The position numbers and the translations under genes were made by a program. Of a stretch of 64,000 bases of DNA, positions 1 through 64,000 are shown in pieces (the stretch's first letter is position 1; each line of letters begins with the position of its first letter). The notes beneath the pieces are model-generated. The model saw only the letters and a list, made by a program, of their open reading frames with translations. It did no database searches and had not been told where the DNA came from. Origin of the DNA: Cellulomonas chitinilytica. Its GTDB lineage: Bacteria; Actinomycetota; Actinomycetes; Actinomycetales; Cellulomonadaceae. The stretch covers positions 62,001 to 126,000 of the forward strand of contig NZ_BONK01000004.1 of assembly GCF_016862675.1 (NCBI RefSeq), written 5' to 3'.

Positions 1-200
1 CCGGTGGAGTACACCGGCATCAGGGTCTGCGCCGGCAGGCCCACGGCGAGGTCGACGACGCGCTCGCCGCCCACGTACGCCGCGACCTGCGCCTGCAGGC
101 CGGGTTCGCCCGCGGCGGTCGCCGCGAAGGCGTCGCGCACCCCCTCGAAGCCGGGCGCGACCGTGCCGTGCACCTGTGCCGTTGCCGTCGTGCTGGTCAT
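1..200 (-). CDS. Serine hydrolase, beta-lactamase family (N-terminal fragment)
   Basis: Only the first 66 codons are in the window; the gene runs off the left edge. The protein opens MTSTTATAQVHGTVAPGFEG and continues with a GLQAQVAAYVGGERVVDLAVG-like stretch that resembles the N-terminus of class C beta-lactamase-like serine hydrolases and esterases (EstB type). In that family the SxxK nucleophile motif lies just beyond this point, so the catalytic residues cannot be seen and activity is inferred from N-terminal resemblance only. The ATG at 200 follows GGAGG on the minus strand, which supports the start. The beta-helix gene on the same strand ends 84 bases upstream, so co-transcription is possible. 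Confidence 0.6.
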   Translation of the reverse strand, partial: MTSTTATAQVHGTVAPGFEGVRDAFAATAAGEPGLQAQVAAYVGGERVVDLAVGLPAQTLMPVYST

Positions 201-284
201 CGGGAGCCTCCGCAGCGGTGGGCCGTCCCCTGCCGACGGCCGAGCCCGCGGCACGTTACCCGCGGCCACCGACACGCTCGGCGC

Positions 285-2258
285 TCACCACACCCGCGTG
301 CGCGACGTGCCCGACGTGAGGGACGCGAGCGGTCCGGCCGGGTAGGTGCCGCCCGACGACTTCGGCTGCCCCGTGAGGTCGGTGCCGAGCACCGCGGGGC
401 TGCCGTCACGCTCCTCGAAGTCGGCGTCCGCGAAGCGCACCCGCTCGAGGTCGTCGCCGGTGACGAGCCCGATCCGCACCTCGTCGAACCCGGCCGGGAG
501 CCGGGCCTCGAGGACGACCCCGCCGCCGTCGTCGACGACCGCGACGTGCACGTCGTCGCCCGCGAGCACGACCGCGCCGGGCTCGCCGGGGACCGGCTGC
601 GCACCGCCGACGAAGACGTTGTCGCGCAGGTAGGCCGGCTGCTTCACGCCCTTGAACCGCTCGTGGTCGCCGCGCCACAGGTCGTGGACCTCGGCGAGGT
701 AGGCGGCCAGGTCGGCGGGATGGCCGGTGTACCCGACCGTGCCGTGCCGGGCGGTGTCCCCCGTGCCGGCGTCGGGCGCGTACGCCGGGGTGCCGTCGCC
801 GCCGAGAAAGACGTTGCCGACGAAGCGGTCGTCGCCGCCCTCGATCGCGGCGTACCCGGCGACCTGCGTGCTGTGCGGCAGGTGGTACGGCGTGGGGCGG
901 TCGAGCACCGGCTGCAGCCAGAGCGTGCCGCGCACGAGGTTGTGCACGAAGGCACCGCCCTGGCTGAAGACCTCCAGGGACGCCGCCGACGCGAAGATGT
1001 TGTGCTCCACGAGGTAGGGCCCGTGCGACACCTCGACGAACAGGTCCCGGCTGTTGCCGTAGTACACGTTGCGCGAGACGCGGGTGCCCTGGGTCTGCCA
1101 GTCGAGCCAGGTGCCCAGCGAGCAGTCGTGGATGCGGTTGTGCCGGATCTCGACGTCGATCGCGGCGTGCAGCTTGATGCCGGCGATCTCGTACCCGTAG
1201 AACTCGCGCTTCAGGGCGATGTCGTGGATGTGGTTGTCCTCGATCGTCGAGAACACCGCGCCCAGGTGCCCCACGATGCCGTTCTGCCCGCAGTCGTAGA
1301 TGGTGTTGCGGCGCACGACGTGCGAGCCGACGTGCTCCCGGTCCCAGCCGATCTGCCGTGCCGCGAACACCGACTCGAGCTGGTACTGGTAGCCGGGCTT
1401 GTCCCGGCGCCACCGGGCGTAGTTGTGGCCCGTCGAGGCCTCCTTGCCCAGTGAGATCCCCGAGCACTTCGCGTCGTGGATGACGTTGTCCTCGATGACC
1501 CAGCCCTTGGCCCAGTTCGGTCCGACGAGGCCCGGCTGGTCGGCGGTCGGCGGGGTCCACGGGCAGGCGGCCTGTGCCAGCTCGAACCCGCGCACGGTGA
1601 TGTGGTCGAGGTGGTGCTCCGTCGGGAAGAACACCGAGCGGCGGACGTTGACCTCCACGAGCCGGGCGTTCGGGTCGGCGCCCTGGAAGTTGGCCCACAC
1701 GGTCGTCTCGTCGGGGCCGACCTCCGCGTACCAGACGTACCGCGTCCGCTCCGGGTCGCGGATCGGGACGGTGGTGCCGGTCCAGTGGTCGACCACCGTG
1801 GTGCGCAGCGGCGGGTCGGCCAGCGCGGCGTGGTCCAGGACCTCGTAGAAGCTCGTCCCGTCGAGGTACACGTCGCCCAGGTGCGTGCGCGGCTGCCCTT
1901 CGACGTACAGGGCCCAGTCGCCGTCGAGCTCCTCGGCGAACGGGTTGAACTCGCCGAACAGCGTGTTCGGGATCGCGACCCTCCACACGGTCCCGTCCTC
2001 CCGCTCCCAGCCGGTGACCTGCTCGGAGCCCTTGATCACCACGTGCTCGCCCGGGGCGGCCTCGTAGGTGATCCGGCGCCGGTCGCTCAGCCCGCCCCGC
2101 TGCGGCCTGACCCACTCCCGGTACTCCCCGGCGTGCACGACGACACGGTCCCCCGGCCGCGCGACGGCCGCCGCCTTGCTGATGGTCCGGAACGGCGTCC
2201 CGGCGGACCCGTCGGCGGAGTCGGACCCGGTGGTCGCGACGTGGAGCGCAGGTGCCAT
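285..2258 (-). CDS. Right-handed parallel beta-helix protein (putative polysaccharide-active enzyme)
   Basis: 657 residues. The N-terminus (GSDSADGSAGTPFRTI, then ARPGDRVVVHAGEYRE) is the DUF1565/pectate-lyase-like entry motif of right-handed beta-helix proteins. Repeated rungs follow from about residue 240 to 420, such as VIEDNVIHD, VVRRNTIYDCGQNGIVG, IEDNHIHDI and IRHNRIHDCSLG. Proteins of this design include GH141-type glycosidases and polysaccharide lyases; the exact substrate cannot be read here. There is no signal peptide, so it probably acts in the cytoplasm on imported oligosaccharides. A GGAAGG sequence precedes the ATG at 2258. A LacI-type palindrome lies 84-101 bases upstream, suggesting induction by a sugar. 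The regulator itself is not in the window. Confidence 0.7.
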   Translation of the reverse strand: MAPALHVATTGSDSADGSAGTPFRTISKAAAVARPGDRVVVHAGEYREWVRPQRGGLSDRRRITYEAAPGEHVVIKGSEQVTGWEREDGTVWRVAIPNTLFGEFNPFAEELDGDWALYVEGQPRTHLGDVYLDGTSFYEVLDHAALADPPLRTTVVDHWTGTTVPIRDPERTRYVWYAEVGPDETTVWANFQGADPNARLVEVNVRRSVFFPTEHHLDHITVRGFELAQAACPWTPPTADQPGLVGPNWAKGWVIEDNVIHDAKCSGISLGKEASTGHNYARWRRDKPGYQYQLESVFAARQIGWDREHVGSHVVRRNTIYDCGQNGIVGHLGAVFSTIEDNHIHDIALKREFYGYEIAGIKLHAAIDVEIRHNRIHDCSLGTWLDWQTQGTRVSRNVYYGNSRDLFVEVSHGPYLVEHNIFASAASLEVFSQGGAFVHNLVRGTLWLQPVLDRPTPYHLPHSTQVAGYAAIEGGDDRFVGNVFLGGDGTPAYAPDAGTGDTARHGTVGYTGHPADLAAYLAEVHDLWRGDHERFKGVKQPAYLRDNVFVGGAQPVPGEPGAVVLAGDDVHVAVVDDGGGVVLEARLPAGFDEVRIGLVTGDDLERVRFADADFEERDGSPAVLGTDLTGQPKSSGGTYPAGPLASLTSGTSRTRVW

Positions 2259-2341
2259 CGTGCGTGACCTTCCGTACGTGCAGGCGACGTCGCCTCGGTG
2301 CGCGGGCGCCGGTCCATCGTCCCGCCGGTGTCGGCCGCTTG

Positions 2342-2359
2342 CATGTTAACGCTCACATG
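2342..2359. promoter_or_regulatory. Probable LacI-family operator
   Basis: An 18-base imperfect palindrome, CATGTTAACGCTCACATG, with a central CG (half sites ATGTTAAC and ATGTGAGC, 6 of 8 matching). A central CG with TTAAC/GTGAG-like arms is the usual shape of LacI-family operators in actinobacteria. It lies in the leader of the beta-helix gene, and its AT content contrasts with the flanking DNA. No LacI gene is in the window, so the cognate regulator is unknown. Confidence 0.5.
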
Positions 2360-2389
2360 AGAGCCGGGCGCAGCACGCGACCGGACTCG

Positions 2390-5131
2390 TCAGCGCACCC
2401 GCAGCACCTGGCCCAGCCGCTCCCGCCGCCGGGCGGAGGACTCGACCGCGACCACCACGAGCACGGTCGCCGTCAGGAGCCCGACCGGCACGACCGCCCA
2501 CCACGAGAGCACCACCGACGGGTCGGCCGACTGGCCGGTGACGAGCCGCAGCGCGAGCGGCGCGACGAGCCCGCCGACCAGCAGCACGCCGAGCAGCACG
2601 CCACCGAGCGCGGCCACCAGCGTCGGCGGCAGCAGCTCCCCGGCAGCGACCCGAGCCGTCCCCCGACCGCGCAGCCCGAGCACCCGGGCCGTCGCGAGCG
2701 ACCGGGCACGACCCGGAGCGGACGCCGCCGCGTCGAGGACGACGACGACGACCGCGAGCCCGGCGCACACCGCCGCGACCAGCACGAGGAGGGTCAGCAG
2801 CCCGTCGGCCAGCGGGTCGGACCGCCGGTCCGCCAGCCACCGGGTGCGGGCGAGCACCGTCCCCCCGACCGGCTCGGCCGCCGCCCGGGCGGCCGTGGCC
2901 GCGTGCGGGCCGACCGCCCACACGGTGTTCGGGTCCACCGCCGCCTGCTCGGTCCCGACGGGGCGGGAGCCCACCTTCGCGGCTCGTGCGGCGACGGCCG
3001 CCCTGACGACCGCGGCCAGCGCCGCACGGTCCACCACCACGGTGGGGCCCGCGTTCGACCCGTCGGTCCGCTGCGCGGGCAGCGCGGGCACCCGGCCGAC
3101 GGGCTGGAGGTCGATCGTCACGTCGCCCCACCTCAGCGACGGCTCGGTGCCCAGCAGAGGGTCGGCGACGAGGGCGGGCAGCGGGCCGGGGGTGGCGCGG
3201 GTCGTCGCGCCGTCGGACGCGTCGGCCAGTGCCGCGAGGGCCGGGGCCGGCCCGAACGGTGTGCGGGCGAGCAGCTCGCCGTAGGGCACCGGGTCGATCG
3301 CGACGACCCGCACCGCGTCGACGCCACGGACGTCGAAGAGCTGGCTCCGGTCCTGCACGCGCCCGACCGCCACCGCGTCGACACCGTCGGCGGCCGCCAG
3401 GTCGCCCGCGACGTCCTGCAGCGCCGCGTCCGGGGTCGTCGTGCGGACCAGGACGTCAGCCCCGACGCCGTCCCACGACCCGTCCGCCTGCCCGGAGCGG
3501 ACGGTGCCCGCGAGGGCGGCGCACAGCGCGACGAGCGTGGTCACGACGACGAGCGCCACGAACGGCAGCACCGCTCCTGTGGACCGGGCGCGCGCCACGG
3601 CGAGCAACGGCCCGGCCTTGCGGGACCGGCGGGCGAAACGCAGGGCCGCGCCCAACAGCGGCGGGACGGCGCGCCACATGAGCAGCGCGCCCGCCGCGGC
3701 GACGAGGACGGGCGCGGCCGCGAGCGCGAGGTCGGCGGCGCCGGACATCGACAGGGCGCCGCGCCGGCGCAGGGCGGCCAGCGCGGCGACCGCCAGCACG
3801 AGCAGCGCGACCTCGACCGAGACCCGCCGCACCGTGCGGACGCGCTGCGCGAGGCGCCGGCGGTGCCGGTCGGTCGGGACGCGCCGGGCCTCGCTGCGCG
3901 CCGCCGTGACCGCGGCGGTCGCGGGCGGCGCGAGCACGCCCACGACCAGGATGACGACGACCCACGGCCACGTCACCGCGCCGGGTGCCACGAGGGCGCC
4001 GAGCGTCAGGCCCACCGCCGCCCCCGCGCCGACGACCACCGCGGACTCGGCTCCGGCCTGCCCGGCGATGCCGGCGAGGGAGGCGCCACGCGCCCGCACC
4101 GTGCGCAGCGCCACCGCGCGTCGCCGAGCGAGGAGGTCGGCGGCGACCAGCAGCACGAGCACGGCGCCGCACGCCAGCCCGGCGAGCACCACCATGGCCT
4201 GCGACCACGTCGCCGCCACGTGCTGCCGCGCCTGCGAGAGCAGCAGGTCGAGCCGGGACGTCACCGTGGGCTGGGGTCCCGGAGCGAGCAGCACGTCGGG
4301 TGACGCCTCGAGCGCCGCGACCTGCGTGGCGAGGGCCTCGGAGCTCCGGTAGTCCACCGCCCCGGGGTCCACGGGGAACTGGAACCTGCGGGTCACGCCG
4401 TCGGGCTCGAGCGCGGCGCGGGCCGCGGGGAGCGAGGCCGCGGACAGCAGCCCGCCCACCACCGTCGTCGGCTCGCTGCGTGGCCCGACCACGCGCGGCC
4501 GCAGCACCTCGGGTCGGGCCGCCCACACGGCCGCGCCCGGGTCCTGCGGCGCGAACACGCCCGTGACCAGCACCGGCACCGTGGTGTGGTCGGGCAAGAC
4601 CACCTGGAACGTGCCGCCGGCCCCGACGCCGAGCGTGCGCGCCACGTCGTCCGACAGCGCGAGCTGCACGGCGCCGTCGGGTCCCGGGCGGCCCGGGGCG
4701 ACCCCGTCGAGCCAGCGGACGGCGGGCTCCTGGCCCGCCCACAGGTACGTCATCCACAGGACGCCCCCGGTCGGCAGCCCGGGGGTGCTGAACCCGAGGT
4801 CGATGCTCGTCGCGGAGGCGACGGGCGGCCCGAGCACCGGGCGCAGCGACGGCGGCAGCGCGTCCTCGATCCGGCGCGCCGCGTCGTCGACGCCCCCCGT
4901 GGTGTCCGCGGCGCCCGCGGTCGGGTCCGACGCCCCCGGACCGTAGAGGCTGGTGACCACCAGGTCGGTGGGCGGGTCGGCCTGCGCGACGGCGGTCCGG
5001 ACGGCGGTGTCGGCCCGGGCGACGAGCAGCCGGGGCACCGCGTCGGTGAGCATCACCGTGAGCGCGACGACGAGGACCGTGACGAGCAGCGGCCACAGGT
5101 CGGCGCGGGCCCGGCGCCACGCGACCCTCAT
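2390..5131 (-). CDS. FtsX-like ABC transporter permease (second permease of the operon)
   Basis: 913 residues, starting MRVAWRRARADLWPLLVTVL. The layout is MacB/FtsX-like: an N-terminal membrane segment (about 12-32), a large extracytoplasmic domain, a central cluster of membrane segments (VVLAGLACGAVLVLLVAADL and following), a second soluble domain, and a C-terminal membrane group ending in VVPVGLLTATVLVVVAVE. The ATG at 5131 overlaps the TGA of the upstream permease (ATGA), which fixes the start; the open frame extends far upstream but inside the neighbouring gene. It is last in a four-gene operon with two ATPases and another permease. The likely role is export or extraction of a lipid, peptide or drug; the substrate is unknown. 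Confidence 0.85.
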   Translation of the reverse strand: MRVAWRRARADLWPLLVTVLVVALTVMLTDAVPRLLVARADTAVRTAVAQADPPTDLVVTSLYGPGASDPTAGAADTTGGVDDAARRIEDALPPSLRPVLGPPVASATSIDLGFSTPGLPTGGVLWMTYLWAGQEPAVRWLDGVAPGRPGPDGAVQLALSDDVARTLGVGAGGTFQVVLPDHTTVPVLVTGVFAPQDPGAAVWAARPEVLRPRVVGPRSEPTTVVGGLLSAASLPAARAALEPDGVTRRFQFPVDPGAVDYRSSEALATQVAALEASPDVLLAPGPQPTVTSRLDLLLSQARQHVAATWSQAMVVLAGLACGAVLVLLVAADLLARRRAVALRTVRARGASLAGIAGQAGAESAVVVGAGAAVGLTLGALVAPGAVTWPWVVVILVVGVLAPPATAAVTAARSEARRVPTDRHRRRLAQRVRTVRRVSVEVALLVLAVAALAALRRRGALSMSGAADLALAAAPVLVAAAGALLMWRAVPPLLGAALRFARRSRKAGPLLAVARARSTGAVLPFVALVVVTTLVALCAALAGTVRSGQADGSWDGVGADVLVRTTTPDAALQDVAGDLAAADGVDAVAVGRVQDRSQLFDVRGVDAVRVVAIDPVPYGELLARTPFGPAPALAALADASDGATTRATPGPLPALVADPLLGTEPSLRWGDVTIDLQPVGRVPALPAQRTDGSNAGPTVVVDRAALAAVVRAAVAARAAKVGSRPVGTEQAAVDPNTVWAVGPHAATAARAAAEPVGGTVLARTRWLADRRSDPLADGLLTLLVLVAAVCAGLAVVVVVLDAAASAPGRARSLATARVLGLRGRGTARVAAGELLPPTLVAALGGVLLGVLLVGGLVAPLALRLVTGQSADPSVVLSWWAVVPVGLLTATVLVVVAVESSARRRERLGQVLRVR

Positions 5132-8100
5132 GCGACCGGGTCCATCCGCAGCCGGGCGATCGTCGCGCGCCGCACCGCACGGGCGGTGAGCGGCACGACG
5201 AGCGCGGCGCAGCCGAGCACCAGCACGAGCACCATCGCCACCTGGGCGGGCCACGGCCACTGCACGGCCGCCGCCGGCACGGGCGCGAGCCCCTGCGGGG
5301 AGAGCACGAGCAGGGGGCCGACGGCCCAGCAGGCGAGGGCGCCCAGCACAGCGCCGGCCAGCAGCGACGCGCCCGTGACGATGGCCTGCTCGGCGAGCAG
5401 CGACGCGAGCACCGACCGTCGCGAGGCGCCCAGCCCGCTCAGGCGGGCCACGTCGAGCTCGCGCGCCTCGAGCGCGGTCGTGGAGTGCAGCGCGGTCCCG
5501 ACGAGGGTCAGCACGAGGGCCGCGACGACCAGGAGTGCGGTGGCCGCCCGCTGCGGAGCACGGAGCGGACCGTCGGCGCTCTCCTGCGCCACGGCGGCGC
5601 GTGCGGTCACAGGACCGAGCCCCTGGGCCGCGAGCGTGCGGGCGGCGCCGGGAGGGGGCGCGCCACCGACCCACCACTCGTCGGTCAGGGTGTCGAGGCC
5701 GCCGTGGCTGAGGGCGGCGCGGGACAGGGCGTCGACGTCGGCCAGCAGCGCCGGCGCGCGCGGCTGCGACGGGACGTACGCCGTGATGCCGAGGACCTTC
5801 GCGTGCACGGGGGTCAGCCCGAGCGCGAGCTGCACGCCGTCGCCGACCTTCAGGCCGAGCTGGCCGGCCAGCCGGGCCGAGACCACGACGGGCACCTCCT
5901 CGACGGGACGGAACGCGAGCGCGGTGAGCGTGCCGTCCGACCAGTACAGGCCCGGCAGGTACGCGGTGCCGTCGAGGGTCAGCCGCACGCCGTCGGGCGC
6001 GGTCGTGGCCGTGACGTGGTCGAGCGCCGCCACGACGTACTCCTCGCCCCGTGCACGCGCGACGGACCAGGTGCTGCCGGACGCCGGCGTCGCGTCGCGC
6101 AGCGTCAGGTCCAGGTCGAACGGGACGTCGCTCTGCTGGTCGGGATCGGCGGCGTCGCCGAAGGCCGAGAGCCGGGCGTCCACGCCGACCACGCGGGCGT
6201 CCTGCGGGACGGCGACGGTGACGGTGTGCGGAGCGCCGTCCAGCGGCACCACGCCCGCGGCCAGCGCGGCGCGTGCGCCGTCGGCGTCCTGCACGACGAG
6301 GCTGAGGTCGGCGTCGATCGCGACGTCGTCCGCGACGTGGCCGGACACGACCAGGTCCGCGCTCGTGCCGGTCAGCAGCACTCCCCCGACGGCCTCCGCG
6401 GGTGCCAGCCCGGACGTGGTGTGCGCCCAGCCGCCGGCCGGCAGGCGCCCGCGCAGCAGCCCGTCGGCGTGCCGCGTGTCGACCGCGACGAGGTGCACGG
6501 CCTCGTCGGCGCTCTGCACCCGTGAGCCGAGCGTGACCGTCCGGCTCGTCACCGGGCTGACCTGCCCGTTCGTCGCCTCACGCAGCGAGGCGCCGGTGCC
6601 GAGCGCACGTGCCGGCACCACCAGGTCGGTACCGACGGCCGCCGCCGCCTGGTCGCCCTGGGACCGCACCCACGTCGCGGCGAACCCGACGCCGAACGTC
6701 GCGCACGCCGTCGCCAGCACCACGAGGAACGCCGCCGCGGCGCCCTGCGGTCGACGGGCCGCCCCCCAGGCCGCGAGCGGCAGGGTCAGCGAGCGGGCCG
6801 TGCGGGCGCGCGCGTCGGCCCGCCGGGCGAGCAGCGGGAGCGGGCGCAGGGCGAGCGCCGCGCCCGCCAGCAGGCACAGCACCGGGGCGACGACGAGCAC
6901 CGGGTCGGCCACGGCGCCCGTCGCGACCTGGTGAGCGCGCAGCTGCAGGAAGGCGACGGCCGCGAGCGCGAGGAGCACGAGGTCGGCCCCGGAGCGGGCG
7001 ACCACGCCGACCCGGTCCTCGCGGGTGCCGCGCGGCGTCCCGGTGCGCAGCCACGGCAGCACCAGGAGCACGCCGAGCGTGAGCGCGACCGCGGTGACGA
7101 CTCCGGCGAGCCGCAGCAGCCCGCCCTCGGGGAGATCCGCGGGGCCGAGGCCGACCGCGTCCGCGAGCACCCGGTGGAGCGCGACCGCGAGCGCGGTCGC
7201 GGGGACGACGCACAGCAGGGCGAGGACCCCGGCCTCGGCGGCGGCCTGGCCGACCAGGCGGCTCCTGCCCATCCCGCGGGCGGCGAGGAGCGCCGCCTCG
7301 GGCGCGCGCCGGGCGGCGACGAGCCGCGCGGCCAGCACCACGGTCGTCCCGACGAGCGCGGCGCCCAGCAGGGCCACCGCGAGCACCCCGGAGCCGGTCA
7401 CCCCTCGTTGCTGGCGCGCGGCGTCGAGCGTGCGCGCGAACGGCAGGTCCGTCACGACGTTCTCCGTGCGGTCGCCGAGGGTGCTGTCGAGCTCGCCGCG
7501 GAGCGCGTCGACCGCCGTGCCGGCCCGGGTCACGTCGACGGCGCTCGCACCCGACAGGTCGGGCTGCACGCGCAGCGTGACGCGGAGCAGGGGGATCCCG
7601 CTCGCGACGGCCCCGCCCGGCGCGACGACCAGCGGGCCGTAGGCGGAGATGGCGCCGCGGTAGTTCTCGCCCACCCCGCTGCCGTCCAGCGGGTCCTCCT
7701 GCCACGGGGCTCCCGGCCGGGGCACGAACGTCCCCACGACCGTCAGCGGCGCGCCGCCGGGGCCGCCCGGGGTGGCAGCGAGCGTCGTCGTGCTCCCGAC
7801 GTCGAGGCCGAGCGCGCGGGCCGTCGACGTCGGCAGCGCGACCTCACCCGCCGCGGTGGGCCAGCGCCCCGACGCGACCGTCCCGCGCGCGTCCGGGTCG
7901 TCGAGCTCGGCGAGGTACGCCAGGCGCAGCGGACCCGCGTCGGGCGGCAGGTAGCGCATGACGGTCGACGTCCACGTGGTGACCGTCGCCGGGAGGTCCC
8001 CGAAGGGGGCGGTGAGCAGGGCCGTCGCGTCGGCGACCGCCCCCGAGGCGTCCCGTGCCGTCGCCGCGACGCGTTCGGTCACGTCCGGGTCGTCGGGGTC

Positions 8101-8301
8101 GTCCGGGAAGCCCAGCGCCACGCCGACCTGGACGTCCGCGGCGGGGGCGCGGACGATCGCGAGCTGCAGCGCCCGCTGCGGGGAGGCCGTCGTGAGCAGG
8201 ACGCACGCGCCGATCAGCGCCGCGCCGGCGACCATGACCGCCAGCACCGCCGCGAGCACGCCCACCTGGGCCCGCCCGCGGCGCCACCAGAGGTCAGACA
8301 C
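5128..8301 (-). CDS. FtsX-like ABC transporter permease (first permease of the operon)
   Basis: 1057 residues, GTG start at 8301 overlapping the upstream ATPase stop by 8 bases. It begins MSDLWWRRGRAQVGVLAAVL with one membrane segment, then a large extracytoplasmic region, a multi-helix core (GVLAVALLGAALVGTTVVLA and AGVLALLCVVPATALAVAL), a second extracytoplasmic domain and a C-terminal three- to four-helix FtsX domain. The length is about twice that of a simple FtsX permease and fits the duplicated-core type of actinobacterial permease. It overlaps the next permease by ATGA. All four genes from 9915 to 2390 are coupled, so one complex with two different ATPases and two different permeases is likely. 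Confidence 0.85.
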   Translation of the reverse strand: MSDLWWRRGRAQVGVLAAVLAVMVAGAALIGACVLLTTASPQRALQLAIVRAPAADVQVGVALGFPDDPDDPDVTERVAATARDASGAVADATALLTAPFGDLPATVTTWTSTVMRYLPPDAGPLRLAYLAELDDPDARGTVASGRWPTAAGEVALPTSTARALGLDVGSTTTLAATPGGPGGAPLTVVGTFVPRPGAPWQEDPLDGSGVGENYRGAISAYGPLVVAPGGAVASGIPLLRVTLRVQPDLSGASAVDVTRAGTAVDALRGELDSTLGDRTENVVTDLPFARTLDAARQQRGVTGSGVLAVALLGAALVGTTVVLAARLVAARRAPEAALLAARGMGRSRLVGQAAAEAGVLALLCVVPATALAVALHRVLADAVGLGPADLPEGGLLRLAGVVTAVALTLGVLLVLPWLRTGTPRGTREDRVGVVARSGADLVLLALAAVAFLQLRAHQVATGAVADPVLVVAPVLCLLAGAALALRPLPLLARRADARARTARSLTLPLAAWGAARRPQGAAAAFLVVLATACATFGVGFAATWVRSQGDQAAAAVGTDLVVPARALGTGASLREATNGQVSPVTSRTVTLGSRVQSADEAVHLVAVDTRHADGLLRGRLPAGGWAHTTSGLAPAEAVGGVLLTGTSADLVVSGHVADDVAIDADLSLVVQDADGARAALAAGVVPLDGAPHTVTVAVPQDARVVGVDARLSAFGDAADPDQQSDVPFDLDLTLRDATPASGSTWSVARARGEEYVVAALDHVTATTAPDGVRLTLDGTAYLPGLYWSDGTLTALAFRPVEEVPVVVSARLAGQLGLKVGDGVQLALGLTPVHAKVLGITAYVPSQPRAPALLADVDALSRAALSHGGLDTLTDEWWVGGAPPPGAARTLAAQGLGPVTARAAVAQESADGPLRAPQRAATALLVVAALVLTLVGTALHSTTALEARELDVARLSGLGASRRSVLASLLAEQAIVTGASLLAGAVLGALACWAVGPLLVLSPQGLAPVPAAAVQWPWPAQVAMVLVLVLGCAALVVPLTARAVRRATIARLRMDPVA

Positions 8302-9007
8302 GCGCGCCGTCCCCGACGAGCCGGCCGTCCACGAGGCGCACCGCGCGGTCCGCGAGCGCGATCATCACCGGGTCGTGCGTGGCGACCAGCGCGGTCATGC
8401 CCTCCGCCTCGACGACGCCGCGGATCAGCGCCATGACCGCCAGCCCGGTCTCGCTGTCGAGCTGCCCCGTCGGCTCGTCGGCGACGAGCAGCCGCGGCGA
8501 CCCGGCGAGCGCCCGCGCGATCGCGACCCGCTGCTGCTGGCCGCCGGACAGCTCGTCGGGCCGCTGGAGCGCGTGCGGGGCCAGCCCGACGAGGTCGAGC
8601 AGCATCTCGACGCGGCGCTCCCGCTCGGCGACCGGTGTCTCGCGCAGGCGCAGCGGGACGCCGACGTTCTCGGCCGCGGTCAGCACGGGGATCAGGCCGA
8701 ACGTCTGGAAGACGAACGCGACCCGGTCGCGGCGCAGCAGCGCCTGCCCGTCCTCGGTCAGCGCGGCCACGTCGACGTCGTCGACCCGCACGCTGCCCTC
8801 GTCGGGACGGTCGAGCCCGCCGACGAGGTTGAGCAGCGTCGTCTTGCCCGAGCCGGACCGGCCGACGACCGCCACGAGCTCGCCCGGCGCCACGTCGAGG
8901 TCGACGCCGCGCAGGGCGTGCACGGCGGAGCGGCCCTCGCCGAAGGTGCGGTGCACGTCCCGGAGGCGGACGGTCGCGCCCGGCTCGACCCCCGGCTGCG
9001 CGCTCAC
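8294..9007 (-). CDS. ABC transporter ATP-binding protein (MacB/LolD type)
   Basis: 237 residues with a complete nucleotide-binding domain: Walker A GRSGSGKTT (49-57), Q-loop FVFQTFGL, signature LSGGQQQR, Walker B LLVADEPTG and switch histidine ATHD. This pattern is typical of the LolD/MacB ATPases that drive FtsX permeases. The GTG start at 9007 overlaps the stop of the preceding ATPase by GTGA, and the 3' end overlaps the permease gene. Compared with its neighbour it lacks any C-terminal extension, so the two ATPases are not simple duplicates. It probably forms a heterodimer with the upstream ATPase. Confidence 0.88.
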   Translation of the reverse strand: MSAQPGVEPGATVRLRDVHRTFGEGRSAVHALRGVDLDVAPGELVAVVGRSGSGKTTLLNLVGGLDRPDEGSVRVDDVDVAALTEDGQALLRRDRVAFVFQTFGLIPVLTAAENVGVPLRLRETPVAERERRVEMLLDLVGLAPHALQRPDELSGGQQQRVAIARALAGSPRLLVADEPTGQLDSETGLAVMALIRGVVEAEGMTALVATHDPVMIALADRAVRLVDGRLVGDGARV

Positions 9008-9915
9008 CGGGCGCTGCCGTCGGGCCGGACGCTCACGTGGTCGCCCTCCAGCGCGAGGCGCACGCGCCGGGTCAGCGCGAGGGCGTCGCGGTACTCCTTC
9101 GGCACCTGCACGCGACCCGCCCGGTCCATCACCGCGTACTCCTCGTGCGTGGCGTCGCCGCCGGTGTGCCGCCGGAGCACCTCGCTGCTGGTCCGCCCGT
9201 CCCGGATCGCGACGGTGCGCTCCACCTGCCCGCTGACCGCCTGGTCGTGCGTGACGACGACGACCGTGGTGCCCGCCTCCCGGTTCGCGGTCCGCAGGGC
9301 GTCGAACACCTCCTGCGCGGTGGTGGTGTCGAGCTCCCCGGTCGGCTCGTCGGCCAGCAGCAGCTGCGGCTCGTTGGCGAGCGCGGTCGCGATCGCGACG
9401 CGCTGCTGCTCACCGCCGGACATCTCGTGCGGCTGCCGGTCGGCCAGGTGCCCGACGCCCACGAGGTCCAGCAGGTCGCCGGCCCGCGCGGCCCGCTGCC
9501 GGCGAGGCGTGCCCGTCATCGGGAGCGCGACGTTCTGCCGGGACGTCAGGTACGGCAGCAGGTTGCGCGACGTCTGCTGCCACACGAAGCCGACCATCGT
9601 GCGCCGGTACGCGACGCGGTCGCTCGCGTGCATCGCCATCAGGTCCCAGCGGCCCACGCGCACCTTGCCGGCCGTCGGCGCGTCCATCCCGGACAGCACC
9701 GCGAGCAGCGTGGACTTCCCCGAGCCGCTGGCGCCGACGACCGCGACCATCTCGCCCTCGTCGACCAGCAGGTCCAGGCCCTGCAGGGCCTGCACCTCGA
9801 CGCTGCCCGACTGGAAGATCCGCACCAGGTTGTCGCAGACGACGAGTGCGTCATGACCGAACTGCGCGGGGGGCGCCGCGCCGCCACCCAGGGCCTCGAG
9901 CGTGCTCTCGGACAC
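9004..9915 (-). CDS. ABC transporter ATP-binding protein with C-terminal AbrB-like domain
   Basis: 303 residues. Residues 25-245 form a complete ABC ATPase: Walker A GASGSGKST (61-69), signature MSGGEQQR, Walker B LLLADEPTG and VTHD. The remaining 46 residues contain DRAGRVQVPKEYRDAL followed by RVRLALEGDHVSVRP (about 263-298), which matches the swapped-hairpin AbrB/SpoVT pattern (GRVxIPKExRexL, GDxVxLxP). AbrB modules usually bind DNA or dimerise, so this tail may add dimerisation or a sensing role to the transporter. GTG start at 9915 follows GAAGGGAG. It is the first gene of the four-gene exporter operon. Confidence 0.85.
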   Translation of the reverse strand: MSESTLEALGGGAAPPAQFGHDALVVCDNLVRIFQSGSVEVQALQGLDLLVDEGEMVAVVGASGSGKSTLLAVLSGMDAPTAGKVRVGRWDLMAMHASDRVAYRRTMVGFVWQQTSRNLLPYLTSRQNVALPMTGTPRRQRAARAGDLLDLVGVGHLADRQPHEMSGGEQQRVAIATALANEPQLLLADEPTGELDTTTAQEVFDALRTANREAGTTVVVVTHDQAVSGQVERTVAIRDGRTSSEVLRRHTGGDATHEEYAVMDRAGRVQVPKEYRDALALTRRVRLALEGDHVSVRPDGSAR

Positions 9916-9984
9916 CGGCGGCTCCCTTCGTCGGACGAACCTGCACCCGCAGGCTAGGGCAACGCCCCGCTCCTGCTGTCGTGA

Positions 9985-11565
9985 TCACCTCCAGGACACC
10001 TGCGGGACCTTCGTGTAGGTCACGCCGGCGGCGTCCCAGCGTTCTCCGAGCGGCACCAGCCGGGCCTTGAGGTCGTCGAGCTGCCGGTCCTGCTGCGGGG
10101 TCCAGGCGATCTCCGCGACGGCCGCGAGCCGCGGGAACGCCATCGACTCGACGTCCTCGACCGTCCGGAGCGTCTCGGTCCACAGCGGCGCCTCGACGCC
10201 GAGCAGGTCGTCGTCGCCGACGCCGTCGACGACCTGCGCCGGGTCCCACGAGTACGCCTCGGCCAGGTCGGTGAACCCGCGCGCCCACTGCAGCCCGTGC
10301 GGCGTCGAGGCGTCGTACTTCATGTCGAGGTACGTCGCGTCGGCGGGCGACATGATCAGCCGGCCGCCGCGGTCGACGAACGACCGCACGCGCTGCGCGA
10401 GCCCCTTCGTCTCGGGGCGCACGTAGCTCCAGTACTGGCCGACCGTGCCGGGCGGCAGCGGGCCGGCGTCCGCGATCTCGTGCCACCCCACGACCGTCTT
10501 GCCGGTCCCGGCGGCGATCTGCGCCGCCCGGGTCACGAACGCCGCGTACTGCTCGTCGGACGTGGCTCGGGACTCGTCGCCACCGATGTGCAGGTAGGGG
10601 CCCGGCGTGAGGGCGGCGACCTCGTCGAGCACGTCCTCGACGAACCGGTACGTCGTCTCGCTCTCCGGGTCGAGCGTGCTGAAGCCGACCTCGATGCCGC
10701 TGTACGCGGGGACCGCCCGTCCGTCAGGGTTGAGCTCGCCGTACGACGCGAGCGCGGCGTTGGTGTGCCCGGGCATGTCGATCTCGGGGACGATCGTGAC
10801 GCCCCGCGCCGCCGCGTGGGCGACGATCGCGCGGTAGTCGTCCTGCGTGTAGAAGCCGCCGGGGTCGCCGTCGACCGCGTTGGCGGCGCCGACCTCGGTG
10901 AGGCGCGGCCACGAGCCGATCGCGATCCGCCAGCCCTGGTCGTCGGTCAGGTGCAGGTGCAGGTGGTTGACCTTGAGCAGCGCGACGTCGTCGACGTACC
11001 GCTCGACGTCCTGCACGCCGAAGAAGTGCCGGGCGACGTCGAGCATCGCGCCGCGGTAGGCGAACCGGGCGTGGTCGCGCACGTCCACCGCGGGGACCTC
11101 GCGCGCGGCCCCCGGGTCGCCGAGCGGCACGAGCTGCCGCAGCGTCTGCACGGCCGCGAACGCGCCTGATGGCTCGGCCGCGGCGATGTCGATGCCGTTG
11201 TCGTCGACGTGCAGGAGGTAGCCGTCGTACCCGGTGACGGCGGGGTCCACCGTGAGCCGGACGTCGGCGTCGGCCGGGCCGGCGGCCCCGCCGGTGGCCA
11301 CGGCGACCCCGGTGTCCTCGTGCAGGAGCTCGACGAGCGCGGCGGCGGGCCCGGCGAGCTCCGGGTCGGCCGACACCGTGGCGCTGGTGCCGAGCACGAA
11401 CGGCGCACCCTCCCCCGCCGTCAGCTCGACCGGCCGCGGCACGACGCTCGGGCCCACGGCGCCCGCCGGTGGAGGTTCCGCCGGGGGCGGCGTGCACGCG
11501 GCGAGCACGAGCACCGCTCCGACCAGCCCCGCCGTGATCCCCGCACCCGTGCGCCACCGTGTCAT
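9985..11565 (-). CDS. Beta-N-acetylhexosaminidase, GH20 lipoprotein
   Basis: 526 residues. The signal sequence ends in lipobox LAAC (Cys24), so it is a lipid-anchored surface enzyme. Residues about 35-155 are the GH20 N-terminal alpha/beta domain and about 165-500 the catalytic barrel. Visible motifs are HLHLTDDQGWR (201-213), PEIDMPGH (260-267) and HIGGDE, with Asp330-Glu331 as the catalytic pair of substrate-assisted hydrolysis. It would release terminal GlcNAc or GalNAc from chitooligosaccharides or cell-wall fragments. The ATG at 11565 (MTRWRTG) follows GGGAGG; an upstream in-frame start at 11595 would precede the signal peptide awkwardly and is less likely. Confidence 0.88.
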   Translation of the reverse strand: MTRWRTGAGITAGLVGAVLVLAACTPPPAEPPPAGAVGPSVVPRPVELTAGEGAPFVLGTSATVSADPELAGPAAALVELLHEDTGVAVATGGAAGPADADVRLTVDPAVTGYDGYLLHVDDNGIDIAAAEPSGAFAAVQTLRQLVPLGDPGAAREVPAVDVRDHARFAYRGAMLDVARHFFGVQDVERYVDDVALLKVNHLHLHLTDDQGWRIAIGSWPRLTEVGAANAVDGDPGGFYTQDDYRAIVAHAAARGVTIVPEIDMPGHTNAALASYGELNPDGRAVPAYSGIEVGFSTLDPESETTYRFVEDVLDEVAALTPGPYLHIGGDESRATSDEQYAAFVTRAAQIAAGTGKTVVGWHEIADAGPLPPGTVGQYWSYVRPETKGLAQRVRSFVDRGGRLIMSPADATYLDMKYDASTPHGLQWARGFTDLAEAYSWDPAQVVDGVGDDDLLGVEAPLWTETLRTVEDVESMAFPRLAAVAEIAWTPQQDRQLDDLKARLVPLGERWDAAGVTYTKVPQVSWR

Positions 11566-11733
11566 CAGGCCTCCCGTCCCGCGCGAGTCTGGCATCTCGT
11601 TGAACCAGAAGGCCCCTGCGGACGTCCCCTAGGTGGGTGGCGTGCCCGTCGACCGGCTGCTCGGGACACAGGGCCGTACGGGACGACGTCGACCGGTCCG
11701 GAGCCGGATCGCCGCCCGGGAAGAGGGGACCCC

Positions 11734-12156
11734 ATGGATCGTCGGCGGATCGTCTGGACGCTGATCCTCAGCGCACTCCTGCTCGGCCTGGTGGGCACCA
11801 CGCCCGCGTCGGCGGCCGGCACCTGGCAGCTCATCGACAACCACCAGCGGACGTGCGTCGTGAGCACGCGTGGTGGCACGAGCTACTTCGGCATCTGGGT
11901 CAAGGGCACCTGGACCCACCAGATCGACGTCGGCGCGAGCGCCCTGCCCGCGGGTGCGTCGACCTCCACCTTCTACGCACCGGTCCCGCCGGGCTCGAGC
12001 GACGGCGTCGGCTCGCTGGCGTACGTGGCGGTCGCGGTGCCCGCCGGGACGGCCGTCGGCACCTACACGGCGTCGCTGTGGGCGAGCGACGCGAGGTCCA
12101 CCGACAGGGTGCCGATCACCCTGGTGGTGAACGCGACGAGCTGCCGCCGGTACTAG
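11734..12156 (+). CDS. Small secreted protein of unknown function
   Basis: 140 residues. A clear signal peptide (MDRRRIVWTLILSALLLGLV, then PASA before AGTWQ) predicts export and cleavage at about residue 27. The mature protein is about 113 residues, rich in Thr, Ser, Gly and aromatic residues, with two Cys (near 38 and 137) that could form a disulfide closing a beta-sandwich. It recalls the DUF5980-type secreted actinobacterial proteins, but I cannot confirm the family. AAGAGGGG precedes the ATG. It stands alone, divergent from the GH20 gene. Confidence 0.7.
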   Translation: MDRRRIVWTLILSALLLGLVGTTPASAAGTWQLIDNHQRTCVVSTRGGTSYFGIWVKGTWTHQIDVGASALPAGASTSTFYAPVPPGSSDGVGSLAYVAVAVPAGTAVGTYTASLWASDARSTDRVPITLVVNATSCRRY

Positions 12157-12214
12157 CCGGCGAGGATCGCCGCACGTCGTCCGGACCACCCCACCCTGGG
12201 ACATACTGCGCGCC

Positions 12215-12730
12215 ATGGGATGGGGCGCGACGCTGCTGCCGTTGTCGGGGATGGGTGACGCCTGGGAGTGGTTGGCGGAGTGCGCCGTCGACCCGCTGCC
12301 CGAGGCGCCACCCCCACCCGGGGCGCCGGTCGGCGCCGCCGACGTCCTGCGCCTGCTCAGGGCCGCCGGGCTGTCGGGCAGCACGTCGCCGCTGGTCGAC
12401 GACGCGCTCGACCACCTGCGCCGCGACGACGCCGAGGACGGCGACGAGGACGACGCCTGGGGCGAGACGGCGCTGACCTGCGTCTTCCTCATCGACCACA
12501 CGGAGCCCGGCGAGTACCACCGACCACCCGAACGCCTCGACCCGGGCACGCCCGTCGTCGCGATCGGGCTCGACAAGCCGCACCCGCACGCGGCGCTGCG
12601 GGCCGCGGCGGCACTCGTGCCGGTGTGGGGGCCGACGGTGGCGATGGAGGACTCGGGCTGCCGCTCGATCGTCGTCGACGGGCCGATCGGCGACCTGGCC
12701 GCCGCGACCGACCGCTGGCTCGACCATTGA
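12215..12730 (+). CDS. Hypothetical protein
   Basis: 171 residues, no signal peptide or membrane segment. The N-terminal part has a proline-rich linker (DPLPEAPPPPGAP, about 27-39) and an acidic stretch (RRDDAEDGDEDDAWGE, about 69-84). The C-terminal half (VVAIGLDKPHPHAALRAAAA to the end) looks like a small alpha/beta domain. I do not recognise the family. Its TGA overlaps the -35 element of the downstream ArsR operon promoter, so the two transcription units abut. Confidence 0.6.
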   Translation: MGWGATLLPLSGMGDAWEWLAECAVDPLPEAPPPPGAPVGAADVLRLLRAAGLSGSTSPLVDDALDHLRRDDAEDGDEDDAWGETALTCVFLIDHTEPGEYHRPPERLDPGTPVVAIGLDKPHPHAALRAAAALVPVWGPTVAMEDSGCRSIVVDGPIGDLAAATDRWLDH

Positions 12731-12760
12731 CGCATGCCGATATAGACATATGATCGCAGG
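12727..12760 (+). promoter_or_regulatory. Leaderless sigma70-type promoter of the ArsR operon
   Basis: TTGACG (12727-12732), a 16-base spacer and TATGAT (12749-12754) form a near-consensus promoter. The expected transcription start, about 7 bases after the -10 element, coincides with the A of the ATG at 12761, so the mRNA is predicted to be leaderless. The AT-rich GATATAGACATATGATC between the elements is the likely site where the ArsR-type repressor controls its own operon. Confidence 0.6.
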
Positions 12761-13102
12761 ATGGCACGGGCAGCGACCACGTCGGACGTCTTCAACGCGA
12801 TCGCCGAGCCGCAGCGCCGGGAGATCCTCGCGCTCCTGCGGGCCGGCGAGCGGCCGGTGACCGAGCTCGCCCACGAGCTCGGGATGACCCAGCCGGGGGC
12901 GTCCAAGCACCTGCGGGTGCTCCGCGAGGTCGGGCTGGTCCGCGACCGCAAGGCGGGCAAGCAGCGGGTCTACTGCCTCGACGCCCGCGGGCTGCGACCG
13001 GTCCACGAGTGGACCGGCGGGTTCGAGCGGTTCTGGAACGAGAGCTTCGACCGGCTGGACGCGTACGTGCAGGACCTCACCCACGCACCGCAGGAGGAGT
13101 GA
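12761..13102 (+). CDS. ArsR-family transcriptional regulator
   Basis: 113 residues with a winged-helix fold: VFNAIAEPQRREILALL, then PVTELAHELGMTQPGASKHL as recognition helix (about 28-50) and a VRDRKAGKQRVYCLD wing. The C-terminal WTGGFERFWNESFDRLDAYV is typical of the ArsR subgroup that accompanies AHSA1-family genes; no metal-binding Cys cluster is present. It is first in an operon (3-base gap, then a 1-base overlap) with an SRPBCC protein and a DHFR-like protein. It probably represses its own leaderless promoter. Confidence 0.85.
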   Translation: MARAATTSDVFNAIAEPQRREILALLRAGERPVTELAHELGMTQPGASKHLRVLREVGLVRDRKAGKQRVYCLDARGLRPVHEWTGGFERFWNESFDRLDAYVQDLTHAPQEE

Positions 13103-13105
13103 CCG

Positions 13106-13612
13106 ATGAGCACGACGGAGCACACGCCGACCGCGCAGCCCGCCACGGCCGACCGCGAGATCGTGGTCTCCCGGTCCATCAGCGCCCCACCCGAGCTCGT
13201 GTTCGAGGCGTTCACCGAGGTGCGGCACCTGTCGCAGTGGTGGGGACCGGAAGGGTTCACCACCACCACGCGGGCGTTCGAGTTCCGCGTCGGCGGGGAG
13301 TGGGACTTCGTGATGCACGGACCCGACGGGACGGACTACCCCGAGTGGATCTCCTGGACCGAGATCACCCCGCCGGAGCGGATCGCCCTGCGGCACGGCG
13401 AGCACCGCGACGACCCGGACTCCTTCGAGTCGGTCCTGACGTTCACGCCCGACGGCGCCACCACCCGGCTCGAGATGCGCACCGTCTTCCGGACCGCGGC
13501 GCAGCGCGACGAGGCGGTCGAGAAGTACCACGCGATCGAGGGCGGCCGGCAGACGCTCGGCCACCTCGCGGCCTACGTCACCCGGACCGCCGGGACGGGA
13601 ACGGAGCCCTGA
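13106..13612 (+). CDS. SRPBCC/AHSA1-family protein
   Basis: 168 residues with the AHSA1 pattern: VVSRSISAPPELVFEAFTEV, HLSQWWGPEGFTTTT, then FEFRVGGEWDFVMHGPDGT and the C-terminal helix EKYHAIEGGRQTLGHLAAYV. This START-like fold binds hydrophobic ligands; the biological ligand is unknown. The pairing ArsR-AHSA1 is common in actinobacteria, usually with the AHSA1 protein as effector of an unknown stress response. GGAGGAG precedes the ATG, inside the end of the ArsR gene. Confidence 0.85.
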   Translation: MSTTEHTPTAQPATADREIVVSRSISAPPELVFEAFTEVRHLSQWWGPEGFTTTTRAFEFRVGGEWDFVMHGPDGTDYPEWISWTEITPPERIALRHGEHRDDPDSFESVLTFTPDGATTRLEMRTVFRTAAQRDEAVEKYHAIEGGRQTLGHLAAYVTRTAGTGTEP

Positions 13613-14232
13613 TGGCCGGGACGGTGTTCTTCAGCGTGACCATGTCGCTGGACGGGATCATCGCGCCCGAGTCCCTCGACGACCTCATGGGGCCGCAGTG
13701 GAGGGAGCTGCAGCAGTGGGTCTTCCCGCAGCGGTTCTTCCGGGAGAACCTGCAGCTCGGCGAGGGCGGCGAGGAAGGGCGCGACGACGACATCCTGCGC
13801 GAGACGTTCGCGCGCACCGGCGCGAGCGTGATGGGCAGGCGGATGTTCGACGCCGGGGAGCACGCGTGGCCCGACGAGGCACCGTTCCACACCCCCGTCT
13901 TCGTCGTGACGCACGAGCGGCGCGACCCCTGGGAGCGCCCGGGCGGCACCACGTTCCACTTCGTGAACGACGGCATCGAGGCCGCGCTCGACCAGGCCCG
14001 AGAGGCCGCCGGCGACCGTGACGTCCGCATCGCCGGCGGCGGCGCGACGATCCTGCAGCACGTCAACGCGGGCCTGGTCGACGAGTTCTCGATCGCCCTG
14101 TCGCCCGTGCTGCTCGGCACGGGGATCCGCCTGTTCGAGGGCGTCGACGCGGGTCGGGTCGCCCTGGAGCAGGTCCGTGCCGAGCCGACGCAGCGGGTCA
14201 CCCACCTGACGTACGCCGTCCGGGAGCGGTAG
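13612..14232 (+). CDS. Dihydrofolate reductase-family (RibD C-terminal domain) protein
   Basis: 206 residues. It opens TVFFSVTMSLDGIIAPESLD, has GASVMGRRMFDAGEHAWPDE, the RIAGGGATILQHVNAGLVDE nucleotide-binding segment and FSIALSPVLLGTGIRLFEG near the end, all typical of the RibD_C/DHFR-like reductases. The true substrate is unknown; most members are not folate enzymes. The start ATG overlaps the preceding stop (TGATG), so it is translationally coupled to the AHSA1 gene and completes the ArsR operon. Confidence 0.85.
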   Translation: MAGTVFFSVTMSLDGIIAPESLDDLMGPQWRELQQWVFPQRFFRENLQLGEGGEEGRDDDILRETFARTGASVMGRRMFDAGEHAWPDEAPFHTPVFVVTHERRDPWERPGGTTFHFVNDGIEAALDQAREAAGDRDVRIAGGGATILQHVNAGLVDEFSIALSPVLLGTGIRLFEGVDAGRVALEQVRAEPTQRVTHLTYAVRER

Positions 14233-14243
14233 CAGCCTCCGGG

Positions 14244-15257
14244 TCACGGGTGCTGGGCGACGTACTCCCGTGCGGAGTGCAGCGCCACGTCGAGCCTCGC
14301 GCGGACGGCCGTCAGCTCCCCGCGATGAGCCTCGATGAACGGTGCCTGCAGGTCGGCGACCATCTGCGCGAGCCGGGGCACCAGCTCGACGTCCTCCTTG
14401 CACCGGGCGTCGACGACGGCGCTCGTCTCGTCGAGCGGTCCGCCGTTCGCCACCAGCGTGTCTCCTGAGTTGCGCTTGCCATCCGTGACGGCCCAGCGAC
14501 CACGCCCCTCGTCGCGGTACAGCCCGTGGGAGGCCAGGCAGTCCCCCCACTCGCGCAGCACGAGCTGGCCGGCGTCGCTCTGCACGGCCTGCTCGATGAA
14601 GTCGGGGGGGACCTCGCTCAGCTCGGTGCTGGGCCAGAACTGCTGGACGGCCGGCGTCTCGCCGCACCGGTCGAGGATGGCCTGCTGCTCGCCGGTCCGA
14701 GCCTCGTCCTCCACCCGCTTCGCCACGCCGTAGCGCTGCGCCGGGACGCCCCAGACGCCGTAGCCGAACTGCTCGGCCGACGGCAGCCACCACACGCCGA
14801 ACCGACGGTCGCCGACCGGGTTGGGTTCGGTCGCTGGGTCCAGGAGCGATTCCGACACGGGGTCGGTGATCTCGTACCCGCGGTCCGCGGCGCACGCGCG
14901 CATCGCCAGCGCGCTCGCCTGGACCACCTCGGCCTGCTCCTGCTCGGTGAGGGAGTACCGGTCGAGCGGCAGGGTGATCGTGCCGTCGGTCGTGTCGATC
15001 ACGACCTCGCTGTCCTCCGGCAGCACCGCCGGGGTCGCGTCGTCCGCGACGAACCGCATCGCGGGCGCCGCACCGAGCGCGACCGCGAGGGCGACCACCG
15101 CGACCCCACCCACCACCGCGACCCTGCGGACGGTGCGCCGGCGGCGCCCTCGGCGCAGCGTGACGTCGACGTCGGTGGGGACGTCCGGCGCGGCCCGGTC
15201 GGCGCGCTCCCGCAACCTGTCGACCCAGAGGTCGTCGGGGATGACGTCGTGGCTCAT
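14244..15257 (-). CDS. Membrane protein coupled to the sigma factor (putative anti-sigma partner)
   Basis: 337 residues. A short cytoplasmic N-terminus (MSHDVIPDDLWVDRLRERAD) is followed by a basic stretch RRGRRRRTVRR and one membrane segment (about 46-68), then a roughly 265-residue extracytoplasmic domain with paired cysteines. The arrangement and the ATGA overlap with the sigma gene suggest a regulator of that factor. It lacks the HxxxCxxC zinc motif of ZAS anti-sigma factors and the N-terminus is short, so the anti-sigma role is inferred from position only. Such membrane proteins are the standard partner of SigE-family genes. Confidence 0.65.
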   Translation of the reverse strand: MSHDVIPDDLWVDRLRERADRAAPDVPTDVDVTLRRGRRRRTVRRVAVVGGVAVVALAVALGAAPAMRFVADDATPAVLPEDSEVVIDTTDGTITLPLDRYSLTEQEQAEVVQASALAMRACAADRGYEITDPVSESLLDPATEPNPVGDRRFGVWWLPSAEQFGYGVWGVPAQRYGVAKRVEDEARTGEQQAILDRCGETPAVQQFWPSTELSEVPPDFIEQAVQSDAGQLVLREWGDCLASHGLYRDEGRGRWAVTDGKRNSGDTLVANGGPLDETSAVVDARCKEDVELVPRLAQMVADLQAPFIEAHRGELTAVRARLDVALHSAREYVAQHP

Positions 15258-15868
15258 CGCGGCCCTCCCTCGTCGTCGCCCAACGGCCCCAGGTGCGCCC
15301 GCAGGAGGCTGAGCCCGCGGGACGCCTGCGACTTGACCGCGCCGACGCTCACCCCGAGGTCGGCCGCGACCTCCCGTTCGGTCAGCCCGACCAGGTAGCG
15401 CAGCACGACGACGCGCCGCTGCCGGGTGGTCAGCCGCGCCAGGGCCCGGACGAGCTCGTCGCGGTGCTCGACGACGACCGACTCGCTGGCCCGGGCCGAG
15501 TCCGGGACCGACGCCGGCGCGCTCAGGACCTCGCGACGCCGCCGCCGCCACATGTCGATGCGGGAGTTCGCGAGCACGCGACGGGCGTACGCCAGCGGGT
15601 CCGTCTGGCGTGCCCGCGGCCACGCGACGTACGTCCGCACGAGCGCGTCCTGCACGAGCTCGGCGGCGAGGTGCGCGTCACCCGTCAGCAGCCACGCCGT
15701 CTTGCCGAGCTCGCCCCTGGCCGCCGCGGCGAACGCGGTGAACTCCGCGTCGTGGTCGGTCCGGGTCCCACCGGTCGGGAGGATGCCGACCTCGCCGACG
15801 ACCGCCCCTGACCCGGCCGTCGACGACGGCGCCCGGGACGGGTCTGAGTCGGACACGAGTGCAGTCAC
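15254..15868 (-). CDS. SigE-family ECF RNA polymerase sigma factor
   Basis: The protein carries region 2 (FTAFAAAARGELGKTAWLLT to DPLAYARRVLANSRIDMWRR) and region 4 (LTTRQRRVVVLRYLVGLTER, then VAADLGVSVGAVKSQASRGL). It belongs to the SigE-family group of short ECF sigma factors of actinobacteria. The frame is open to a TTG at 15895, but an ECF-like promoter overlaps that codon, so a GTG at 15868 (possibly leaderless) or 15856 is more likely. Its stop overlaps the membrane-protein start (ATGA). Confidence 0.8.
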   Translation of the reverse strand: MTALVSDSDPSRAPSSTAGSGAVVGEVGILPTGGTRTDHDAEFTAFAAAARGELGKTAWLLTGDAHLAAELVQDALVRTYVAWPRARQTDPLAYARRVLANSRIDMWRRRRREVLSAPASVPDSARASESVVVEHRDELVRALARLTTRQRRVVVLRYLVGLTEREVAADLGVSVGAVKSQASRGLSLLRAHLGPLGDDEGGPR

Positions 15869-15874
15869 ACCCTT

Positions 15875-15903
15875 CACACGCACGGCGGCAGGCAAAGGTT
15901 GCC
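15875..15903 (-). promoter_or_regulatory. Possible autoregulated ECF promoter
   Basis: On the minus strand GGCAACC (15903-15897) is followed after 16 bases by CGTGTG (15880-15875). An AAC-type -35 with a CGT-type -10 is the general ECF pattern, and ECF genes are often autoregulated. The predicted transcription start falls close to the GTG at 15868. The spacing is seen directly; its recognition by this sigma factor is inference. Confidence 0.4.
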
Positions 15904-16043
15904 ACCCGGATGCGAGCTCGCGTGTCCCCCGTGAGAGCTACCCACGACTGCCCTCCACGCGGTGACGTGCTGGAACACCCCGGATCCGTAGCGTCCTTGA
16001 CGAGCCGCAGCACCCCGCTGAGGCCCTGTCGAGGAGGAACGTC

Positions 16044-16874
16044 ATGCGTCTGTTGAAGCAGCTCGGGACCGTGGGAGGCGTCGCCGTCGTCGGCAGGGTG
16101 GCGGTCGGTCTGGTCGGGGGGAGCTGGCTCCTCCAGCTCCTCGTGGGTGCGGTGGCGGCGGTGCTCACCCTCCTCGCGTACGCGTGGGTGGTGCGCAGGA
16201 CCGAGCACCGGGAACCGGTCGAGGTGGGACTGGCCGGGGCCCGCTCGGCCCTCGGCCGGGGCCTCGGGATCGGCGTGCTGATGTTCGTGGCCGTGATCCT
16301 GGCGATCACCGTCGCCGGCGGGTACCGGATCGACGGCTGGGGCTCGGTCACCGTCGCCCTGGGCGTGCTCGGTGCGACGCTCGCCGCCGCCGCCGCCGAG
16401 GAGCTCGTCTTCCGCGGCGTCCTGTTCCGGATCATCGAGGAGCGCGCGGGCACGTTCGGCGCCCTGCTGCTGACCGCGGCGATGTTCGGTGCGCTGCACC
16501 TGGTCAACCCCGAGGCCACCCTCTGGGGGGCGATCGCGATCACCGTCGAGGCCGGACTCATGCTCGGTGCCGCGTTCGTCGCGACCCGCACCCTGTGGCT
16601 GCCGATCGGCCTGCACATCGGCTGGAACTTCGCCCAGGCCGGCATCTTCGGCACGGTGGTCTCGGGCAGCGACCAGTCGCAGGGTCTGCTGGTCGGCGTC
16701 ACGTCGGGTCCCGTCCTCCTGTCCGGTGGCGCGTTCGGCCCGGAGGCGAGCCTGTTCTCCGTGCTCGCCGGGCTGACGCTCACCGTCGTCTTCCTGCGCA
16801 TGGCCGCCCGCCGCGGTCGTCTCGTGCCGAGCCGCCGGCACCGCGCCCCGGCCGAGCAGACCGTTACGGTCTGA
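16044..16874 (+). CDS. CPBP-family intramembrane glutamic endopeptidase
   Basis: 276 residues with about eight membrane segments. The CPBP/Abi catalytic motifs are present: EELVFRG (motif 1, ExxxR), FGALHLVNP (motif 2, FxxxH) and LHIGWNF (motif 3, HxxxN/W). These proteases relate to Rce1 and act inside the membrane; bacterial members serve in bacteriocin immunity, protein sorting or signalling. GAGGAGG precedes the ATG. The two-component genes follow after 2 bases, so the three genes form one operon and the protease may be part of the signalling route. Confidence 0.85.
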   Translation: MRLLKQLGTVGGVAVVGRVAVGLVGGSWLLQLLVGAVAAVLTLLAYAWVVRRTEHREPVEVGLAGARSALGRGLGIGVLMFVAVILAITVAGGYRIDGWGSVTVALGVLGATLAAAAAEELVFRGVLFRIIEERAGTFGALLLTAAMFGALHLVNPEATLWGAIAITVEAGLMLGAAFVATRTLWLPIGLHIGWNFAQAGIFGTVVSGSDQSQGLLVGVTSGPVLLSGGAFGPEASLFSVLAGLTLTVVFLRMAARRGRLVPSRRHRAPAEQTVTV

Positions 16875-16876
16875 CC

Positions 16877-18031
16877 GTGACCGACCTCCGGAGGGTGTCC
16901 GCCGCGTGGCAGCGGTACGACGTCACGCGGCGGGACCTGCCGCTCGCGGTGGCGGTCGCCCTCGCACCGTTCGTCCCGGCGCTGCACACCCAGGGGACGC
17001 GGCTCGGTGGCGTGCCGGACCGCCCGGTCGATGCGCTCGCCCTCGTGGCGATCGCGCTCCAGTCCGCCCCGCTGGCGGTCCGCCGCCGGTGGCCGGCCGT
17101 CTGCCTGGCGCTCGTCTCGGTCGGCTTCGCCGTCGACCAGCTCCGCGGCTACCACACGGTCGCGGGCGTCGCTCTGCCCGTCGCGGTGCTCAGCGCGGCA
17201 GCGCACCTGGAGCACCACCGGCGCACGACGATGGTCGTCGCCTCCGGGGCGTACGCGGCGCTCGCCGTGGCCCTCGACCGGCGCGGGTCCGGCGAGGGCG
17301 TCGCGGGGTTCGTGACGTTCTACCTGTTCCTGGCCGTCGCCTGGGGCGTCGGGGCGTGGCTCCGCCAGACGAGGGCCGTCGAGGTCGCACGTCGCCAGCG
17401 CGTGGCCGAGACCACCCGGGCCGCCGAACGGACCCGCCTCGCCAGGGAGCTGCACGACGTCGTGACCCATCACGTGACCGCGATGGTCGTGCAGGCCGAG
17501 GCCGCCCGGTACCTGACCGCCGACCCCGGCCGCCTCGACCAGACCCTGACGGCCGTCACCGACACGGGCCGCCGGGCCATCAGCGACCTGCGACAGCTCC
17601 TCGACGTGCTCGACCCCGACCACGGACCCGGACCGCGCACACCGACCGTCGGCGACCTGGACGACCTCGTCGAGCAGACGCGACGCTCCGGCCAGCCCGT
17701 CGAGTACGTCGAGGAGGGCCGGCCGGCGCAGAACGCGGTCGCCGCCCACGTCGCCGTCTACCGGGTGGTCCAGGAGAGCCTGACGAACGCGCTCAAGCAC
17801 GCGCACGGCAGCCGCACCGTCGTCCGCGTGCACCACGGCGCGGCCGACATCACCGTCGAGGTCAGCACGGACGGGTCCGGCGCGCCGACGGCGGCCGTCG
17901 GCGGCAGCGAGCGCGGCCTGGCCGGGCTCCGCGAGCGGGTCGGGCTGCTCGGCGGCGAGCTCAGCGCCGGACGTCAGCCCGGCGGCGCGTTCGTCGTCCG
18001 GGCCCGCATCCCCGCGGCGGGCGCGTCGTGA
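16877..18031 (+). CDS. Sensor histidine kinase (NarL/DesK class)
   Basis: 384 residues, GTG start. About five membrane segments occupy residues 15-165. The dimerisation H-box is RLARELHDVVTHHVTAMVVQ (about 188-207, phospho-acceptor His in ELHD), and the HATPase_c domain follows (AVYRVVQESLTNALKHAHGS N-box; GLAGLRERVGLLGG G-box). There is no large extracellular loop, so it probably senses a membrane state. Its stop overlaps the response-regulator start (GTGA). Confidence 0.88.
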   Translation: MTDLRRVSAAWQRYDVTRRDLPLAVAVALAPFVPALHTQGTRLGGVPDRPVDALALVAIALQSAPLAVRRRWPAVCLALVSVGFAVDQLRGYHTVAGVALPVAVLSAAAHLEHHRRTTMVVASGAYAALAVALDRRGSGEGVAGFVTFYLFLAVAWGVGAWLRQTRAVEVARRQRVAETTRAAERTRLARELHDVVTHHVTAMVVQAEAARYLTADPGRLDQTLTAVTDTGRRAISDLRQLLDVLDPDHGPGPRTPTVGDLDDLVEQTRRSGQPVEYVEEGRPAQNAVAAHVAVYRVVQESLTNALKHAHGSRTVVRVHHGAADITVEVSTDGSGAPTAAVGGSERGLAGLRERVGLLGGELSAGRQPGGAFVVRARIPAAGAS

Positions 18032-18699
18032 CCGTGCCTGTCCACAAGCCCGTCCGCGTGCTCGTCTGCGACGACCAGGCCCTCATCCGCGCCGGCTTCG
18101 CGACGATCATCGATGCCCAGCCCGACCTCGAGGTCGTCGGCGAGTGCGGCGACGGACGCGCCGCGGTCGACCTGACCCGCCAGGTGCACCCCGACGTCGT
18201 CGTGATGGACGTCCGCATGCCCGTGCTCGACGGCATCGAGGCCACCCGCCTGCTCGCCGGCGCCGGCGTGCCGGACCCCGTCAAGGTCCTCGTCGTCACG
18301 ACCTTCAACCTCGACGAGTACGTCTACGAGGCCCTGCGCGCCGGTGCCAGCGGGTTCCTGCTCAAGGACGCCCCACCGGCGCAGCTGCTCGACGGCATCC
18401 GCACCGTCGCCGCCGGTGCCGCCCTGCTCGCACCGGAGGTGACACGGCAGCTCGTCGGCCGGTACGCCAGCCGGATCAGCCCCCCGGAGCCCGTCACCGA
18501 CGACAGCAGGCTGACCCCGCGCGAGCTCGAGGTGCTCCGCCTCATCGCCGACGGGCTGTCGAACGGCGAGATCGCCGCGACCCTCGTCCTCAGCCACGAG
18601 ACCGTCAAGACGTACGTGTCGCGCATCCTCACCAAGCTCGACCTGCGCGACCGGGTGCAGGCCGTGGTCTACGCGTACCGCAGCGGCCTGGTGACCTGA
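18028..18699 (+). CDS. LuxR/NarL-family response regulator
   Basis: 223 residues. The receiver domain (10-125) has the acidic pair in VLVCDDQALIRAGF, phospho-acceptor Asp in VVVMDVRMPVLDG and the conserved Lys in GFLLKDAPP. The C-terminal LuxR HTH is LTPRELEVLRLIADGLSNGE through SHETVKTYVSRILTKLDLRD. It is coupled to the kinase gene by GTGA and has its own in-frame GTG start. Its targets are unknown; the preceding CPBP gene in the operon is a natural candidate. Confidence 0.9.
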   Translation: MTVPVHKPVRVLVCDDQALIRAGFATIIDAQPDLEVVGECGDGRAAVDLTRQVHPDVVVMDVRMPVLDGIEATRLLAGAGVPDPVKVLVVTTFNLDEYVYEALRAGASGFLLKDAPPAQLLDGIRTVAAGAALLAPEVTRQLVGRYASRISPPEPVTDDSRLTPRELEVLRLIADGLSNGEIAATLVLSHETVKTYVSRILTKLDLRDRVQAVVYAYRSGLVT

Positions 18700-18754
18700 C
18701 GGGCGGCGACGATCCCCGTCGGACCTCCCGCGCGCCGGGCGGCGGCCGCCGCCG

Positions 18755-18966
18755 TCAGCCCTCGTCGCCCGCCTCGTCGACGTCCCCGTCGAGACAGAGC
18801 GCCGCGAGCCGAGGCAGCCTCCGCCGCATCTCGTCATCGTTCTCGAAGTCTCATCGCTCGCCGGAGGATGCGCTCCAGCGGCAGCTCTGGCCAGCACCCC
18901 GGTCAACGCCTCGTCGAACGGCACGTCCGCCGCCGCGCGTGCCGTCTCGACGAGCGTCCGTCGTCC
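18755..18966 (-). pseudogene. Remnant of a small gene broken by frameshifts
   Basis: On the minus strand three short protein-like stretches occur in successive frames: TLVETARAAADVPFDEALTG, then PELPLERILRRAMR, then DFENDDEMRRRLPRLAALCL and a short tail to a stop at 18755. Joined, they would make a plausible acidic C-terminal region, but no single frame is open and there is no start codon with a ribosome site. It begins directly after the stop of the 18967-19329 gene, so it may be a decayed extension of that gene or of a lost neighbour. Confidence 0.35.
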
Positions 18967-19329
18967 CTACAGGCCGGCGAGGCGCGCGCGCAGGAACCGC
19001 TCGATGCGAGCGGAGTCGTCGGGTTCCTCGGTCAACCCGACGCGCTCGCTGACCGCCGCCCAGCCCTCGAGCTCCGCCAGGACGAACGACCAGTCCGCGA
19101 GCCGCAGACCGACGGAGAGGAACGCGTCGGGCGGGGGCCACCCGAGTGACCCGTCGTCCACGTGCGGATGGGCCGCAGACGCGGCCCATCCCGTCCGTCG
19201 AACTCTCCTGCCGGTCGCGACGCGGTCGTCGTCACCGTCGACCGCCGCGACGGCGACGGTGTTGTCGACGGTGGCGTCGATCAGCTGCCAGTCGCGCACC
19301 GGCATCGTGATGTGCTGGATGTCGTCCAT
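18967..19329 (-). CDS. Hypothetical protein
   Basis: 120 residues, cytoplasmic. The N-terminus MDDIQHITMPVRDWQLIDAT suggests a beta-strand-rich start, and the C-terminal half (WSFVLAELEGWAAVSERVGL to RIERFLRARLAGL) is helical. I do not recognise the family. A GAGGGG sequence lies about 13 bases before the ATG. The stop directly abuts a stretch of coding-like debris, so this protein may be a truncated version of a longer ancestor. Confidence 0.5.
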   Translation of the reverse strand: MDDIQHITMPVRDWQLIDATVDNTVAVAAVDGDDDRVATGRRVRRTGWAASAAHPHVDDGSLGWPPPDAFLSVGLRLADWSFVLAELEGWAAVSERVGLTEEPDDSARIERFLRARLAGL

Positions 19330-19391
19330 GCCCGTGCGTCACCCCTCGCTGGAACGTCTCCTCGACAGGGCCCGACGTTAGCCTCGGTCGC

Positions 19392-19829
19392 ATGCCCATC
19401 AAGCTGGAGAACGTCGGCATCGCCGTCCGCGACCTCGACGCGACGATCGCCTTCTTCACCGACCTCGGACTCACCGTCGTCGGCCGCGACACCGTGAGCG
19501 GCGAGTGGACCGACACCGCCGTCGGCCTCGACGGCAACCACGCGAAGATCGCGATGCTCCAGACGCCCGACGGTCACGGTCGCCTCGAGCTCTTCGAGTA
19601 CCTCCACCCCGACGCGATCGACACGGAGCCCACCCGTCCGAACGAGATCGGCATGCACCGCGTCGCCTTCTCCGTCGACGACATCGACGCAGCCCTGGAG
19701 ATCGCCGCACGGCACGGGTGCCACCCGCTGCGCGGTGTGGCGACCTATCAGGACGTCTACAAGCTCACCTACCTCCGCGGTCCCAGCGGCATCCTCGTGA
19801 TGCTCGCCGAGGAGCTGCGCAAGGCGTGA
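19392..19829 (+). CDS. VOC-superfamily (glyoxalase-like) protein
   Basis: 145 residues with two beta-alpha-beta-beta-beta modules: ENVGIAVRDLDATIAFFTDL and IGMHRVAFSVDDIDAALEIA. It ends in YLRGPSGILVMLAEELR, where the Glu in LAEE is at the usual last metal-ligand position. This is the lactoylglutathione lyase/dioxygenase fold; the specific reaction is not evident. It is a single gene between the debris region and the AbiE module. Confidence 0.85.
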   Translation: MPIKLENVGIAVRDLDATIAFFTDLGLTVVGRDTVSGEWTDTAVGLDGNHAKIAMLQTPDGHGRLELFEYLHPDAIDTEPTRPNEIGMHRVAFSVDDIDAALEIAARHGCHPLRGVATYQDVYKLTYLRGPSGILVMLAEELRKA

Positions 19830-19865
19830 GGGTCGATCGGCTCCCGTCGGAAATCGCTCGCACGT

Positions 19866-19913
19866 TGTCGTTATCTGTACTCATCTAAGATGATGTGTAT
19901 ACGGTAAGCGACA
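19866..19913 (+). promoter_or_regulatory. Promoter/operator of the AbiE toxin-antitoxin operon
   Basis: A conspicuously AT-rich segment with nested symmetry. An 11-base perfect palindrome CATCTAAGATG (19882-19892) lies between outer arms TGTCG-TTA (19866 on) and TAAG-CGACA (ending 19913). TTGTCG (19865-19870) and TAAGAT (19886-19891) could be -35 and -10 elements with a short 15-base spacer. AbiEi antitoxins are known to bind inverted repeats in their own promoter, so this is the likely autorepression site. Confidence 0.5.
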
Positions 19914-19934
19914 CTCGAGCCAAGGAGGGGCGAC

Positions 19935-20519
19935 GTGAACCGCCTGGACGCACTGCCCGACGGCGCGTTCACGCTCGACGACGCCGCCATCGCCGGGATC
20001 AACCCCCGCGCGCTGCAGCGCCTCGCCGCCGACGGGCGCGTCGAGCGGATCGGCCACGGGCTCTACCAGCGACCCGAGACCGCGACGTACGACACCGACC
20101 TGTACGCCGCCGCCAGGAGGCAGCCGCTCTCGACCCTGTGCCTGGCGTCAGCCCTCGCCCACCACCGCCTGACCGATGCGATCCCCGCACGCATCGACCT
20201 GGCCCTGCCACGCGGCACACGCCGTCCCGCGACCAGCCAGACCATCCAGTGGCACCACTTCGATGGCGACACGTTCACCATCGGCCGGAGCACGACCGCC
20301 ATCGAAGGCTCCGACGCCACCGTGGGCCTCTACTCCGCCGAACGCTCCATCGTCGACGCGTTCCGCCTGCGCAGCACAGTCGGCTACGAGCTCGGAATCG
20401 AAGCGCTACGCACGTGGCTGCGCCGTCGAGGCAGCCACCCCAGCTCGCTGCTGAGCATCGCCGACGCCCTGCCCCGAGCCCAGGGACCGCTTCGAGACGC
20501 GCTGAACCACCTCGCATGA
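19935..20519 (+). CDS. AbiEi-family antitoxin (type IV toxin-antitoxin)
   Basis: 194 residues. The N-terminal winged helix (PDGAFTLDDAAIAGINPRAL to RVERIGHGLYQRPE, about 8-53) is the AbiEi antitoxin DNA-binding domain, and the C-terminal part (SALAHHRLTDAIPARIDLAL, then GLYSAERSIVDAFRLRSTVG) is the conserved AbiEi body. It represses its own promoter and counteracts the toxin without direct binding in the type IV model. AGGAGGGGCGAC precedes the GTG at 19935. Its stop overlaps the toxin start by ATGA. Confidence 0.85.
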   Translation: MNRLDALPDGAFTLDDAAIAGINPRALQRLAADGRVERIGHGLYQRPETATYDTDLYAAARRQPLSTLCLASALAHHRLTDAIPARIDLALPRGTRRPATSQTIQWHHFDGDTFTIGRSTTAIEGSDATVGLYSAERSIVDAFRLRSTVGYELGIEALRTWLRRRGSHPSSLLSIADALPRAQGPLRDALNHLA

Positions 20520-21415
20520 GACCCGCCCAGACGTACGCCGCCCTACGACGCGAAGCCAACGCACGAGGACGAGCATTCGGCGAGATCGTCACCTTGTACG
20601 CGTTGGAACGCTTCCTCGCGCGCCTGACCCAGACCCCGTACCGCGACGACTTCGTCCTCAAGGGCGGCGTGCTTCTCGCGGCCTACGGCCTGCGTCGCCC
20701 GACACGCGACATCGACGCCCAGCTCATCGACCGGGACCTCGACGCGGCGCACCTGCTGACCGTCGTGCGCGCCGTCGCCGACGTGGCCACCGAGGACGCC
20801 CTCGTGCTGCACGTCGAGGACGCATGGGTCGAGCAGATCCGCGACGAGGACGCCTACACCGGGCTGCGGGTGCACGTCGCCGCCCACGTGCACACGTTCG
20901 ACGTCAGCACCTTCAAGGTGGACGTGTCCACAGGCGACCCGATCAGCCCGCAGATCGACACCATCGAGCTGCCCACGATCCTCACCGAAGACACCATCAC
21001 GCTGCGGGCGCACCCGCTGCCGACGGTCGTCGCCGAGAAGACGGTCACAGTCATCGAGCGAGGCACGACCAGCACACGATGGCGCGATCTGATGGATGTC
21101 GTGACGCTGGCCCGTACGCACACCTTCAACGCCGGCGAGCTCAACGCCGCAGGCAACGCCACCGCCGCCCATCGCGGCGCGAACCTTGGCCCTCTCGCGC
21201 CGCTCGTCAAAGGGTACGGAGAGGTCGGGCAAGCCAAGTGGGCCGCGTGGCGCCGCGCGTGGCAGCTGGAGGACAGGACCGAGCGCAGCCTCGACACGCA
21301 GGCCGAGCTGGTCGCGGCGTTCGTGGACCCCGTGTACGCGGGCAACGTCACCATGGCCGCCACCTGGAACCCGGACGCGTACGAGTGGCGCGAGCCCGGC
21401 TCCGACCCGGAGTAG
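20516..21415 (+). CDS. AbiEii/AbiGii nucleotidyltransferase toxin
   Basis: 299 residues. The nucleotidyltransferase core is visible: FVLKGGVLLAAYGLRRPTRD followed by IDAQL, that is KGG with the DID metal-binding pair (about 45-68), then FKVDVSTGD and the Lys-containing VVAEKTVTVIER. AbiEii toxins act on tRNA ends or nucleotides to stop growth during phage infection. ATGA coupling to the antitoxin gene fixes the start. The C-terminal region (AKWAAWRRAWQLEDRTERSL to end) is longer than minimal members, but all key residues seem intact. Confidence 0.85.
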   Translation: MRPAQTYAALRREANARGRAFGEIVTLYALERFLARLTQTPYRDDFVLKGGVLLAAYGLRRPTRDIDAQLIDRDLDAAHLLTVVRAVADVATEDALVLHVEDAWVEQIRDEDAYTGLRVHVAAHVHTFDVSTFKVDVSTGDPISPQIDTIELPTILTEDTITLRAHPLPTVVAEKTVTVIERGTTSTRWRDLMDVVTLARTHTFNAGELNAAGNATAAHRGANLGPLAPLVKGYGEVGQAKWAAWRRAWQLEDRTERSLDTQAELVAAFVDPVYAGNVTMAATWNPDAYEWREPGSDPE

Positions 21416-21535
21416 CGCTCGGGCATGGCGGTCGCTCCCGCGGAGGCTGGCTCAGTGAGGTCGGGGGCTGAGTACGACGCCCGGCGACACCAGTGCGGGC
21501 GACGCGCTCCCGTCCGGACGAGGGCGGGCCGTCGG

Positions 21536-23077
21536 CTACCGCGTGATCTCCGCCGAGTCTTCCCGATGGGCGGCGTAGATCGCCGCGCGGATCGCCGACC
21601 TCACCTCGTCGATCCGGGCGTGCACACGTCGCAGCGTCTCGGGACCCGGCGTGCCGGTGGGGATGGCGAGCGGAATCGCGCGTCCCACCGTGCCCCGGGC
21701 GACCTGCTCGGGCGCGAGGTGCTCGAGGACGTCGAACGCGATCGCCGCGTGCCTGGTGTCGTTGTGGACGCGGATCCAGACCCGGGGTTCGGGCCGCCCG
21801 GACGGGTGCTCCTTGCGGCCGGACGCGATGGCGACGTGGGTGTCGAACGGCGTGACCTGGACGTACCGCACGACGTCGAAGTCGGGGTCGACCCGGACCT
21901 GCGGGTACAGCCTCTGCCCTCCGAAGAGCACCGTGGTCACCTCGAGGACCATCCGCTCGATGTCGCCCTTGCGGAGGTCGCAGTCGTCGAGCAGGTCCGC
22001 GGGTTCGAACGGCGGCATGCCGAGCACCGCCGCCATCGCGTCGTGCAGGTCGGGCGGGCCGGAGGCGACCTCGGACGCGAGGGCCTCGTCGATCGCCGAG
22101 ACGATCGCGGAGGCGGTCGTCACGATCTGGTCCCGGACGGTGTCGATCATGGCCGCACCCCACCGACCGGGCGGGATCTGCAACGGCACCCCCAGTCCCT
22201 GGCCCTCCCGCAGCGTCCCGGAGGGGTGCAGGTCGTCGAGGACCCTCTGGGCGACGTGCGCGAAGGCGGTGTCGTCGGAGATCCGCAGCCAGGCCCACGG
22301 GCGCGGTGCGTCGACCTGCCTGCCCTTGCGTCCCACACCGACGACGAGTGACGTCGGCAGCGGAGCCAGCTCGACGAACCGGCGCACCTCGAAGTACCGG
22401 TCGGTGCCGGCGGGCGACCGCTGCCCGAACAGCCCGGACGACGCCTGCTCGACGACGCGCCAGATGTCGTCGCGGCGGCCCGGCTGGTCCTCCGTCAGCT
22501 CCGCCTCGGTGAGCGGCGAGATGTCCAGGGCACGCGACGCCGCCACCAGCCCGGCGAACTGCGCGACGTCGGGGCTGTCCGGGAGGCGATCGGCCAGTGC
22601 GCGCGTGACCTCGTCGTACGTCCAGACGTCGAGGTGGACGGACTCGTCGGGGAACAGCACGCGGTACTCGGCCAGGACGCGGTCCGCCTCGTGGCGTCGT
22701 GACTCGGGTACCAGCACCGCGAGCAGCCCGCCCGAGTCGGGCAGCCGGTGACGGTAGGCGGCGACCTGTCCGACGTCGAGGGTGTGGCCGATCTTCGCCT
22801 CGACGACGACGTGCGCGACGGCCGGTCTCCCCCAGTGGCACTCCAGGTCGGTGCGCCCGCGGTCCGCACCGACGACCTCCGTCAGCCACCGCGGCTCGTG
22901 TCCCGGTTCGATGCCACCCCGCACCAGCAGAGGGTCGAGGGCATCGGCCGCGCCGGCGAGCCCGAGCAACCACCACAGGCCGCGCGTCAGTGCGACCTCA
23001 GGCTGCACCAGGACACCGGCAGGGACCAGCGCGGCCAGCAGACCGTTCGGTGGATGAGGTTCCGGCGCCGGCGCCAT
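21536..23077 (-). CDS. PD-(D/E)XK nuclease-like protein with duplicated C-terminal domain
   Basis: 513 residues from the ATG at 23077 (an in-frame GTG at 23128 is possible but lies under the divergent gene's leader). The N-terminal part has Asp77 (RTDLEC), Glu93-Ala-Lys95 (VVVEAKIGH) and Gln104...Tyr108, which is the D...ExK...QxxxY layout of PD-(D/E)XK nucleases. Two related repeats of about 135 residues follow: DIWRVVEQASSGLFG...VGRKGR...WLRISDDTAF...VPLQIPPG and DIERMVLEVTTVLFG...SGRKEH...WIRVHNDTRH...IPLAIPTG. I do not recognise the repeat family. It lies between AbiE and a large helicase, which suggests a defence role, not proven. Confidence 0.65.
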   Translation of the reverse strand: MAPAPEPHPPNGLLAALVPAGVLVQPEVALTRGLWWLLGLAGAADALDPLLVRGGIEPGHEPRWLTEVVGADRGRTDLECHWGRPAVAHVVVEAKIGHTLDVGQVAAYRHRLPDSGGLLAVLVPESRRHEADRVLAEYRVLFPDESVHLDVWTYDEVTRALADRLPDSPDVAQFAGLVAASRALDISPLTEAELTEDQPGRRDDIWRVVEQASSGLFGQRSPAGTDRYFEVRRFVELAPLPTSLVVGVGRKGRQVDAPRPWAWLRISDDTAFAHVAQRVLDDLHPSGTLREGQGLGVPLQIPPGRWGAAMIDTVRDQIVTTASAIVSAIDEALASEVASGPPDLHDAMAAVLGMPPFEPADLLDDCDLRKGDIERMVLEVTTVLFGGQRLYPQVRVDPDFDVVRYVQVTPFDTHVAIASGRKEHPSGRPEPRVWIRVHNDTRHAAIAFDVLEHLAPEQVARGTVGRAIPLAIPTGTPGPETLRRVHARIDEVRSAIRAAIYAAHREDSAEITR

Positions 23078-23148
23078 ACCTCGCACCGTACTGTCGCAGG
23101 AGCTGTCCGCCGTGCCTGACGACGGCACGACTCACGCAAGGAGCACCC

Positions 23149-23610
23149 ATGCGCACCCGCCCGACACCTGCCCTCGCCGCCTCGGCGCTCACCCTGGCCG
23201 CGGGCCTCGTGCTCGCGGGCTGCTCGCGATCGGACGACGCCCCGGAGAGCGCTGCGACCACACCACCGGCCGCCACCGAGAAGGTCGAGGGATCCGGCGG
23301 CGACTTCTGCGCGGCCTACGACGAGGCCGGCGGGACGCTGGCGACGCTCGGGCCGTTCCAGGTGGCGATGCCGCCCGAGGAGACGCTCGCCGACCTGGGC
23401 CCGCGCATCGAGGTCCTGGAGGCCGTCTCGCCGCCGGACGACATCGCCGCGGAGTGGCAGACCCTGCACGACCTGTACACCGAGGCCGTCACGATCGCCG
23501 AGCAGACCCCCGACGACGGCGTGGTCGCCGGGCCGAGGATCTTCGAGATCGTCGAGGAGCTCGACGCGCCCGGCAGCACCGTCCTCGACTACCTCACGAC
23601 CACCTGCTGA
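23149..23610 (+). CDS. Small lipoprotein of unknown function
   Basis: 153 residues. The signal peptide ends in lipobox LAGC (VLAGCSRSDD, Cys25), so it is attached to the outer face of the membrane. The mature domain is helical and acidic, with two Cys (in DFCAAYDEAG and at the very C-terminus TTTC) that may pair. Similar small helical lipoproteins are common in actinobacteria without known function. AAGGAG precedes the ATG. It sits divergently between the nuclease-like gene and the helicase gene, breaking their continuity. Confidence 0.75.
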   Translation: MRTRPTPALAASALTLAAGLVLAGCSRSDDAPESAATTPPAATEKVEGSGGDFCAAYDEAGGTLATLGPFQVAMPPEETLADLGPRIEVLEAVSPPDDIAAEWQTLHDLYTEAVTIAEQTPDDGVVAGPRIFEIVEELDAPGSTVLDYLTTTC

Positions 23611-23636
23611 CCGCCCAGGAGCGTCGCTCCGCCGAA

Positions 23637-23663
23637 CGTGAGGACCCGGAGCCGTCCCTCACG
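23637..23663. terminator. Possible bidirectional terminator
   Basis: CGTGAGG (23637-23643) and CCTCACG (23657-23663) form a perfect 7-base-pair stem with a 13-base loop between the convergent lipoprotein and helicase genes. The helicase stop codon lies in the distal arm. There is no T-run, so termination efficiency is uncertain. Confidence 0.35.
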
Positions 23664-26600
23664 GCCCTGCGGAGGTTCGGGGCTGCGCGACGACGACCTC
23701 GCGGTATGCGAGGCGGTTCTCGAGGTCGTTGCGGGACAGCACCGGCGCGTTGTGCAGGAAGAGCCGTCGCAGCTCCTCGCGGGCACCGCCCACGTCCAGA
23801 CGCTGCTCGTCCTGGGCTGCGAAGAGCCCGCCGTAGACGTCCTCGTCCTCGTCCTCGGCCTCGGTCGCTGCTCCGGCGTACCGCTTGAAGACCCGTGCGA
23901 GCAGCTCGAGGAGCAGCGCCGGATCGATGATCGCGACGGGGTCCTGCATGAATCGCCCGCGATTGATGACCCCGTGCGTCGCTCCGTCCACGGCGACGAC
24001 CATCGCGTTCGACGATCCGTCGAGCTCGGCGATGACCCGGTCGATCAGGGCGTTGTCGACGATCTCACCGCGCCTCGGGAAGAGGAAGACGGTCGTCTGG
24101 GCGCCGTGCGTCTCGTCTGCGGGGAACTGCAGCGTCACGCGGTCCCCGTCGTCGCTCAGCTCGGCGTCCAGACCGAACGGACGCATCATCGCGAGCAGCA
24201 CCTGCGCGCCTTCGCCCAGCGCGACCTGCTCCAGCTCGTCCCTCACCCGCCGTCCAGGGATGCCCGGCACCGGCATCGCACCGATGTCGTCGATGACCCG
24301 GTACGCCGTTCCCTTCCGTCCCTCGTCGTACTTGACGAGCTCCGCCCGGATGTCCGCGACGGCGTCCTCCGGGAGCGGCATCCAGTCCTGGCTCTTCGGA
24401 TCAGGGACCGCGTCGTACTTGTCGACGTAGATGTCGAACAGCTCGGCCAGCCCGTCCCACCGTTCTTCGGCCTCCTTGACGATGCGGCGCATGCCCAGGA
24501 TCCGCTCGCGATCCATCCCCCGATGGTTGAGGTAGAGGAACGGCGCGAGCAGAGCCGGCATGCCCAGCTCGACCTCCGTCGAGAAGAAGCCGAGCGAGCG
24601 GAAGTGCATCGTGTCCGGGTTCATCCCGAGCAGGTCGGACGCGGCGCTGGTGATGTACGCGGCGCCCTCGGAGAGCAGCACCAGCGCGGACTCGTCCAGG
24701 CGCCAGCGGGGCTCGTCCTTCTGCAGGATGTTCTCCAGGTGCGCGAACGGGGCGCCCGTCCACCGCAGGTAGACGTGGAACGCGCGCCAGATGGCGGTCA
24801 GCTCCGCCGCCCGTTCCGGGTCGAGGGTGCCCTGCACCGGGAGCTCGATCGAGCGTCGGAGCAGATCGGCCTCCGAGCCGTGGCCGATGAGGTCGGCCAC
24901 GGCGTCGGGGAAGTGCCGCATGAACGTGCTGCGGCTGGAAGGTCGTGCCGTGTGGGGGACGAACACCCGGATCTGGGCCAGTGCGTTCTCCCCGAAGTCG
25001 GGAGCGTCACCCGGCTTGAACGCGATCTGGTGGTTCGACGTCGACACGTGCCACGAGGTGCAGGCGAGGTAGATCAGCGTGAACGGCCCGGCGCCCTCCT
25101 GAGCAGCCCTGGCGATGCGCTTGACGATCTGGCCGTCCTTGGTGGTGAGCGCATTGACCGCGGTGCTCCGACCGATGTCGGTCAGCCGGTACTCGCTCCC
25201 CGAGAGGGCGATCGCCCCGACGTCCGTGAGGCGGCCCACCACAGCGTCACCGTCCGGCCTCCCCATCCCGTCGACACCCGCGAGGGAGCGCGCGAACAGG
25301 AAGTCCAGCTCCTCCTGGAGATGCTCGACGGGAAGGGTTCGCCCCGCACTCGACTCGAGGTACTGGGTGACGAGCTGATCGAACCAGGCAGGATCCACGG
25401 GACGGACGTAGTGGGCGCCACCCGACCAGTCGCGGACGTAGGCCGCGTAGAGACCGTCGATCGTGCTCACCGCATCGAGCACCTGGGCGTCCGTCGCGTT
25501 CGACCGGCCCGTGACCTCCATCCGGTCGTGGGCCTCGAGCCTCAGGTAGTCCGGTGGGCGGCGGGCGATGAGGAAGCCCTGGCCCAGACTCCTCGAGTGC
25601 CCGAGCCTCCCCGCACGACCCAGCCGCTGGATGAGTGCGTCCTTGCTGATCAGCCGCGCCTCTCCGTCGTACATGTGGAGGTCCGCGTTGATGACGATGT
25701 CGGCGGGCAGGTTGATCCCGAGCCGGAGGGTGTCGGTCGCGAACAGCACGCGGATGTAGCCGCCGCGGAACAGCGACTCGATCACGGAACGGCCCGTCGC
25801 GTTCAGTGAGGCGGTGTGGAACCCGACGCCGGTCTCCAGCGCGCTCGTCAGGTCGGCCCTGATCCGTCCCGGGGGGAGGAGCCGGATGGTGCGCACGGGG
25901 TGGGGCCCGCCCGAGTGGCCGTCGAACACGGGGAACCTGGCGGCCGGCTCCTCGCCGCGGCGACCGGACGCGGTCGACGGCACCCCGAGCCTGGTCACGA
26001 GCAGCTCGCGCGTGATGCGCGCGAGGTCCTCGGCGTGTCGCCGGGTGTCCGCGAAGACGAGGACGGACGGCGTGCCCTCGTCGAACTTCCCGTCCTCGAG
26101 GTTCTCACCGACGATCCCCAGCAGCAGGGCGATCGACGCTCGGTACTTGTGCGCGAGCGACTTCAGCTCACCGCTTCCCCGCACCTGCTCCCGGATCGTG
26201 TTCAAGCCCTCCAGCGGGGTGTCGAGATCCTTGCGGTCGCCGGGGATGTGCGTGCGGCTCTCGATCCTGCCGTCCTTGCCGAGCGCGGTGACGGTCAGGG
26301 GCACAGGTCGCGCCGTCACCTCCAGCAGGTCGACCCGCAGGAGGTTCGCGGCGAACCACTTCTGCAGCAGCTCCTTCGTCGTCGGTGAGAGCGATGCCGA
26401 GAGCCCGATGAACCGGGGCGGGGAGGGGCGGCCGAAGACCTCCATGAGCAGCTGCTCTTCCTTGAGCCCCCGCTGGCCGTCGACGATGTGCTGGAGCTCG
26501 TCCACGAGGATCAGCGGCGTGCGTTCGATCTTCATCCCGTTGCGCATCAGCGCGGCCAGCTTCTCCGGGATGATCACCGCGATGTCGAAGCGTGAGGCTC

Positions 26601-27735
26601 GGATCCGGTCGTCGTTCTGCGGGTAGTCCCGCGAACCTTCGAGGACCTCCCACTGCTCGGCCTCCGTACCGGCGAGCACGTCGCGCAGCTCGCGGGCGAA
26701 CTGTGTGACCAGTGCCTTGGTCGGGACGATCACGATGACCTTGCCGTAGGTCTTCCGGTGCTGACGCTTCTTCTCGTAGACCTCGCGGGAGATGGCGATC
26801 TGACCGAACCGGCTCTTCCCGCTCGACGTCGGCGCCAGCACCATGAGCGAGGTGTTCGACTTGGAGCTGAAGAGGTAGGCGACCCCGCTGCGGTCGAGCT
26901 CGGTGGTGCCCGGCGGCTCGATCCCGGAGCTGAAGTAGTCCTGGTCCTCCACCTTGCGCTTGTGCTCCATGAGGAAGTCGCCGTTGATGAACTTCCTGGC
27001 GAGGAGCGGGGGAAGTCCGACCGCGGGGTCGGTCAGTGCGGAGAAGTAGTCCTCGTCCACGTCGACCTTCGTGAACACCGCGCCGGGGAGCAGGTCTCGA
27101 CCGAGGCGCCGCGAGAGGAAGATCATCGCCGGGACCGGGTTGCGCGGGAGGCGCCTGTTCAGGGCGAGCCAGGTGAGCTTCGCCTCGTCGTCCGGGCGGC
27201 TGCCCACCGCGCCGGGGTCGAAGTCCAGGGCGATCCCGGCGGCGCGTGCGACCGGACCGATGAACCCGTTCCGCACCAGCGCCAGCAGCCTGGTCGACGC
27301 CTCGAGCTCCTCCGCGGTGAGGTCGAGGTCGGGGAGGGCGTCGGAACCCTCACGCTGCCAGTCGGTCCAGGCGTCGTCGACCGACCTGACGAGGCTGTCC
27401 AGCAGCCGCCCGCCCCTGGTCTCGGCGTCGTCGGGCGCGCTGATGTAGGGGTCGAGCCACGGGAAGAACGCGCGACTCTCGTCGCCCGCGAACAGGCGGA
27501 GCTCACGCACCACGCCGTCGGGCGCGTCCCGCACGAACCGCCACATCGGCAGGACGAGCTCCCCGAAGTACCCCCACACGCGTGTCCACCGCGGATCCGG
27601 TGAGAACCGTCCCCGCGACCCGAACACGTCAGCGCTGAGCGTGCCCTTGTCGAGCTCGAACCGCCCGCGCTCGAGCAGGGTGAGCGCGTCCTCGAGGCGC
27701 TGGCGGCGTTCGTCCGTGTACTCGTTGATCGCCAT
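23659..27735 (-). CDS. Large SF2 helicase, Ski2-like (putative defence helicase)
   Basis: 1358 residues. Helicase motifs are complete: Walker A APTSSGKS (301-308), motif Ia VPTKALV, DELQ box (412-415), SAS (446-448), VLVFADTRRHAEDLA, the GVGFHTASLN and FATDTLRLGINLPA pair typical of Ski2/HelQ-like enzymes, and motif VI QRLGRAGR (703-710). About 280 residues precede the helicase core and 640 follow; neither flank is recognised. The size and long flanks fit phage-defence or DNA-repair helicases. No HamA-type nuclease is directly linked, so calling it Hachiman is not justified. It is monocistronic. Confidence 0.8.
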   Translation of the reverse strand: MAINEYTDERRQRLEDALTLLERGRFELDKGTLSADVFGSRGRFSPDPRWTRVWGYFGELVLPMWRFVRDAPDGVVRELRLFAGDESRAFFPWLDPYISAPDDAETRGGRLLDSLVRSVDDAWTDWQREGSDALPDLDLTAEELEASTRLLALVRNGFIGPVARAAGIALDFDPGAVGSRPDDEAKLTWLALNRRLPRNPVPAMIFLSRRLGRDLLPGAVFTKVDVDEDYFSALTDPAVGLPPLLARKFINGDFLMEHKRKVEDQDYFSSGIEPPGTTELDRSGVAYLFSSKSNTSLMVLAPTSSGKSRFGQIAISREVYEKKRQHRKTYGKVIVIVPTKALVTQFARELRDVLAGTEAEQWEVLEGSRDYPQNDDRIRASRFDIAVIIPEKLAALMRNGMKIERTPLILVDELQHIVDGQRGLKEEQLLMEVFGRPSPPRFIGLSASLSPTTKELLQKWFAANLLRVDLLEVTARPVPLTVTALGKDGRIESRTHIPGDRKDLDTPLEGLNTIREQVRGSGELKSLAHKYRASIALLLGIVGENLEDGKFDEGTPSVLVFADTRRHAEDLARITRELLVTRLGVPSTASGRRGEEPAARFPVFDGHSGGPHPVRTIRLLPPGRIRADLTSALETGVGFHTASLNATGRSVIESLFRGGYIRVLFATDTLRLGINLPADIVINADLHMYDGEARLISKDALIQRLGRAGRLGHSRSLGQGFLIARRPPDYLRLEAHDRMEVTGRSNATDAQVLDAVSTIDGLYAAYVRDWSGGAHYVRPVDPAWFDQLVTQYLESSAGRTLPVEHLQEELDFLFARSLAGVDGMGRPDGDAVVGRLTDVGAIALSGSEYRLTDIGRSTAVNALTTKDGQIVKRIARAAQEGAGPFTLIYLACTSWHVSTSNHQIAFKPGDAPDFGENALAQIRVFVPHTARPSSRSTFMRHFPDAVADLIGHGSEADLLRRSIELPVQGTLDPERAAELTAIWRAFHVYLRWTGAPFAHLENILQKDEPRWRLDESALVLLSEGAAYITSAASDLLGMNPDTMHFRSLGFFSTEVELGMPALLAPFLYLNHRGMDRERILGMRRIVKEAEERWDGLAELFDIYVDKYDAVPDPKSQDWMPLPEDAVADIRAELVKYDEGRKGTAYRVIDDIGAMPVPGIPGRRVRDELEQVALGEGAQVLLAMMRPFGLDAELSDDGDRVTLQFPADETHGAQTTVFLFPRRGEIVDNALIDRVIAELDGSSNAMVVAVDGATHGVINRGRFMQDPVAIIDPALLLELLARVFKRYAGAATEAEDEDEDVYGGLFAAQDEQRLDVGGAREELRRLFLHNAPVLSRNDLENRLAYREVVVAQPRTSAGP

Positions 27736-28100
27736 GCACGGCTCCTCTGGAGCAGTTCGGTCGCGGAGCCGCCCAGATCCTCGGCTGCGACACCGATGAC
27801 CAGCCGAGACGCTGGATCCGCGGCGAACGTATCAGGATCGCGCCGCCCTCTCGTGGGTTCCTGCACCTCGGTTCCCGCGCTCGGTGTCGACCACGTCCGC
27901 AGGGCACCCGACTGCCCGCCGGGCTCGACGCCGAGCCCGTCGGCCACGCCGTTTCCCGAGCCCGTTTCCCGCCGCGGCGCGCCCCTCCCGAGCGCCGGGA
28001 AAGCCCCGGCTCGCAGACTCCTCACCACCAGGTCAGCACCGGCATCCGCGCCACCGACGCGACGTGCACGTGCACCACGACGAACCGAAGGAGAACGCCC
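27736..28100. other. Intergenic region, no gene recognised
   Basis: A 365-base divergent gap between the helicase and the six-gene operon. Neither strand has a convincing start with ribosome site. AAGGAG just before 28101 serves the operon. The gap must contain both promoters, but I could not pick out clear -35/-10 pairs in this GC-rich sequence. Confidence 0.5.
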
Positions 28101-28370
28101 GTGAGCTGGAAGACGAGCACGGTGATCGTGCTCACCGTCGTCGGACTCGGGGTCGGCGCGACCGCGTACCTCGAGCGCCCGTCGTCGCGCTCCGAGTTCG
28201 AGCAGCAGCGTCAGCAGCAGCAGGTGGGGGACCTCTCGGACTCCCACGAGCGCGAGCTGGGCCGGTACGAGGACGACGCCGAGACCCTCCGTCACGCCGA
28301 GCGGGCGCGTGGGTCCGTCCCCGGCGAGCACCGGCCGCCGCTCCCGAAGCTGAAGCTTCCGCTCCGGTAG
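28101..28370 (+). CDS. Small single-pass membrane protein (operon gene 1)
   Basis: 89 residues, GTG start preceded by AAGGAG at good spacing. One N-terminal membrane segment (STVIVLTVVGLGVGATAYL, about 6-24) is followed by a hydrophilic tail with a Gln-rich coil (EFEQQRQQQQVGDL, about 31-44) and a basic, Pro/Lys-rich end (PPLPKLKLPLR). It looks like a bitopic scaffold or anchor with an extracytoplasmic tail. First gene of a six-gene cluster running to 32779; the next gene starts 6 bases later. No family recognised. Confidence 0.7.
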   Translation: MSWKTSTVIVLTVVGLGVGATAYLERPSSRSEFEQQRQQQQVGDLSDSHERELGRYEDDAETLRHAERARGSVPGEHRPPLPKLKLPLR

Positions 28371-28376
28371 GCCGCG

Positions 28377-28874
28377 ATGTCCTCGATCTTCTCCCGCCAC
28401 CCCGAGCCCGGTGACACCGTGCGTCTCACGTCGGACGTCCGGACCGGCCTCCTGTCGGCTCCTGCGCCGGCGGGCAGCCTCGGCGTCGTCACCGCGATCG
28501 AGGGCGGCCGCGTCCGCGTCGAGGTCGACGGCGGCATGTCGGGTGCGACCACGGTCAGCGCACGCCTCCGGGACTGCCGCGTCATCGAGCGGGGTACGGG
28601 CATCGAGCGGTTCCGCCGTCGCATGCGCCACCGCGCCGCGGTGCGCCTCGGTGCCCTGATCCTGCTCGCCCTGCCGCTCGTCCAGTTCGTCTGGGGGTGG
28701 TGGTCGGCGGTCGGGAGCCTCGACGGCCTGCTCGAGCACCTGCCGATCGCGCTCCTCGAGTCGGCTGCCGACCTCCTTCTCCTCGCGCTCGGAGACCCGG
28801 TCCGGGCCGCACTGACGGTCGCGCTCGGCTCCCTCACCTGGTGGCTCGCCTTCGGGCCGGGCCGCCGCGGATGA
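28377..28874 (+). CDS. Membrane protein with N-terminal SH3-like barrel (operon gene 2)
   Basis: 165 residues. The first 75 residues (PGDTVRLTSDVRTGLL to GVVTAIEGGRVRVEVDG and TVSARLRDCRVIERG) read as a small beta-barrel of KOW/SH3 type. Two or three membrane segments follow (AAVRLGALILLALPLVQFVW; LPIALLESAADLLLLAL; LTVALGSLTWWLAFG). The barrel would face the cytoplasm. No ribosome site is obvious, so it may be translated by coupling with the preceding gene, 6 bases away. Family unknown. Confidence 0.7.
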   Translation: MSSIFSRHPEPGDTVRLTSDVRTGLLSAPAPAGSLGVVTAIEGGRVRVEVDGGMSGATTVSARLRDCRVIERGTGIERFRRRMRHRAAVRLGALILLALPLVQFVWGWWSAVGSLDGLLEHLPIALLESAADLLLLALGDPVRAALTVALGSLTWWLAFGPGRRG

Positions 28875-28923
28875 CCACGCCCACCCTTCCCACCCGCACC
28901 ACCCCGACAAGGAGATGACGACA

Positions 28924-29319
28924 GTGATCACGATCCTCACGCCGGAACCGCTCCCGCGGCGCCGCCCGGGCCGCCGTCGCGATGGCGCGGCCACCATCAC
29001 CCTCCATCGCGCGCCGGTGTGCCCCGAGAGCGGCAAGCGTCGCTACCGCGACCACCACCAGGCCACCGACGCGCTCACCAGCACCCGTCGGCAGCGCACC
29101 GACGACCTCGCGCGCGTCGGAGCGACGCGGCGCCGCGAGAGCCGCCTGTACCGGTGCGGCTCGTGCCTGGGCTTTCATCTCACGTCGCCCGTCGAGCGGG
29201 TCCCCCCCGCCGTCGAGCCCCCGCCCGGGCCCGACGCGGTCGCCGTCGCCCGCGTCGCCGCGATCCGCGCGATCGCGCGGGCGAGCAGGTTCGCCCCCAC
29301 CGAGGAGGTGGCGGCCTGA
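28924..29319 (+). CDS. Zinc-ribbon-like small basic protein (operon gene 3)
   Basis: 131 residues from the GTG at 28924, which sits 9 bases after AAGGAG; an in-frame ATG at 28915 touches that site directly and is less likely. A CPESGKRRYRDHHQATDAL segment and a later RLYRCGSCLGFHLTS segment supply Cys ligands (one Cys early, a CxxC later, plus His). This pattern recalls the small zinc-ribbon proteins often encoded on actinobacterial phages and plasmids. The basic N-terminus (RRRPGRRR) could bind nucleic acid. Its stop overlaps the next start (TGATG). Confidence 0.65.
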   Translation: MITILTPEPLPRRRPGRRRDGAATITLHRAPVCPESGKRRYRDHHQATDALTSTRRQRTDDLARVGATRRRESRLYRCGSCLGFHLTSPVERVPPAVEPPPGPDAVAVARVAAIRAIARASRFAPTEEVAA

Positions 29320-30773
29320 TGTCGGTCATCGACACGATCCGTGGCCGCTCGCGCGGCCGGTCGCCGGCGCGCGTCCACGCCACCACGCACGCCGAGCACA
29401 CGGTGGCCGGCGATCTCGACCGTGCCGCCGAGCGCACCGAGGGCTCGAGCACGGACGCGGTCCTGGCCGCGCTCGCCACCCGGGCCCTCGCCTCCAGCCG
29501 GGCCCGCACGGGACGACGCGCGCGCCGCGCGTCACGCGCCGCGACCAGGGCTGCCGGGCGCCGGCAGGTCCGCATCGACCATCAGCGCCGTCGCGCGCAG
29601 CACCTGCGCCATCCCCGCACCGCGGAACGGCTGGCACATGCGCTCGACCACGACGTGCGCAGCACCCGCATCGGCTACCTCACCTCGTGGCTCCCCGGCT
29701 TCGTCGTGCTGGCGGTCGCCGCCGGGATGATCGCGAACGACCCGCCGTTCGTCGCAGCGACCCTCCGTCGCACGTTCGACATCCCCGACGGGACCCCGCT
29801 GTGGGCGGTCCAGGACCCGAACGTGCTGGTGTCCCTCGCCGCGGCGGTCATCATCACGGTCCTGCTGCTGGGCGGGGCGCACCTGCTCGGCAAGGCGTAC
29901 GCGTCGTTGCTGTTCCGCGGGCCGCTCCTGCGCCCCCCGGGCCGGTACCGCGAGGCCGCGGTCGCGCACGAGGTGCTGCCCGCGGGTCGGTCGGCGGTGA
30001 TCGCCGCCCTGGGCAGCGCAGTGATGGCCTTCTTCGTGTGGTTCCTCCACACCATCGCCGAGGAGCGCTTCACCGGCGGCATCGCCGCGGCGTTCTCGGG
30101 GCAGGACGGGATGCGCGTCGAGACGGCCGTCACGATGTTCGTCACCTGCCTGCCCGTCGCGGTCGTGGTGCTGGAGGTCATCGCCAACCACCCGGTGTTC
30201 GTGCACACGCGCAAGGCGGCGCGGTGGTCGCTCGTGCTGCGCCTGACCGAGCGGCGCGACATCCGGCGCGACGAGCGCCTCGCCCGCCGCGCGGCCGCGA
30301 GCCGGCGGCGTGCCCGCATCGCCATGGCGGACCTCGGCGACATGATCGCCGACGTCACGCTCCGCGCCCAGGCCGAGCACATCGAAGGTGCGGTCCGGAC
30401 CGGCAAGCTCGACATCTCCACCGTCGCCGAGGCGCTCGGCGTCTCGGTCCCCGACGGTCGGGACCTCGACGAGCGCGACGCGGTGCCCACGCCCCGGATC
30501 GACGTCACCGGCCGCGTGCGCACCGGCGAGCTGCTCACCCCGATCGTCAGCAACCGCGTCGTCGAGGCGATCGCCGCGTTCCGCGCGGTCGACGAGGCCG
30601 ACGAGGTCGCACCCATCGCCCGGCTCTGGGCTGCCGAACGTGACGCCGCAGCACGGCGCGGTGCGACGAACGCCGACGCCGACACCTCCCCCTCGGACGC
30701 CGTCACGCGTCACTGGCTGCACGCCGAGGACGACACGTCCACGCCGACCGACACCGCCGCGCACGCGGCCTGA
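29319..30773 (+). CDS. Four-TM integral membrane protein of unknown function (operon gene 4)
   Basis: 484 residues. A long, very basic cytoplasmic N-terminus (about 1-110, many Arg) precedes four membrane segments: YLTSWLPGFVVLAVAAGMIA, LVSLAAAVIITVLLLGGAHL, AVIAALGSAVMAFFVWFLHT and AVTMFVTCLPVAVVVLEVIA. A cytoplasmic C-terminal half of about 240 residues follows, helical and charged, including RRDIRRDERLARRAAASRRR. The last 40 residues are Asp/Thr-rich. It is not MotA/ExbB-like by any motif I can see. It is the largest protein of the cluster and may be its membrane core. Confidence 0.7.
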   Translation: MSVIDTIRGRSRGRSPARVHATTHAEHTVAGDLDRAAERTEGSSTDAVLAALATRALASSRARTGRRARRASRAATRAAGRRQVRIDHQRRRAQHLRHPRTAERLAHALDHDVRSTRIGYLTSWLPGFVVLAVAAGMIANDPPFVAATLRRTFDIPDGTPLWAVQDPNVLVSLAAAVIITVLLLGGAHLLGKAYASLLFRGPLLRPPGRYREAAVAHEVLPAGRSAVIAALGSAVMAFFVWFLHTIAEERFTGGIAAAFSGQDGMRVETAVTMFVTCLPVAVVVLEVIANHPVFVHTRKAARWSLVLRLTERRDIRRDERLARRAAASRRRARIAMADLGDMIADVTLRAQAEHIEGAVRTGKLDISTVAEALGVSVPDGRDLDERDAVPTPRIDVTGRVRTGELLTPIVSNRVVEAIAAFRAVDEADEVAPIARLWAAERDAAARRGATNADADTSPSDAVTRHWLHAEDDTSTPTDTAAHAA

Positions 30774-30791
30774 ACCCGAGAGGTCTCCCCC

Positions 30792-32027
30792 GTGAAGACA
30801 CGCACCGCCACGACCGCGCTCGCGGTCCTGCTCCTCGCCATCCTCACAGCCTGCGCCGGCCCGACGACGGCCGCCCCGGCCGGGCGCACGACCACGCTCG
30901 CCGCCGACGCGCTCAGCGCCTGCGCCGACGTGTTCAGCCGTACCGTTCCCGGCGCCTCCGACCGCATCGTCGTCGTCGCCGACCACACCGCCAGCGGCGC
31001 GCCCTCTGCCATGCCCGACGCGCTGCGCGACGCCATCGCCGCGGCGAGCCTCGTCGACGGCACGATCACGGTGGTCGCCGTCGACGGGGAGGGCGCAGCG
31101 CCCGCCATCGTCGCGAAGGACGCGGCGCTCAGCACGGAGGGGGCCCGCGACCGCCCGTCCGTCGCCGAGCTCGCCGGCCACATGCCGGCCTGCGTCGAGC
31201 AGGTGCTGCTGCCGCAGGCGACCCCCCACGCCCCTGGGACCGACCTGCACCGCGCGCTGTCGCTCGCCTCCGAGCTCGTCACGCCGGGCACCGCGGTGTA
31301 CCTGCTCAGCGACATGGTCTCCACGACCGGGCCGTTCGCGCTCAACGAGCAGCTCCTCAGCCTCCCTGCGGACGATGCTGCCGCCCGCGTCGCCGCGGCC
31401 GCCCCCCTCGACCTTCGGGGCGCCGCGCTGAGTGTCGACGGCATCGGCAACACGTCGACCGCACTGCTCACGGCCGACCGCGACTGGCTGCGCGACCTCA
31501 CCGCGGCGCTCTGCACCCGGTGGGACGCCACGGGGTGCGACGACATCCGCACGAACCCGGTCAACGCGACGTCCCGCGGCGGGCTGCCGGACGACCCGAT
31601 GCCCGCCTTCCCCGCCGTCGAGGTGACGTCCTCCGCCGGGACGTGCACGTTCGAGGTCCCCGCGAGCCTCGCGTTCGCCGGCGACTCCGCCCAGCTCGCC
31701 GCCGACGCGCACGAGGTGTTCGCTCCCGCGATCGACCTCCTGCGCCACAACGAGGCGGCGACCGCGACGATCGTGGGGCACACGGCCAGCTCCGGTGCGC
31801 ACACGGCCGCCGAGCTGGTCGACCTGTCGCAGCGACGGGCTGACGCGGTCGCTGACGTCTTCGTCACCGGCGGCGTCAGCGAGGACCGGCTCACCGTCAC
31901 CGGGGTGGGAGACACCCAGCCGAGAGTCGAGGACATCGACCCCGCGACCGGTCAGCAGATCGAGCCGCTCGCGGCGACGGAGCGGCGCGTCGACGTCGTC
32001 GTCGAGGGGGCCCCGTGCCCCGCGTGA
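30792..32027 (+). CDS. Lipoprotein with vWA-like N-domain and C-terminal OmpA domain (operon gene 5)
   Basis: 411 residues, GTG start after GAGAGG. Lipobox LTAC (Cys21). Residues about 55-200 look like a divergent vWA fold: IVVVADHTASG in MIDAS position, GTDLHRALSLASELV as the Thr element, and VYLLSDMVSTTG as the Asp element. The C-terminal 125 residues are OmpA-like: SLAFAGDSAQL, IVGHTASSG, LSQRRADAVADVFVTGGV and ERRVDVVVEG. OmpA domains bind peptidoglycan, so the protein would tether the system to the wall. The 3' end overlaps the vWA gene by 13 bases. Confidence 0.8.
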   Translation: MKTRTATTALAVLLLAILTACAGPTTAAPAGRTTTLAADALSACADVFSRTVPGASDRIVVVADHTASGAPSAMPDALRDAIAAASLVDGTITVVAVDGEGAAPAIVAKDAALSTEGARDRPSVAELAGHMPACVEQVLLPQATPHAPGTDLHRALSLASELVTPGTAVYLLSDMVSTTGPFALNEQLLSLPADDAAARVAAAAPLDLRGAALSVDGIGNTSTALLTADRDWLRDLTAALCTRWDATGCDDIRTNPVNATSRGGLPDDPMPAFPAVEVTSSAGTCTFEVPASLAFAGDSAQLAADAHEVFAPAIDLLRHNEAATATIVGHTASSGAHTAAELVDLSQRRADAVADVFVTGGVSEDRLTVTGVGDTQPRVEDIDPATGQQIEPLAATERRVDVVVEGAPCPA

Positions 32028-32779
32028 CCGGTCTCCTGGAGCCGAACGAGGCGCGCATCGGCGACCTGCGCGAACCCGCACGCCTGCGCCGGACCCGGCG
32101 CGTGCCGCTGTGGGCGCCGCTGCTCGTCGTCGCGCTCCTCGCCGGGGGTGGACGGGCGGCGTGGGAGGTCATCCACAGGCCCGAGCGCATCACCGACGTC
32201 GCACTCAGCGGTGCCCGCTCGCCCGTCCCGCTCGACGTCGTCCTGCTGCTCGACGAGTCGGGCAGCTTCGCCGCCTACGAGTCCGTGCGCGCCGAGGCCA
32301 TCACCCAGCTCACGGACTGGGCCCCCGCGAACCTCCGGGCCGACGACACCCTCACGGTCGTCGCGTTCACCGACGAGGCCGTGGTGCGCATGCCGACGAC
32401 CACCGTCGGCGAGCTCGCCGCCCGAGGGGCACCGCTGTCGGCCGCCCGGGCACCCGGCGCCGGGACCAGCATCCTGCCTGCTCTCCGTACGGCGCTGGGC
32501 AACGTCGCCGACACGGGCCACCCTCGGACCGTGATCGCGATCACCGACACGATGGTCGGCGACGCCGACCCGGACGCCGCCGCGGAGGCCGCCGCGCGGC
32601 TCGACGCGATCACCATGACGACGATCACCCCCTCCGGCGTCGCCGTCACCCCGGGCTGGCGCGACGCGTTCCCCTGGGCGCATCACGTCGATGCCGACGC
32701 GGACTCGGCCGGCAGCACGTCGCTCGCGATCGCCGAGGCCCTCGCGCACGCGACCGGCCAGCGAGTCGTCCGTCGCTGA
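32015..32779 (+). CDS. Membrane-anchored vWA-domain protein (operon gene 6)
   Basis: 254 residues, GTG start inside the preceding gene. A cytoplasmic N-terminus of about 30 residues, one membrane segment (VPLWAPLLVVALLAGGG, about 30-46), then an extracytoplasmic vWA domain with a full MIDAS: DxSxS as DESGS (80-84), Thr in GAGTSILPAL and Asp in IAITDTMVGD. vWA domains mediate metal-dependent protein contacts. With the OmpA/vWA-like lipoprotein just upstream, the two probably interact outside the membrane. Last gene of the cluster. Confidence 0.8.
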   Translation: MPRVTGLLEPNEARIGDLREPARLRRTRRVPLWAPLLVVALLAGGGRAAWEVIHRPERITDVALSGARSPVPLDVVLLLDESGSFAAYESVRAEAITQLTDWAPANLRADDTLTVVAFTDEAVVRMPTTTVGELAARGAPLSAARAPGAGTSILPALRTALGNVADTGHPRTVIAITDTMVGDADPDAAAEAAARLDAITMTTITPSGVAVTPGWRDAFPWAHHVDADADSAGSTSLAIAEALAHATGQRVVRR

Positions 32780-32800
32780 CGGCACCCGGTCCACCAGGAC

Positions 32801-32819
32801 GGTCCGTCCCGTGCGGACC
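32801..32819. terminator. Possible terminator hairpin
   Basis: GGTCCG (32801-32806) and CGGACC (32814-32819) form a perfect 6-base-pair stem with a 7-base loop between the convergent vWA and epoxide hydrolase genes. No T-run follows on either strand. Confidence 0.3.
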
Positions 32820-32857
32820 CATCGCGCCTCCGCGGGGGACCGGATGCGCCGGGCGGC

Positions 32858-33904
32858 TCAGCTCTCGCCACCCCGCACGACCGCCAGGTGCACGTCGCGG
32901 GCGTAGGCCTGGGGCTGCTCCCAGGCAGCGAAGTGGCCCCCGGCGCCGTGCTCCACGTAGTCGACGACGTTCAGGAAGGCCTCGGCGTAGCTGCGGGGCT
33001 CCGGCTTGGTGTCGCGCGGGAAGACGGAGAGCACGGTCGGTGTGTCGATCCGGTCGGCGAGGACGACCGGTTCGACGTACGTGGCGAACGACGTGCCGAT
33101 CGTCCCGGTGACCCAGTAGGCGGTGACCCAGGTGAGGAGGTCGTCCGCGGTGAACGCCGACTCGTCGGACCAGGCCTGGAGCTTCTCGACGATCCACGCC
33201 AGGAGGCCGGCGGGCGAGTCGCCGAGGGCGACGGCGAGGGTGTTCGGCCGCGTCGACTGCTCCGCGATGTACCCGCCCTCGGCCCGGAACCACTGGGCCG
33301 TGCGGCCGAGGTAGGCCGCCGCGTCGGGTGCGAGCGTCGCCGGGTCGGCCGTGAGCGCACGCCGCGGGGCGACGTTCGTCAGGTGCAGGGCGGCGACCCG
33401 GTCCGGGTGCTCGCCGGCGAGGATCTCCGCGACGGTGCCACCCACGTCGCCGCCCGACACCGTGTACCGCGGGTAGCCGAGCTCGTCGAGGGCGTTCGCG
33501 ACGGTCCCCGCGATCCGGTTGGCCGACATGCCGGTCGTGGTGAGCGGGGCCGCGAACGGGAAGCCCGGCAGCGCGGGGACCACGACGTGCAGGTCGGTGA
33601 GCAGAGGCAGGACCCGCTCGAACCGCAGCACCGAGTCCGGCCAGCCGTGCAGGAGCACGACCACGGGGGCGTCGGGGTCGGCGGACCGCTGGTGGATCAC
33701 TCGCAGGTCGGTGTCGCCGGCCGGCACCGTGACCCACGGGAGCGCGCCGACACGGCGTTCGTGCAGGTCCCAGTCGTACCCGTCGGCCCAGCGGTCGAGC
33801 AGCTCGTGCAGCCGGGTGCCGCCGAGGCCGAGCGTCCGGTCGTCGCTCCACGGAGTCGTGACGTGCCGCGTCCGCCGGAGTCGTGCCCGTGTCTCGTCGT
33901 CCAT
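32858..33904 (-). CDS. Epoxide hydrolase-family alpha/beta hydrolase
   Basis: 348 residues. The N-terminal EHN region (RLHELLDRWADGYDWDLHER, then GALPWVTV) precedes the alpha/beta core with LLHGWPDS (HGxP oxyanion motif), nucleophile elbow SGGDVGGTV (Asp) and C-terminal GAGGHFAAWEQP (His). It should hydrolyse epoxides to diols; the natural substrate is unknown. The ATG at 33904 lies inside a TetR-type operator and 7 bases downstream of a TATGGT -10 element, suggesting a leaderless mRNA. It is controlled by the divergent TetR gene. Confidence 0.85.
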   Translation of the reverse strand: MDDETRARLRRTRHVTTPWSDDRTLGLGGTRLHELLDRWADGYDWDLHERRVGALPWVTVPAGDTDLRVIHQRSADPDAPVVVLLHGWPDSVLRFERVLPLLTDLHVVVPALPGFPFAAPLTTTGMSANRIAGTVANALDELGYPRYTVSGGDVGGTVAEILAGEHPDRVAALHLTNVAPRRALTADPATLAPDAAAYLGRTAQWFRAEGGYIAEQSTRPNTLAVALGDSPAGLLAWIVEKLQAWSDESAFTADDLLTWVTAYWVTGTIGTSFATYVEPVVLADRIDTPTVLSVFPRDTKPEPRSYAEAFLNVVDYVEHGAGGHFAAWEQPQAYARDVHLAVVRGGES

Positions 33905-33944
33905 GTGTATCACCATACACATCATGTGTATCATGATACACATG
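33903..33944. promoter_or_regulatory. Twin TetR operators between divergent leaderless genes
   Basis: Two adjacent palindromes fill the intergenic region. The first is ATGTGTAT-CACC-ATACACAT (33903-33922). The second is a perfect 22-base palindrome (33923-33944) with arms CATGTGTATCA / TGATACACATG. Each contains the start codon of one flanking gene. Putative -10 elements TATCAT (33929-33934, plus) and TATGGT (33917-33912, minus) lie 7 bases from their ATGs. A bound repressor would cover both promoters and both starts. Confidence 0.75.
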
Positions 33945-34502
33945 AACGTGCGCAACGCGGCCGCCACCCAGCAGCGGATCCTCGAGCACGCCCGCCGCCT
34001 GTTCGCCCGTGACGGCTTCACGGCGATCACGGTCAAGGCCGTGGCCGACGCTGCCGGCGTGTCACCCAACCTCATCACGCGCTACTTCGGTGGCAAGGAC
34101 GGCCTCTTCCTGGCGGCGACCCAGGTGGAGATCCCGGTCGTGGACTCCTTCAGCGGCGACCTGTCCGGGCTGGGCTCGCGCCTGGCGGCGAGCATCGTGG
34201 AACGGTGGTCCGGTGAGTCCGGGCAGGATCCGCTGCTCGTGCTGCAACGCGCCTCCGGCGAACGCCCCGAAGCCGCCGAAGCGCTCGCCGCCTTCCTCGA
34301 CGCGCACTCGCTCGAGCCGCTGCACCGCTACCTGCGCGACAGCGGTCTGGACGACACGGACGCCCGCCACCGGGCCGCGGCGATCGACGCCTTCGTGCTC
34401 GGCGTCTCGACCCGCCGCCGGGTCCTGCGTCCCGAGCTCGGCGACGCCGCCGACCTCCAGGCCTGGCTGGGCGCCACCATCCAGCGCCTCGCCGACGGAT
34501 GA
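33942..34502 (+). CDS. TetR-family transcriptional regulator
   Basis: 186 residues. The N-terminal HTH is RILEHARRLFARDGFTAITV followed by KAVADAAGVSPNLITRYFGG (about 12-50), classic TetR. The C-terminal domain (SGLGSRLAASIVERW to end) is the ligand-binding half. The ATG at 33942 is the last triplet of a perfect palindrome and sits 7 bases after TATCAT, so transcription is probably leaderless and autorepressed. The ligand is likely the substrate or product of the divergent epoxide hydrolase. Confidence 0.87.
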   Translation: MNVRNAAATQQRILEHARRLFARDGFTAITVKAVADAAGVSPNLITRYFGGKDGLFLAATQVEIPVVDSFSGDLSGLGSRLAASIVERWSGESGQDPLLVLQRASGERPEAAEALAAFLDAHSLEPLHRYLRDSGLDDTDARHRAAAIDAFVLGVSTRRRVLRPELGDAADLQAWLGATIQRLADG

Positions 34503-34556
34503 CGCACGCCGACGCGAGGCTCGGGACCCGCCGCCGGCCCGTGCGCGCGGGCGCCG

Positions 34557-35096
34557 CTACCAGTCGGTCGGGTGGACGTAGCGCGACGCAGGTGCGGCGA
34601 GCCACTGCGTGACCTGCATGACCAGCCCCATGTCGGCGAGCTGCGCGCTCTTGAGATTGGTCAGCCGGTTCGGGGAGCAGACGAGCTCGGCGCCCATCGC
34701 AGCCCAGGTCAGCGCGCGTTCCTCACGGCGCCCGTTGAGGTCCGCGTGCAGCTCGGCAAGATCCCAGCGGAGCCGCTTGTCCGGCCCGGCTTCGGGCAGG
34801 CGCGTGTCGCCGACGTCCACGACCTCACCGACGAGGAAGTCCTCCGGCGGTCGGCGCAACCAGCGCAGCAGGGGCAGCGCGTACTGGCACGACATCGTCC
34901 CGCGCACGGCGGTCCGCTGGAGGGCTCCCGGGCACAGCGCGTCGTCGCCCAGCTGAGCGTTGAGCACCGCCGACTGGTCCCACAGCTCGACGGCGAGGCC
35001 CCTCCACCGCAGTCCGCGGACGGACCGCTGCTCCTCCACCGCACGCATGAGCATCTCGCCGTCGAACGACACCGTCGACAGGGTGCTCGCGTCCAT
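34557..35096 (-). CDS. Hypothetical protein with two HTH-like segments
   Basis: 179 residues, soluble. Two similar helical segments occur: RGLRWRGLAVELWDQSAVLN...CQYALPLLRWLRRPPEDFL (about 27-90) and RALTWAAMGAELVCSPNRLT...MGLVMQVTQWLAAPASRYV (about 127-175). Both follow the XRE-like pattern 'W-hydrophobic-A-x-E-L ... L...L..WL', so the protein may be a tandem HTH regulator. I cannot assign a family. It lies 43 bases downstream of another small gene on the same strand. Confidence 0.65.
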   Translation of the reverse strand: MDASTLSTVSFDGEMLMRAVEEQRSVRGLRWRGLAVELWDQSAVLNAQLGDDALCPGALQRTAVRGTMSCQYALPLLRWLRRPPEDFLVGEVVDVGDTRLPEAGPDKRLRWDLAELHADLNGRREERALTWAAMGAELVCSPNRLTNLKSAQLADMGLVMQVTQWLAAPASRYVHPTDW

Positions 35097-35139
35097 GCGT
35101 CGACGCTAGCCGCACGCTCGTGGCCTTGCCAGACGCGTG

Positions 35140-35658
35140 CTACCACACGCTGTCGTCAGGGTTGAGGTCCTCCAGCTCCCACCGTCCCGCATCGACCCAG
35201 AACAGGTGGGGCCTGGGCGCGTTCTCGTACTGGGCGTAGCCGACGAGGACTCGGCCGCTCCGGAACCCGGGGTCGACGTAGGGGGCAAGCCATGCCAACG
35301 CGTCGCTCGCGCTCCCGGGGTCCGTCTTCCACGCGAACCGGCAGTCCAGGTTCCACCGGTCCCCCCACCCGGACCACACCAGCCGACCGTGCGGAACCGT
35401 GCCACCACCCATGGACGTCGAGAGCCACGAAGCCCAGTCGTGCCGCCACGGCTCAGCCTCGAACGGGTCACCTCCGGGCCAGCCCGCCTGACGCCAGTCC
35501 GGCGAGAACAGCTCCCACTCCTCGACCGTCGGCGACGGAAGACGGGGGACCTCCTGCCGAGCGTCAGGCACGGCCAGTGCCGCCACGGCAGCGAGCACGC
35601 CAGGCGGCGTCTGCGCAGTGAAGTCGAACGACAGGACGACTTCCGAGAACGACCCCAT
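35140..35658 (-). CDS. Hypothetical protein
   Basis: 172 residues, soluble, unusually rich in Trp (WELFSPDWRQAGW; WRHDWASWLS; WSGWGDRWN; LFWVDAGRWELE). The start MGSFSEVVLSFDFTAQTPPG is a plausible beta-strand entry. It resembles uncharacterised actinobacterial proteins of about this length that occur near cell-wall or immunity-like genes, but I recognise no motif. Possibly co-transcribed with the HTH-like gene that follows. Confidence 0.6.
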   Translation of the reverse strand: MGSFSEVVLSFDFTAQTPPGVLAAVAALAVPDARQEVPRLPSPTVEEWELFSPDWRQAGWPGGDPFEAEPWRHDWASWLSTSMGGGTVPHGRLVWSGWGDRWNLDCRFAWKTDPGSASDALAWLAPYVDPGFRSGRVLVGYAQYENAPRPHLFWVDAGRWELEDLNPDDSVW

Positions 35659-35854
35659 GCGGCGCAGCCTAGACAGGCGAGATGCCCTGAACGCGCCGAT
35701 CCGTGAGCGCCGGCGGTGCACCGTCCGAGTGAACCCGCCCCCGCTGGACCGTTCGCCTCCGCCGCGACGCGTAGCGTCCGATGCTCGCCGTGGGCAGGCA
35801 TGGCGCCCGCGATGCAGGCCCCGGTGCGCTGGGCCCAACGTCAGGGGGATCTCG

Positions 35855-36193
35855 GTGACCAGCAGCACCACGACCGGCGCGCTCACCGAGGGCGGACCGA
35901 AGGTCCACCGCTGGCTGATCATCCCGGTGGTCCTCGCCGTCGCGGTCAACTCCGCGTTCTCCTGGGTCGCCATGGTGGTCGCGGCCTGCGGCTTCGCCAG
36001 CTGCCCTCGTGACGTCTGGCAGACGGCAGGGCCGTACATCAGCCTGGTCGCAGGTCTCGGCGCTGCCGCGGTGAGCGGAAGCCTGCTCGCGTTCGCTCCG
36101 TGGGCCGGGCGCCGGACCCGGTCGGTCGTGGGCGGCGTGGTCGCCCTGGCCTGGGTCGCCTACACGGCCTGGTTGGCGCTGTCGCTCATCTGA
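35855..36193 (+). CDS. Three-TM membrane protein of unknown function
   Basis: 112 residues, GTG start after AGGGGG. Three membrane segments: WLIIPVVLAVAVNSAFSWVA, YISLVAGLGAAAVSGSLLAF and SVVGGVVALAWVAYTAWLAL. Two Cys in ACGFASCPRD lie between the first two, probably outside the membrane. No family recognised. It is divergent from the Trp-rich gene and convergent with the restriction-enzyme remnant. Confidence 0.65.
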   Translation: MTSSTTTGALTEGGPKVHRWLIIPVVLAVAVNSAFSWVAMVVAACGFASCPRDVWQTAGPYISLVAGLGAAAVSGSLLAFAPWAGRRTRSVVGGVVALAWVAYTAWLALSLI

Positions 36194-36255
36194 TCGTTCG
36201 GAACCCGGTCGGCGAGGTCGATCTTGCGCAGGTGCTCGGGTCGGTCGGGCACGGC

Positions 36256-36672
36256 TCAGGCCTCGCCGGCCGGCTCGTCCGCGCGGCTTCCCAGTTCGGT
36301 GCTGCGCCGGTTCACCATCTCGACGCGTGCGCGCTCCCGCTCTCGTTCGCGCCGTCCCCACATCTCGCGGACCAGGGCGCGTGCCTCGTCGCCTGTCGGA
36401 CGCTCCGCGGGAGGACGCGTGGAGTCGGTGCGATTCGCTCGCGCATCCGCGAGAAGACGCCTGGCCGTCGACGAACAGGCCCAGAAGGTGCCCTGGGCGT
36501 CGTAGGAGAAGAGCGCGATCCCCACCTGTTCTGCGTACGCGGTGGCCGGCGTGCCCGCGTCGGCGCCCTGGTTCGTGACGTGAGCGTCCCAGTAGCCCAG
36601 ATGCGTGCGCATGAAGATCTCGGCCGCACGTTCGGCGTCCTGCCACGACCCGATCGCGCACGAGCCACCCAT
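36256..36672 (-). pseudogene. Mrr-like restriction endonuclease, internal deletion remnant
   Basis: 138-codon frame. The start GSWQDAERAAEIFMRTHLGY, then WDAHVTNQGADAG, matches the entry of Mrr-type PD-(D/E)XK endonucleases, where WQDAE..AA.wMR..GY.DA.VT..GpDGGIDV is expected. Directly afterwards the sequence reads YAEQVGIALFSYDAQGTFWA, which corresponds to a point about 60 residues further on in intact relatives. The segment holding the catalytic GGID and QVK residues is therefore missing, in frame. No ribosome site is seen before the ATG at 36672. It is probably inactive. Confidence 0.55.
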
Positions 36673-36843
36673 TCGGCCCGCCGGCGACGGGTGAAATACC
36701 TCGGTGATTTGCACATTCGCGGCCCGCCTTGCACCAATTACACGCCCCGTCGCCGACGAAATAGCGTCGATGGTTTTGGTGGGACACGCGAATGTCCCGA
36801 CGCTTCCTGCATGAGACACGCACGGGCGAAGACGAGCACACCC

Positions 36844-38571
36844 ATGTCCACCAAGCGCAAGTACGCGCTCCTGACCCTGCCGATGACCGCAGCACTGACC
36901 ATCTCCTGCATCACCCCTGCGCTCGCGGACAGCCCTGGTGCGCTTCCGACGTTCACCCTTGGTGGGTTGCCGGCCGGCGGGTTCGTCACGCACAACGACT
37001 TCACGCTGACGATCGCCCCGGGTGCGGACGACCCGGTTCAGCGTGCGGAGGTCTTCGTCGACGGCGCGCAGGTCGGTCACTGGGGCGTCCCCTCCGTCGC
37101 GTTCCCGCTGGACGACCTGCCCGAGGGCACGCACACGGTCGAGGTCAAGGCGTACGACGCCGACGACGAGGAGTTCGTCGAGACCCGCACGTTCACGGTG
37201 GACACCCTCGTCCCGGACTTCTCGTTCACGTCCCACGGTCTGGCGGACGGTCAGACGACCGACGCGACCCACCTGTCGTTCACGGTCTACAGCGAGCAGG
37301 GCGCCCTCACGTACCAGCTCGACGGCGGTCTCTGGCTCGCGGCCACCGACAGCCAGCTCCTGGAGTTCACCGACCTCGCCGTCGGCGGCCACCACCTGCT
37401 CCTGAGGTCCACCGACCCGGCCGGCAACGTGATCGGCGGGTCGTTCGACTGGACCGTCACCGCCCCGGGTGGCGTCGACGAGGACACGACCGCCCCGGAG
37501 ATCACCGGGTGGGTCACCAAGCGCACCGAGGGGGAGACGACCGAGTACCGGGCTGCCGGGTTCGCGTGGCACTCCGATGACGACGACGCGACCTGGTACG
37601 CGTCCCTGGACGGCGCCACGCCCACCCGGACGGACGGGCGCAACGCGTTCTACGACGACCTCGCCGAGGGTGTGCACACCTGGTCGGTGTACGGCGTGGA
37701 CGCGGCCGGCAACGAGTCCGTGCCGTTCACGGTGACGTGGACCATCGCGTTCGCGGACGTCCCCGAGGACAACCCTGCCCCCGTCGTCACGTGGGTGCGC
37801 ACGCCCGCTGCGTCGAGCACGGCCACGACGGCGACGTTCTCGGTCTCCGCGACCGAGGGCTCCAGCGTCGAGTACGTCCTGGACCTCCCCGAGGACGCCC
37901 AGATGGCCGACCCGATCCCAGTGGAGGGTTCGCAGTTCACGCTGACCGGCCTGTCCGTCGGGCAGCACACGATCCAGGTCAGCGCCGTCAAGGACGGCCG
38001 GTACTCCGAGGTGCTGACCTACGCGTGGACGGTCACCGCCGCGTCCGTCACGCCGCCGGCCGTCTCGGCCCCGTCGGCAGAGCGTGCCGACCTGCGTGCG
38101 CGTGCGACGGATGTGCCCGCCGACGTCATCGCCGCCGGGGTCCAGCGGGGTGCACGCGGTGAGGTCGTCTCGCTGATCCAGCGCGTTGTCGGCGCAGACA
38201 CCGACGGCCGTTTCGGTCCGCAGACCCGGGCGGCGATCAAGGCGTTCCAGACGGCGCACGGCCTCAAGGACGACGGGATCGTCGGCCCGAAGACGTGGGC
38301 CGCCATCCTCGCGGTCCTGGCCGGTGACGGCGAGCTCGCACCGGCGCGGCCGGCTGCGGGCGCCATCGCGAGCTCGGTCGTCAGTGCCGGCATCAACCGC
38401 GGTGACCGAGGTGGCGCCGTCGCGATCATCCAGCGGGCTCTCGGCGTGCGCGTCACCGCCACCTTCGACCTGCGCACTCGTGCGGCGGTCCAGGCGTTCC
38501 AGCGCGCGCACGGCCTCCAGGCCGACGGGATCGTCGGCCCCCTGACGTGGGCGGCGATCGTCGCCGGCTGA
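36844..38571 (+). CDS. Secreted protein with Ig-like repeats and two peptidoglycan-binding domains
   Basis: 575 residues. The signal peptide (MSTKRKYALLTLPMTAALTI, ending in PALA before DSPG) gives a mature surface protein. Residues about 35-420 hold four Ig-like beta modules with VDTLVPDFSF, VDAAGNESVPFTVTW and similar strands. Two C-terminal PG_binding_1 domains follow: GEVVSLIQRVVGADTDGRFG...GLKDDGIVGPKTWAAI and GAVAIIQRALGVRVTATFDL...GLQADGIVGPLTWAAI. No catalytic domain is visible, so it is likely an adhesin or wall-associated binding protein. A strong hairpin terminator follows. Confidence 0.82.
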   Translation: MSTKRKYALLTLPMTAALTISCITPALADSPGALPTFTLGGLPAGGFVTHNDFTLTIAPGADDPVQRAEVFVDGAQVGHWGVPSVAFPLDDLPEGTHTVEVKAYDADDEEFVETRTFTVDTLVPDFSFTSHGLADGQTTDATHLSFTVYSEQGALTYQLDGGLWLAATDSQLLEFTDLAVGGHHLLLRSTDPAGNVIGGSFDWTVTAPGGVDEDTTAPEITGWVTKRTEGETTEYRAAGFAWHSDDDDATWYASLDGATPTRTDGRNAFYDDLAEGVHTWSVYGVDAAGNESVPFTVTWTIAFADVPEDNPAPVVTWVRTPAASSTATTATFSVSATEGSSVEYVLDLPEDAQMADPIPVEGSQFTLTGLSVGQHTIQVSAVKDGRYSEVLTYAWTVTAASVTPPAVSAPSAERADLRARATDVPADVIAAGVQRGARGEVVSLIQRVVGADTDGRFGPQTRAAIKAFQTAHGLKDDGIVGPKTWAAILAVLAGDGELAPARPAAGAIASSVVSAGINRGDRGGAVAIIQRALGVRVTATFDLRTRAAVQAFQRAHGLQADGIVGPLTWAAIVAG

Positions 38572-38587
38572 CACCAGGCCGCTGACC

Positions 38588-38632
38588 CGACGAAGCCCCC
38601 GACCTTCCGTGTGAAGGTCGGGGGCTTCGTCG
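38588..38632. terminator. Strong bidirectional hairpin terminator
   Basis: A perfect 20-base-pair stem with a 5-base loop (CGTGT) between the convergent secreted-protein and VOC genes. The inner 17 pairs run CGAAGCCCCCGACCTTC (38591-38607) against 38613-38629. There is no T-run, which is common for actinobacterial terminators. Confidence 0.8.
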
Positions 38633-38656
38633 CTCGCCGCTCACCACGGGGGCCCG

Positions 38657-39055
38657 CTAGCGAGCGACCCGGCCCCGGGCATCGGTGCCGGTCGGGGTGA
38701 AGACGTTGACGAGGTTGCCGTCCGGGTCGCGGAACAGGAGCGACCGGTTGCCCCACGGCATGGTCGTCGGCGTGTTGACGAAGACGTCCACGACGTCCTG
38801 CAGCGCGAGGTAGACCGCATCGACGTCGTCCACGAGGAAGTCGAGGATGACGGAACGGTTGGCACCCGACCGTGCCGCGTCCTCCCCGAGCAGCGGCACG
38901 GTGGCGGAGCTCGCGAGCGCCAGCGTCCCCGACTCCGTGCGCAGCTCGGCGAACAGTGGGTGCAGCCGGACGGCGGCCACGCCGGTCACCTTCTCGTAGA
39001 AGGCGACGAGGGCGTCGACGTCGTCGGTGATGATGCGGGTGGCGGCGAGCTGCAC
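38657..39055 (-). CDS. VOC-family (glyoxalase/bleomycin-resistance-like) protein
   Basis: 132 residues from a GTG at 39055 with GAGGAG upstream. The VOC pattern is clear: ATRIITDDVDALVAFYEKVT, then LDFLVDDVDAVYLALQDVVD and LLFRDPDGNLVNVFTP. The specific substrate is unknown. It is divergent from a WYL-domain regulator, with a 25-base palindrome between, so the regulator probably controls it. Confidence 0.85.
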   Translation of the reverse strand: MQLAATRIITDDVDALVAFYEKVTGVAAVRLHPLFAELRTESGTLALASSATVPLLGEDAARSGANRSVILDFLVDDVDAVYLALQDVVDVFVNTPTTMPWGNRSLLFRDPDGNLVNVFTPTGTDARGRVAR

Positions 39056-39116
39056 GGCGTCTCCTCGGTCAGGGTCGCCTCCGCGGATGCGGCGGGTGAC
39101 GTCGACGCTAGGAGGA

Positions 39117-39141
39117 ATACCGGGCGGTTCCTGCCCGGTAT
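39117..39141. promoter_or_regulatory. Palindromic operator between VOC and WYL-regulator genes
   Basis: ATACCGGGC (39117-39125) and GCCCGGTAT (39133-39141) are perfect 9-base inverted arms separated by 7 bases. The element lies 18 bases before the regulator GTG and 62 bases before the VOC start. It is the obvious candidate binding site for the divergent WYL protein. Confidence 0.6.
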
Positions 39142-39158
39142 GGCGGGAGAATGGCGAC

Positions 39159-40223
39159 GTGACGTCGACGACCTCGCGCGTGCTGCAGCTCCTGGAGCTC
39201 CTGCAGTCGGCGGACATCCGCACGGTCACCGAGCTCGCCGAGCGGCTCGCCGTGAACGAGCGCACCGTGCGCCGCCACGTGCAGCACCTCCTGGACCTGG
39301 AGATCCCGGTCGAGTCGGTGCGAGGGCGCTACGGCGGATACCGGATCCGGGCCGGCTACCGCATGCCACCGGTCATCCTCAGCGACGACGAGGCCGTCGC
39401 CCTCCTGCTCGGCCTCGTTCACGCACAGGCCGGTGCGGACGCGCCGGACGTCGCGATCCAGACCGCCATGTCGAAGATCCGACGATCGTTGCCGGCCCAG
39501 ACCGCGCGGCGCCTCGAGTCGCTCCTGGAGACGGCCGTGCTCGACGCCCCGACGCACCGCGACGTCCCCGACGCGGGCTCGCTGCTGACGATCGCCGATG
39601 CGATCAAGCAACGACGACCGCTCGACCTGCGATATCTGGACGCGGCCGGCACACCCTCGCGCCGAACGGTGCTCCCCTACGACCTGATCGCGCACTCGGG
39701 TCGCTGGTACCTGATCGCCTTCGACACCGCGCGGCGATCGGAGCGCACCTTCCGGGTCGACCGCATCCGCACCGCTCGGGCGGTCTCCGGCGCCTTCGAG
39801 CCGCCGGCGAGACGCGAGGCGATCTCCCGTCTGGTCGACGGCTTCGCCGACGCCGACTACCCGTGGCGGGTCGTGCTCCGCATCCGAGCGTCCGACGAGC
39901 ACATCCGCCGGCACCTTCCGGCGAGCGTGGCCGTCCTGCGACCCGTCCCGGAGCTCGACGGCGATGGCCCGCCTACCTGGCACCGTGCCGACATCCGCGC
40001 GCACACGCTCGACTGGATCCCTGCCGTCATCGCCGCGCTCGACTGCGACGTCGTCATCGAGGGTCCCGAAGAGCTTCGGCAGGCCGCTCGAGCCGCAGCG
40101 ACAAGGCTGCTCGACGCTGCCGACGCCTCCGGGGGCACCACGGCCCGACCGGACGTCTCGAAAGCCGGGCCGGCGACCAGAGGGAGGAAGACGCCTCGCA
40201 CGGGTTCGACCGTCGCACCGTGA
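39159..40223 (+). CDS. WYL-domain transcriptional regulator (YafY type)
   Basis: 354 residues, GTG start with GGGAG upstream. The N-terminal winged helix is LLELLQSADIRTVTELAERL followed by AVNERTVRRHVQHLL (about 9-45), and YGGYRIRAGYRMPPVILSDDE is the typical linker. The WYL domain contains LLTIADAIKQRRPLDLRYLD, LIAHSGRWYLIAFDTARRSE and RTFRVDRIRTA. WYL proteins sense nucleic acids or nucleotides, or act as plain repressors. The C-terminal 40 residues are low-complexity. It is divergent from the VOC gene it likely controls. Confidence 0.87.
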   Translation: MTSTTSRVLQLLELLQSADIRTVTELAERLAVNERTVRRHVQHLLDLEIPVESVRGRYGGYRIRAGYRMPPVILSDDEAVALLLGLVHAQAGADAPDVAIQTAMSKIRRSLPAQTARRLESLLETAVLDAPTHRDVPDAGSLLTIADAIKQRRPLDLRYLDAAGTPSRRTVLPYDLIAHSGRWYLIAFDTARRSERTFRVDRIRTARAVSGAFEPPARREAISRLVDGFADADYPWRVVLRIRASDEHIRRHLPASVAVLRPVPELDGDGPPTWHRADIRAHTLDWIPAVIAALDCDVVIEGPEELRQAARAAATRLLDAADASGGTTARPDVSKAGPATRGRKTPRTGSTVAP

Positions 40224-40285
40224 CCCGTCAGGCTGCGCGGCGCGGTCCGGCCACGTCACCCGCAGCAGGTGTGTGACCATGACGC

Positions 40286-40645
40286 ATGGCCGTCCTCGAG
40301 GATGTCCGATGGCTGGGCACAGAGCTGGAGCGGTCCTCTCCGGCCTACGTGCGCGGTCGGCTGAAGTTCCGCGTCAAGCAGATCGTCTACGTCGCGTTCT
40401 CCCTCGACGAGCGGATCATGGGCTTCGCCTTTCCCCGGGAGGAACGGGGAGCGCTCGTCGCGAGCGACCCACGCAAGTTCCAGCTCCCGAGCGAGTCCGA
40501 TCTGCGCTTCAACTGGGTGCAGGCCGACCTCGCGGCCCTGGATCCGGCCGAGGCGCGCGAGCTCGTCGTCGACGCCTGGCGCATGGTCGTCCCGCAGAAG
40601 ATCGCGCGAGCCTACGACCTCGCTCATCCCGCCGGGCCCGGCTGA
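40286..40645 (+). CDS. MmcQ/YjbR-family DNA-binding-like protein
   Basis: 119 residues. The pattern GRLKFRVKQIVYVAFSLDER, FAFPREERGALVASDPRKF, and the C-terminal helix ELVVDAWRMVVPQKIARAYD fits the MmcQ/YjbR fold (CyaY-like), a small cytoplasmic domain of uncertain role. Single gene; the next gene on the strand starts 107 bases later. There is no clear ribosome site before the ATG at 40286. Confidence 0.8.
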   Translation: MAVLEDVRWLGTELERSSPAYVRGRLKFRVKQIVYVAFSLDERIMGFAFPREERGALVASDPRKFQLPSESDLRFNWVQADLAALDPAEARELVVDAWRMVVPQKIARAYDLAHPAGPG

Positions 40646-40752
40646 ACCTGAGCCGCCCCGGTGGACGCCACGGTCGCGCTCGCCCGCCGTGGCCCGTTCG
40701 TGATCAGCACGTCGGGTGACGCTGCCCGGCGGGACTGTGCTGCAGTAGGTGC

Positions 40753-41727
40753 GTGGACGGTCCCGATCTGGCCCGACAGTTCGCCCTCGGCGGTGGCGCG
40801 AGGCTGTCCGACGGCCCGGTCGCGAGAGGCAAGCAGGGCGTGGTGTGGCGGCTGGACACGACGGATGGCAGCTGGGCGGTGAAGGTCCCGTTCACCCCGT
40901 CGCACGAGGACGAGGTGCGGCCGTCGGCGGAGTTCCAGGAGGCGGCACACCTCGCGGGCGTGCCCACGCCGCAGATCCGACGCACGACCGACGGGTGCGT
41001 GTTCGCGGACGTGGGAGATCGCCGGGTGAGGGTCTACGAGTGGGTCGACCTCGGAGCCCCGGACACCGGTCTCGACCCAGCGCTCGTGGGCGCGGTCGTC
41101 GCCCGTATCCACGGCGTGCAGATCGACGACCCCCGCCCGCTCCACCCGTGGTACCACGAGCCCGTCGGCGCCGGTCGCTGGGACGAGGTGGTCACGCAGG
41201 TGCGGGACGGTGGCGCGCCGTTCGCGGGTCGGCTCGCCGCGCTGCGCGACGAGCTGGTCGCGCTCGAGTCCTGGATCGAGCCACCCGAGGCAGTGCGGTC
41301 CTGCCACCGTGACCTGTGGGCCGACAACGTGCTGCCCACCGCGAGCGGTGGGCTGTGCGTCATCGACTGGGACAACAGCGGGCCGGCAGACCCGAGCCAG
41401 GAGCTCGCGTGCGTGCTGTTCGAGTTCGGGCGCTCCGACCCGGGTCGAGCGCGCGCGCTGATGGGGGCCTACCAGGACGCCGGCGGCCCAGGGCGGGTCG
41501 ACCGACCTGGGCACTTCTCGATGCTCATCGCCGAGCTCGGGCACATCACCGAGATGGCGGCGACGGACTGGTTGCAGCCCAACGCCCGCTCCCCCGACCG
41601 CGCGGACTCGACCGCCTGGATCAACGAGGTGCTGGAGGATCCACACACCCGCAGGAGGCTTCGAGACCTGCTCGACGTGACCCGCGCTGTGCCGCCGGGC
41701 CCGGGAACCGGCCCGTTGGCGCCCTGA
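40753..41727 (+). CDS. Aminoglycoside phosphotransferase-family kinase
   Basis: 324 residues, GTG start. The APH/choline-kinase fold is visible: nucleotide-binding GKQGVVWRLDTTDGSWAVKV (Lys in AVKV), catalytic CHRDLWADNVLP (HxDxxxxN) and metal-binding CVIDWDNSGPADP. Family members phosphorylate aminoglycosides, sugars or choline; the substrate cannot be told here. No resistance-gene context is present, so a housekeeping kinase is as likely as resistance. Confidence 0.85.
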   Translation: MDGPDLARQFALGGGARLSDGPVARGKQGVVWRLDTTDGSWAVKVPFTPSHEDEVRPSAEFQEAAHLAGVPTPQIRRTTDGCVFADVGDRRVRVYEWVDLGAPDTGLDPALVGAVVARIHGVQIDDPRPLHPWYHEPVGAGRWDEVVTQVRDGGAPFAGRLAALRDELVALESWIEPPEAVRSCHRDLWADNVLPTASGGLCVIDWDNSGPADPSQELACVLFEFGRSDPGRARALMGAYQDAGGPGRVDRPGHFSMLIAELGHITEMAATDWLQPNARSPDRADSTAWINEVLEDPHTRRRLRDLLDVTRAVPPGPGTGPLAP

Positions 41728-41767
41728 GACGGGCCAGCACGTCGTCCGCGAGCTCGGCCGAGCAAAG

Positions 41768-42250
41768 CTAACGGGCCGGTCGCGCTGCCGCGATCAGAGC
41801 ATCGAGCTCGGCCAGCCGCCCGCCTGAGAACAGCTCCGCAGGCATGAATCGCCGCACGGAGGAGCTACGCATCCGCACGAGCGCGACGTCCCCACGTACC
41901 GCTATGCCCTCGAGCGCCGCGTAGAAGGTGGTCGACTCTCCGGTCGGGCCACTGACCCACAGGCCTTCGTCGTCGCAGCGCGCCCGATAGCAAGAGCCGA
42001 CCGGCGCCTGACCCGCAAGCTGCGTTCGAGTCCGGCGTTCCAGGAAGTACAAGCCGAGCACGATGCCGAGCACGAGCCCGACGATCAACGCGAGCTGGCC
42101 CATCCAGAGGAGGCCCGTCGCGACGAGAAGCAGACCGACGCCCGCCAGCCGCGCGCCGCGAAGCAGCTCGACCGCGAAGAGCCGCGCCGCCCGGCGCGCG
42201 AAACCGGCGCCGACGACCGCGGTCCTCTCGCTTCGGACGTCAGGCTCCAT
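41768..42250 (-). CDS. YcxB-like membrane protein
   Basis: 160 residues from the ATG at 42250. Two adjacent membrane segments (GARLAGVGLLLVATGLLWMG; LALIVGLVLGIVLGLYFLE) are followed by a cytoplasmic domain with DDEGLWVSGPTGESTTFYAA, IAVRGDVALVRMRSSSVRRF and MPAELFSGG, the YcxB C-terminal pattern. Function of the family is unknown. It is convergent with the kinase gene and divergent from the S66 peptidase gene. Confidence 0.75.
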   Translation of the reverse strand: MEPDVRSERTAVVGAGFARRAARLFAVELLRGARLAGVGLLLVATGLLWMGQLALIVGLVLGIVLGLYFLERRTRTQLAGQAPVGSCYRARCDDEGLWVSGPTGESTTFYAALEGIAVRGDVALVRMRSSSVRRFMPAELFSGGRLAELDALIAAARPAR

Positions 42251-42491
42251 GCCGGGTGACGCTAGTGCCGGCGAGCTGCGCACGCCGGTGCTTCCGCCCG
42301 CAGTTCAGTCGACCAGCCCAACTGGCGATCAGTCATCGACCGTGCAGGCCGCCGACCTGACTGCTTCTCAGCGAGGGCAGCAACCGCAACGCGCCTGCAC
42401 TCCGGTTGGCTCCGCTTTGAAGCAGGTAGTGCAGCAGTCGAGACGCACGACGGCCTGTCCGCGGCGCTCAGACTTTCGTGCGGCTGGCACG

Positions 42492-43511
42492 ATGGCGCGC
42501 ATGCTCAAGTTCCCGGCTCCGCTCAGGCCCGGCGACCGCATTGGTGTCACCTCCCCCTCAGCCGGAGTTCACGGCGGAGAGGCTGACCGCATCGACTTCT
42601 GCGTCACCTGGCTGCGCGAGGCCGGGTTCGATGTCGTCGTCGGGAACCAGATGGACGGCACCGGCATCACCGCCGGGCCCGCAGCCGACCGTGCGGCCGA
42701 GCTCACCGCGATGCTGTGCGACCCTGCGATCCGGTGTGTCATACCCCCGTGGGGCGGCGAGACCGCGATCGACTTGCTGGACCTGTTGGACTGGGACGCT
42801 CTGGCCGCCGCGGAGCCGACCTGGCTCGTGGGCTTCTCCGACCTGTCCACCATCCTGGTGCCGCTCACGACCCGGTTGGGGTGGGCCACCGTGCACGGGG
42901 ACAACCTCGCCGACACTCCGTACGAGGTACCCGAGGGGCTACTGAGCTGGCTCGATGTCGCGGCCGGTGTCGGCCCGCACGTGCAGCACGACTCCGGCGT
43001 GATCGCCGACTGGTGGAGATTCGAGGAGGACGTACGAGCGACGAGCTGGAAGCCGGGAGGCGAGGGGCACTGGACCCTTCACGGCGCGGAATCGCTGCAC
43101 TTGACCGGCCGGCTCATCGGCGGATGCGTGGAGACCATGTGCAACATCGCGGGCACGCCGTACGGCGACGTCGCGGCGTTCGGTCGCGAGCACGCCAGCG
43201 ATGGCTTGATCGTGTACGTCGAGGCGGCCGGAGACGAGGCCGCCACCATCTGCCGCAACCTGCACGGCCTGCGTCTCGCAGGGTGGTTCGATCACGCCCG
43301 CGCCGTGCTCGTCGGCCGGACGCATGCTCCCGACCACCCCCAACTCACCCAGCGCGAAGCCGTACTTGACGCTCTCGGACGCCTTGGCATCCCCATCGTC
43401 TTTGACGTGGAGATCGGGCACGTCCCGCCGCACCTGCCACTGGTCAACGGCGCGCTGGCGACCGTGACCGTCGGCGCCGACTCCCGGGAGATCCGGCAGC
43501 TGCTTCGCTGA
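42492..43511 (+). CDS. S66-family peptidase (LD-carboxypeptidase / MccF-like)
   Basis: 339 residues. S66 hallmarks: PLRPGDRIGVTSPSAGV near the N-terminus, PPWGGETAIDLLDLLDW, nucleophile motif WLVGFSDLST (Ser), VYVEAAGDEAA (Glu) and IGHVPPHLPLVNGA (His). Family members cleave L,D bonds in peptidoglycan peptides or inactivate microcin C. The tryptophan-rich insert (GVIADWWRFEEDVRATSW) and overall form fit the MccF-like branch. Starts at 42492 or 42501 are both possible; no ribosome site is evident. Confidence 0.83.
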   Translation: MARMLKFPAPLRPGDRIGVTSPSAGVHGGEADRIDFCVTWLREAGFDVVVGNQMDGTGITAGPAADRAAELTAMLCDPAIRCVIPPWGGETAIDLLDLLDWDALAAAEPTWLVGFSDLSTILVPLTTRLGWATVHGDNLADTPYEVPEGLLSWLDVAAGVGPHVQHDSGVIADWWRFEEDVRATSWKPGGEGHWTLHGAESLHLTGRLIGGCVETMCNIAGTPYGDVAAFGREHASDGLIVYVEAAGDEAATICRNLHGLRLAGWFDHARAVLVGRTHAPDHPQLTQREAVLDALGRLGIPIVFDVEIGHVPPHLPLVNGALATVTVGADSREIRQLLR

Positions 43512-43579
43512 GGATCGATGGCACCCCGCCGGAGGCGCACCAACCGCAACCCCCGCCGACGCGGCCGGCGTGCGCTCCC

Positions 43580-44329
43580 CTACGCCGGATGCGAAGTCCG
43601 TAGCCGGCCCTGCTGAGCGTCCTGTGCCTCGATCAGGTCGAGGTCGCGGACGCAGAAGCGGTGGTGCTCGAAGGTCTCGTTGAGCACCGTGCCGAGGCAC
43701 TGCCGCACCAAGCGGCCCCGGGCGTACGGCGGCCAGACATCGTCGTCGGGCACCGGCGCTCGCGCTGCGAGCTGCTCAGCGGTGACCTCGTCGAGCCAGG
43801 CCTCGAGCTCGGCTGCCTGTGCGTCACGCACGCTCACGATCTCGTCGAGGGCCGGATCGAGCGAGAGGTCAAGCCCGTGCGCTCCACGGTAGGGCTCGAC
43901 GGTCGTCCCGATGCCCATCGGCGTGAACAGCTCCGTCGAGCCCAGGCAGCAGCGGCGGAACCACGAGTCGTGGACGAAGACCAGGTGGCGCATCGTCTGC
44001 GCCGCCGACCACTCGTCGTTCACACTGCGCCGCTCGATGCCGGGCGTACGGCGGATCCGCTCGATCGTGGCGGCCCAGCCGGCATGGAGCTGACGCGATG
44101 CCTCGCGCAGATCGGCAAGGTCCTCGGAGCGGATCAGCACCCGCACCGGATGACGCCGGTCGAGCTCAGCCTCGACGTACTCGGTGACCTCGACACCGTT
44201 CACCACGAGGTTGGTGATGAGCCCGTCGATCACGGCATCCTGCATGACGACGCCGACCAGGCGTGCCCCGGTCAGATCGCACTCGCGGAACTCCGCACCG
44301 TGCAGGTCCTCGTCGACATACCGCGTCAT
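43580..44329 (-). CDS. DinB-family protein with N-terminal pentapeptide-like segment
   Basis: 249 residues. The first 50 residues (MTRYVDEDLHGAEFRECDLT, then GARLVGVVMQDAVIDG) contain short pentapeptide-repeat rungs. The rest is a DinB four-helix bundle: REASRQLHAGWAATIERIRR, VNDEWSAAQTMRHLVFVHDS (His), and NETFEHHRFCVRDLD (His pair), giving the typical metal-binding triad. DinB proteins include thiol-dependent transferases; this combination is common in actinobacteria. An alternative ATG lies at 44338. Confidence 0.8.
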   Translation of the reverse strand: MTRYVDEDLHGAEFRECDLTGARLVGVVMQDAVIDGLITNLVVNGVEVTEYVEAELDRRHPVRVLIRSEDLADLREASRQLHAGWAATIERIRRTPGIERRSVNDEWSAAQTMRHLVFVHDSWFRRCCLGSTELFTPMGIGTTVEPYRGAHGLDLSLDPALDEIVSVRDAQAAELEAWLDEVTAEQLAARAPVPDDDVWPPYARGRLVRQCLGTVLNETFEHHRFCVRDLDLIEAQDAQQGRLRTSHPA

Positions 44330-44644
44330 GCTCCGCATGCTAGGTCCGAGCACCGACAGGCCGGCCACGACAGGAGCCGTGGGCGGACGAGCAGCACGAG
44401 GACGACGGCGACGACGTCGAGATGTGGGTGGTCGATGATCCCGGGCAGGGGCCACGACTGCCCCTCGGCACGACCCTGGCGCGGATGAGCAACGAGTGTC
44501 GAGATGCACGAAAGAACGACCGCTGCTGGGTCATGACGCTCGCGACCTTGCTCGGGCTGCTCATCTCTCGCCGGCTCGGCCTGGGCTCGCGGATGCTGGC
44601 TGCCACCGAGACCAAGCCCATCGGTCTGGGCGACGTGCGCACCG
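44330..44644. other. Intergenic region, no supported gene
   Basis: A 315-base gap between two minus-strand genes. A plus-strand frame opens at 44422, but it runs into the GH16 gene on the opposite strand and has no ribosome site. No repeat or strong hairpin was seen. Confidence 0.45.
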
Positions 44645-46024
44645 TCAGGCCGCAGGCAGCGACCACTTCTGCGCGTTGGTCGAGTTGCAGTCCCAGAGCT
44701 GCAGCTGCGTGCCGTCGGTCGTCGATGCGCCCGGGTCGTCGAGGCAGCGACCGGACACCGGGTTGCGGTAGCCACCGTCGTGTGGCTGCCACTGCTGCGC
44801 GGCCGTGCCGTTGCAGTCCCAGAGCTGGAGCTTCGTGCGGTTCGCGGTGCCTCCCCCGGCGGCATCGAGGCACTTGCCCAGTGCCGTCAGCGTGTTGTCG
44901 GCCGTGCGCGCCCAGCGCTGCGCGCCGGTGCCGTTGCACGACCAGAGCTGGACCGGTGTCCCGTTGGCCGTGCCGGCGCCCTTGACGTCCAGGCACTTCC
45001 CCGCGATGCCGGACGCTACGGCGCCCGTCGGGCCAGAGCCGGTGCCCGTGTCTCCCGGGATGCAGGCGCCCGCGGCGATGTCGTCACGATGCGTCGAGCC
45101 GGCTGCGCGCAGGCTGCTCACCCGGCTCGCCACGGCGGCCGGCGAGAGCACGGTGTTCTTCGCGTGGTAGACCCAGTCGACATGCTGCTGCCACGTGCTC
45201 GCGGCGCCGCTGTGCCCGGCGAGGTCGACGAACCAGAGGTTGAAGTCGATGGTCATCGCCGCGCGAGGGTAGACGGAGTAGGTCCCGGTCTTGTCATCCA
45301 CGGTGTGGTCCCCGACGAGGGTGCCGTCGATGAAGTACTTCACGTGTCCGCCGGCTACCTGCGCGACCACGTCGTGCCAGCCCTCGAGGCTGCGCGACTG
45401 CTCGCTCTGGGCGTTGCGCGGGTCCCACGGGTCGGCCCGGTAGCCGTTGTAGCTCGTCTGGTAGTTCGTCGGCTTGCTCGTTCCCCAGCCGCCGTTCGGC
45501 AGGTACTCCGAGAAGTCGAGCTCGCTGTAGAGCGGGTCGTAGTCGAAGCGCTGAGCCGGCCCGATCGCGAAGAACGTCTGGTTCACGTGGTCACCGTCGG
45601 GACCCGCAGCAGGCGCGTCATGGAACTTGATGCGCGAGGCGTACGTCCCCTCCAGGAAGCGCATGCCGGTCTGGAGGAACTCCGTCTGCGACGTCCCGCC
45701 CGGTGTGCCGTTCGTCGAGGCGCTCAGCTGCGCGACCTTCTGCCCGTCCACGACCGGGAAGCTCAGACCGCTCGCGGACCAGCTCGCACCTGCCGGACCG
45801 GGACCTCCGCCGCCGCTCCGCACCGACCACCCGTTGCTCCTGAAGGCGGCGTCAGAAGGACTGTCATAGCTGAAGTCGTCGAAAAGGGCCCCGCAGGCCG
45901 GTGCAGCCGCCGCGTTGCTGGGGGTCGCGACACCGACGGCGCCGAGGAGGGAGGTGCTGGCCGCTGCCAACGCCGCGGCTGTGGCTGTGACGAGGCGCTT
46001 GCGTCGGAGCTGGGCAAGTGGCAT
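44645..46024 (-). CDS. Secreted GH16-type glycoside hydrolase with C-terminal ricin-type (CBM13) lectin domain
   Basis: 459 residues. The signal peptide ends near residue 40 (PSNAAAAPA). Residues about 45-300 are a GH16-like beta-sandwich with catalytic motif ExDxxE as Glu168-Asp170-Glu173 (SELDFSEY). Residues about 328-457 form a beta-trefoil with three repeats ending QLWSCNGTGAQRW, QLWDCNGTAAQQW and QLWDCNSTNAQKW. The enzyme should cleave beta-1,3 or mixed glucans or galactans outside the cell, with the lectin binding the polymer. An AT-rich segment with an inverted repeat (CCGG-T-AAG...CTT-G-CCGG, 46096-46126) lies in its promoter region. Confidence 0.87.
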   Translation of the reverse strand: MPLAQLRRKRLVTATAAALAAASTSLLGAVGVATPSNAAAAPACGALFDDFSYDSPSDAAFRSNGWSVRSGGGGPGPAGASWSASGLSFPVVDGQKVAQLSASTNGTPGGTSQTEFLQTGMRFLEGTYASRIKFHDAPAAGPDGDHVNQTFFAIGPAQRFDYDPLYSELDFSEYLPNGGWGTSKPTNYQTSYNGYRADPWDPRNAQSEQSRSLEGWHDVVAQVAGGHVKYFIDGTLVGDHTVDDKTGTYSVYPRAAMTIDFNLWFVDLAGHSGAASTWQQHVDWVYHAKNTVLSPAAVASRVSSLRAAGSTHRDDIAAGACIPGDTGTGSGPTGAVASGIAGKCLDVKGAGTANGTPVQLWSCNGTGAQRWARTADNTLTALGKCLDAAGGGTANRTKLQLWDCNGTAAQQWQPHDGGYRNPVSGRCLDDPGASTTDGTQLQLWDCNSTNAQKWSLPAA

Positions 46025-46168
46025 GGGCAGACTCCATCGTCAGCGGTGCGGCGGCGGGCTGGGACTACGGGATCACGAACGGCTCAAGTTGCTGTCCGGT
46101 AAGTAAGTTTTACCCTACCTTGCCGGAATGGTGACTCGACCCACCAGGGCACACAGCAAAACGACCCG

Positions 46169-46342
46169 GTGACCGCGGGCGGATTCCAGCGGGTGAAGGC
46201 GGCGCGAGACGCCGCCTACCTCCGGGGCAACCCGACGCCGCCCGGCAGGCTCGATACCAGTTGGGTCGACCCAAGCCTCAGCCTCACCGAGGCGCTGGTT
46301 CTCATCGCGGACTACCACGCCGGCTACGACGACCGGGTGTGA
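46169..46342 (+). CDS. Doubtful small ORF or gene fragment
   Basis: 57 codons from a GTG: VTAGGFQRVKAARDAAYLRG, then a segment ending in ALVLIADYHAGYDDRV. The composition is protein-like, and the frame is open upstream to about 46113 without a start codon, so this may be the 3' end of a decayed gene. No ribosome site. The remaining parts of the 475-base gap 46025-46499 (46025-46168 and 46343-46499) show no gene. Confidence 0.25.
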   Translation: MTAGGFQRVKAARDAAYLRGNPTPPGRLDTSWVDPSLSLTEALVLIADYHAGYDDRV

Positions 46343-46499
46343 ATGGTGACGAAACACGGGGCTTGGTGACAGCCACTACAGCGGGAGACATCGCGGGTTC
46401 CCCAAGCAGGAGCAGCGTTGCGGTATCGACGCCGCCCGGTCAAACCAAGTCGCATCTCGGCAGTCGTGCAATGTACAGCCCCGGTTTACGACAGCGGTG

Positions 46500-49106
46500 C
46501 TACGCCTGCATGTCGACAAAGCGCGAGTAATGACCCTGGAACGCCACCACGAGAGTGTCCGTCGGACCATTTCGATGCTTGGCGACAATGACGTCCGCCT
46601 CGCCCGCTCGAGGTGATTCTTTTTCATATGCGTCTTCGCGATGCAAAAGGATCACGATATCGGCGTCCTGTTCGATGGATCCCGATTCACGAAGGTCGCT
46701 CATCTGCGGTCGCTTGTCCGTCCGCTGCTCGGCACCACGGTTCAGCTGTGAGATGGCGATGACCGGGACCTCGAGCTCCTTCGCGAGCAGCTTGAGCGCC
46801 CGGGAGAATTCCGAGACCTCCTGCTGGCGCGACTCGACGCGCTTGCCGGACGTCATGAGCTGGAGGTAGTCGATGACGACGAGCTTGAGGTCGTGCTTCT
46901 GCTTGAGCCGCCGGCACTTGGCGCGGATCTCCATGAGCGACATGTTCGGCGAGTCGTCGATGAACAGCGGCGCCTCGGAGATCTTGCCCATGGTGGCGGC
47001 GATCTTGGCCCAGTCGTCCTCGCCCATCTGACCGGTGCGCAGCTTCTGCAGGTGCACCCGCGCCTCGGCGGAGAGAAGACGCATGGTGATTTCGTTGCGG
47101 CTCATCTCGAGCGAGAACACGACAGACGTCAGCCCGTGCTTGATGGACGCCGACCGGACGATGTCGATGCCCATCGTCGAGTTGTGCGTCGGGATCATCG
47201 AGCGGCTCGCGAGGTACAGGTGCGAGGCGTGGTCGATCTGCACGCACCGGACGGGTTCGCTCGCGATCGGCTCGACCGACACGATGAACCGCTCCGTGAG
47301 TCGCGGAGTCGACGGGCGACGCCGCTCCTTGTGGACGAGCCGCTTGCGCTCGAGCGCGAAGACGTCGTCGTCCGTCGTGAACGTCAGGGTGAAGCAGGTC
47401 GAGGACTCGGCGGACCGGCCGCGCACCGTCCTCGTCGACCAGCCAGTGCGGTAGCCGAGCGAGTGCACGAGCTCGCGGACGTCGTCCGCGAGGCGCTCGC
47501 TCGTGAGGGCGATCTGCACCGAGCCGGTCGGGTTCACGGTGCCGTCGGTGTCGAGGAGCCCCGCGAGCAGCTCCCGCCGCTGAGCCTCGCTTGCCCGGAG
47601 GTACTCGGCGGGGATGTGCTTGTCGCCGAGCACGCCGATCGTCCGCAGCCGACCATGCACCGTCCCGACGCGGTCGTGGCACTCCTGGCACCGGAGCAGG
47701 CCGGTCGTGATGACACCGCATTCCGGGCAGGTCGGTGCGGCGACCGGACCGGAGAGCATCTTGACCTTGCCACCGCACGAGCGACCGCACGTCCGGACCT
47801 GCGACCGGGCCGGGACGAACTCGGCGCCGCATACCTCGCAGGCGCGCACCGCGACCTCGTCCTGCGGCAGACGGAGCTGGTACAGCCGGGCTGCACCCGT
47901 GCCGCCGGGCGCGACGCGGGCGAGGATGCCCCGACCCTCGATCCGCATCGCGATCTCAGGGTCGGCACTCGTGAACCGGGCGGAGGCGGAGTGTCCGTCG
48001 CCGAGCCACACGCCGAGCACGTACGGGTCCACGAGCAGGTCAGCCTCGGGCAGCCGCAGGGCCTGGGCGTTGTCAACCGAGTGGTTCGCGCGCCGGTCGG
48101 CGGTCGCGCACCGTGCGGTGGCGTGGATCTCCTCGGTGGTCCGCACCGCGGGCGACCCTCGGTCCGGGCGCCGGCGGTCCGCTCGCGTGCGCGTCTCCCA
48201 CTGGTGCTCGGCGTCGGCGACGATCACGGTCCCGTCGTCGAACGTCACGCGGTAGCAGGGCCGCTCAGTCATGACAGGCGTCGCTGCGACGACACGAGTA
48301 GGCGTGCCGTCCGCTGCCAGCAGGAGGTCACCGACCTGGACCGCGCCCATCGTCGTCCAGCCCGTCGGCGTCGCGAGCGGGGTGTCGAGCGCGAGTGCCT
48401 TGCCGATGGCCGGGCGGGCCGCGAGGACGACCATCTGCCCGGCGTGGAGCCCGTTGGTCAGCCGGTCCAGGTCGGCGAACCCCGTCGGGACACCGATCAT
48501 CCCCTCGCCGCGGTGGCCCGCCGCCTCGATCTCGTCGACCGCGCCGCCGATGATGTCGCCGAGGATCAGGTAGTCCTCGGAGGTGCGCCGCTCGGTGACG
48601 GCGTAGACCTCGGCCTGGGCGTTGTTGACGATCTCGTCGACGTCGCCGCCGTCGGTGCCGTAGCCGAGCTGGACGATGCGGGTGCCGGCCTCGACGAGCT
48701 TGCGCAGCACGGCCCGCTCGCGCACGATCCGCGCGTAGTAGCCGGCGTTCGCGGCGGTGGGGACGGACGAGATGAGGGTGTGCAGGTAGGGCGCGCCGCC
48801 GATGCGGCCGATCTCGCCGCGCTTGGTGAGCTCGTCGGCGACGGTGATGGCGTCGGCGGGCTCGCCGCGGCCGTACAGGTCGAGGATCGAGTCGTAGATG
48901 ACCTCGTGCGCGGGCCGGTAGAAGTCGGTGCCGCGGAGCTGCTCGATGACGTCGGCGATGGCGTCCTTCGAGATCATCATGCCGCCGAGCACGGACCGCT
49001 CGGCGTCGAGGTCCTGCGGCGGGGTGCGGTCGAAGCCGGCGTTGCCGCGGCCGGGTTCGCGGCCCGGGTCGGCCGGCATCCCGTACTCGAGGTCCTCGAT
49101 CGTCAC
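46500..49106 (-). CDS. dnaB: Replicative DNA helicase DnaB, interrupted by an intein
   Basis: 868 residues, GTG start at 49106 after GGGGGAAG. Removing the 406-residue intein (237-642) leaves a 462-residue DnaB, the normal length. The N-terminal domain (PPQDLDAERSVLGGMMISKD) binds primase; the RecA-like core has Walker A split by the intein, ARPAIGK|...|STMGID, then Walker B KLVVIDYLQLM and SQLNRGAEQR. It unwinds DNA at the replication fork as a hexamer. Splicing is essential because the insertion breaks the P-loop Lys-Ser pair. An upstream cluster of DnaA-box-like sequences may control it. Confidence 0.93.
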   Translation of the reverse strand: MTIEDLEYGMPADPGREPGRGNAGFDRTPPQDLDAERSVLGGMMISKDAIADVIEQLRGTDFYRPAHEVIYDSILDLYGRGEPADAITVADELTKRGEIGRIGGAPYLHTLISSVPTAANAGYYARIVRERAVLRKLVEAGTRIVQLGYGTDGGDVDEIVNNAQAEVYAVTERRTSEDYLILGDIIGGAVDEIEAAGHRGEGMIGVPTGFADLDRLTNGLHAGQMVVLAARPAIGKALALDTPLATPTGWTTMGAVQVGDLLLAADGTPTRVVAATPVMTERPCYRVTFDDGTVIVADAEHQWETRTRADRRRPDRGSPAVRTTEEIHATARCATADRRANHSVDNAQALRLPEADLLVDPYVLGVWLGDGHSASARFTSADPEIAMRIEGRGILARVAPGGTGAARLYQLRLPQDEVAVRACEVCGAEFVPARSQVRTCGRSCGGKVKMLSGPVAAPTCPECGVITTGLLRCQECHDRVGTVHGRLRTIGVLGDKHIPAEYLRASEAQRRELLAGLLDTDGTVNPTGSVQIALTSERLADDVRELVHSLGYRTGWSTRTVRGRSAESSTCFTLTFTTDDDVFALERKRLVHKERRRPSTPRLTERFIVSVEPIASEPVRCVQIDHASHLYLASRSMIPTHNSTMGIDIVRSASIKHGLTSVVFSLEMSRNEITMRLLSAEARVHLQKLRTGQMGEDDWAKIAATMGKISEAPLFIDDSPNMSLMEIRAKCRRLKQKHDLKLVVIDYLQLMTSGKRVESRQQEVSEFSRALKLLAKELEVPVIAISQLNRGAEQRTDKRPQMSDLRESGSIEQDADIVILLHREDAYEKESPRAGEADVIVAKHRNGPTDTLVVAFQGHYSRFVDMQA
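47181..48398 (-). other. DnaB intein (class 3, with LAGLIDADG endonuclease and zinc-finger-like insert)
   Basis: 406 residues. Residue 1 is Ala (ALALDTPLATPTGWTTMG), not Cys or Ser. The class 3 WCT triad is visible: Trp67 (EHQW), Cys385 (EPVRCVQID) and Thr404 (MIPTHN), followed by extein Ser. Two LAGLIDADG helices with acidic ends are present: LGVWLGDG (128-135) and LAGLLDTDG (278-286). Between them lie eight Cys in four CxxC/CxxxC groups (187/190, 204/208, 224/227, 237/240), like two zinc fingers. It inserts within the P-loop (GK/S), the usual DnaB-b site. Confidence 0.88.
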
Positions 49107-49278
49107 TGCTTCCCCCGTCGTCGTTCGTCCGAACACATGTTCCATGGGGGGTATGACACTGGGTCCGACATCCACGCCCACGCGAGGGCGTAGCCACACC
49201 TCGCACCCGCGACGGTAGAGGTCCCCGGGGGCGGTGCCAAACGCGCGCCCGAGGGCCTGTGGGAGCCTGTCCAGGATC

Positions 49279-49427
49279 TGTGGACCGTCTGGGGAAACCT
49301 GTGCGCGTGCCTGTGGACGATGTCCGAAACTATCCACAGACCGTGGACAGCGATGTGGACGAAGCCGGGATCTCCGGCGATCTGCCGCGTCCCACGGGCG
49401 CAAACGCTGTGCACCGGCTGTGGATGC
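49279..49427. promoter_or_regulatory. Cluster of DnaA-box-like sequences
   Basis: Six 9-mers close to the DnaA box (TGTGGA[C/T]AA or its complement) lie in 150 bases: TGTGGACCG 49279, TGTGGACGA 49312, CTATCCACA 49330, CGTGGACAG 49342, TGTGGACGA 49354 and TGTGGATGC 49419. Five have the same orientation; CTATCCACA at 49330 is the reverse. The cluster fills the gap between dnaB and the MATE gene. It could be a DnaA-titration or regulatory site; a replication origin is less likely because dnaA and dnaN are absent. Confidence 0.5.
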
Positions 49428-50779
49428 GAGAAAGGTTGGCCGAGATTTCATCTGTCGGACATCCGCCGTCCAGCGTCGACCGCCAGATCCTGGCGCTCGC
49501 CGTCCCGGCGCTCGGCGCGCTCGTCGCGGAGCCGCTGTTCGTGCTCGTCGACTCGGCCGTCGTCGGGCACCTGGGGACCGCCCCGCTGGCCGGGCTGGCG
49601 CTCGCCTCGACCCTGCTCGTGACCGTCGTCGGGCTGTGCGTGTTCCTCGCGTACGCGACGACCGCGGCCGTGTCCCGTCGCCTCGGCGCGGGTGACCGCA
49701 GCGGCGCGATGCAGGTCGGCATGGACGGGATGTGGCTCGCGCTCGGCGTGGGCGTGGTGCTCGGGGCCGCGACGTGGGCGGCGGCGCCGTGGCTGGTCAG
49801 CGCGCTGGGCGCGCACGGAGAGGTCGCCCACCAGGCGGTCACCTACCTGCGCTGGTCGGCGCCGGGCCTGCCCGGGATGCTGCTCGTCCTCGCGTCGACC
49901 GGTGCGCTGCGCGGGCTGCAGGACACCCGGACCCCGCTCGGTGTCGCGACGGCCGGCGCGGCGGTCAACGCGGTGCTCAACGTGGTGCTCGTGTACGGCG
50001 CTCACCTGGGCATCGCCGGTTCGGGCCTCGGCACGGCGCTCACGCAGCTCGCGATGGGCGCGGTCCTCGCAGCGGTCGTGGTGCGCGGTGCCCGTAACGC
50101 GGGCGCGCGGATCTCCCCGCATGCGGCCGGGCTGTGGGCGAACGCGCGGGCGGGGGCTCCGCTGTTCGTCCGGACCCTGTCGCTGCGGGCCGCGATCCTG
50201 ATCACGGTGTGGGTCGCGACAGGACTGGGGGCGGTCGCGCTGGCCGGGCACCAGATCGTCAACGCCGTCTGGGGCCTGGCGGCGTTCGCGCTCGATGCCC
50301 TCGCGATCGCCGCGCAGGCGCTCGTCGGGCACGCGCTCGGCGCCGCCGACGTCGCGCGGACGCGGGCGGTGCTGCGGCGGACCCTGCAGTGGGGTGTCGG
50401 CGCGGGGGCCGTGCTCGGGGTCGTCGTCGGGGGTGCCTCCTGGGGGTACGTGCGGCTGTTCACGCCTGACCCTGCCGTGCGGCACGCCGCCGTGGTCGCG
50501 CTGGTCGTCGCGGCGGTGACGATGCCGATGGCCGGTTGGGTGTTCGTGCTCGACGGGGTGCTCATCGGGGCGGGCGACGGGCGGTTCCTCGCGTGGGCGG
50601 GCGTGGTGACGCTGGTCGTATACGTACCGTTCGCGCTGGCGGTGCGGGCATGGGCTCCCCCGGGTGCGGTGGGTCTGGTGTGGTTGTGGGCGGCGTTCGC
50701 GGGTGTCTTCATGCTGGCGCGCGCGGTCACGACCGGGTGGCGCGCACGCGGCTCCGCGTGGATGGTCACGGGCGCGTAG
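49424..50779 (+). CDS. MATE-family efflux transporter (DinF-like)
   Basis: 451 residues with twelve membrane segments. The MATE entry motif VDRQILALAVPALGALVAEP and LVDSAVVGHLGTAPLAGLAL are present, with a second half repeating the fold (LSLRAAILITVWVATGLGAV, AGHQIVNAVWGLAAFALDAL). It should export cationic compounds using H+ or Na+. The start is uncertain: the ATG at 49424 lacks a ribosome site and overlaps a DnaA-box-like 9-mer; the frame is open further upstream. A MATE gene next to dnaB is a common arrangement in this bacterial group. Confidence 0.87.
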   Translation: MRERLAEISSVGHPPSSVDRQILALAVPALGALVAEPLFVLVDSAVVGHLGTAPLAGLALASTLLVTVVGLCVFLAYATTAAVSRRLGAGDRSGAMQVGMDGMWLALGVGVVLGAATWAAAPWLVSALGAHGEVAHQAVTYLRWSAPGLPGMLLVLASTGALRGLQDTRTPLGVATAGAAVNAVLNVVLVYGAHLGIAGSGLGTALTQLAMGAVLAAVVVRGARNAGARISPHAAGLWANARAGAPLFVRTLSLRAAILITVWVATGLGAVALAGHQIVNAVWGLAAFALDALAIAAQALVGHALGAADVARTRAVLRRTLQWGVGAGAVLGVVVGGASWGYVRLFTPDPAVRHAAVVALVVAAVTMPMAGWVFVLDGVLIGAGDGRFLAWAGVVTLVVYVPFALAVRAWAPPGAVGLVWLWAAFAGVFMLARAVTTGWRARGSAWMVTGA

Positions 50780-50946
50780 GGGGCTGTGGTCGGCTCGGTG
50801 GAGACGAACGCCCGCGGGCGGCCCGCCCGACCGCCGCGCAGCGGCACCGTCGTCCCCCGCCCGCGAAAATCGGTTCCGGATGCCGTGCTCGTCGGGCAGT
50901 GTTCACCCCTGCCGCACGACAGGCACGCCCAGGAAGGAGGACCGCG

Positions 50947-51144
50947 GTGACGCCCAGCACGACCATCCGTCGGTCCGCCGACGACCTGCAGCTCGAACGG
51001 CTCGCCGACCTGCGCGGCGACGTCGCCGACCGGCACGACGCCGTGCTCAGCACCCGTCACGGCGGCTACCCGGCCGGCGAGCTCGTCTCGATGTCGTGCC
51101 GCCACCTCATGCGCCCGACCCTCCGGAGAGCACCCGCACGCTGA
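50947..51144 (+). CDS. Small hypothetical protein
   Basis: 65 residues, GTG start with a textbook AAGGAGG six bases before it. The sequence (SADDLQLERLADLRGDVADR, then HDAVLSTRHGGYPAGELVSM) is soluble and ends in a basic tail. No family recognised. A good terminator follows 22 bases after the stop, so this is a monocistronic small gene. Confidence 0.6.
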   Translation: MTPSTTIRRSADDLQLERLADLRGDVADRHDAVLSTRHGGYPAGELVSMSCRHLMRPTLRRAPAR

Positions 51145-51166
51145 CCTGGCCCGCCCAGGCTGCCGA

Positions 51167-51198
51167 GGGCCGTTCCCCGACCAGGGGGACGGCCCTTT
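51167..51198 (+). terminator. Intrinsic terminator
   Basis: GGGCCGT (51167-51173) pairs with ACGGCCC (51189-51195), extended inward by CCCC/GGGG, and is followed by TTT. It closes the transcription unit of the 65-residue gene and separates it from the tRNA-like element. Confidence 0.75.
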
Positions 51199-51210
51199 CG
51201 TCGTCCTCCC

Positions 51211-51276
51211 CGCGGGCGCAGGTGCCCAGCGGGCCTCATAGCCCCGCAACGAGAGGTTCGACTCTTCTGCCCGCGA
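51211..51276 (+). other. tRNA-Met(CAU)-like element lacking a normal D-arm
   Basis: 66 bases that fold like a tRNA: 7-base-pair acceptor CGCGGGC (51211-51217) with GCCCGCG (51269-51275), an anticodon arm with loop CTCATAG (anticodon CAT, 51237-51239) closed by GGG/CCC pairs, a 5-base variable region and a T-arm with loop TTCGACT and 5 pairs (one G-U). The D-arm is reduced to 12 bases without the usual stem or GG. ACC follows the acceptor, but no full CCA. Position suggests it is the leader of the next operon, or a tRNA relic. Confidence 0.5.
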
Positions 51277-51302
51277 CCTGCCAGAAAGGAAGGGAGACCC
51301 CC

Positions 51303-51533
51303 GTGGTCCGCATCGTCAACGACTCCCTCACCCCCCGCCACCGCGACCTCGCCGCCGACGAGCGACGCCGCGCCGAACGCCGTCTGTCCCGACGCCAGGC
51401 GGCCAACCCGCTGCGCCGCGTCCTGCTCGCGTGCGAGACCACGTACGTCCGCGACGGCGTCGCGGTCGTCGGCGACCACCTGTGGTGCGAGCAGCACGCC
51501 GACTTCGCCCGCGTCGTCGACGTCGTCGAGTAG
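51303..51533 (+). CDS. Small Cys-containing hypothetical protein
   Basis: 76 residues, GTG start after AGGGAG. A basic N-terminal half (ADERRRAERRLSRRQAANPL) precedes LACETTYVRDGVAVVGDHLW with CEQHADFARV, giving Cys...Cys-x-x-His that could bind a metal. No family recognised. It follows the tRNA-like element by 26 bases and precedes the HNH gene by 47 bases with no terminator, so the three likely share one transcript. Confidence 0.65.
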   Translation: MVRIVNDSLTPRHRDLAADERRRAERRLSRRQAANPLRRVLLACETTYVRDGVAVVGDHLWCEQHADFARVVDVVE

Positions 51534-51580
51534 GCCCCAGAAGCACAGAGAAGAGCGACAAGAAGAAGGAGGTGACCCCG

Positions 51581-52033
51581 ATGTCCGGAGTCCTGGTCCT
51601 CAACGCCGGCTACGAGCCCCTGCACCGGGTGAGCCTCGCGCACGCCGTCCGGATGCTGCACCGCCAGGTGGCCGTGGTGGAGCAGGCGGTCGACGGGAAG
51701 TCGTTCGGCCCGTACCCCCTGCCGGCCGTCCTGCGGCTGGTCCGGTACGTGCACATGAGGTGGCGGAGCCGCGGCGGAGTCCCGACGTGGACCCGGTCCG
51801 GGATGCTCGTCAGGGACGGCCGGCGGTGCGCGTACTGCGGGCGGCCCGGCGACACCGTCGACCACGTGCAGCCGCGCAGCCGGGGCGGTGCGGACTCGTG
51901 GCTGAACACCGTGACGGCGTGCCGCCGGTGCAACCACCGCAAGCGTGACCGCACCCCCGAGGAGGCGGGCATGGCGCTGCGGTACCGGCCGCGCGTCCCG
52001 ACGTTCGCGGAGCTGCTGGTCGCGGGCCGGTGA
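51581..52033 (+). CDS. HNH endonuclease
   Basis: 150 residues. An N-terminal domain (MSGVLVLNAGYEPLHRVSLA to RMLHRQVAVVEQ) is followed by the HNH motif: RCAYCGRPGDTVDHVQPRSR with GG, LNTVTACRRCNHRKRDRTP, that is CxxC, DH, N and CxxC with a bound zinc. This form is the widespread actinobacterial HNH protein whose role is unknown; it is usually stably inherited, not mobile. AAGGAGG precedes, with GTG at 51572 as alternative start. It is probably in the operon with the preceding 76-residue gene. Confidence 0.85.
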   Translation: MSGVLVLNAGYEPLHRVSLAHAVRMLHRQVAVVEQAVDGKSFGPYPLPAVLRLVRYVHMRWRSRGGVPTWTRSGMLVRDGRRCAYCGRPGDTVDHVQPRSRGGADSWLNTVTACRRCNHRKRDRTPEEAGMALRYRPRVPTFAELLVAGR

Positions 52034-52163
52034 CGACGGTCACCGGCCCGCGGCCCGTTCGTGTTGCCGGACGGTGCCGGAGTCCTCACGATCGGGGTGC
52101 GGCGCCCCGACCTGGCTGAACGACCAGCCGGGAGGCGGCAGGCGCCGGCTGCGGAGGATCCCC

Positions 52164-55100
52164 ATGCCCTCGCCCGTCGAGCTGAGCGACTTCGACGCGG
52201 TCCTGTTCGACCTCGACGGTGTCCTCACCACCACCCGCAAGGTCCACGCGGCGGCGTGGAAGCGCATGTTCGACGAGTTCCTCGCGCAGTGGGACGCCGA
52301 GCACGGCTCCGCGAGCGCGGCCTTCGACGAGAGGTCCGACTACGCGTCGGCGGTCGACGGCAAGCCCCGTGAGGTCGGTGTCCGCGACTTCCTGGCGAGC
52401 CGCGGCATCACGCTGCCCCCGGGGAAGCCCGACGCGCCGCCGGAGGAGCTGTCGGAGTGGGGGCTCGGCAACCGCAAGCAGCTGCTCGTCGAGGAGGAGA
52501 TCGACCGCAACGGCGTCGAGGCGTTCCCGGGGTCGGTCGCGTGGGTGCGCGAGCTGCGCGAGGCGGGGCTGCGGACGGCGGTCGTGTCGAGCAGCCGCAA
52601 CTGCGCGGCCGTCCTCGACGCGGCGGGTATCGCGAACCTGTTCGACGCGCGGGTCGACGGCGACACGGTCCTCGAGCTGGGGCTGCCCGGCAAGCCGGCC
52701 CCGGACTCGTTCCTCGAGGGTGCCCGGCGGGTGGGGGTGGAGCCGGAGCGCGCCGTCGTGGTGGAGGACGCGCTCGCCGGGGTCGCCGCGGGCCGGGCCG
52801 GCGGGTTCGGGCTGGTCATCGGCGTCAACCGGGAGGGCCACGCCGACGCGCTGCGGGCCTACGGCGCGGACGTCGTCGTGGACGACCTGGGCGAGCTGCT
52901 CGCCTCACCGGACGACGCGCTGCACCGTTCCGGCCCTCGCCGGCACCACCTGATGGCCGCGGCCCGACGGATCGTCGCGGCCTCGGTGGACTACCCCGTC
53001 GACCCGTGGCGGCTGGTGGAGCGGTCGTTCAACCCGGAGTTCGTCGAGCAGACGGAGACGCTGTTCGCGCTGTCCAACGGGTACCTGGGCATCCGCGGGT
53101 CGTTCGAGGAGGGCACGCCGTCGCTCACCCCGGACACGCTGCTCAACGGGTTCCACGAGACGTGGCCGATCGTGTACCCGGAGACGGCGTTCGGGTTCGC
53201 GACGACGGGCCAGACGATCCTGCCGGTCCCGGACGGCACGACGGTCCGCCTGCTCGTCGACGACACCCCGGTGACGGCGGAGACGGCCGAGATCGAGGAG
53301 TTCGAGCGGGTCCTCGACATGCGCCGCGGCGTCCTGACCCGCACGGTCGTCTACGAGCTGCGCGACGGCCGGCGGTTCCGGGTGCGCACGGAACGGGTCG
53401 TGTCGCTCGCCCGCCGCCACCTGGCGTGCCTGCGGTACGAGGTGACGGCCCTCGACGCCCCCGCGAGGGTGCTCCTGGTGTCCGAGCTGGTCACCCCGCG
53501 GACCGCGCCGCCCGAGGAGGTCGCGGCCGCGGACCCGCGGCAGAGCAGGTCGCTCGCCCACGGGACGCTGCAGCCGGACGTCGAGCAGGTCGACGACCTG
53601 CGGGTGGTCCGCACGTACCGGACGCGCAGCAGCGGCCTCGCGGTCGCGGCCGGCGTGGACCACGACCTGGACGAGGGCGTCACGCACGTCCGCACCACCA
53701 CGGACGAGTCACGCGCGCACGTCGTGCTGGAGCTGGACGCCCAGGTCGGGGTGCCCGTCGGGCTGACGAAGTGGCTCGCCTACCACTACGGGGCGGAGGA
53801 CTGCGGCGAGCTGGCCGACCGGTCGGGCCTCACGCTGCACCAGGCGCGCGCGTCGGGCCGGGACGTCGTCGTCGCGGAGCACGAGGCGCAGGTCGCGGAG
53901 TTCTGGGACCGCAGCGAGGTGGTCTGGGAGGGCGCGACCGCCGCGCAGCAGGCCCTGCACCTCAGCCAGTTCGCGCTCCTGCAGGCGTCGTGGCGCAGCG
54001 AGGGGCACGGCGTCCCGTCGAAGGGGCTCACCGGCACCGGCTACGAGGGCCACTACTTCTGGGACACCGAGGCGTACCTGCTGCCGTTCCTCATCCACAC
54101 GTCCCCGACGATCGCGCGGAGCCTGCTCATGCACCGCGTGCGGATGCTCCCGGACGCGCGCCGCCGCGCCGCCGAGGTCGGGTGCTCGGGTGCGCTGTTC
54201 CCGTGGCGCACGATCAACGGCGAGGAGGCGTCCGCGTACTTCGAGGCGGGCACCGCGCAGTACCACATCAACGCCGACATCGCGTATGCGCTCGAGCAGT
54301 ACGTCGAGGTCACGGGCGACACCGAGCTGCTGTTCCGGCACGGCGCCGAGCTGCTCGTCGAGACCGCCCGGATGTGGGTGGACCTCGGCTTCTTCTCGGA
54401 CCGGCTCGACGGGCGGTTCGTGATCCACAAGGTCACGGGCCCTGACGAGTACTCGACGGTCGTCGACAACAACCTCTACACGAACGTCATGGCGGCCGAG
54501 AACATGCGCGCGGCAGCCGACGCGGTGGCACGTCTGCAGGCGGAGTCGCCCGCAGACCTGGCACGCCTGGTGGAGCGGGTCGGGCTGCGCGACGACGAGG
54601 AGGCCCGCTGGCGGCGCGCGGCCGAACGGATCTTCGTGCCGTACGACGAGAAGGCGGGCGTGCACCTGCAGGACGAGAACTTCCTCGAGCTGCCGGTGTG
54701 GGACTTCGAGGGCACCCCCGAGGACCGGTACCCGCTGCTGCTGCACTTCCACCCGCTCGTCATCTACCGGCACCAGGTCATCAAGCAGGCCGACGTCGTC
54801 CTCGCGACCGTCCTGCTGCCCGAGCGGTTCACCGCCGAGGAGCGTCGTCGGATCTTCGAGTACTACGACCCGCTGACCACGGGCGACTCGTCGCTGTCGG
54901 AGTGCATCCAGGCCATCGCCGCCGTCGACGTCGGCAAGTTCCGCACCGCGGAGGAGTACCTGGTGGACGCGGTCGCGATCGACGTCGCGGACACCGCCGG
55001 GAACCTGCGCGACGGCGTGCACGTGGCGTCCGCGGGCGGCACGTGGATGGCGCTCGTGCAGGGGTTCGCCGGCTACCGGTGGCGCGGCACGCAGTTCTCG

Positions 55101-55340
55101 CCGATGCTCCCGACGCGCGGGCGGCGGCTGCGGTTCCCGCTGCGGGTCCGCGGCTCGGTGCTCGAGGTCGACATCGAGCCCGACCGGGTCACGTACTCGG
55201 TGCTCGACGGCGGGCCCGTCTCGGCGGTCCACCGCGGGGAGCCGTTCACCGTGGCTCCCGGCTCCCCCGTGGTGTTCGCCGGGTCCTTCCGCACGAGCGA
55301 CGCCGCACCCGCGGACGACGGGGTGGTCGTGCCGTCCTGA
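52164..55340 (+). CDS. HAD phosphatase/beta-phosphoglucomutase fused to GH65 glycoside phosphorylase
   Basis: 1058 residues. Residues 1-265 form a HAD enzyme of beta-phosphoglucomutase type: DLDGVL with nucleophile Asp16 and Asp18, cap domain, VVSSSRN and VVVEDALAGVAAG. Residues about 285-1040 form a GH65 enzyme with the (alpha/alpha)6 barrel; catalytic Glu762 lies in TGPDEYSTV. GH65 phosphorylases split trehalose, maltose or kojibiose to beta-glucose 1-phosphate, which the fused domain would convert to glucose 6-phosphate. GGAGG precedes the ATG. Related fusions are known; the disaccharide is not clear from sequence. Confidence 0.88.
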   Translation: MPSPVELSDFDAVLFDLDGVLTTTRKVHAAAWKRMFDEFLAQWDAEHGSASAAFDERSDYASAVDGKPREVGVRDFLASRGITLPPGKPDAPPEELSEWGLGNRKQLLVEEEIDRNGVEAFPGSVAWVRELREAGLRTAVVSSSRNCAAVLDAAGIANLFDARVDGDTVLELGLPGKPAPDSFLEGARRVGVEPERAVVVEDALAGVAAGRAGGFGLVIGVNREGHADALRAYGADVVVDDLGELLASPDDALHRSGPRRHHLMAAARRIVAASVDYPVDPWRLVERSFNPEFVEQTETLFALSNGYLGIRGSFEEGTPSLTPDTLLNGFHETWPIVYPETAFGFATTGQTILPVPDGTTVRLLVDDTPVTAETAEIEEFERVLDMRRGVLTRTVVYELRDGRRFRVRTERVVSLARRHLACLRYEVTALDAPARVLLVSELVTPRTAPPEEVAAADPRQSRSLAHGTLQPDVEQVDDLRVVRTYRTRSSGLAVAAGVDHDLDEGVTHVRTTTDESRAHVVLELDAQVGVPVGLTKWLAYHYGAEDCGELADRSGLTLHQARASGRDVVVAEHEAQVAEFWDRSEVVWEGATAAQQALHLSQFALLQASWRSEGHGVPSKGLTGTGYEGHYFWDTEAYLLPFLIHTSPTIARSLLMHRVRMLPDARRRAAEVGCSGALFPWRTINGEEASAYFEAGTAQYHINADIAYALEQYVEVTGDTELLFRHGAELLVETARMWVDLGFFSDRLDGRFVIHKVTGPDEYSTVVDNNLYTNVMAAENMRAAADAVARLQAESPADLARLVERVGLRDDEEARWRRAAERIFVPYDEKAGVHLQDENFLELPVWDFEGTPEDRYPLLLHFHPLVIYRHQVIKQADVVLATVLLPERFTAEERRRIFEYYDPLTTGDSSLSECIQAIAAVDVGKFRTAEEYLVDAVAIDVADTAGNLRDGVHVASAGGTWMALVQGFAGYRWRGTQFSPMLPTRGRRLRFPLRVRGSVLEVDIEPDRVTYSVLDGGPVSAVHRGEPFTVAPGSPVVFAGSFRTSDAAPADDGVVVPS

Positions 55341-55361
55341 CGGGTGCGGCGTCGACGCAGG

Positions 55362-56282
55362 TCAGGGCACGAGCACGACGGCTCCGCGCAGCCCGCCCGC
55401 GAGCACCGCGCGGTACGCCCGCTCCGCCTCGACGAGCGGGTAGGTCGCGGCGACCCGGGTGCTGAGGGTGCCGTCGGCGGCGAGCCCGGCGAGCTCGGTG
55501 AGCTGCGTCCCGTTCCCGACCACATGGACCGTCTCGACGCGCACCCCGCGCTCGGCCTGCGGCGTGGCTGGACCGGTGACGGCGACGAGCACGCCGTTGT
55601 TCCGCACGGCCGCGAGCGCAGGACCGACCAGGAGGGCGGCGTCCAGCACCGCGTCGAGCCGCCCGGCCACGGCCGTGAGCGCCTTCGCGGTGTCGGCGGC
55701 GTCGGCGGGTCGCACCGCGAGGTGCGCCCCGGCGCGCTCGACGAACTCGCGGTCGCTCTCCCGTGCGAGCGCGACGACGTCGAGACCGCGCAGCCGCGCG
55801 AGCTCCAGCGCGTACCCGCCGACGCCGCCGGCGGCGCCGGTGATCCCGAGCGTCCCGCTCGTGAGGCCGATGAGGTCGAGGGCCTGCAGGGCGGTGAGCG
55901 CGTTGAGCGACAGGGCGGCCGCCGCCACGGCGTCGAGCGTGGCGGGCCGCCGCCCCACGGCACGGGCGGGCAGCACGACGGTCGAGGCGTGCGTGCCGAC
56001 GAACGTGTCGAACCAGTCGGACAGCCCGAGCACCGCGTCGCCGGGAGCGAGGTCCTCGACGTCCGGGCCGACCTCGTCGACGACGCCGGCGACGCCCCAT
56101 CCGGGGGTGTACGGCGGCGTGCCGGGCAGGAGGGCCGCGAGCCTGCCGTCGTGCACCCACACGTCGGCGGGGTGCACGGGCGCGGCCTCGACGCGCACGC
56201 GGACCTCGCCGGGCCCGGGCCGGGCGGGGTCGCGGTCGACGAGCTCGGTGGCGCCGAAGGCGGGGATCGTCAGGACGGACAT
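55362..56282 (-). CDS. Quinone oxidoreductase-like MDR enzyme
   Basis: 306 residues. GroES-like start (VRVEAAPVHPADVWVHDGRL, WGVAGVVDEVGPDVEDLAPG) and Rossmann motif GAAGGVGGYALELARLRG place it among zinc-independent medium-chain NADP-dependent oxidoreductases. No catalytic zinc Cys/His set is present. It would reduce quinones or enones. It is divergent from an HxlR regulator with a palindrome in between, so induction by reactive electrophiles or quinones is likely. Confidence 0.87.
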   Translation of the reverse strand: MSVLTIPAFGATELVDRDPARPGPGEVRVRVEAAPVHPADVWVHDGRLAALLPGTPPYTPGWGVAGVVDEVGPDVEDLAPGDAVLGLSDWFDTFVGTHASTVVLPARAVGRRPATLDAVAAAALSLNALTALQALDLIGLTSGTLGITGAAGGVGGYALELARLRGLDVVALARESDREFVERAGAHLAVRPADAADTAKALTAVAGRLDAVLDAALLVGPALAAVRNNGVLVAVTGPATPQAERGVRVETVHVVGNGTQLTELAGLAADGTLSTRVAATYPLVEAERAYRAVLAGGLRGAVVLVP

Positions 56283-56349
56283 GGGTGCTCCTCGTGTCGC
56301 TCGGATGGGTGGCGAACCCATCCTGAGCATTGCGGTCACCGTTGGGAAG

Positions 56350-56369
56350 TAGGTACCTTTTGGTGCCTA
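56350..56369. promoter_or_regulatory. HxlR operator between oxidoreductase and regulator genes
   Basis: TAGGTACC-TTTT-GGTGCCTA (56350-56369) has 7 of 8 matching inverted bases in each arm. It lies midway between the divergent genes (68 bases before the oxidoreductase, 32 before the regulator). Symmetry of this type around GTACC/GGTGC is typical of HxlR-family sites. Confidence 0.65.
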
Positions 56370-56400
56370 AGCGGTCCTTCCAGTGCCCGAGGAGCGGCAG

Positions 56401-56787
56401 ATGACGACCACGGTGACCTGTCCGACCCCGACGCCCTTCGACCCGTTCGACGCGAACTGCCCCACCCGGCAGCTCCTCGACGAGCTCTCCGACAAGTGGG
56501 TGTGCCTCGTGCTCGTCGCCCTCGGACCCGGGCCGCTGCGGCACGGCGAGCTCAAGCGACGCATCCTCGGCGTCAGCCAGAAGATGCTCACCCAGACCCT
56601 GCGCAACCTCGAGCGCGACGGCATCGTCGAGCGGACCATCACCGCGTCCGTCCCCGTCCGCGTCGACTACGAGCTCACCCCGCTCGGCCGCTCCCTCATG
56701 CCCGTCGTCGACGCCCTCAAGACGTGGGCCCAGGCGCACATGGACGAGGTCGAGTCGTCCCGCGAGAGGTACGACGCGCGCGTCTGA
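56401..56787 (+). CDS. HxlR-family transcriptional regulator
   Basis: 128 residues. The HxlR pattern is complete: FDANCPTRQLLDELSDKWVC (with the redox-sensitive N-terminal Cys), LGPGPLRHGELKRRILGVSQ, KMLTQTLRNLERDGIVERTI and YELTPLGRSLMPVVDALKTW. Such proteins sense quinones or aldehydes through the Cys and control neighbouring detoxification genes. AGGAGCGGCAG precedes the ATG at 56401; an upstream ATG at 56383 is less likely. Divergent from the oxidoreductase it probably controls. Confidence 0.88.
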   Translation: MTTTVTCPTPTPFDPFDANCPTRQLLDELSDKWVCLVLVALGPGPLRHGELKRRILGVSQKMLTQTLRNLERDGIVERTITASVPVRVDYELTPLGRSLMPVVDALKTWAQAHMDEVESSRERYDARV

Positions 56788-56851
56788 CGCGCGCGGGTGA
56801 ACCCGGGCGGTCGGAACCGTGCGCCGGCGCCGCAGGTGGCACTGTGATGCG

Positions 56852-57337
56852 ATGCGCCGCTCGCTCGCCCTCGCCGGAGCCCTCTGCCTCGTCACCCTGT
56901 CGGCGTGCAGCCCGGGTGAGCGGCCCCACGTCGGCGTCGACCCGACCGCCATGCCGACCGGGCTGTCCGAGTGCAGGCACATCTCCGTCGAGGGCGACCC
57001 CGGCCTCGGCGCAGGGTTCCACTACGACGAACTCGCCCGGCACCGCCTCGGCGAGAGCGCACGGCTCCTCGTCTGCGTGCACCCCTGGGACTCCGGCTCC
57101 CGGACCGACGACGTCGCCCGCGAGCTCACCGCCGACGACCCGACGGTGACCGTCACACCCGTCGCCGAGATCGCCCACGACGGCATCATCGAGGTCCGGC
57201 TCACGGTCGACGGACCGGCGGACGGGGCCCGTCTGGACATGACGTTCGCCGGGGGCGGGTTCAGCGGCCCGACGGTCCACACCGACGACACGCACTGGTG
57301 GCTCGGCCCCTGGGGTGACGGCGTCCTCGACGAGTGA
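56852..57337 (+). CDS. Lipoprotein of unknown function
   Basis: 161 residues. The lipobox LSAC (LVTLSACSPGERP, Cys19) marks it as a lipoprotein. The mature part has Cys pairs in LSECRHIS and LLVCVHPWDS and a beta-rich C-terminal half (IIEVRLTVDGPADGARLDMT). No family recognised. It precedes a heptamer repeat tract and the PopR-like gene. Confidence 0.7.
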   Translation: MRRSLALAGALCLVTLSACSPGERPHVGVDPTAMPTGLSECRHISVEGDPGLGAGFHYDELARHRLGESARLLVCVHPWDSGSRTDDVARELTADDPTVTVTPVAEIAHDGIIEVRLTVDGPADGARLDMTFAGGGFSGPTVHTDDTHWWLGPWGDGVLDE

Positions 57338-57386
57338 CGTGCGTCCGGCACGCGGGCGCTCCGCCACGTCCGCTGCCGGATGCCCG

Positions 57387-57463
57387 GTGTCGGGTGTGGG
57401 GTGTGGGGTGTCCGATGTCCGATGTCCGGTGTCCGGTGTCCGGTGTCCGCTGTCCGCTGTCGG
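57387..57463 (+). repeat. Heptanucleotide tandem repeat (11 units)
   Basis: Eleven 7-base units with consensus NTGTCCG run from 57387 to 57463; the last eight differ only at the first base (G, A or C) except for a C-to-G change in the final unit. The tract ends inside a PopR-type box in the promoter region of the ClgR/PopR-like gene. Early units are G-rich (GTGTGGG). Repeats of this type change copy number by slippage and could modulate promoter spacing or accessibility. Confidence 0.85.
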
Positions 57464-57467
57464 CAGA
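57453..57467 (+). promoter_or_regulatory. PopR-type box upstream of the activator gene
   Basis: TCCGCT-GTC-GGCAGA matches the PopR motif TCTGCC-N3-GGCAGA in 10 of 12 positions, with identical half sites to the distal box in front of clpP. It overlaps the end of the heptamer tract. A TAGCGT -10-like element (57501-57506) begins 34 bases downstream, the spacing expected for an activator site. Confidence 0.55.
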
Positions 57468-57539
57468 AGGCCGTGCACGCCGCTCGCGCGGCCCCGGCGT
57501 TAGCGTGACGGACAGGCGCACGCAGACCGGAGGCGACCC

Positions 57540-57965
57540 ATGACGCAGCAGCTCACCCCCGCCCGACACCGCCCGGCGCAGCCGGTGGAGCCCCTCATGC
57601 GCCGGCTGGTCGGCGGCATCCTGCGTCGGCGGCGCGAGGAGCAGGGCCGCACGCTGCGGGACGTCGCCGAGTCCGCCCGGGTCTCCGTCGCCTACCTCTC
57701 GGAGGTCGAGCGCGGCCGCAAGGAGGCGTCGTCCGAGGTGCTCGTCGCGGTGTGCCGGGCGCTCGGGATGCGGCTCGTCGACCTCGTCGGCGCCGCCCAC
57801 GCCGAGCTCGCCCAGGCCGAGGGGCGCGTCGTCGTGGACCTCACCGCCCGCGCCCGCGCCGACCTCGCCGTCCTCGCGTCGACCCCCGACCGCGAGCGTG
57901 CCACCGGGTCGCACCTGTCCGTCGTCGACGAACCGGCCGGCCAGGTCCTGCTCCTCGCGGCCTGA
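57540..57965 (+). CDS. popR: ClgR/PopR-family XRE transcriptional activator of clp genes
   Basis: 141 residues. The HTH domain LRRRREEQGRTLRDVAESAR, VSVAYLSEVERGRKEASSEV and LVAVCRALGM is the strongly conserved ClgR/PopR DNA-binding region. The C-terminus is QVLLLAA; ClgR and PopR of Streptomyces end in Ala-Ala, which makes them substrates of ClpP1P2. The gene lies 90 bases from and convergent to a clpP pair and carries its own PopR-type box. PopR rather than ClgR is favoured by the motif and the accessory clpP pair. In Streptomyces PopR activates clpP3clpP4. Confidence 0.7.
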   Translation: MTQQLTPARHRPAQPVEPLMRRLVGGILRRRREEQGRTLRDVAESARVSVAYLSEVERGRKEASSEVLVAVCRALGMRLVDLVGAAHAELAQAEGRVVVDLTARARADLAVLASTPDRERATGSHLSVVDEPAGQVLLLAA

Positions 57966-58055
57966 CCGGCCCCGCACCCGACCGACCCCGCGCCCCGACC
58001 GGCCCCGCCGCGGACCTGACCTGGCCTCGCGCCCCGTCAGGCCGCAGCCCCGCCG

Positions 58056-58667
58056 TCAGGCCGCCGCCGTCAGCCCCTTCAGCGTCGTCACCACCCGGTC
58101 CGCGAGCCCGTAGTCGACGGCCTGCTGCGCCGTGAGGATGAGGTCCCGCTCGGTGTCCCTGCGCAGCTTCTCGACGCTCTGCCCGGTGTGCCGCGCGAGC
58201 ACGTCGTCCACCTGCGCCCGCAGCCGCAGGATCTCGCCCGCCTGGATCTCCAGGTCGGCCGCCGTCCCCTCGGCACCGCCCGACGGCTGGTGCAGCAGCA
58301 CCCGCGCGTGCTCGAGCACGTGCCGGCTGCCCGGCGTCCCCGCCGCGAGGAGCACGGCCGCAGCCGACGCCGCCTGCCCGAGGCAGAACGTCGCCACGTC
58401 CGGCTTCACGTACTGGATGGTGTCGTAGATGGCGAGCAGCGCCGTGATCGAGCCGCCCGGCGAGTTGATGTACACGTGGATCGGCAGGTCAGCGCTCTCC
58501 GACTGCAGGTGCAGCAGCTGCGCGATGACGACGTTGGCGACGCCGTCGTCGATCTCCGTGCCGAGGAACACGATCCGGTCGGACAGCAGCCGGGAGAACA
58601 CGTCGGACGCGCGCTCCCCCGTCGGCCGCTGCTCCACGACGTACGGGATCGTGTACTGCCCGGCCAT
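58056..58667 (-). CDS. clpP: ATP-dependent Clp protease proteolytic subunit (second gene of pair)
   Basis: 203 residues. Catalytic triad Ser101 (GQAASAAA), His126 (LLHQPSGG) and Asp171 are intact, and the propeptide is short. ClpP forms tetradecamers that degrade proteins delivered by ClpX or ClpC. Its ATG overlaps the upstream clpP stop (TGATG), so the two subunits are made together and probably form a mixed barrel. No ClpX, ClpC or trigger factor gene is nearby, unlike the main clpP1P2 locus, so this is the accessory pair. Confidence 0.93.
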
Positions 58668-59284
58668 CAGAGCCCCGCCTTCCGGGTCACGTCGGGCCGC
58701 ACGTCGTCCAGGTGCTCGACGACCCGGTCCACGAAGCCGTAGTCCCGCGCCTCCTCGGCGGTGAACCACCGGTCCCGGTCCGAGTCCTTCTCGATCGTCT
58801 CGACGGACTGCCCCGTGTGCTCCGCGATGAGCCCCTGCATGGTCCGCTTCACGTGCGCCATGTTCTGCGCCTGGATCGCGATGTCGATCGCCGTCCCCCC
58901 GATCCCACCCGACGGCTGGTGCATGAGCACCCGCGCATGGCGCAGCGCGAACCGCTTCCCGGGCGTCCCACCGCTGAGCAGGAACTGCGCCGCCGATGCG
59001 GCGAGACCCATCGCCAGCGTCGCGACGTCGTTCGGGATGAGCCGCATCGTGTCGTACATCGCGAGCGCCGCGCTCACCGAGCCGCCGGGCGAGTTGATGT
59101 AGAGCGCGATGTCGCGGCGCGGGTCCTCGGCGGACAGCAGCAGGAGCTGCGCGCACACCCGGTTCGCGAGCTCGTCGTCCACCTCCTGCCCGAGCAGGAC
59201 GATGCGCTGGTGCAGGAGCCGCGTGGACAGGTCGTCGTCGAACGGTCTGGTCGTGGGTGGTGTCGCGGTGCGGGCGGTGATCAT
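58667..59284 (-). CDS. clpP: ATP-dependent Clp protease proteolytic subunit (first gene of pair)
   Basis: 205 residues. Ser97 (MGLAASAAQ), His122 (LMHQPSGG) and Asp167 form the triad; the usual Gln before AAS is Leu (MGLAAS), a small departure near the nucleophile. GGAGG precedes the ATG. It heads the two-gene operon and has a tandem PopR-type double box 73-102 bases upstream, with CAGCGT (59327-59322) as possible -10. In Streptomyces the equivalent clpP3clpP4 operon is switched on when ClpP1 is lost. Confidence 0.93.
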
Positions 59285-59356
59285 GGTGCGCCTCCGAGGG
59301 GTCGTCGTGCTGACTCCCACGACGCTGCCACCGTCGGTCACGGCCGGGACGTCGGG

Positions 59357-59386
59357 TCTGCCGTGCGCAGATCCGCTCCCGGCAGA
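59357..59386 (-). promoter_or_regulatory. Tandem PopR-type double box upstream of clpP
   Basis: Two adjacent 15-base boxes: TCTGCC-GTG-CGCAGA (59357-59371) and TCCGCT-CCC-GGCAGA (59372-59386). Each has one perfect PopR half site and one with one or two changes. Together with one flanking base on each side they form a 32-base near-palindrome (59356-59387) that recurs at 63650-63681 with 27 of 32 bases identical. Confidence 0.65.
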
Positions 59387-59415
59387 CGAGCAGGGGCGAA
59401 CGAGGTGCCGGTGCG

Positions 59416-59976
59416 TCAGCCGGTCGCCGCGGCCGCCCCGACGACGAGCATGCCCGCGAGCAGGAACGGCACGAGCGAGACAGCCACGAGGCCGACCGCC
59501 ACGCGCGTCGGCCCGCCCGTTCCCGGCGGGACCGTACGAAGGCGCCGGAGCACTGCCTGCACCGCGAGCGGAGGTGCCGTGGCCGCCGCGACGAACAGCA
59601 GCTCCGGCATGGCCGACGGGTCGCCCACGACCCAGATGGCACTCCACGCCGCGTAGAGCAGGACGAGCGCCAGCACCACCCAGGCGACCCCCGACAGGAA
59701 CCGGAGCGATCCCCTGCCGATGTCGGCAGGCCCTGCGCTCGCTCGCTGCCCACCGACGACCGCGACGACGACGCTCCCCGCAGTCACGACGGCGACCAGC
59801 GTCAACGCGCCACCGCCGTCGCCGGAGGCATCCGCCACCGCGAACGCCCAGTCGAGGATCGCGCGCACCTGCAGCAGCACGACGCACGACCACACGACGG
59901 CGAGCACGACCGATGCGCCCCGGCGCGGGGCTGCCCCCGACCAGGTCGGAGGCACGGTCCCGTCGGGATCCGTCAC
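59416..59976 (-). CDS. Membrane protein of unknown function
   Basis: 186 residues, GTG start overlapping the stop of the large upstream gene (GTGA). Five membrane segments: [78 protein letters not shown] and [20 protein letters not shown]. No family recognised. It is the last gene of a three-gene operon with an Rv2525c-like protein and a Tat-exported protein, and is therefore probably part of the same surface process. Confidence 0.75.
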
Positions 59977-62414
59977 CTGCCGGCCTCGAGGAACAAGCGG
60001 TCCGAGAAGGCACGCCCGACGGCGTCCATCTCGGCGTCGAGCTCGTCCTGCGTGATCAGCTCCCCGTTGATCCCCTCCTCGCCCGGGCGGCGGTGGCCGT
60101 CGATCTTCCGGTTCACCGGGAACCGGAAGAGGTGGTTCTCGAACAGGTCGCGGACCGCCGACCGCACGTTCGCCGCCGAGCCGTCGAACCGCTCGTCGAG
60201 GAACGTCCGGTACCGCCACCGCGGGTCCGTCTGCGCGGCCACCCGGATCTCACGGAGCGCGTCGGAGACGGGTCGCTGCAGGTTCGTGCCTGAGATCCGC
60301 CGGTAGACCAGGTAGGCGTCCACGTCCGAGACGAGGTCGGCGCTGCCGAACGTCGACCCCTCCGCGGTGGTGCCGAGGCGCTCCGCGAACCACGACGACA
60401 CACGCACTGTCGGCTCGTGCCAGCGCGCCTCGGCATACTGCGCCCACAGCGTCACGAGATCGAGCGCCCAGCCGCCCAGGTCACCCACGGACGTCCTGTC
60501 CGCCGTCGAGACGTCCATCCACATCATGTAGGCGCGTGTCGATGCGGCGAGGTGCGGGATGTCGCCCTCGTACGAGCCCTCCGGCGGGAGCCCCGAGGCC
60601 GACGAGTAGAAGCTGCTGCGCAGCTCGGTCGCCTGGCCGGCGACGACCGGGCCGATCACCGTCACGAAGGACGCGATCGTCTCCTTGAGCGGCGTGTAGA
60701 TCTTCCACTCGGTGTCCCAGTACCCGTCCTTCTGCAGGTAGTGCAGGACGAAGTCGTTGAGCAGCGGGCGGACCAGGAGCTCGATGCCGGACTGCTCCAG
60801 CACACCCTCGGCCTCCCAGCAGAGCGACGTCGTCTGCCAGAAGAAGTCGTCGAAGGCCGGTGCCGTCGTGCCACCCGTCGTCACCATCCTGTCCGGGGTC
60901 GGCAGGACGTCGGCGGCTCCGAGCGGCTCCGCCCGCGGGGAGCCGATGTTCTTGTCGATGGTGATCGCGTTCGTCCCCGAACCGACCGTCAGCGTCTGGA
61001 TCTGGTCGTAGGCCCAGTTGTCGGGGAGCGAGAAGCCCAGGTTCCCGCTCCATCCTCGCGGGATGCCCGACGACCACGAGCTCACGGCCAACCCGGCCTG
61101 CGACACCTTCTGGCAGACGTTGCGCGCACCGTAGACCCCGACGCGGTAATCCGCCCCCGCCCAGCCGAGGCCGAGCCGGACGCCCTCGAAGTACGGGATC
61201 ACGAGCCCTTCGATGTCACCCCCCGTGGCGTCGAAGTCCACCGAGAAGTAGATGACGGCGCCGGGAGCGATCCCGAGCTGGCGTGCACGCAGCTGGGCAA
61301 GCTTGCCCTGGTTCACGCCGATCTCCTTCGAGAAGTACTGCGGCGCGTTCGCGAACTCCTGGAACACCGGGAAGAACTTGAGGCCGCCCTGGTGGATGGT
61401 ACGGATCTCGAACGGCGCGATGCGCTTCGACGCGACGCTGAGGTAACGGCCGACGGCGCGGTAGCCCGCGTCGTAGAGCGTCGCGACGGTGCCCGGCGTC
61501 AGGGGCTTGTTCGTGTCCGCGACCGTGCCGCGCCTGTCGGGGTCCCCGGTGCTCACGAGGAGCGACGCCCACGTCGCATAGTCGCCGCGGCCCGTGGACG
61601 GCAGCTGGGTGAACTCCTGGAACTCGAGCACCTCGTCCTTGGTGCTCGCCAGGAACGTCCCGTCGAAGGGAGGCGTGTACGCGTTGAAGATCAGGGCCGC
61701 CTGGAACAGTCGCACGAACCGCTTGGCACCGTCGACGCTCCCGGTCCCGACCGTCCCGGACGCCTTGAGCCCCGACTGCGTACCGGGACCGAACGTCCCG
61801 TTCGCGACACCGTCGGCCATCCCGAGCTCGTACTGGATCGCGAACATGAGGGCCTTCTGGACGTCGCGGGAGAACACCCCGTCGCACGGCACGACGTAGA
61901 AGTCCTTGCGGTGAAGGTACGTCTCGTTCAACCACTGCTGTGCCTGCCGGATGCGCGCCGTCCCGCCGTACCAGGTCGACGTGACGTAGCCGTCCATCGT
62001 CAGGATGCTCTTCATGAGCTTCGCCGAGATGTCGGGGGCGGACGTCGACAGCCCCATGTCACGCTTCATGCTCACGCACGACGCCGCGAGCTGGTCGTCG
62101 AACGTGCCGTTGCCGACCGTGCCGCCCGGGTACCCCTTGCACCACAGCGCCGCGCGCAGGATCCGGACCACGTTCCCGCTGGGGGTGCTCGGCGAGATGC
62201 TGCCGATCATGCTGGTGAATCGCGACTCGGTGGTCGCGCCGAAGTTGTCGGAGAGCGCCGTGATGCTGAGCTCGATCTGCAGCGCCCGGGTCAGTGCCCA
62301 CACCGTGCGCCACCCGGTGATCCCGTCCTCCTCGACGGGGACGTAGCCCGGTGACACGCCGGTGTAGGTGGAGTTGACCCACTTCTGCGCGAGCAGGACC
62401 TGCTGGTCTGTCAT
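59973..62414 (-). CDS. Rv2525c-like glycoside-hydrolase-like (DUF1906) protein with N-terminal repeats
   Basis: 813 residues. Residues about 1-290 contain peptidoglycan-binding-like modules (LAQKWVNSTYTGVSPGYVPV; ARIRQAQQWLNETYL; TKDEVLEFQEFTQLPSTGRG). Residues about 305-510 are the DUF1906/Rv2525c glycoside-hydrolase-like barrel: LYDAGYRAVGRYLSVASKRI, GAVIYFSVDFDATGGDIEGL, YRVGVYGARNVCQKVS. The C-terminal 300 residues are unrecognised. In Mycobacterium, Rv2525c is a Tat-exported wall-associated protein; here no signal peptide is seen, so export may depend on the operon partner. Its stop overlaps the membrane-protein start. Confidence 0.8.
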   Translation of the reverse strand: MTDQQVLLAQKWVNSTYTGVSPGYVPVEEDGITGWRTVWALTRALQIELSITALSDNFGATTESRFTSMIGSISPSTPSGNVVRILRAALWCKGYPGGTVGNGTFDDQLAASCVSMKRDMGLSTSAPDISAKLMKSILTMDGYVTSTWYGGTARIRQAQQWLNETYLHRKDFYVVPCDGVFSRDVQKALMFAIQYELGMADGVANGTFGPGTQSGLKASGTVGTGSVDGAKRFVRLFQAALIFNAYTPPFDGTFLASTKDEVLEFQEFTQLPSTGRGDYATWASLLVSTGDPDRRGTVADTNKPLTPGTVATLYDAGYRAVGRYLSVASKRIAPFEIRTIHQGGLKFFPVFQEFANAPQYFSKEIGVNQGKLAQLRARQLGIAPGAVIYFSVDFDATGGDIEGLVIPYFEGVRLGLGWAGADYRVGVYGARNVCQKVSQAGLAVSSWSSGIPRGWSGNLGFSLPDNWAYDQIQTLTVGSGTNAITIDKNIGSPRAEPLGAADVLPTPDRMVTTGGTTAPAFDDFFWQTTSLCWEAEGVLEQSGIELLVRPLLNDFVLHYLQKDGYWDTEWKIYTPLKETIASFVTVIGPVVAGQATELRSSFYSSASGLPPEGSYEGDIPHLAASTRAYMMWMDVSTADRTSVGDLGGWALDLVTLWAQYAEARWHEPTVRVSSWFAERLGTTAEGSTFGSADLVSDVDAYLVYRRISGTNLQRPVSDALREIRVAAQTDPRWRYRTFLDERFDGSAANVRSAVRDLFENHLFRFPVNRKIDGHRRPGEEGINGELITQDELDAEMDAVGRAFSDRLFLEAGR

Positions 62415-62438
62415 GTCGGTGAGCCTCCTGGTGAGCGG

Positions 62439-63530
62439 TCAGACCGTGCCGACGGCGACGCCGTCGACCTGGGGCGTGCCGGACGCGGTGAGGTCCGCGG
62501 TCGTGTAGCCGCCGGTGTCGCGCAGCCGCTCGCCTGGTACGCCTGTGCCGGTGAGCGCCACGGACGCGAATCGGATCGCGCGGCCGACCTTGTCCCCGGT
62601 GGACCCGAACGCGAGCTGCACCCGCAGCGCCGATCCTGCGGCGACCTCGGGCAGCACCAACCGGGTCCTCAGCACGTCGCCGACCTGTTCGGAGCTCGCC
62701 TGCAGCAGTGCGACGTCGACCGGCTGGTCGGCGGGCGCGTCGGGACTGCCGCCGTCCGCGCCGACCTCCGCCTCCGACCGCGAGAGCGGGGCGGTGACGG
62801 CGGCCGCGGTCGCGGTGCACGAGGACGCCAACGCGCTGTCGACCTCGACCGTGAGCGACGCGCCGGCCGGCACGGGCAGGGGGCCGACGCTCTCGACGCG
62901 GACCGCTGAGGGGAGGCGGTAGCCGACCGCCGTCGCCGCCCACGCCGCGGTGACGAGCGCACCCCACGGGGCCACGCCGCTCGTGGCGGCGGGCGCGACC
63001 CACCGGTAGGCCCGGCGCTCCAGGCTTCCCTGCCGCCCCACGGCGATCTCCAGCGGGAGGGGCACGCCGATGTTCTCCGACGGGAACAGCTCTCGTGGCC
63101 GCAGCGGCAGCGACACGATCGTCGAATCGCGTGTCCGCGCCCGGCCGTCGGGCCGGGCGACCGAGAACCGCAGGACGCCGAGACCTGCGGCGTCGGGGCC
63201 GGTGACCTGCGGTGCGGCCGTCCAGACGGCGCCTGCCGCGGCCAGCACCACGTCGCCCGTCGCGTCCAGGAGCCGCGTGTCGAACGACACGGTCATCTCC
63301 AGGCGCGACGCTCCGGACGCGAAGCCCGCCAGCTCGAGCACGAGCGGAACCTCGAGCGTCGTCTCCTGCGCCCACGTCACGTCGAACGTCCGCAGCGGGA
63401 CGGACTGCAGCACCGTCAGGGCCAGCGGCCGGCGAGGCCCGCTGTCGCTCGCGTGCGCCGGCTCGGACAGTCCGACGACGACCGCTCCCGCGGCGATCGA
63501 CCCGAGCACGGTTCTCCGCGACACGTCCAT
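62439..63530 (-). CDS. Tat-exported protein of unknown function
   Basis: 363 residues from the ATG at 63530 with GGAGGGGAG upstream. The N-terminus MDVSRRTVLGSIAAGAVVVG has the twin-arginine motif SRRTVLG and ends in AHA before SDSG, so folded export by Tat is predicted. The mature protein is beta-rich, with repeated strands such as LEMTVSFDTRLLDATGDVVL and LRVQLAFGSTGDKVG. No catalytic motif is recognised. It heads the operon with the Rv2525c-like and membrane genes. A tandem PopR-type double box lies 121-150 bases upstream. Confidence 0.75.
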   Translation of the reverse strand: MDVSRRTVLGSIAAGAVVVGLSEPAHASDSGPRRPLALTVLQSVPLRTFDVTWAQETTLEVPLVLELAGFASGASRLEMTVSFDTRLLDATGDVVLAAAGAVWTAAPQVTGPDAAGLGVLRFSVARPDGRARTRDSTIVSLPLRPRELFPSENIGVPLPLEIAVGRQGSLERRAYRWVAPAATSGVAPWGALVTAAWAATAVGYRLPSAVRVESVGPLPVPAGASLTVEVDSALASSCTATAAAVTAPLSRSEAEVGADGGSPDAPADQPVDVALLQASSEQVGDVLRTRLVLPEVAAGSALRVQLAFGSTGDKVGRAIRFASVALTGTGVPGERLRDTGGYTTADLTASGTPQVDGVAVGTV

Positions 63531-63644
63531 GTGAGCTCCCCTCCGGCGCCACGGCGTGGCTTGGCGCGTCAAGGTAGCGATATGTCGGAGATGCGAGGTG
63601 CTCGTCCGCCATGTGGGCTAAAGGTGCGCAGGTCACAGCGTCAC

Positions 63645-63686
63645 CGCCGGTCTGCCATGGGCGGATCCGCGCTCGGCAGACCGGCG
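63645..63686. promoter_or_regulatory. Tandem PopR-type double box and 12-base-arm palindrome upstream of the exported-protein operon
   Basis: TCTGCC-ATG-GGCGGA (63651-63665) and TCCGCG-CTC-GGCAGA (63666-63680) repeat the architecture found before clpP. The symmetry here extends to perfect 12-base arms CGCCGGTCTGCC (63645-63656) and GGCAGACCGGCG (63675-63686). On the minus strand TAGCCC (63620-63615) begins 31 bases from the proximal box, similar to the -10-like elements at the other two sites, so the target is probably the operon that starts at 63530. Confidence 0.6.
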
Positions 63687-63769
63687 CGTCCACCGGCCGC
63701 ACGACGTCCCACCGAGAACTCCGTCAAACCGCCCACACGCTGGACTTTCGCCCCCTACCCTGTGCCGCA

Positions 63770-63795
63770 CACGGGCGCCGTCGACGGCGCCCGTG
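63770..63795. repeat. Perfect 26-base palindrome
   Basis: CACGGGCGCCGTC followed directly by its reverse complement, in the divergent region between the Tat-protein gene and the right-edge gene. It has no loop and no T-run, so it is more like an operator or cruciform site than a terminator. Apart from it and the double box, the 352-base gap 63531-63882 shows no gene. Confidence 0.6.
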
Positions 63796-63882
63796 CACGC
63801 GTCCCGGGCGCGCCTCGCACGTCGTGACCCGGGCACCTGACGGTCGGGCGACGGGCCGGCCGTCCCGACGAGAGGATGCAAG

Positions 63883-64000
63883 ATGCAGCTGCGCAGGCGC
63901 AGGTCGGTGGCCGGACGGATCGTCGCGACGATCACACTGATGGTCGCGATGGTCGCGGGGACGTCGGTGGCGGCGAACGCGTACAGCGCGTCGTACTCGG
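63883..64000 (+). CDS. Secreted protein (N-terminal fragment)
   Basis: 39 codons before the right edge. MQLRRRRSVAGRIVATITLM, then VAMVAGTSVAANA before YSAS, is a complete signal peptide with a positively charged start and an ANA cleavage site. GAGAGG lies upstream. The mature sequence is cut off, so function is unknown. It is divergent from the exported-protein operon and shares its upstream region with the PopR-type double box. Confidence 0.6.
   Translation, partial: MQLRRRRSVAGRIVATITLMVAMVAGTSVAANAYSASYS

What the first reader, a model, noticed from the sequence alone, without database searches (positions are those of the whole stretch)
57453..63686. A PopR-type regulon joining an accessory ClpP pair to an exported-protein operon
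Sequences matching TCTGCC-N3-GGCAGA occur three times, each 29-33 bases from a TAGCxx/CAGCGT -10-like element: before the ClgR/PopR-like gene (single box 57453-57467), before the clpP pair (double box 59357-59386) and before the Tat/Rv2525c-like/membrane operon (double box 63651-63680). The two double boxes share 27 of 32 bases. From memory, Streptomyces PopR binds this motif to activate clpP3clpP4. Control of a surface-protein operon by the same box would be new.
Basis: partly seen in the sequence, partly recalled or inferred. Interest (0 to 1): 0.9.

Follow-up and report, generated by a model that had tools for sequence, protein, structure and literature searches.

The report
Clp-backup switch before exported-protein genes
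In this Cellulomonas genome a 30-base DNA element, laid out like the one the Streptomyces regulator PopR uses to turn on a back-up protein-degrading enzyme, stands before that enzyme's genes and again before a neighbouring operon that begins with a protein predicted to be exported, so this operon would likely be switched on when the main protease fails, although no test has shown it.

Summary
The boxes are real, although none is a perfect TCTGCC-N3-GGCAGA. The true unit is a 30-bp palindrome, TCTGCC-N3-GGCRGATCYGCC-N3-GGCAGA, with the layout printed for the S. lividans PopR site. Of 81 Cellulomonas genomes 56 have it, in 55 directly before a clpP pair with popR nearly always tail-to-tail. The core lies about 29 nt on, and a 15-bp box before popR is conserved (52 of 55). 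These parts are a new member of a known system.

The claimed novelty, the box at 63651-63680, is partly supported. It is beyond chance (expected about 1e-4 per genome) and its similarity to clpP promoters stops at the box. But it scores below all 31 clpP boxes compared, lacks the canonical core, and was found before no relative of the operon (0 of 5). G067 has a relic duplicate box in the same rplI-clpP interval, so a scar is a serious rival.

Boxes with good cores also precede an NAD-epimerase gene (this and several other Cellulomonas), a methyltransferase gene and, in another family, a metallo-hydrolase gene. PopR regulons beyond clpP look likely, the epimerase being the best-supported case.

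The parts
57453..57467 (+). single 15-bp PopR-type box before popR (TCCGCTGTCGGCAGA)
   Evidence: a 15-mer at up to 2 mismatches in 52 of 55 genus popR upstream regions
57501..57506 (+). TAGCGT, -10-like element of popR, 33 nt from the box
   Evidence: TANSGT or close variant 28-30 or 33-34 nt from the box in nearly all loci
57540..57965 (+). popR: 141-residue HTH_3 protein ending in LLLAA
   Evidence: Ala-Ala end in 56 of 57 orthologues
58056..58667 (-). second clpP gene of the pair
   Evidence: Pfam CLP_protease 9.7e-74
58667..59284 (-). first clpP gene of the pair
   Evidence: Pfam CLP_protease 8.2e-72
59322..59327 (-). CAGCGT, -10-like element of the clpP operon, 29 nt from the box
59357..59386 (-). 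30-bp double PopR-type box before the clpP pair
59416..59976 (-). third gene of the operon: 186-residue membrane protein, five hydrophobic segments
   Evidence: no Pfam or NCBIfam match
59973..62414 (-). second gene of the operon: 813 residues, peptidoglycan-binding and Rv2525c-like domains, no signal peptide seen
62439..63530 (-). first gene of the operon: 363 residues, Tat-like signal (SRRTVLGS), beta-rich model
63615..63620 (-). TAGCCC, poor -10-like element, 30 nt from the box
63571..63576 (-). TACCTT, alternative -10-like element (TANNNT), about 74 nt from the box
   Evidence: read; not tested
63651..63680 (-). second 30-bp double PopR-type box, between the operon and the divergent gene at 63884
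63884..64000 (+). start of a 187-residue gene with a signal-like N-terminus and a peptidoglycan-binding-like sequence (by eye), running out of the window

Best explanation
This is a PopR-type module: a 30-bp palindromic operator stands before a ClpP pair, a 15-bp single copy before the regulator gene itself, and a second 30-bp copy before a three-gene operon (predicted Tat-signal protein, Rv2525c-like protein, membrane protein), and PopR likely binds all three and would switch on the ClpP pair and, less surely, the operon when the housekeeping ClpP stops degrading it. Shown here: the operators and their places, the conserved core about 29 nt downstream at clpP promoters, the conserved popR box, the Ala-Ala end of PopR. 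Inferred from Streptomyces: PopR is degraded by ClpP1P2 with a Clp-ATPase and builds up when that protease fails; by its place next to the expected -35 region it would recruit RNA polymerase to a weak -10. Proposed and untested: the operon came to lie between rplI and clpP in this lineage under a clpP-type box, so that envelope proteins would be made together with the back-up protease.
For: Same box layout as the printed S. lividans PopR site. In Cellulomonas 56 of 81 genomes have the box, 55 of them before clpP; in a class sample 64 of 67 examined places are before clpP. Near-fixed core, popR box in 52 of 55, Ala-Ala end in 56 of 57. Box flavour T..A or G..C goes with the popR subclade. For the operon: box with one mismatch, expected about 1e-4 per genome; similarity to clpP promoters confined to the box, flanks not better than shuffles. 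Boxes with good cores before other non-clpP genes.
Against: For the operon: box score 30.1 bits, below all 31 clpP boxes compared (33.4-48.7; own clpP 41.6), core -24 at its register against a median of +21 (2 clpP cores also score low, being shifted by one base). No box before 5 of 5 relatives of the Tat-signal protein. Nearest relative G087 (89% complete) lacks the operon between rplI and clpP. A relic double box exists in the same interval in G067 and a box left after clpP-popR loss in G102. That the clpP pair is accessory was not tested by counting clpP genes here.
Confidence: 0.5

Rival explanations
1. The 63651 box is a scar: a copy of the clpP operator left by a duplication or insertion in the rplI-clpP interval; PopR may bind it, but it does not set the operon's expression.
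For: G067 has exactly such a relic there: box with intact core and 41 codons of clpP, then unrelated genes, then the intact clpP copy. G102 keeps a box after losing clpP and popR. The 63651 box is the weakest of those compared and has no core.
Against: No trace of clpP core or coding sequence downstream and no flank similarity, while the box keeps all but one consensus position; in a scar old enough to lose its flanks the box should decay too, unless the break points lie at its edges.
Confidence: 0.33
2. PopR binds the 63651 box but acts on the divergent secreted-protein gene at 63884, or represses rather than activates the operon.
For: The box is a palindrome between two divergent units. A clpP-like GACGCTG lies only 8 nt downstream of the box on the operon side, where a bound protein would cover the -35 region (read by eye).
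Against: No nAnnnT-G core at +29 in the direction of 63884 either (read); known PopR action is activation.
Confidence: 0.14
3. The double boxes are chance matches in G+C-rich DNA.
For: Single 15-mers are common: 45 perfect sites against 31 for the reversed pattern in 81 genomes.
Against: 30-mers: expectation about 1e-4 at up to 1 mismatch, reversed control 0 for the own-genome consensus.
Confidence: 0.01

Closest known systems
PopR and clpP3-clpP4 of Streptomyces lividans (Viala, Rapoport and Mazodier 2000; Viala and Mazodier 2002; known here through passages of PMC9765437 and PMC9775585)
   Same: HTH regulator of the ClgR kind ending in Ala-Ala, two-gene clpP operon, 30-bp operator of two abutting 15-mers before it
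   Different: popR carries its own conserved single box; a second double box stands before an exported-protein operon, and single boxes before an epimerase gene
ClgR regulon (Streptomyces, site GTTCGC-5N-GCG as printed in PMC9775585)
   Same: paralogous regulator, also a Clp substrate with a C-terminal Ala-Ala; NCBIfam ClgR model matches the window protein at 93 bits
   Different: below the model's cut-off of 170; different site; a second ClgR-like gene (49% identical) lies on contig 8 of this genome
Rv2525c-like proteins (Pfam PF08924)
   Same: the 813-residue protein carries this domain
   Different: its own N-terminus shows no signal peptide; the Tat-like signal is on the protein encoded just before it. 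That this partner carries it out is speculation

Membership tests
PopR-clpP3P4 module | XRE-type HTH regulator of the ClgR kind | tested here: met
   Pfam HTH_3 1.3e-12; NCBIfam ClgR 1e-26 but under its cut-off
PopR-clpP3P4 module | 30-bp double box TCTGCC-3N-GGC...GCC-3N-GGCAGA before a clpP pair | tested here: met
   59357-59386, 2 mismatches to the genus consensus; layout as
PopR-clpP3P4 module | regulator ends in Ala-Ala, the degradation signal named for ClgR | tested here: met
   window protein ends LLLAA; 56 of 57 orthologues
PopR-clpP3P4 module | regulator degraded by ClpP1P2 and binding the box | not testable with these tools
   needs protein work
PopR-clpP3P4 module | clpP pair is accessory to a housekeeping ClpP1P2 | not tested
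   clpP genes elsewhere in the genome were not counted; G102 lacks the pair and popR at this locus
PopR-clpP3P4 module | PopR rather than ClgR by phylogeny | not tested
   no tree with named PopR and ClgR was built
Tat-signal/Rv2525c-like operon as a PopR target | operator sequence upstream | tested here: met
   63651-63680, 1 mismatch, weakest score of those compared
Tat-signal/Rv2525c-like operon as a PopR target | nAnnnT-G core about 29 nt from the box | tested here: not met
   TTAGCC at 29, TAGCCC at 30; scores -18 and -24, at best -9.5 within 6 nt
Tat-signal/Rv2525c-like operon as a PopR target | box conserved before orthologous operons | tested here: not met
   0 of 5 relatives, all distant
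Tat-signal/Rv2525c-like operon as a PopR target | PopR-dependent expression | not testable with these tools
   needs RNA data
NAD-epimerase gene as a PopR target | box conserved before orthologues with a -10 element downstream | tested here: met
   perfect in this genome, G087 and G030, 2 mismatches in G067, G066, G059, none in 5 of 10 upstream regions examined; G014 met through its box

The most novel reading that the evidence does not exclude
PopR is a general reporter of Clp-protease failure: besides a back-up ClpP pair it commands satellite genes that differ by lineage (an NAD-epimerase in Cellulomonas, a methyltransferase in two of its genomes, a metallo-hydrolase in another actinomycete family, and here an exported-protein operon captured beside clpP), so that a jammed cytoplasmic protease is answered at the cell envelope as well.
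Probability: 0.3. Interest if true: 0.65.

Novelty: new variant of a known kind. Interest (0 to 1): 0.45.

Why it matters
In the passages seen of PMC9765437 and PMC9775585 PopR acts on clpP3-clpP4 only, and the listings showed no title naming another target; subscription papers are not covered. A second class of targets would turn a one-operon rescue circuit into a regulon that reports protease failure, and would give a sequence rule (30-bp box, about 29 nt, nAnnnT-G) for finding its members. The conserved epimerase site makes the question testable independently of the singular site in the finding.

Tried and rejected
Strict single box as a genome-wide marker: rejected, since perfect 15-mers are barely above the reversed control (45 against 31 sites in 81 genomes).

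Non-clpP double-box hits set aside as chance: L143, L104, L115 and L204, which lie in or at the end of coding sequence. G102 set aside as a relic, because the genes flanking its box flank clpP-popR in related genomes.

Common origin of the flanks of the 63651 box and of clpP boxes: no alignment better than shuffles (left flank against G087 0.17, best 0.07 against own clpP). Similarity of the upstream region to that of C. citrea around TTAGCC: not better than shuffles (0.54 and 0.82). Both inconclusive.

Fold of the Tat-signal protein: mean pLDDT 70.6, pTM 0.58; the listed Foldseek matches, integrins and surface adhesins, have query TM-scores of 0.16-0.30. I take from it only 'beta-rich'.

A scan of the own genome for GGCAGA, a gap of 25-36 and TANCGT found 3 places, of which only popR has the other half of the box.

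Not done: count of clpP genes in this genome, PopR/ClgR tree, signal-peptide prediction by program. Two class places (G740, G794) of 69 outside this genome were not fetched. G013's epimerase match was partial and G087's second match weak; both were dropped before counting (10 upstream regions examined). L083 was left out of the popR count because its upstream stretch is too short. One row of the 57 PopR ends, of the 55 'genus' cores and of the 31 clpP boxes (L089, G048) is from another genus of the order.

Full report
What is there. On the + strand at 57540-57965 lies a 141-residue HTH protein. Tail-to-tail with it, on the - strand, lie two clpP genes (58056-58667, 58667-59284). Upstream of these on the same strand lie a membrane protein (59416-59976), an 813-residue protein with peptidoglycan-binding and Rv2525c-like domains (59973-62414) and a 363-residue protein with a Tat-like signal (62439-63530). 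A gene for a secreted-looking protein starts divergently at 63884, and rplI follows beyond the window. The genome is a Cellulomonas: three genomes that the tool calls same-genus are identical over 3.8-4.1 kb to records of C. citrea, C. terrae and C. phragmiteti.

The operator. None of the window's sites is a perfect TCTGCC-N3-GGCAGA. The unit that matters is 30 bp, two abutting 15-mers. A review prints the S. lividans PopR site as TCTGCC-3N-GGCGAATCTGCC-3N-GGCAGA and says that PopR activates the clpP3 operon by binding it (PMC9775585, passages). This is the layout at 59357-59386 and 63651-63680, the only two sites of this genome at up to 3 mismatches to their shared consensus. Of 81 Cellulomonas genomes 56 have a site at up to 3 mismatches to the genus consensus (reversed control 12 hits). 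In 55 of the 56 one stands directly before the clpP pair. The exception, G102, has lost clpP and popR between the two genes that flank them in related genomes. Three further genomes have only a single perfect 15-mer before clpP (L078, L080, L082), and so have G070, G085 and G091. In an order sample 21 of 396 genomes have a site: 20 places outside this genome, 19 before clpP. In a class sample 68 of 394 have one: 69 places outside this genome, 67 examined, 64 before clpP.

The promoter rule. At clpP promoters the box is followed about 29 nt on by nAnnnT and then G. In 55 sites of the genus set (one, L089, from another genus) A stands in 51, T in 51 and the G two places on in 54; in 73 order and class sites A in 52, T in 54 and the next G in 67. 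Two genus sites are shifted by one base (L081, L091). Before popR a 15-mer at up to 2 mismatches was found in 52 of 55 genus loci, while single-base shuffles reach 2 mismatches in 1-4% of cases. A TANSGT-like element lies 33-34 nt on in 31 and 28-30 nt on in 24 of 56 loci, L089 included. PopR ends in Ala-Ala in 56 of 57 orthologues. The outer bases of the box (T..A or G..C, some mixed) go with the popR subclade, which supports PopR as its reader.

The disputed site. The box at 63651-63680 has 1 mismatch; about 1e-4 such sites are expected in a genome of this size (assumed 74% G+C). Similarity with the clpP promoter ends at the box (28 of 33), and its flanks resemble those of nine clpP-type sites no better than shuffles do. 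Against it: its matrix score of 30.1 is below all 31 T..A clpP boxes compared (33.4-48.7; own clpP 41.6), and its core scores between -9.5 and -36 at all shifts from -6 to +6, against a median of +21. The Tat-signal protein is rare: 4 of 81 genus genomes, this one with two copies, 4 loci in the named genome collection, 3 proteins in the large protein set (their surroundings are not known). No box lies upstream of the five relatives examined. In G087, the closest relative met (ClpP 97-98%, PopR 91%; 89% complete), rplI is followed by box and clpP. So the operon probably came in between rplI and clpP and now has a box on either side. G067 shows what a relic looks like there: rplI, box with intact core, 41 codons of clpP, unrelated genes, then box and intact clpP. 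The window has no such remnant. I hold control of the operon by PopR somewhat more likely than a scar, but it is not shown.

Other targets. The only perfect 15-mer of this genome lies 51 bp before an NAD-epimerase/NmrA-like gene (L001; Pfam) with TACCGT 39 nt on. Alone this is chance level. But of 10 orthologous upstream regions G087 and G030 also have a perfect box, G067, G066 and G059 one with 2 mismatches, and five (G065, G060, G098, G023, G008) none; where there is a box the -10 element lies 28-29 or 39-40 nt on, one helical turn apart. G014 was met independently through its perfect box. A methyltransferase gene in G079 and G018 has a perfect box with GAGGCT 29 nt on. In a genus of another family two of six genomes (G720, G768) have a double box before a metallo-beta-lactamase-fold hydrolase gene with TACCGT 28 and 29 nt on. 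PopR-type boxes before non-protease genes thus recur.

Literature. Seen: passages of PMC9765437 and PMC9775585 and the listings. One Bellier and Mazodier paper was looked up and is not held; the Viala papers are known here only as references in the two papers.

Verdict. Observation partly confirmed. The clpP and popR parts are a conserved new member of a known module. The extension to the exported-protein operon is a plausible single-genome case with a weak core. The better case for a wider regulon is the epimerase gene.

Noticed in passing
L001:1501-1515 (G000:C5:111205-111219), outside the window: Perfect single PopR-type box 51 bp before an NAD-epimerase/NmrA-like gene, also present before orthologues in several Cellulomonas genomes.
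   Followed up: partly
L265 (G079) and L277 (G018): Perfect single box before a class I methyltransferase gene with GAGGCT 29 nt on.
   Followed up: partly
L187:3959-3988 (G720) and L189:3772-3801 (G768): Double box before a metallo-beta-lactamase-fold hydrolase gene, far from clpP, in two of six genomes of another family's genus.
   Followed up: partly
L127:8159-8388 (G067): Relic duplicate of the clpP promoter with 41 codons of clpP between rplI and the intact clpP locus.
   Followed up: partly
L114:8836-8865 (G102): Box left behind after loss of clpP and popR between a hydrolase gene and dinB.
   Followed up: partly
L139 (G074, C. phragmiteti): A relative of the Tat-signal protein directly follows rplI while clpP lies on another contig: the 3' side of rplI may be an insertion hot spot.
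   Followed up: no
59973-62414: The 813-residue protein has no visible signal peptide although its partner has a Tat-like one; the gene pair recurs at G000:C9.
   Followed up: no
popR upstream regions, L070-L134: Spacing from box to -10 is 33-34 nt in one group of genomes and 28-30 nt in the other, half a helical turn apart.
   Followed up: no
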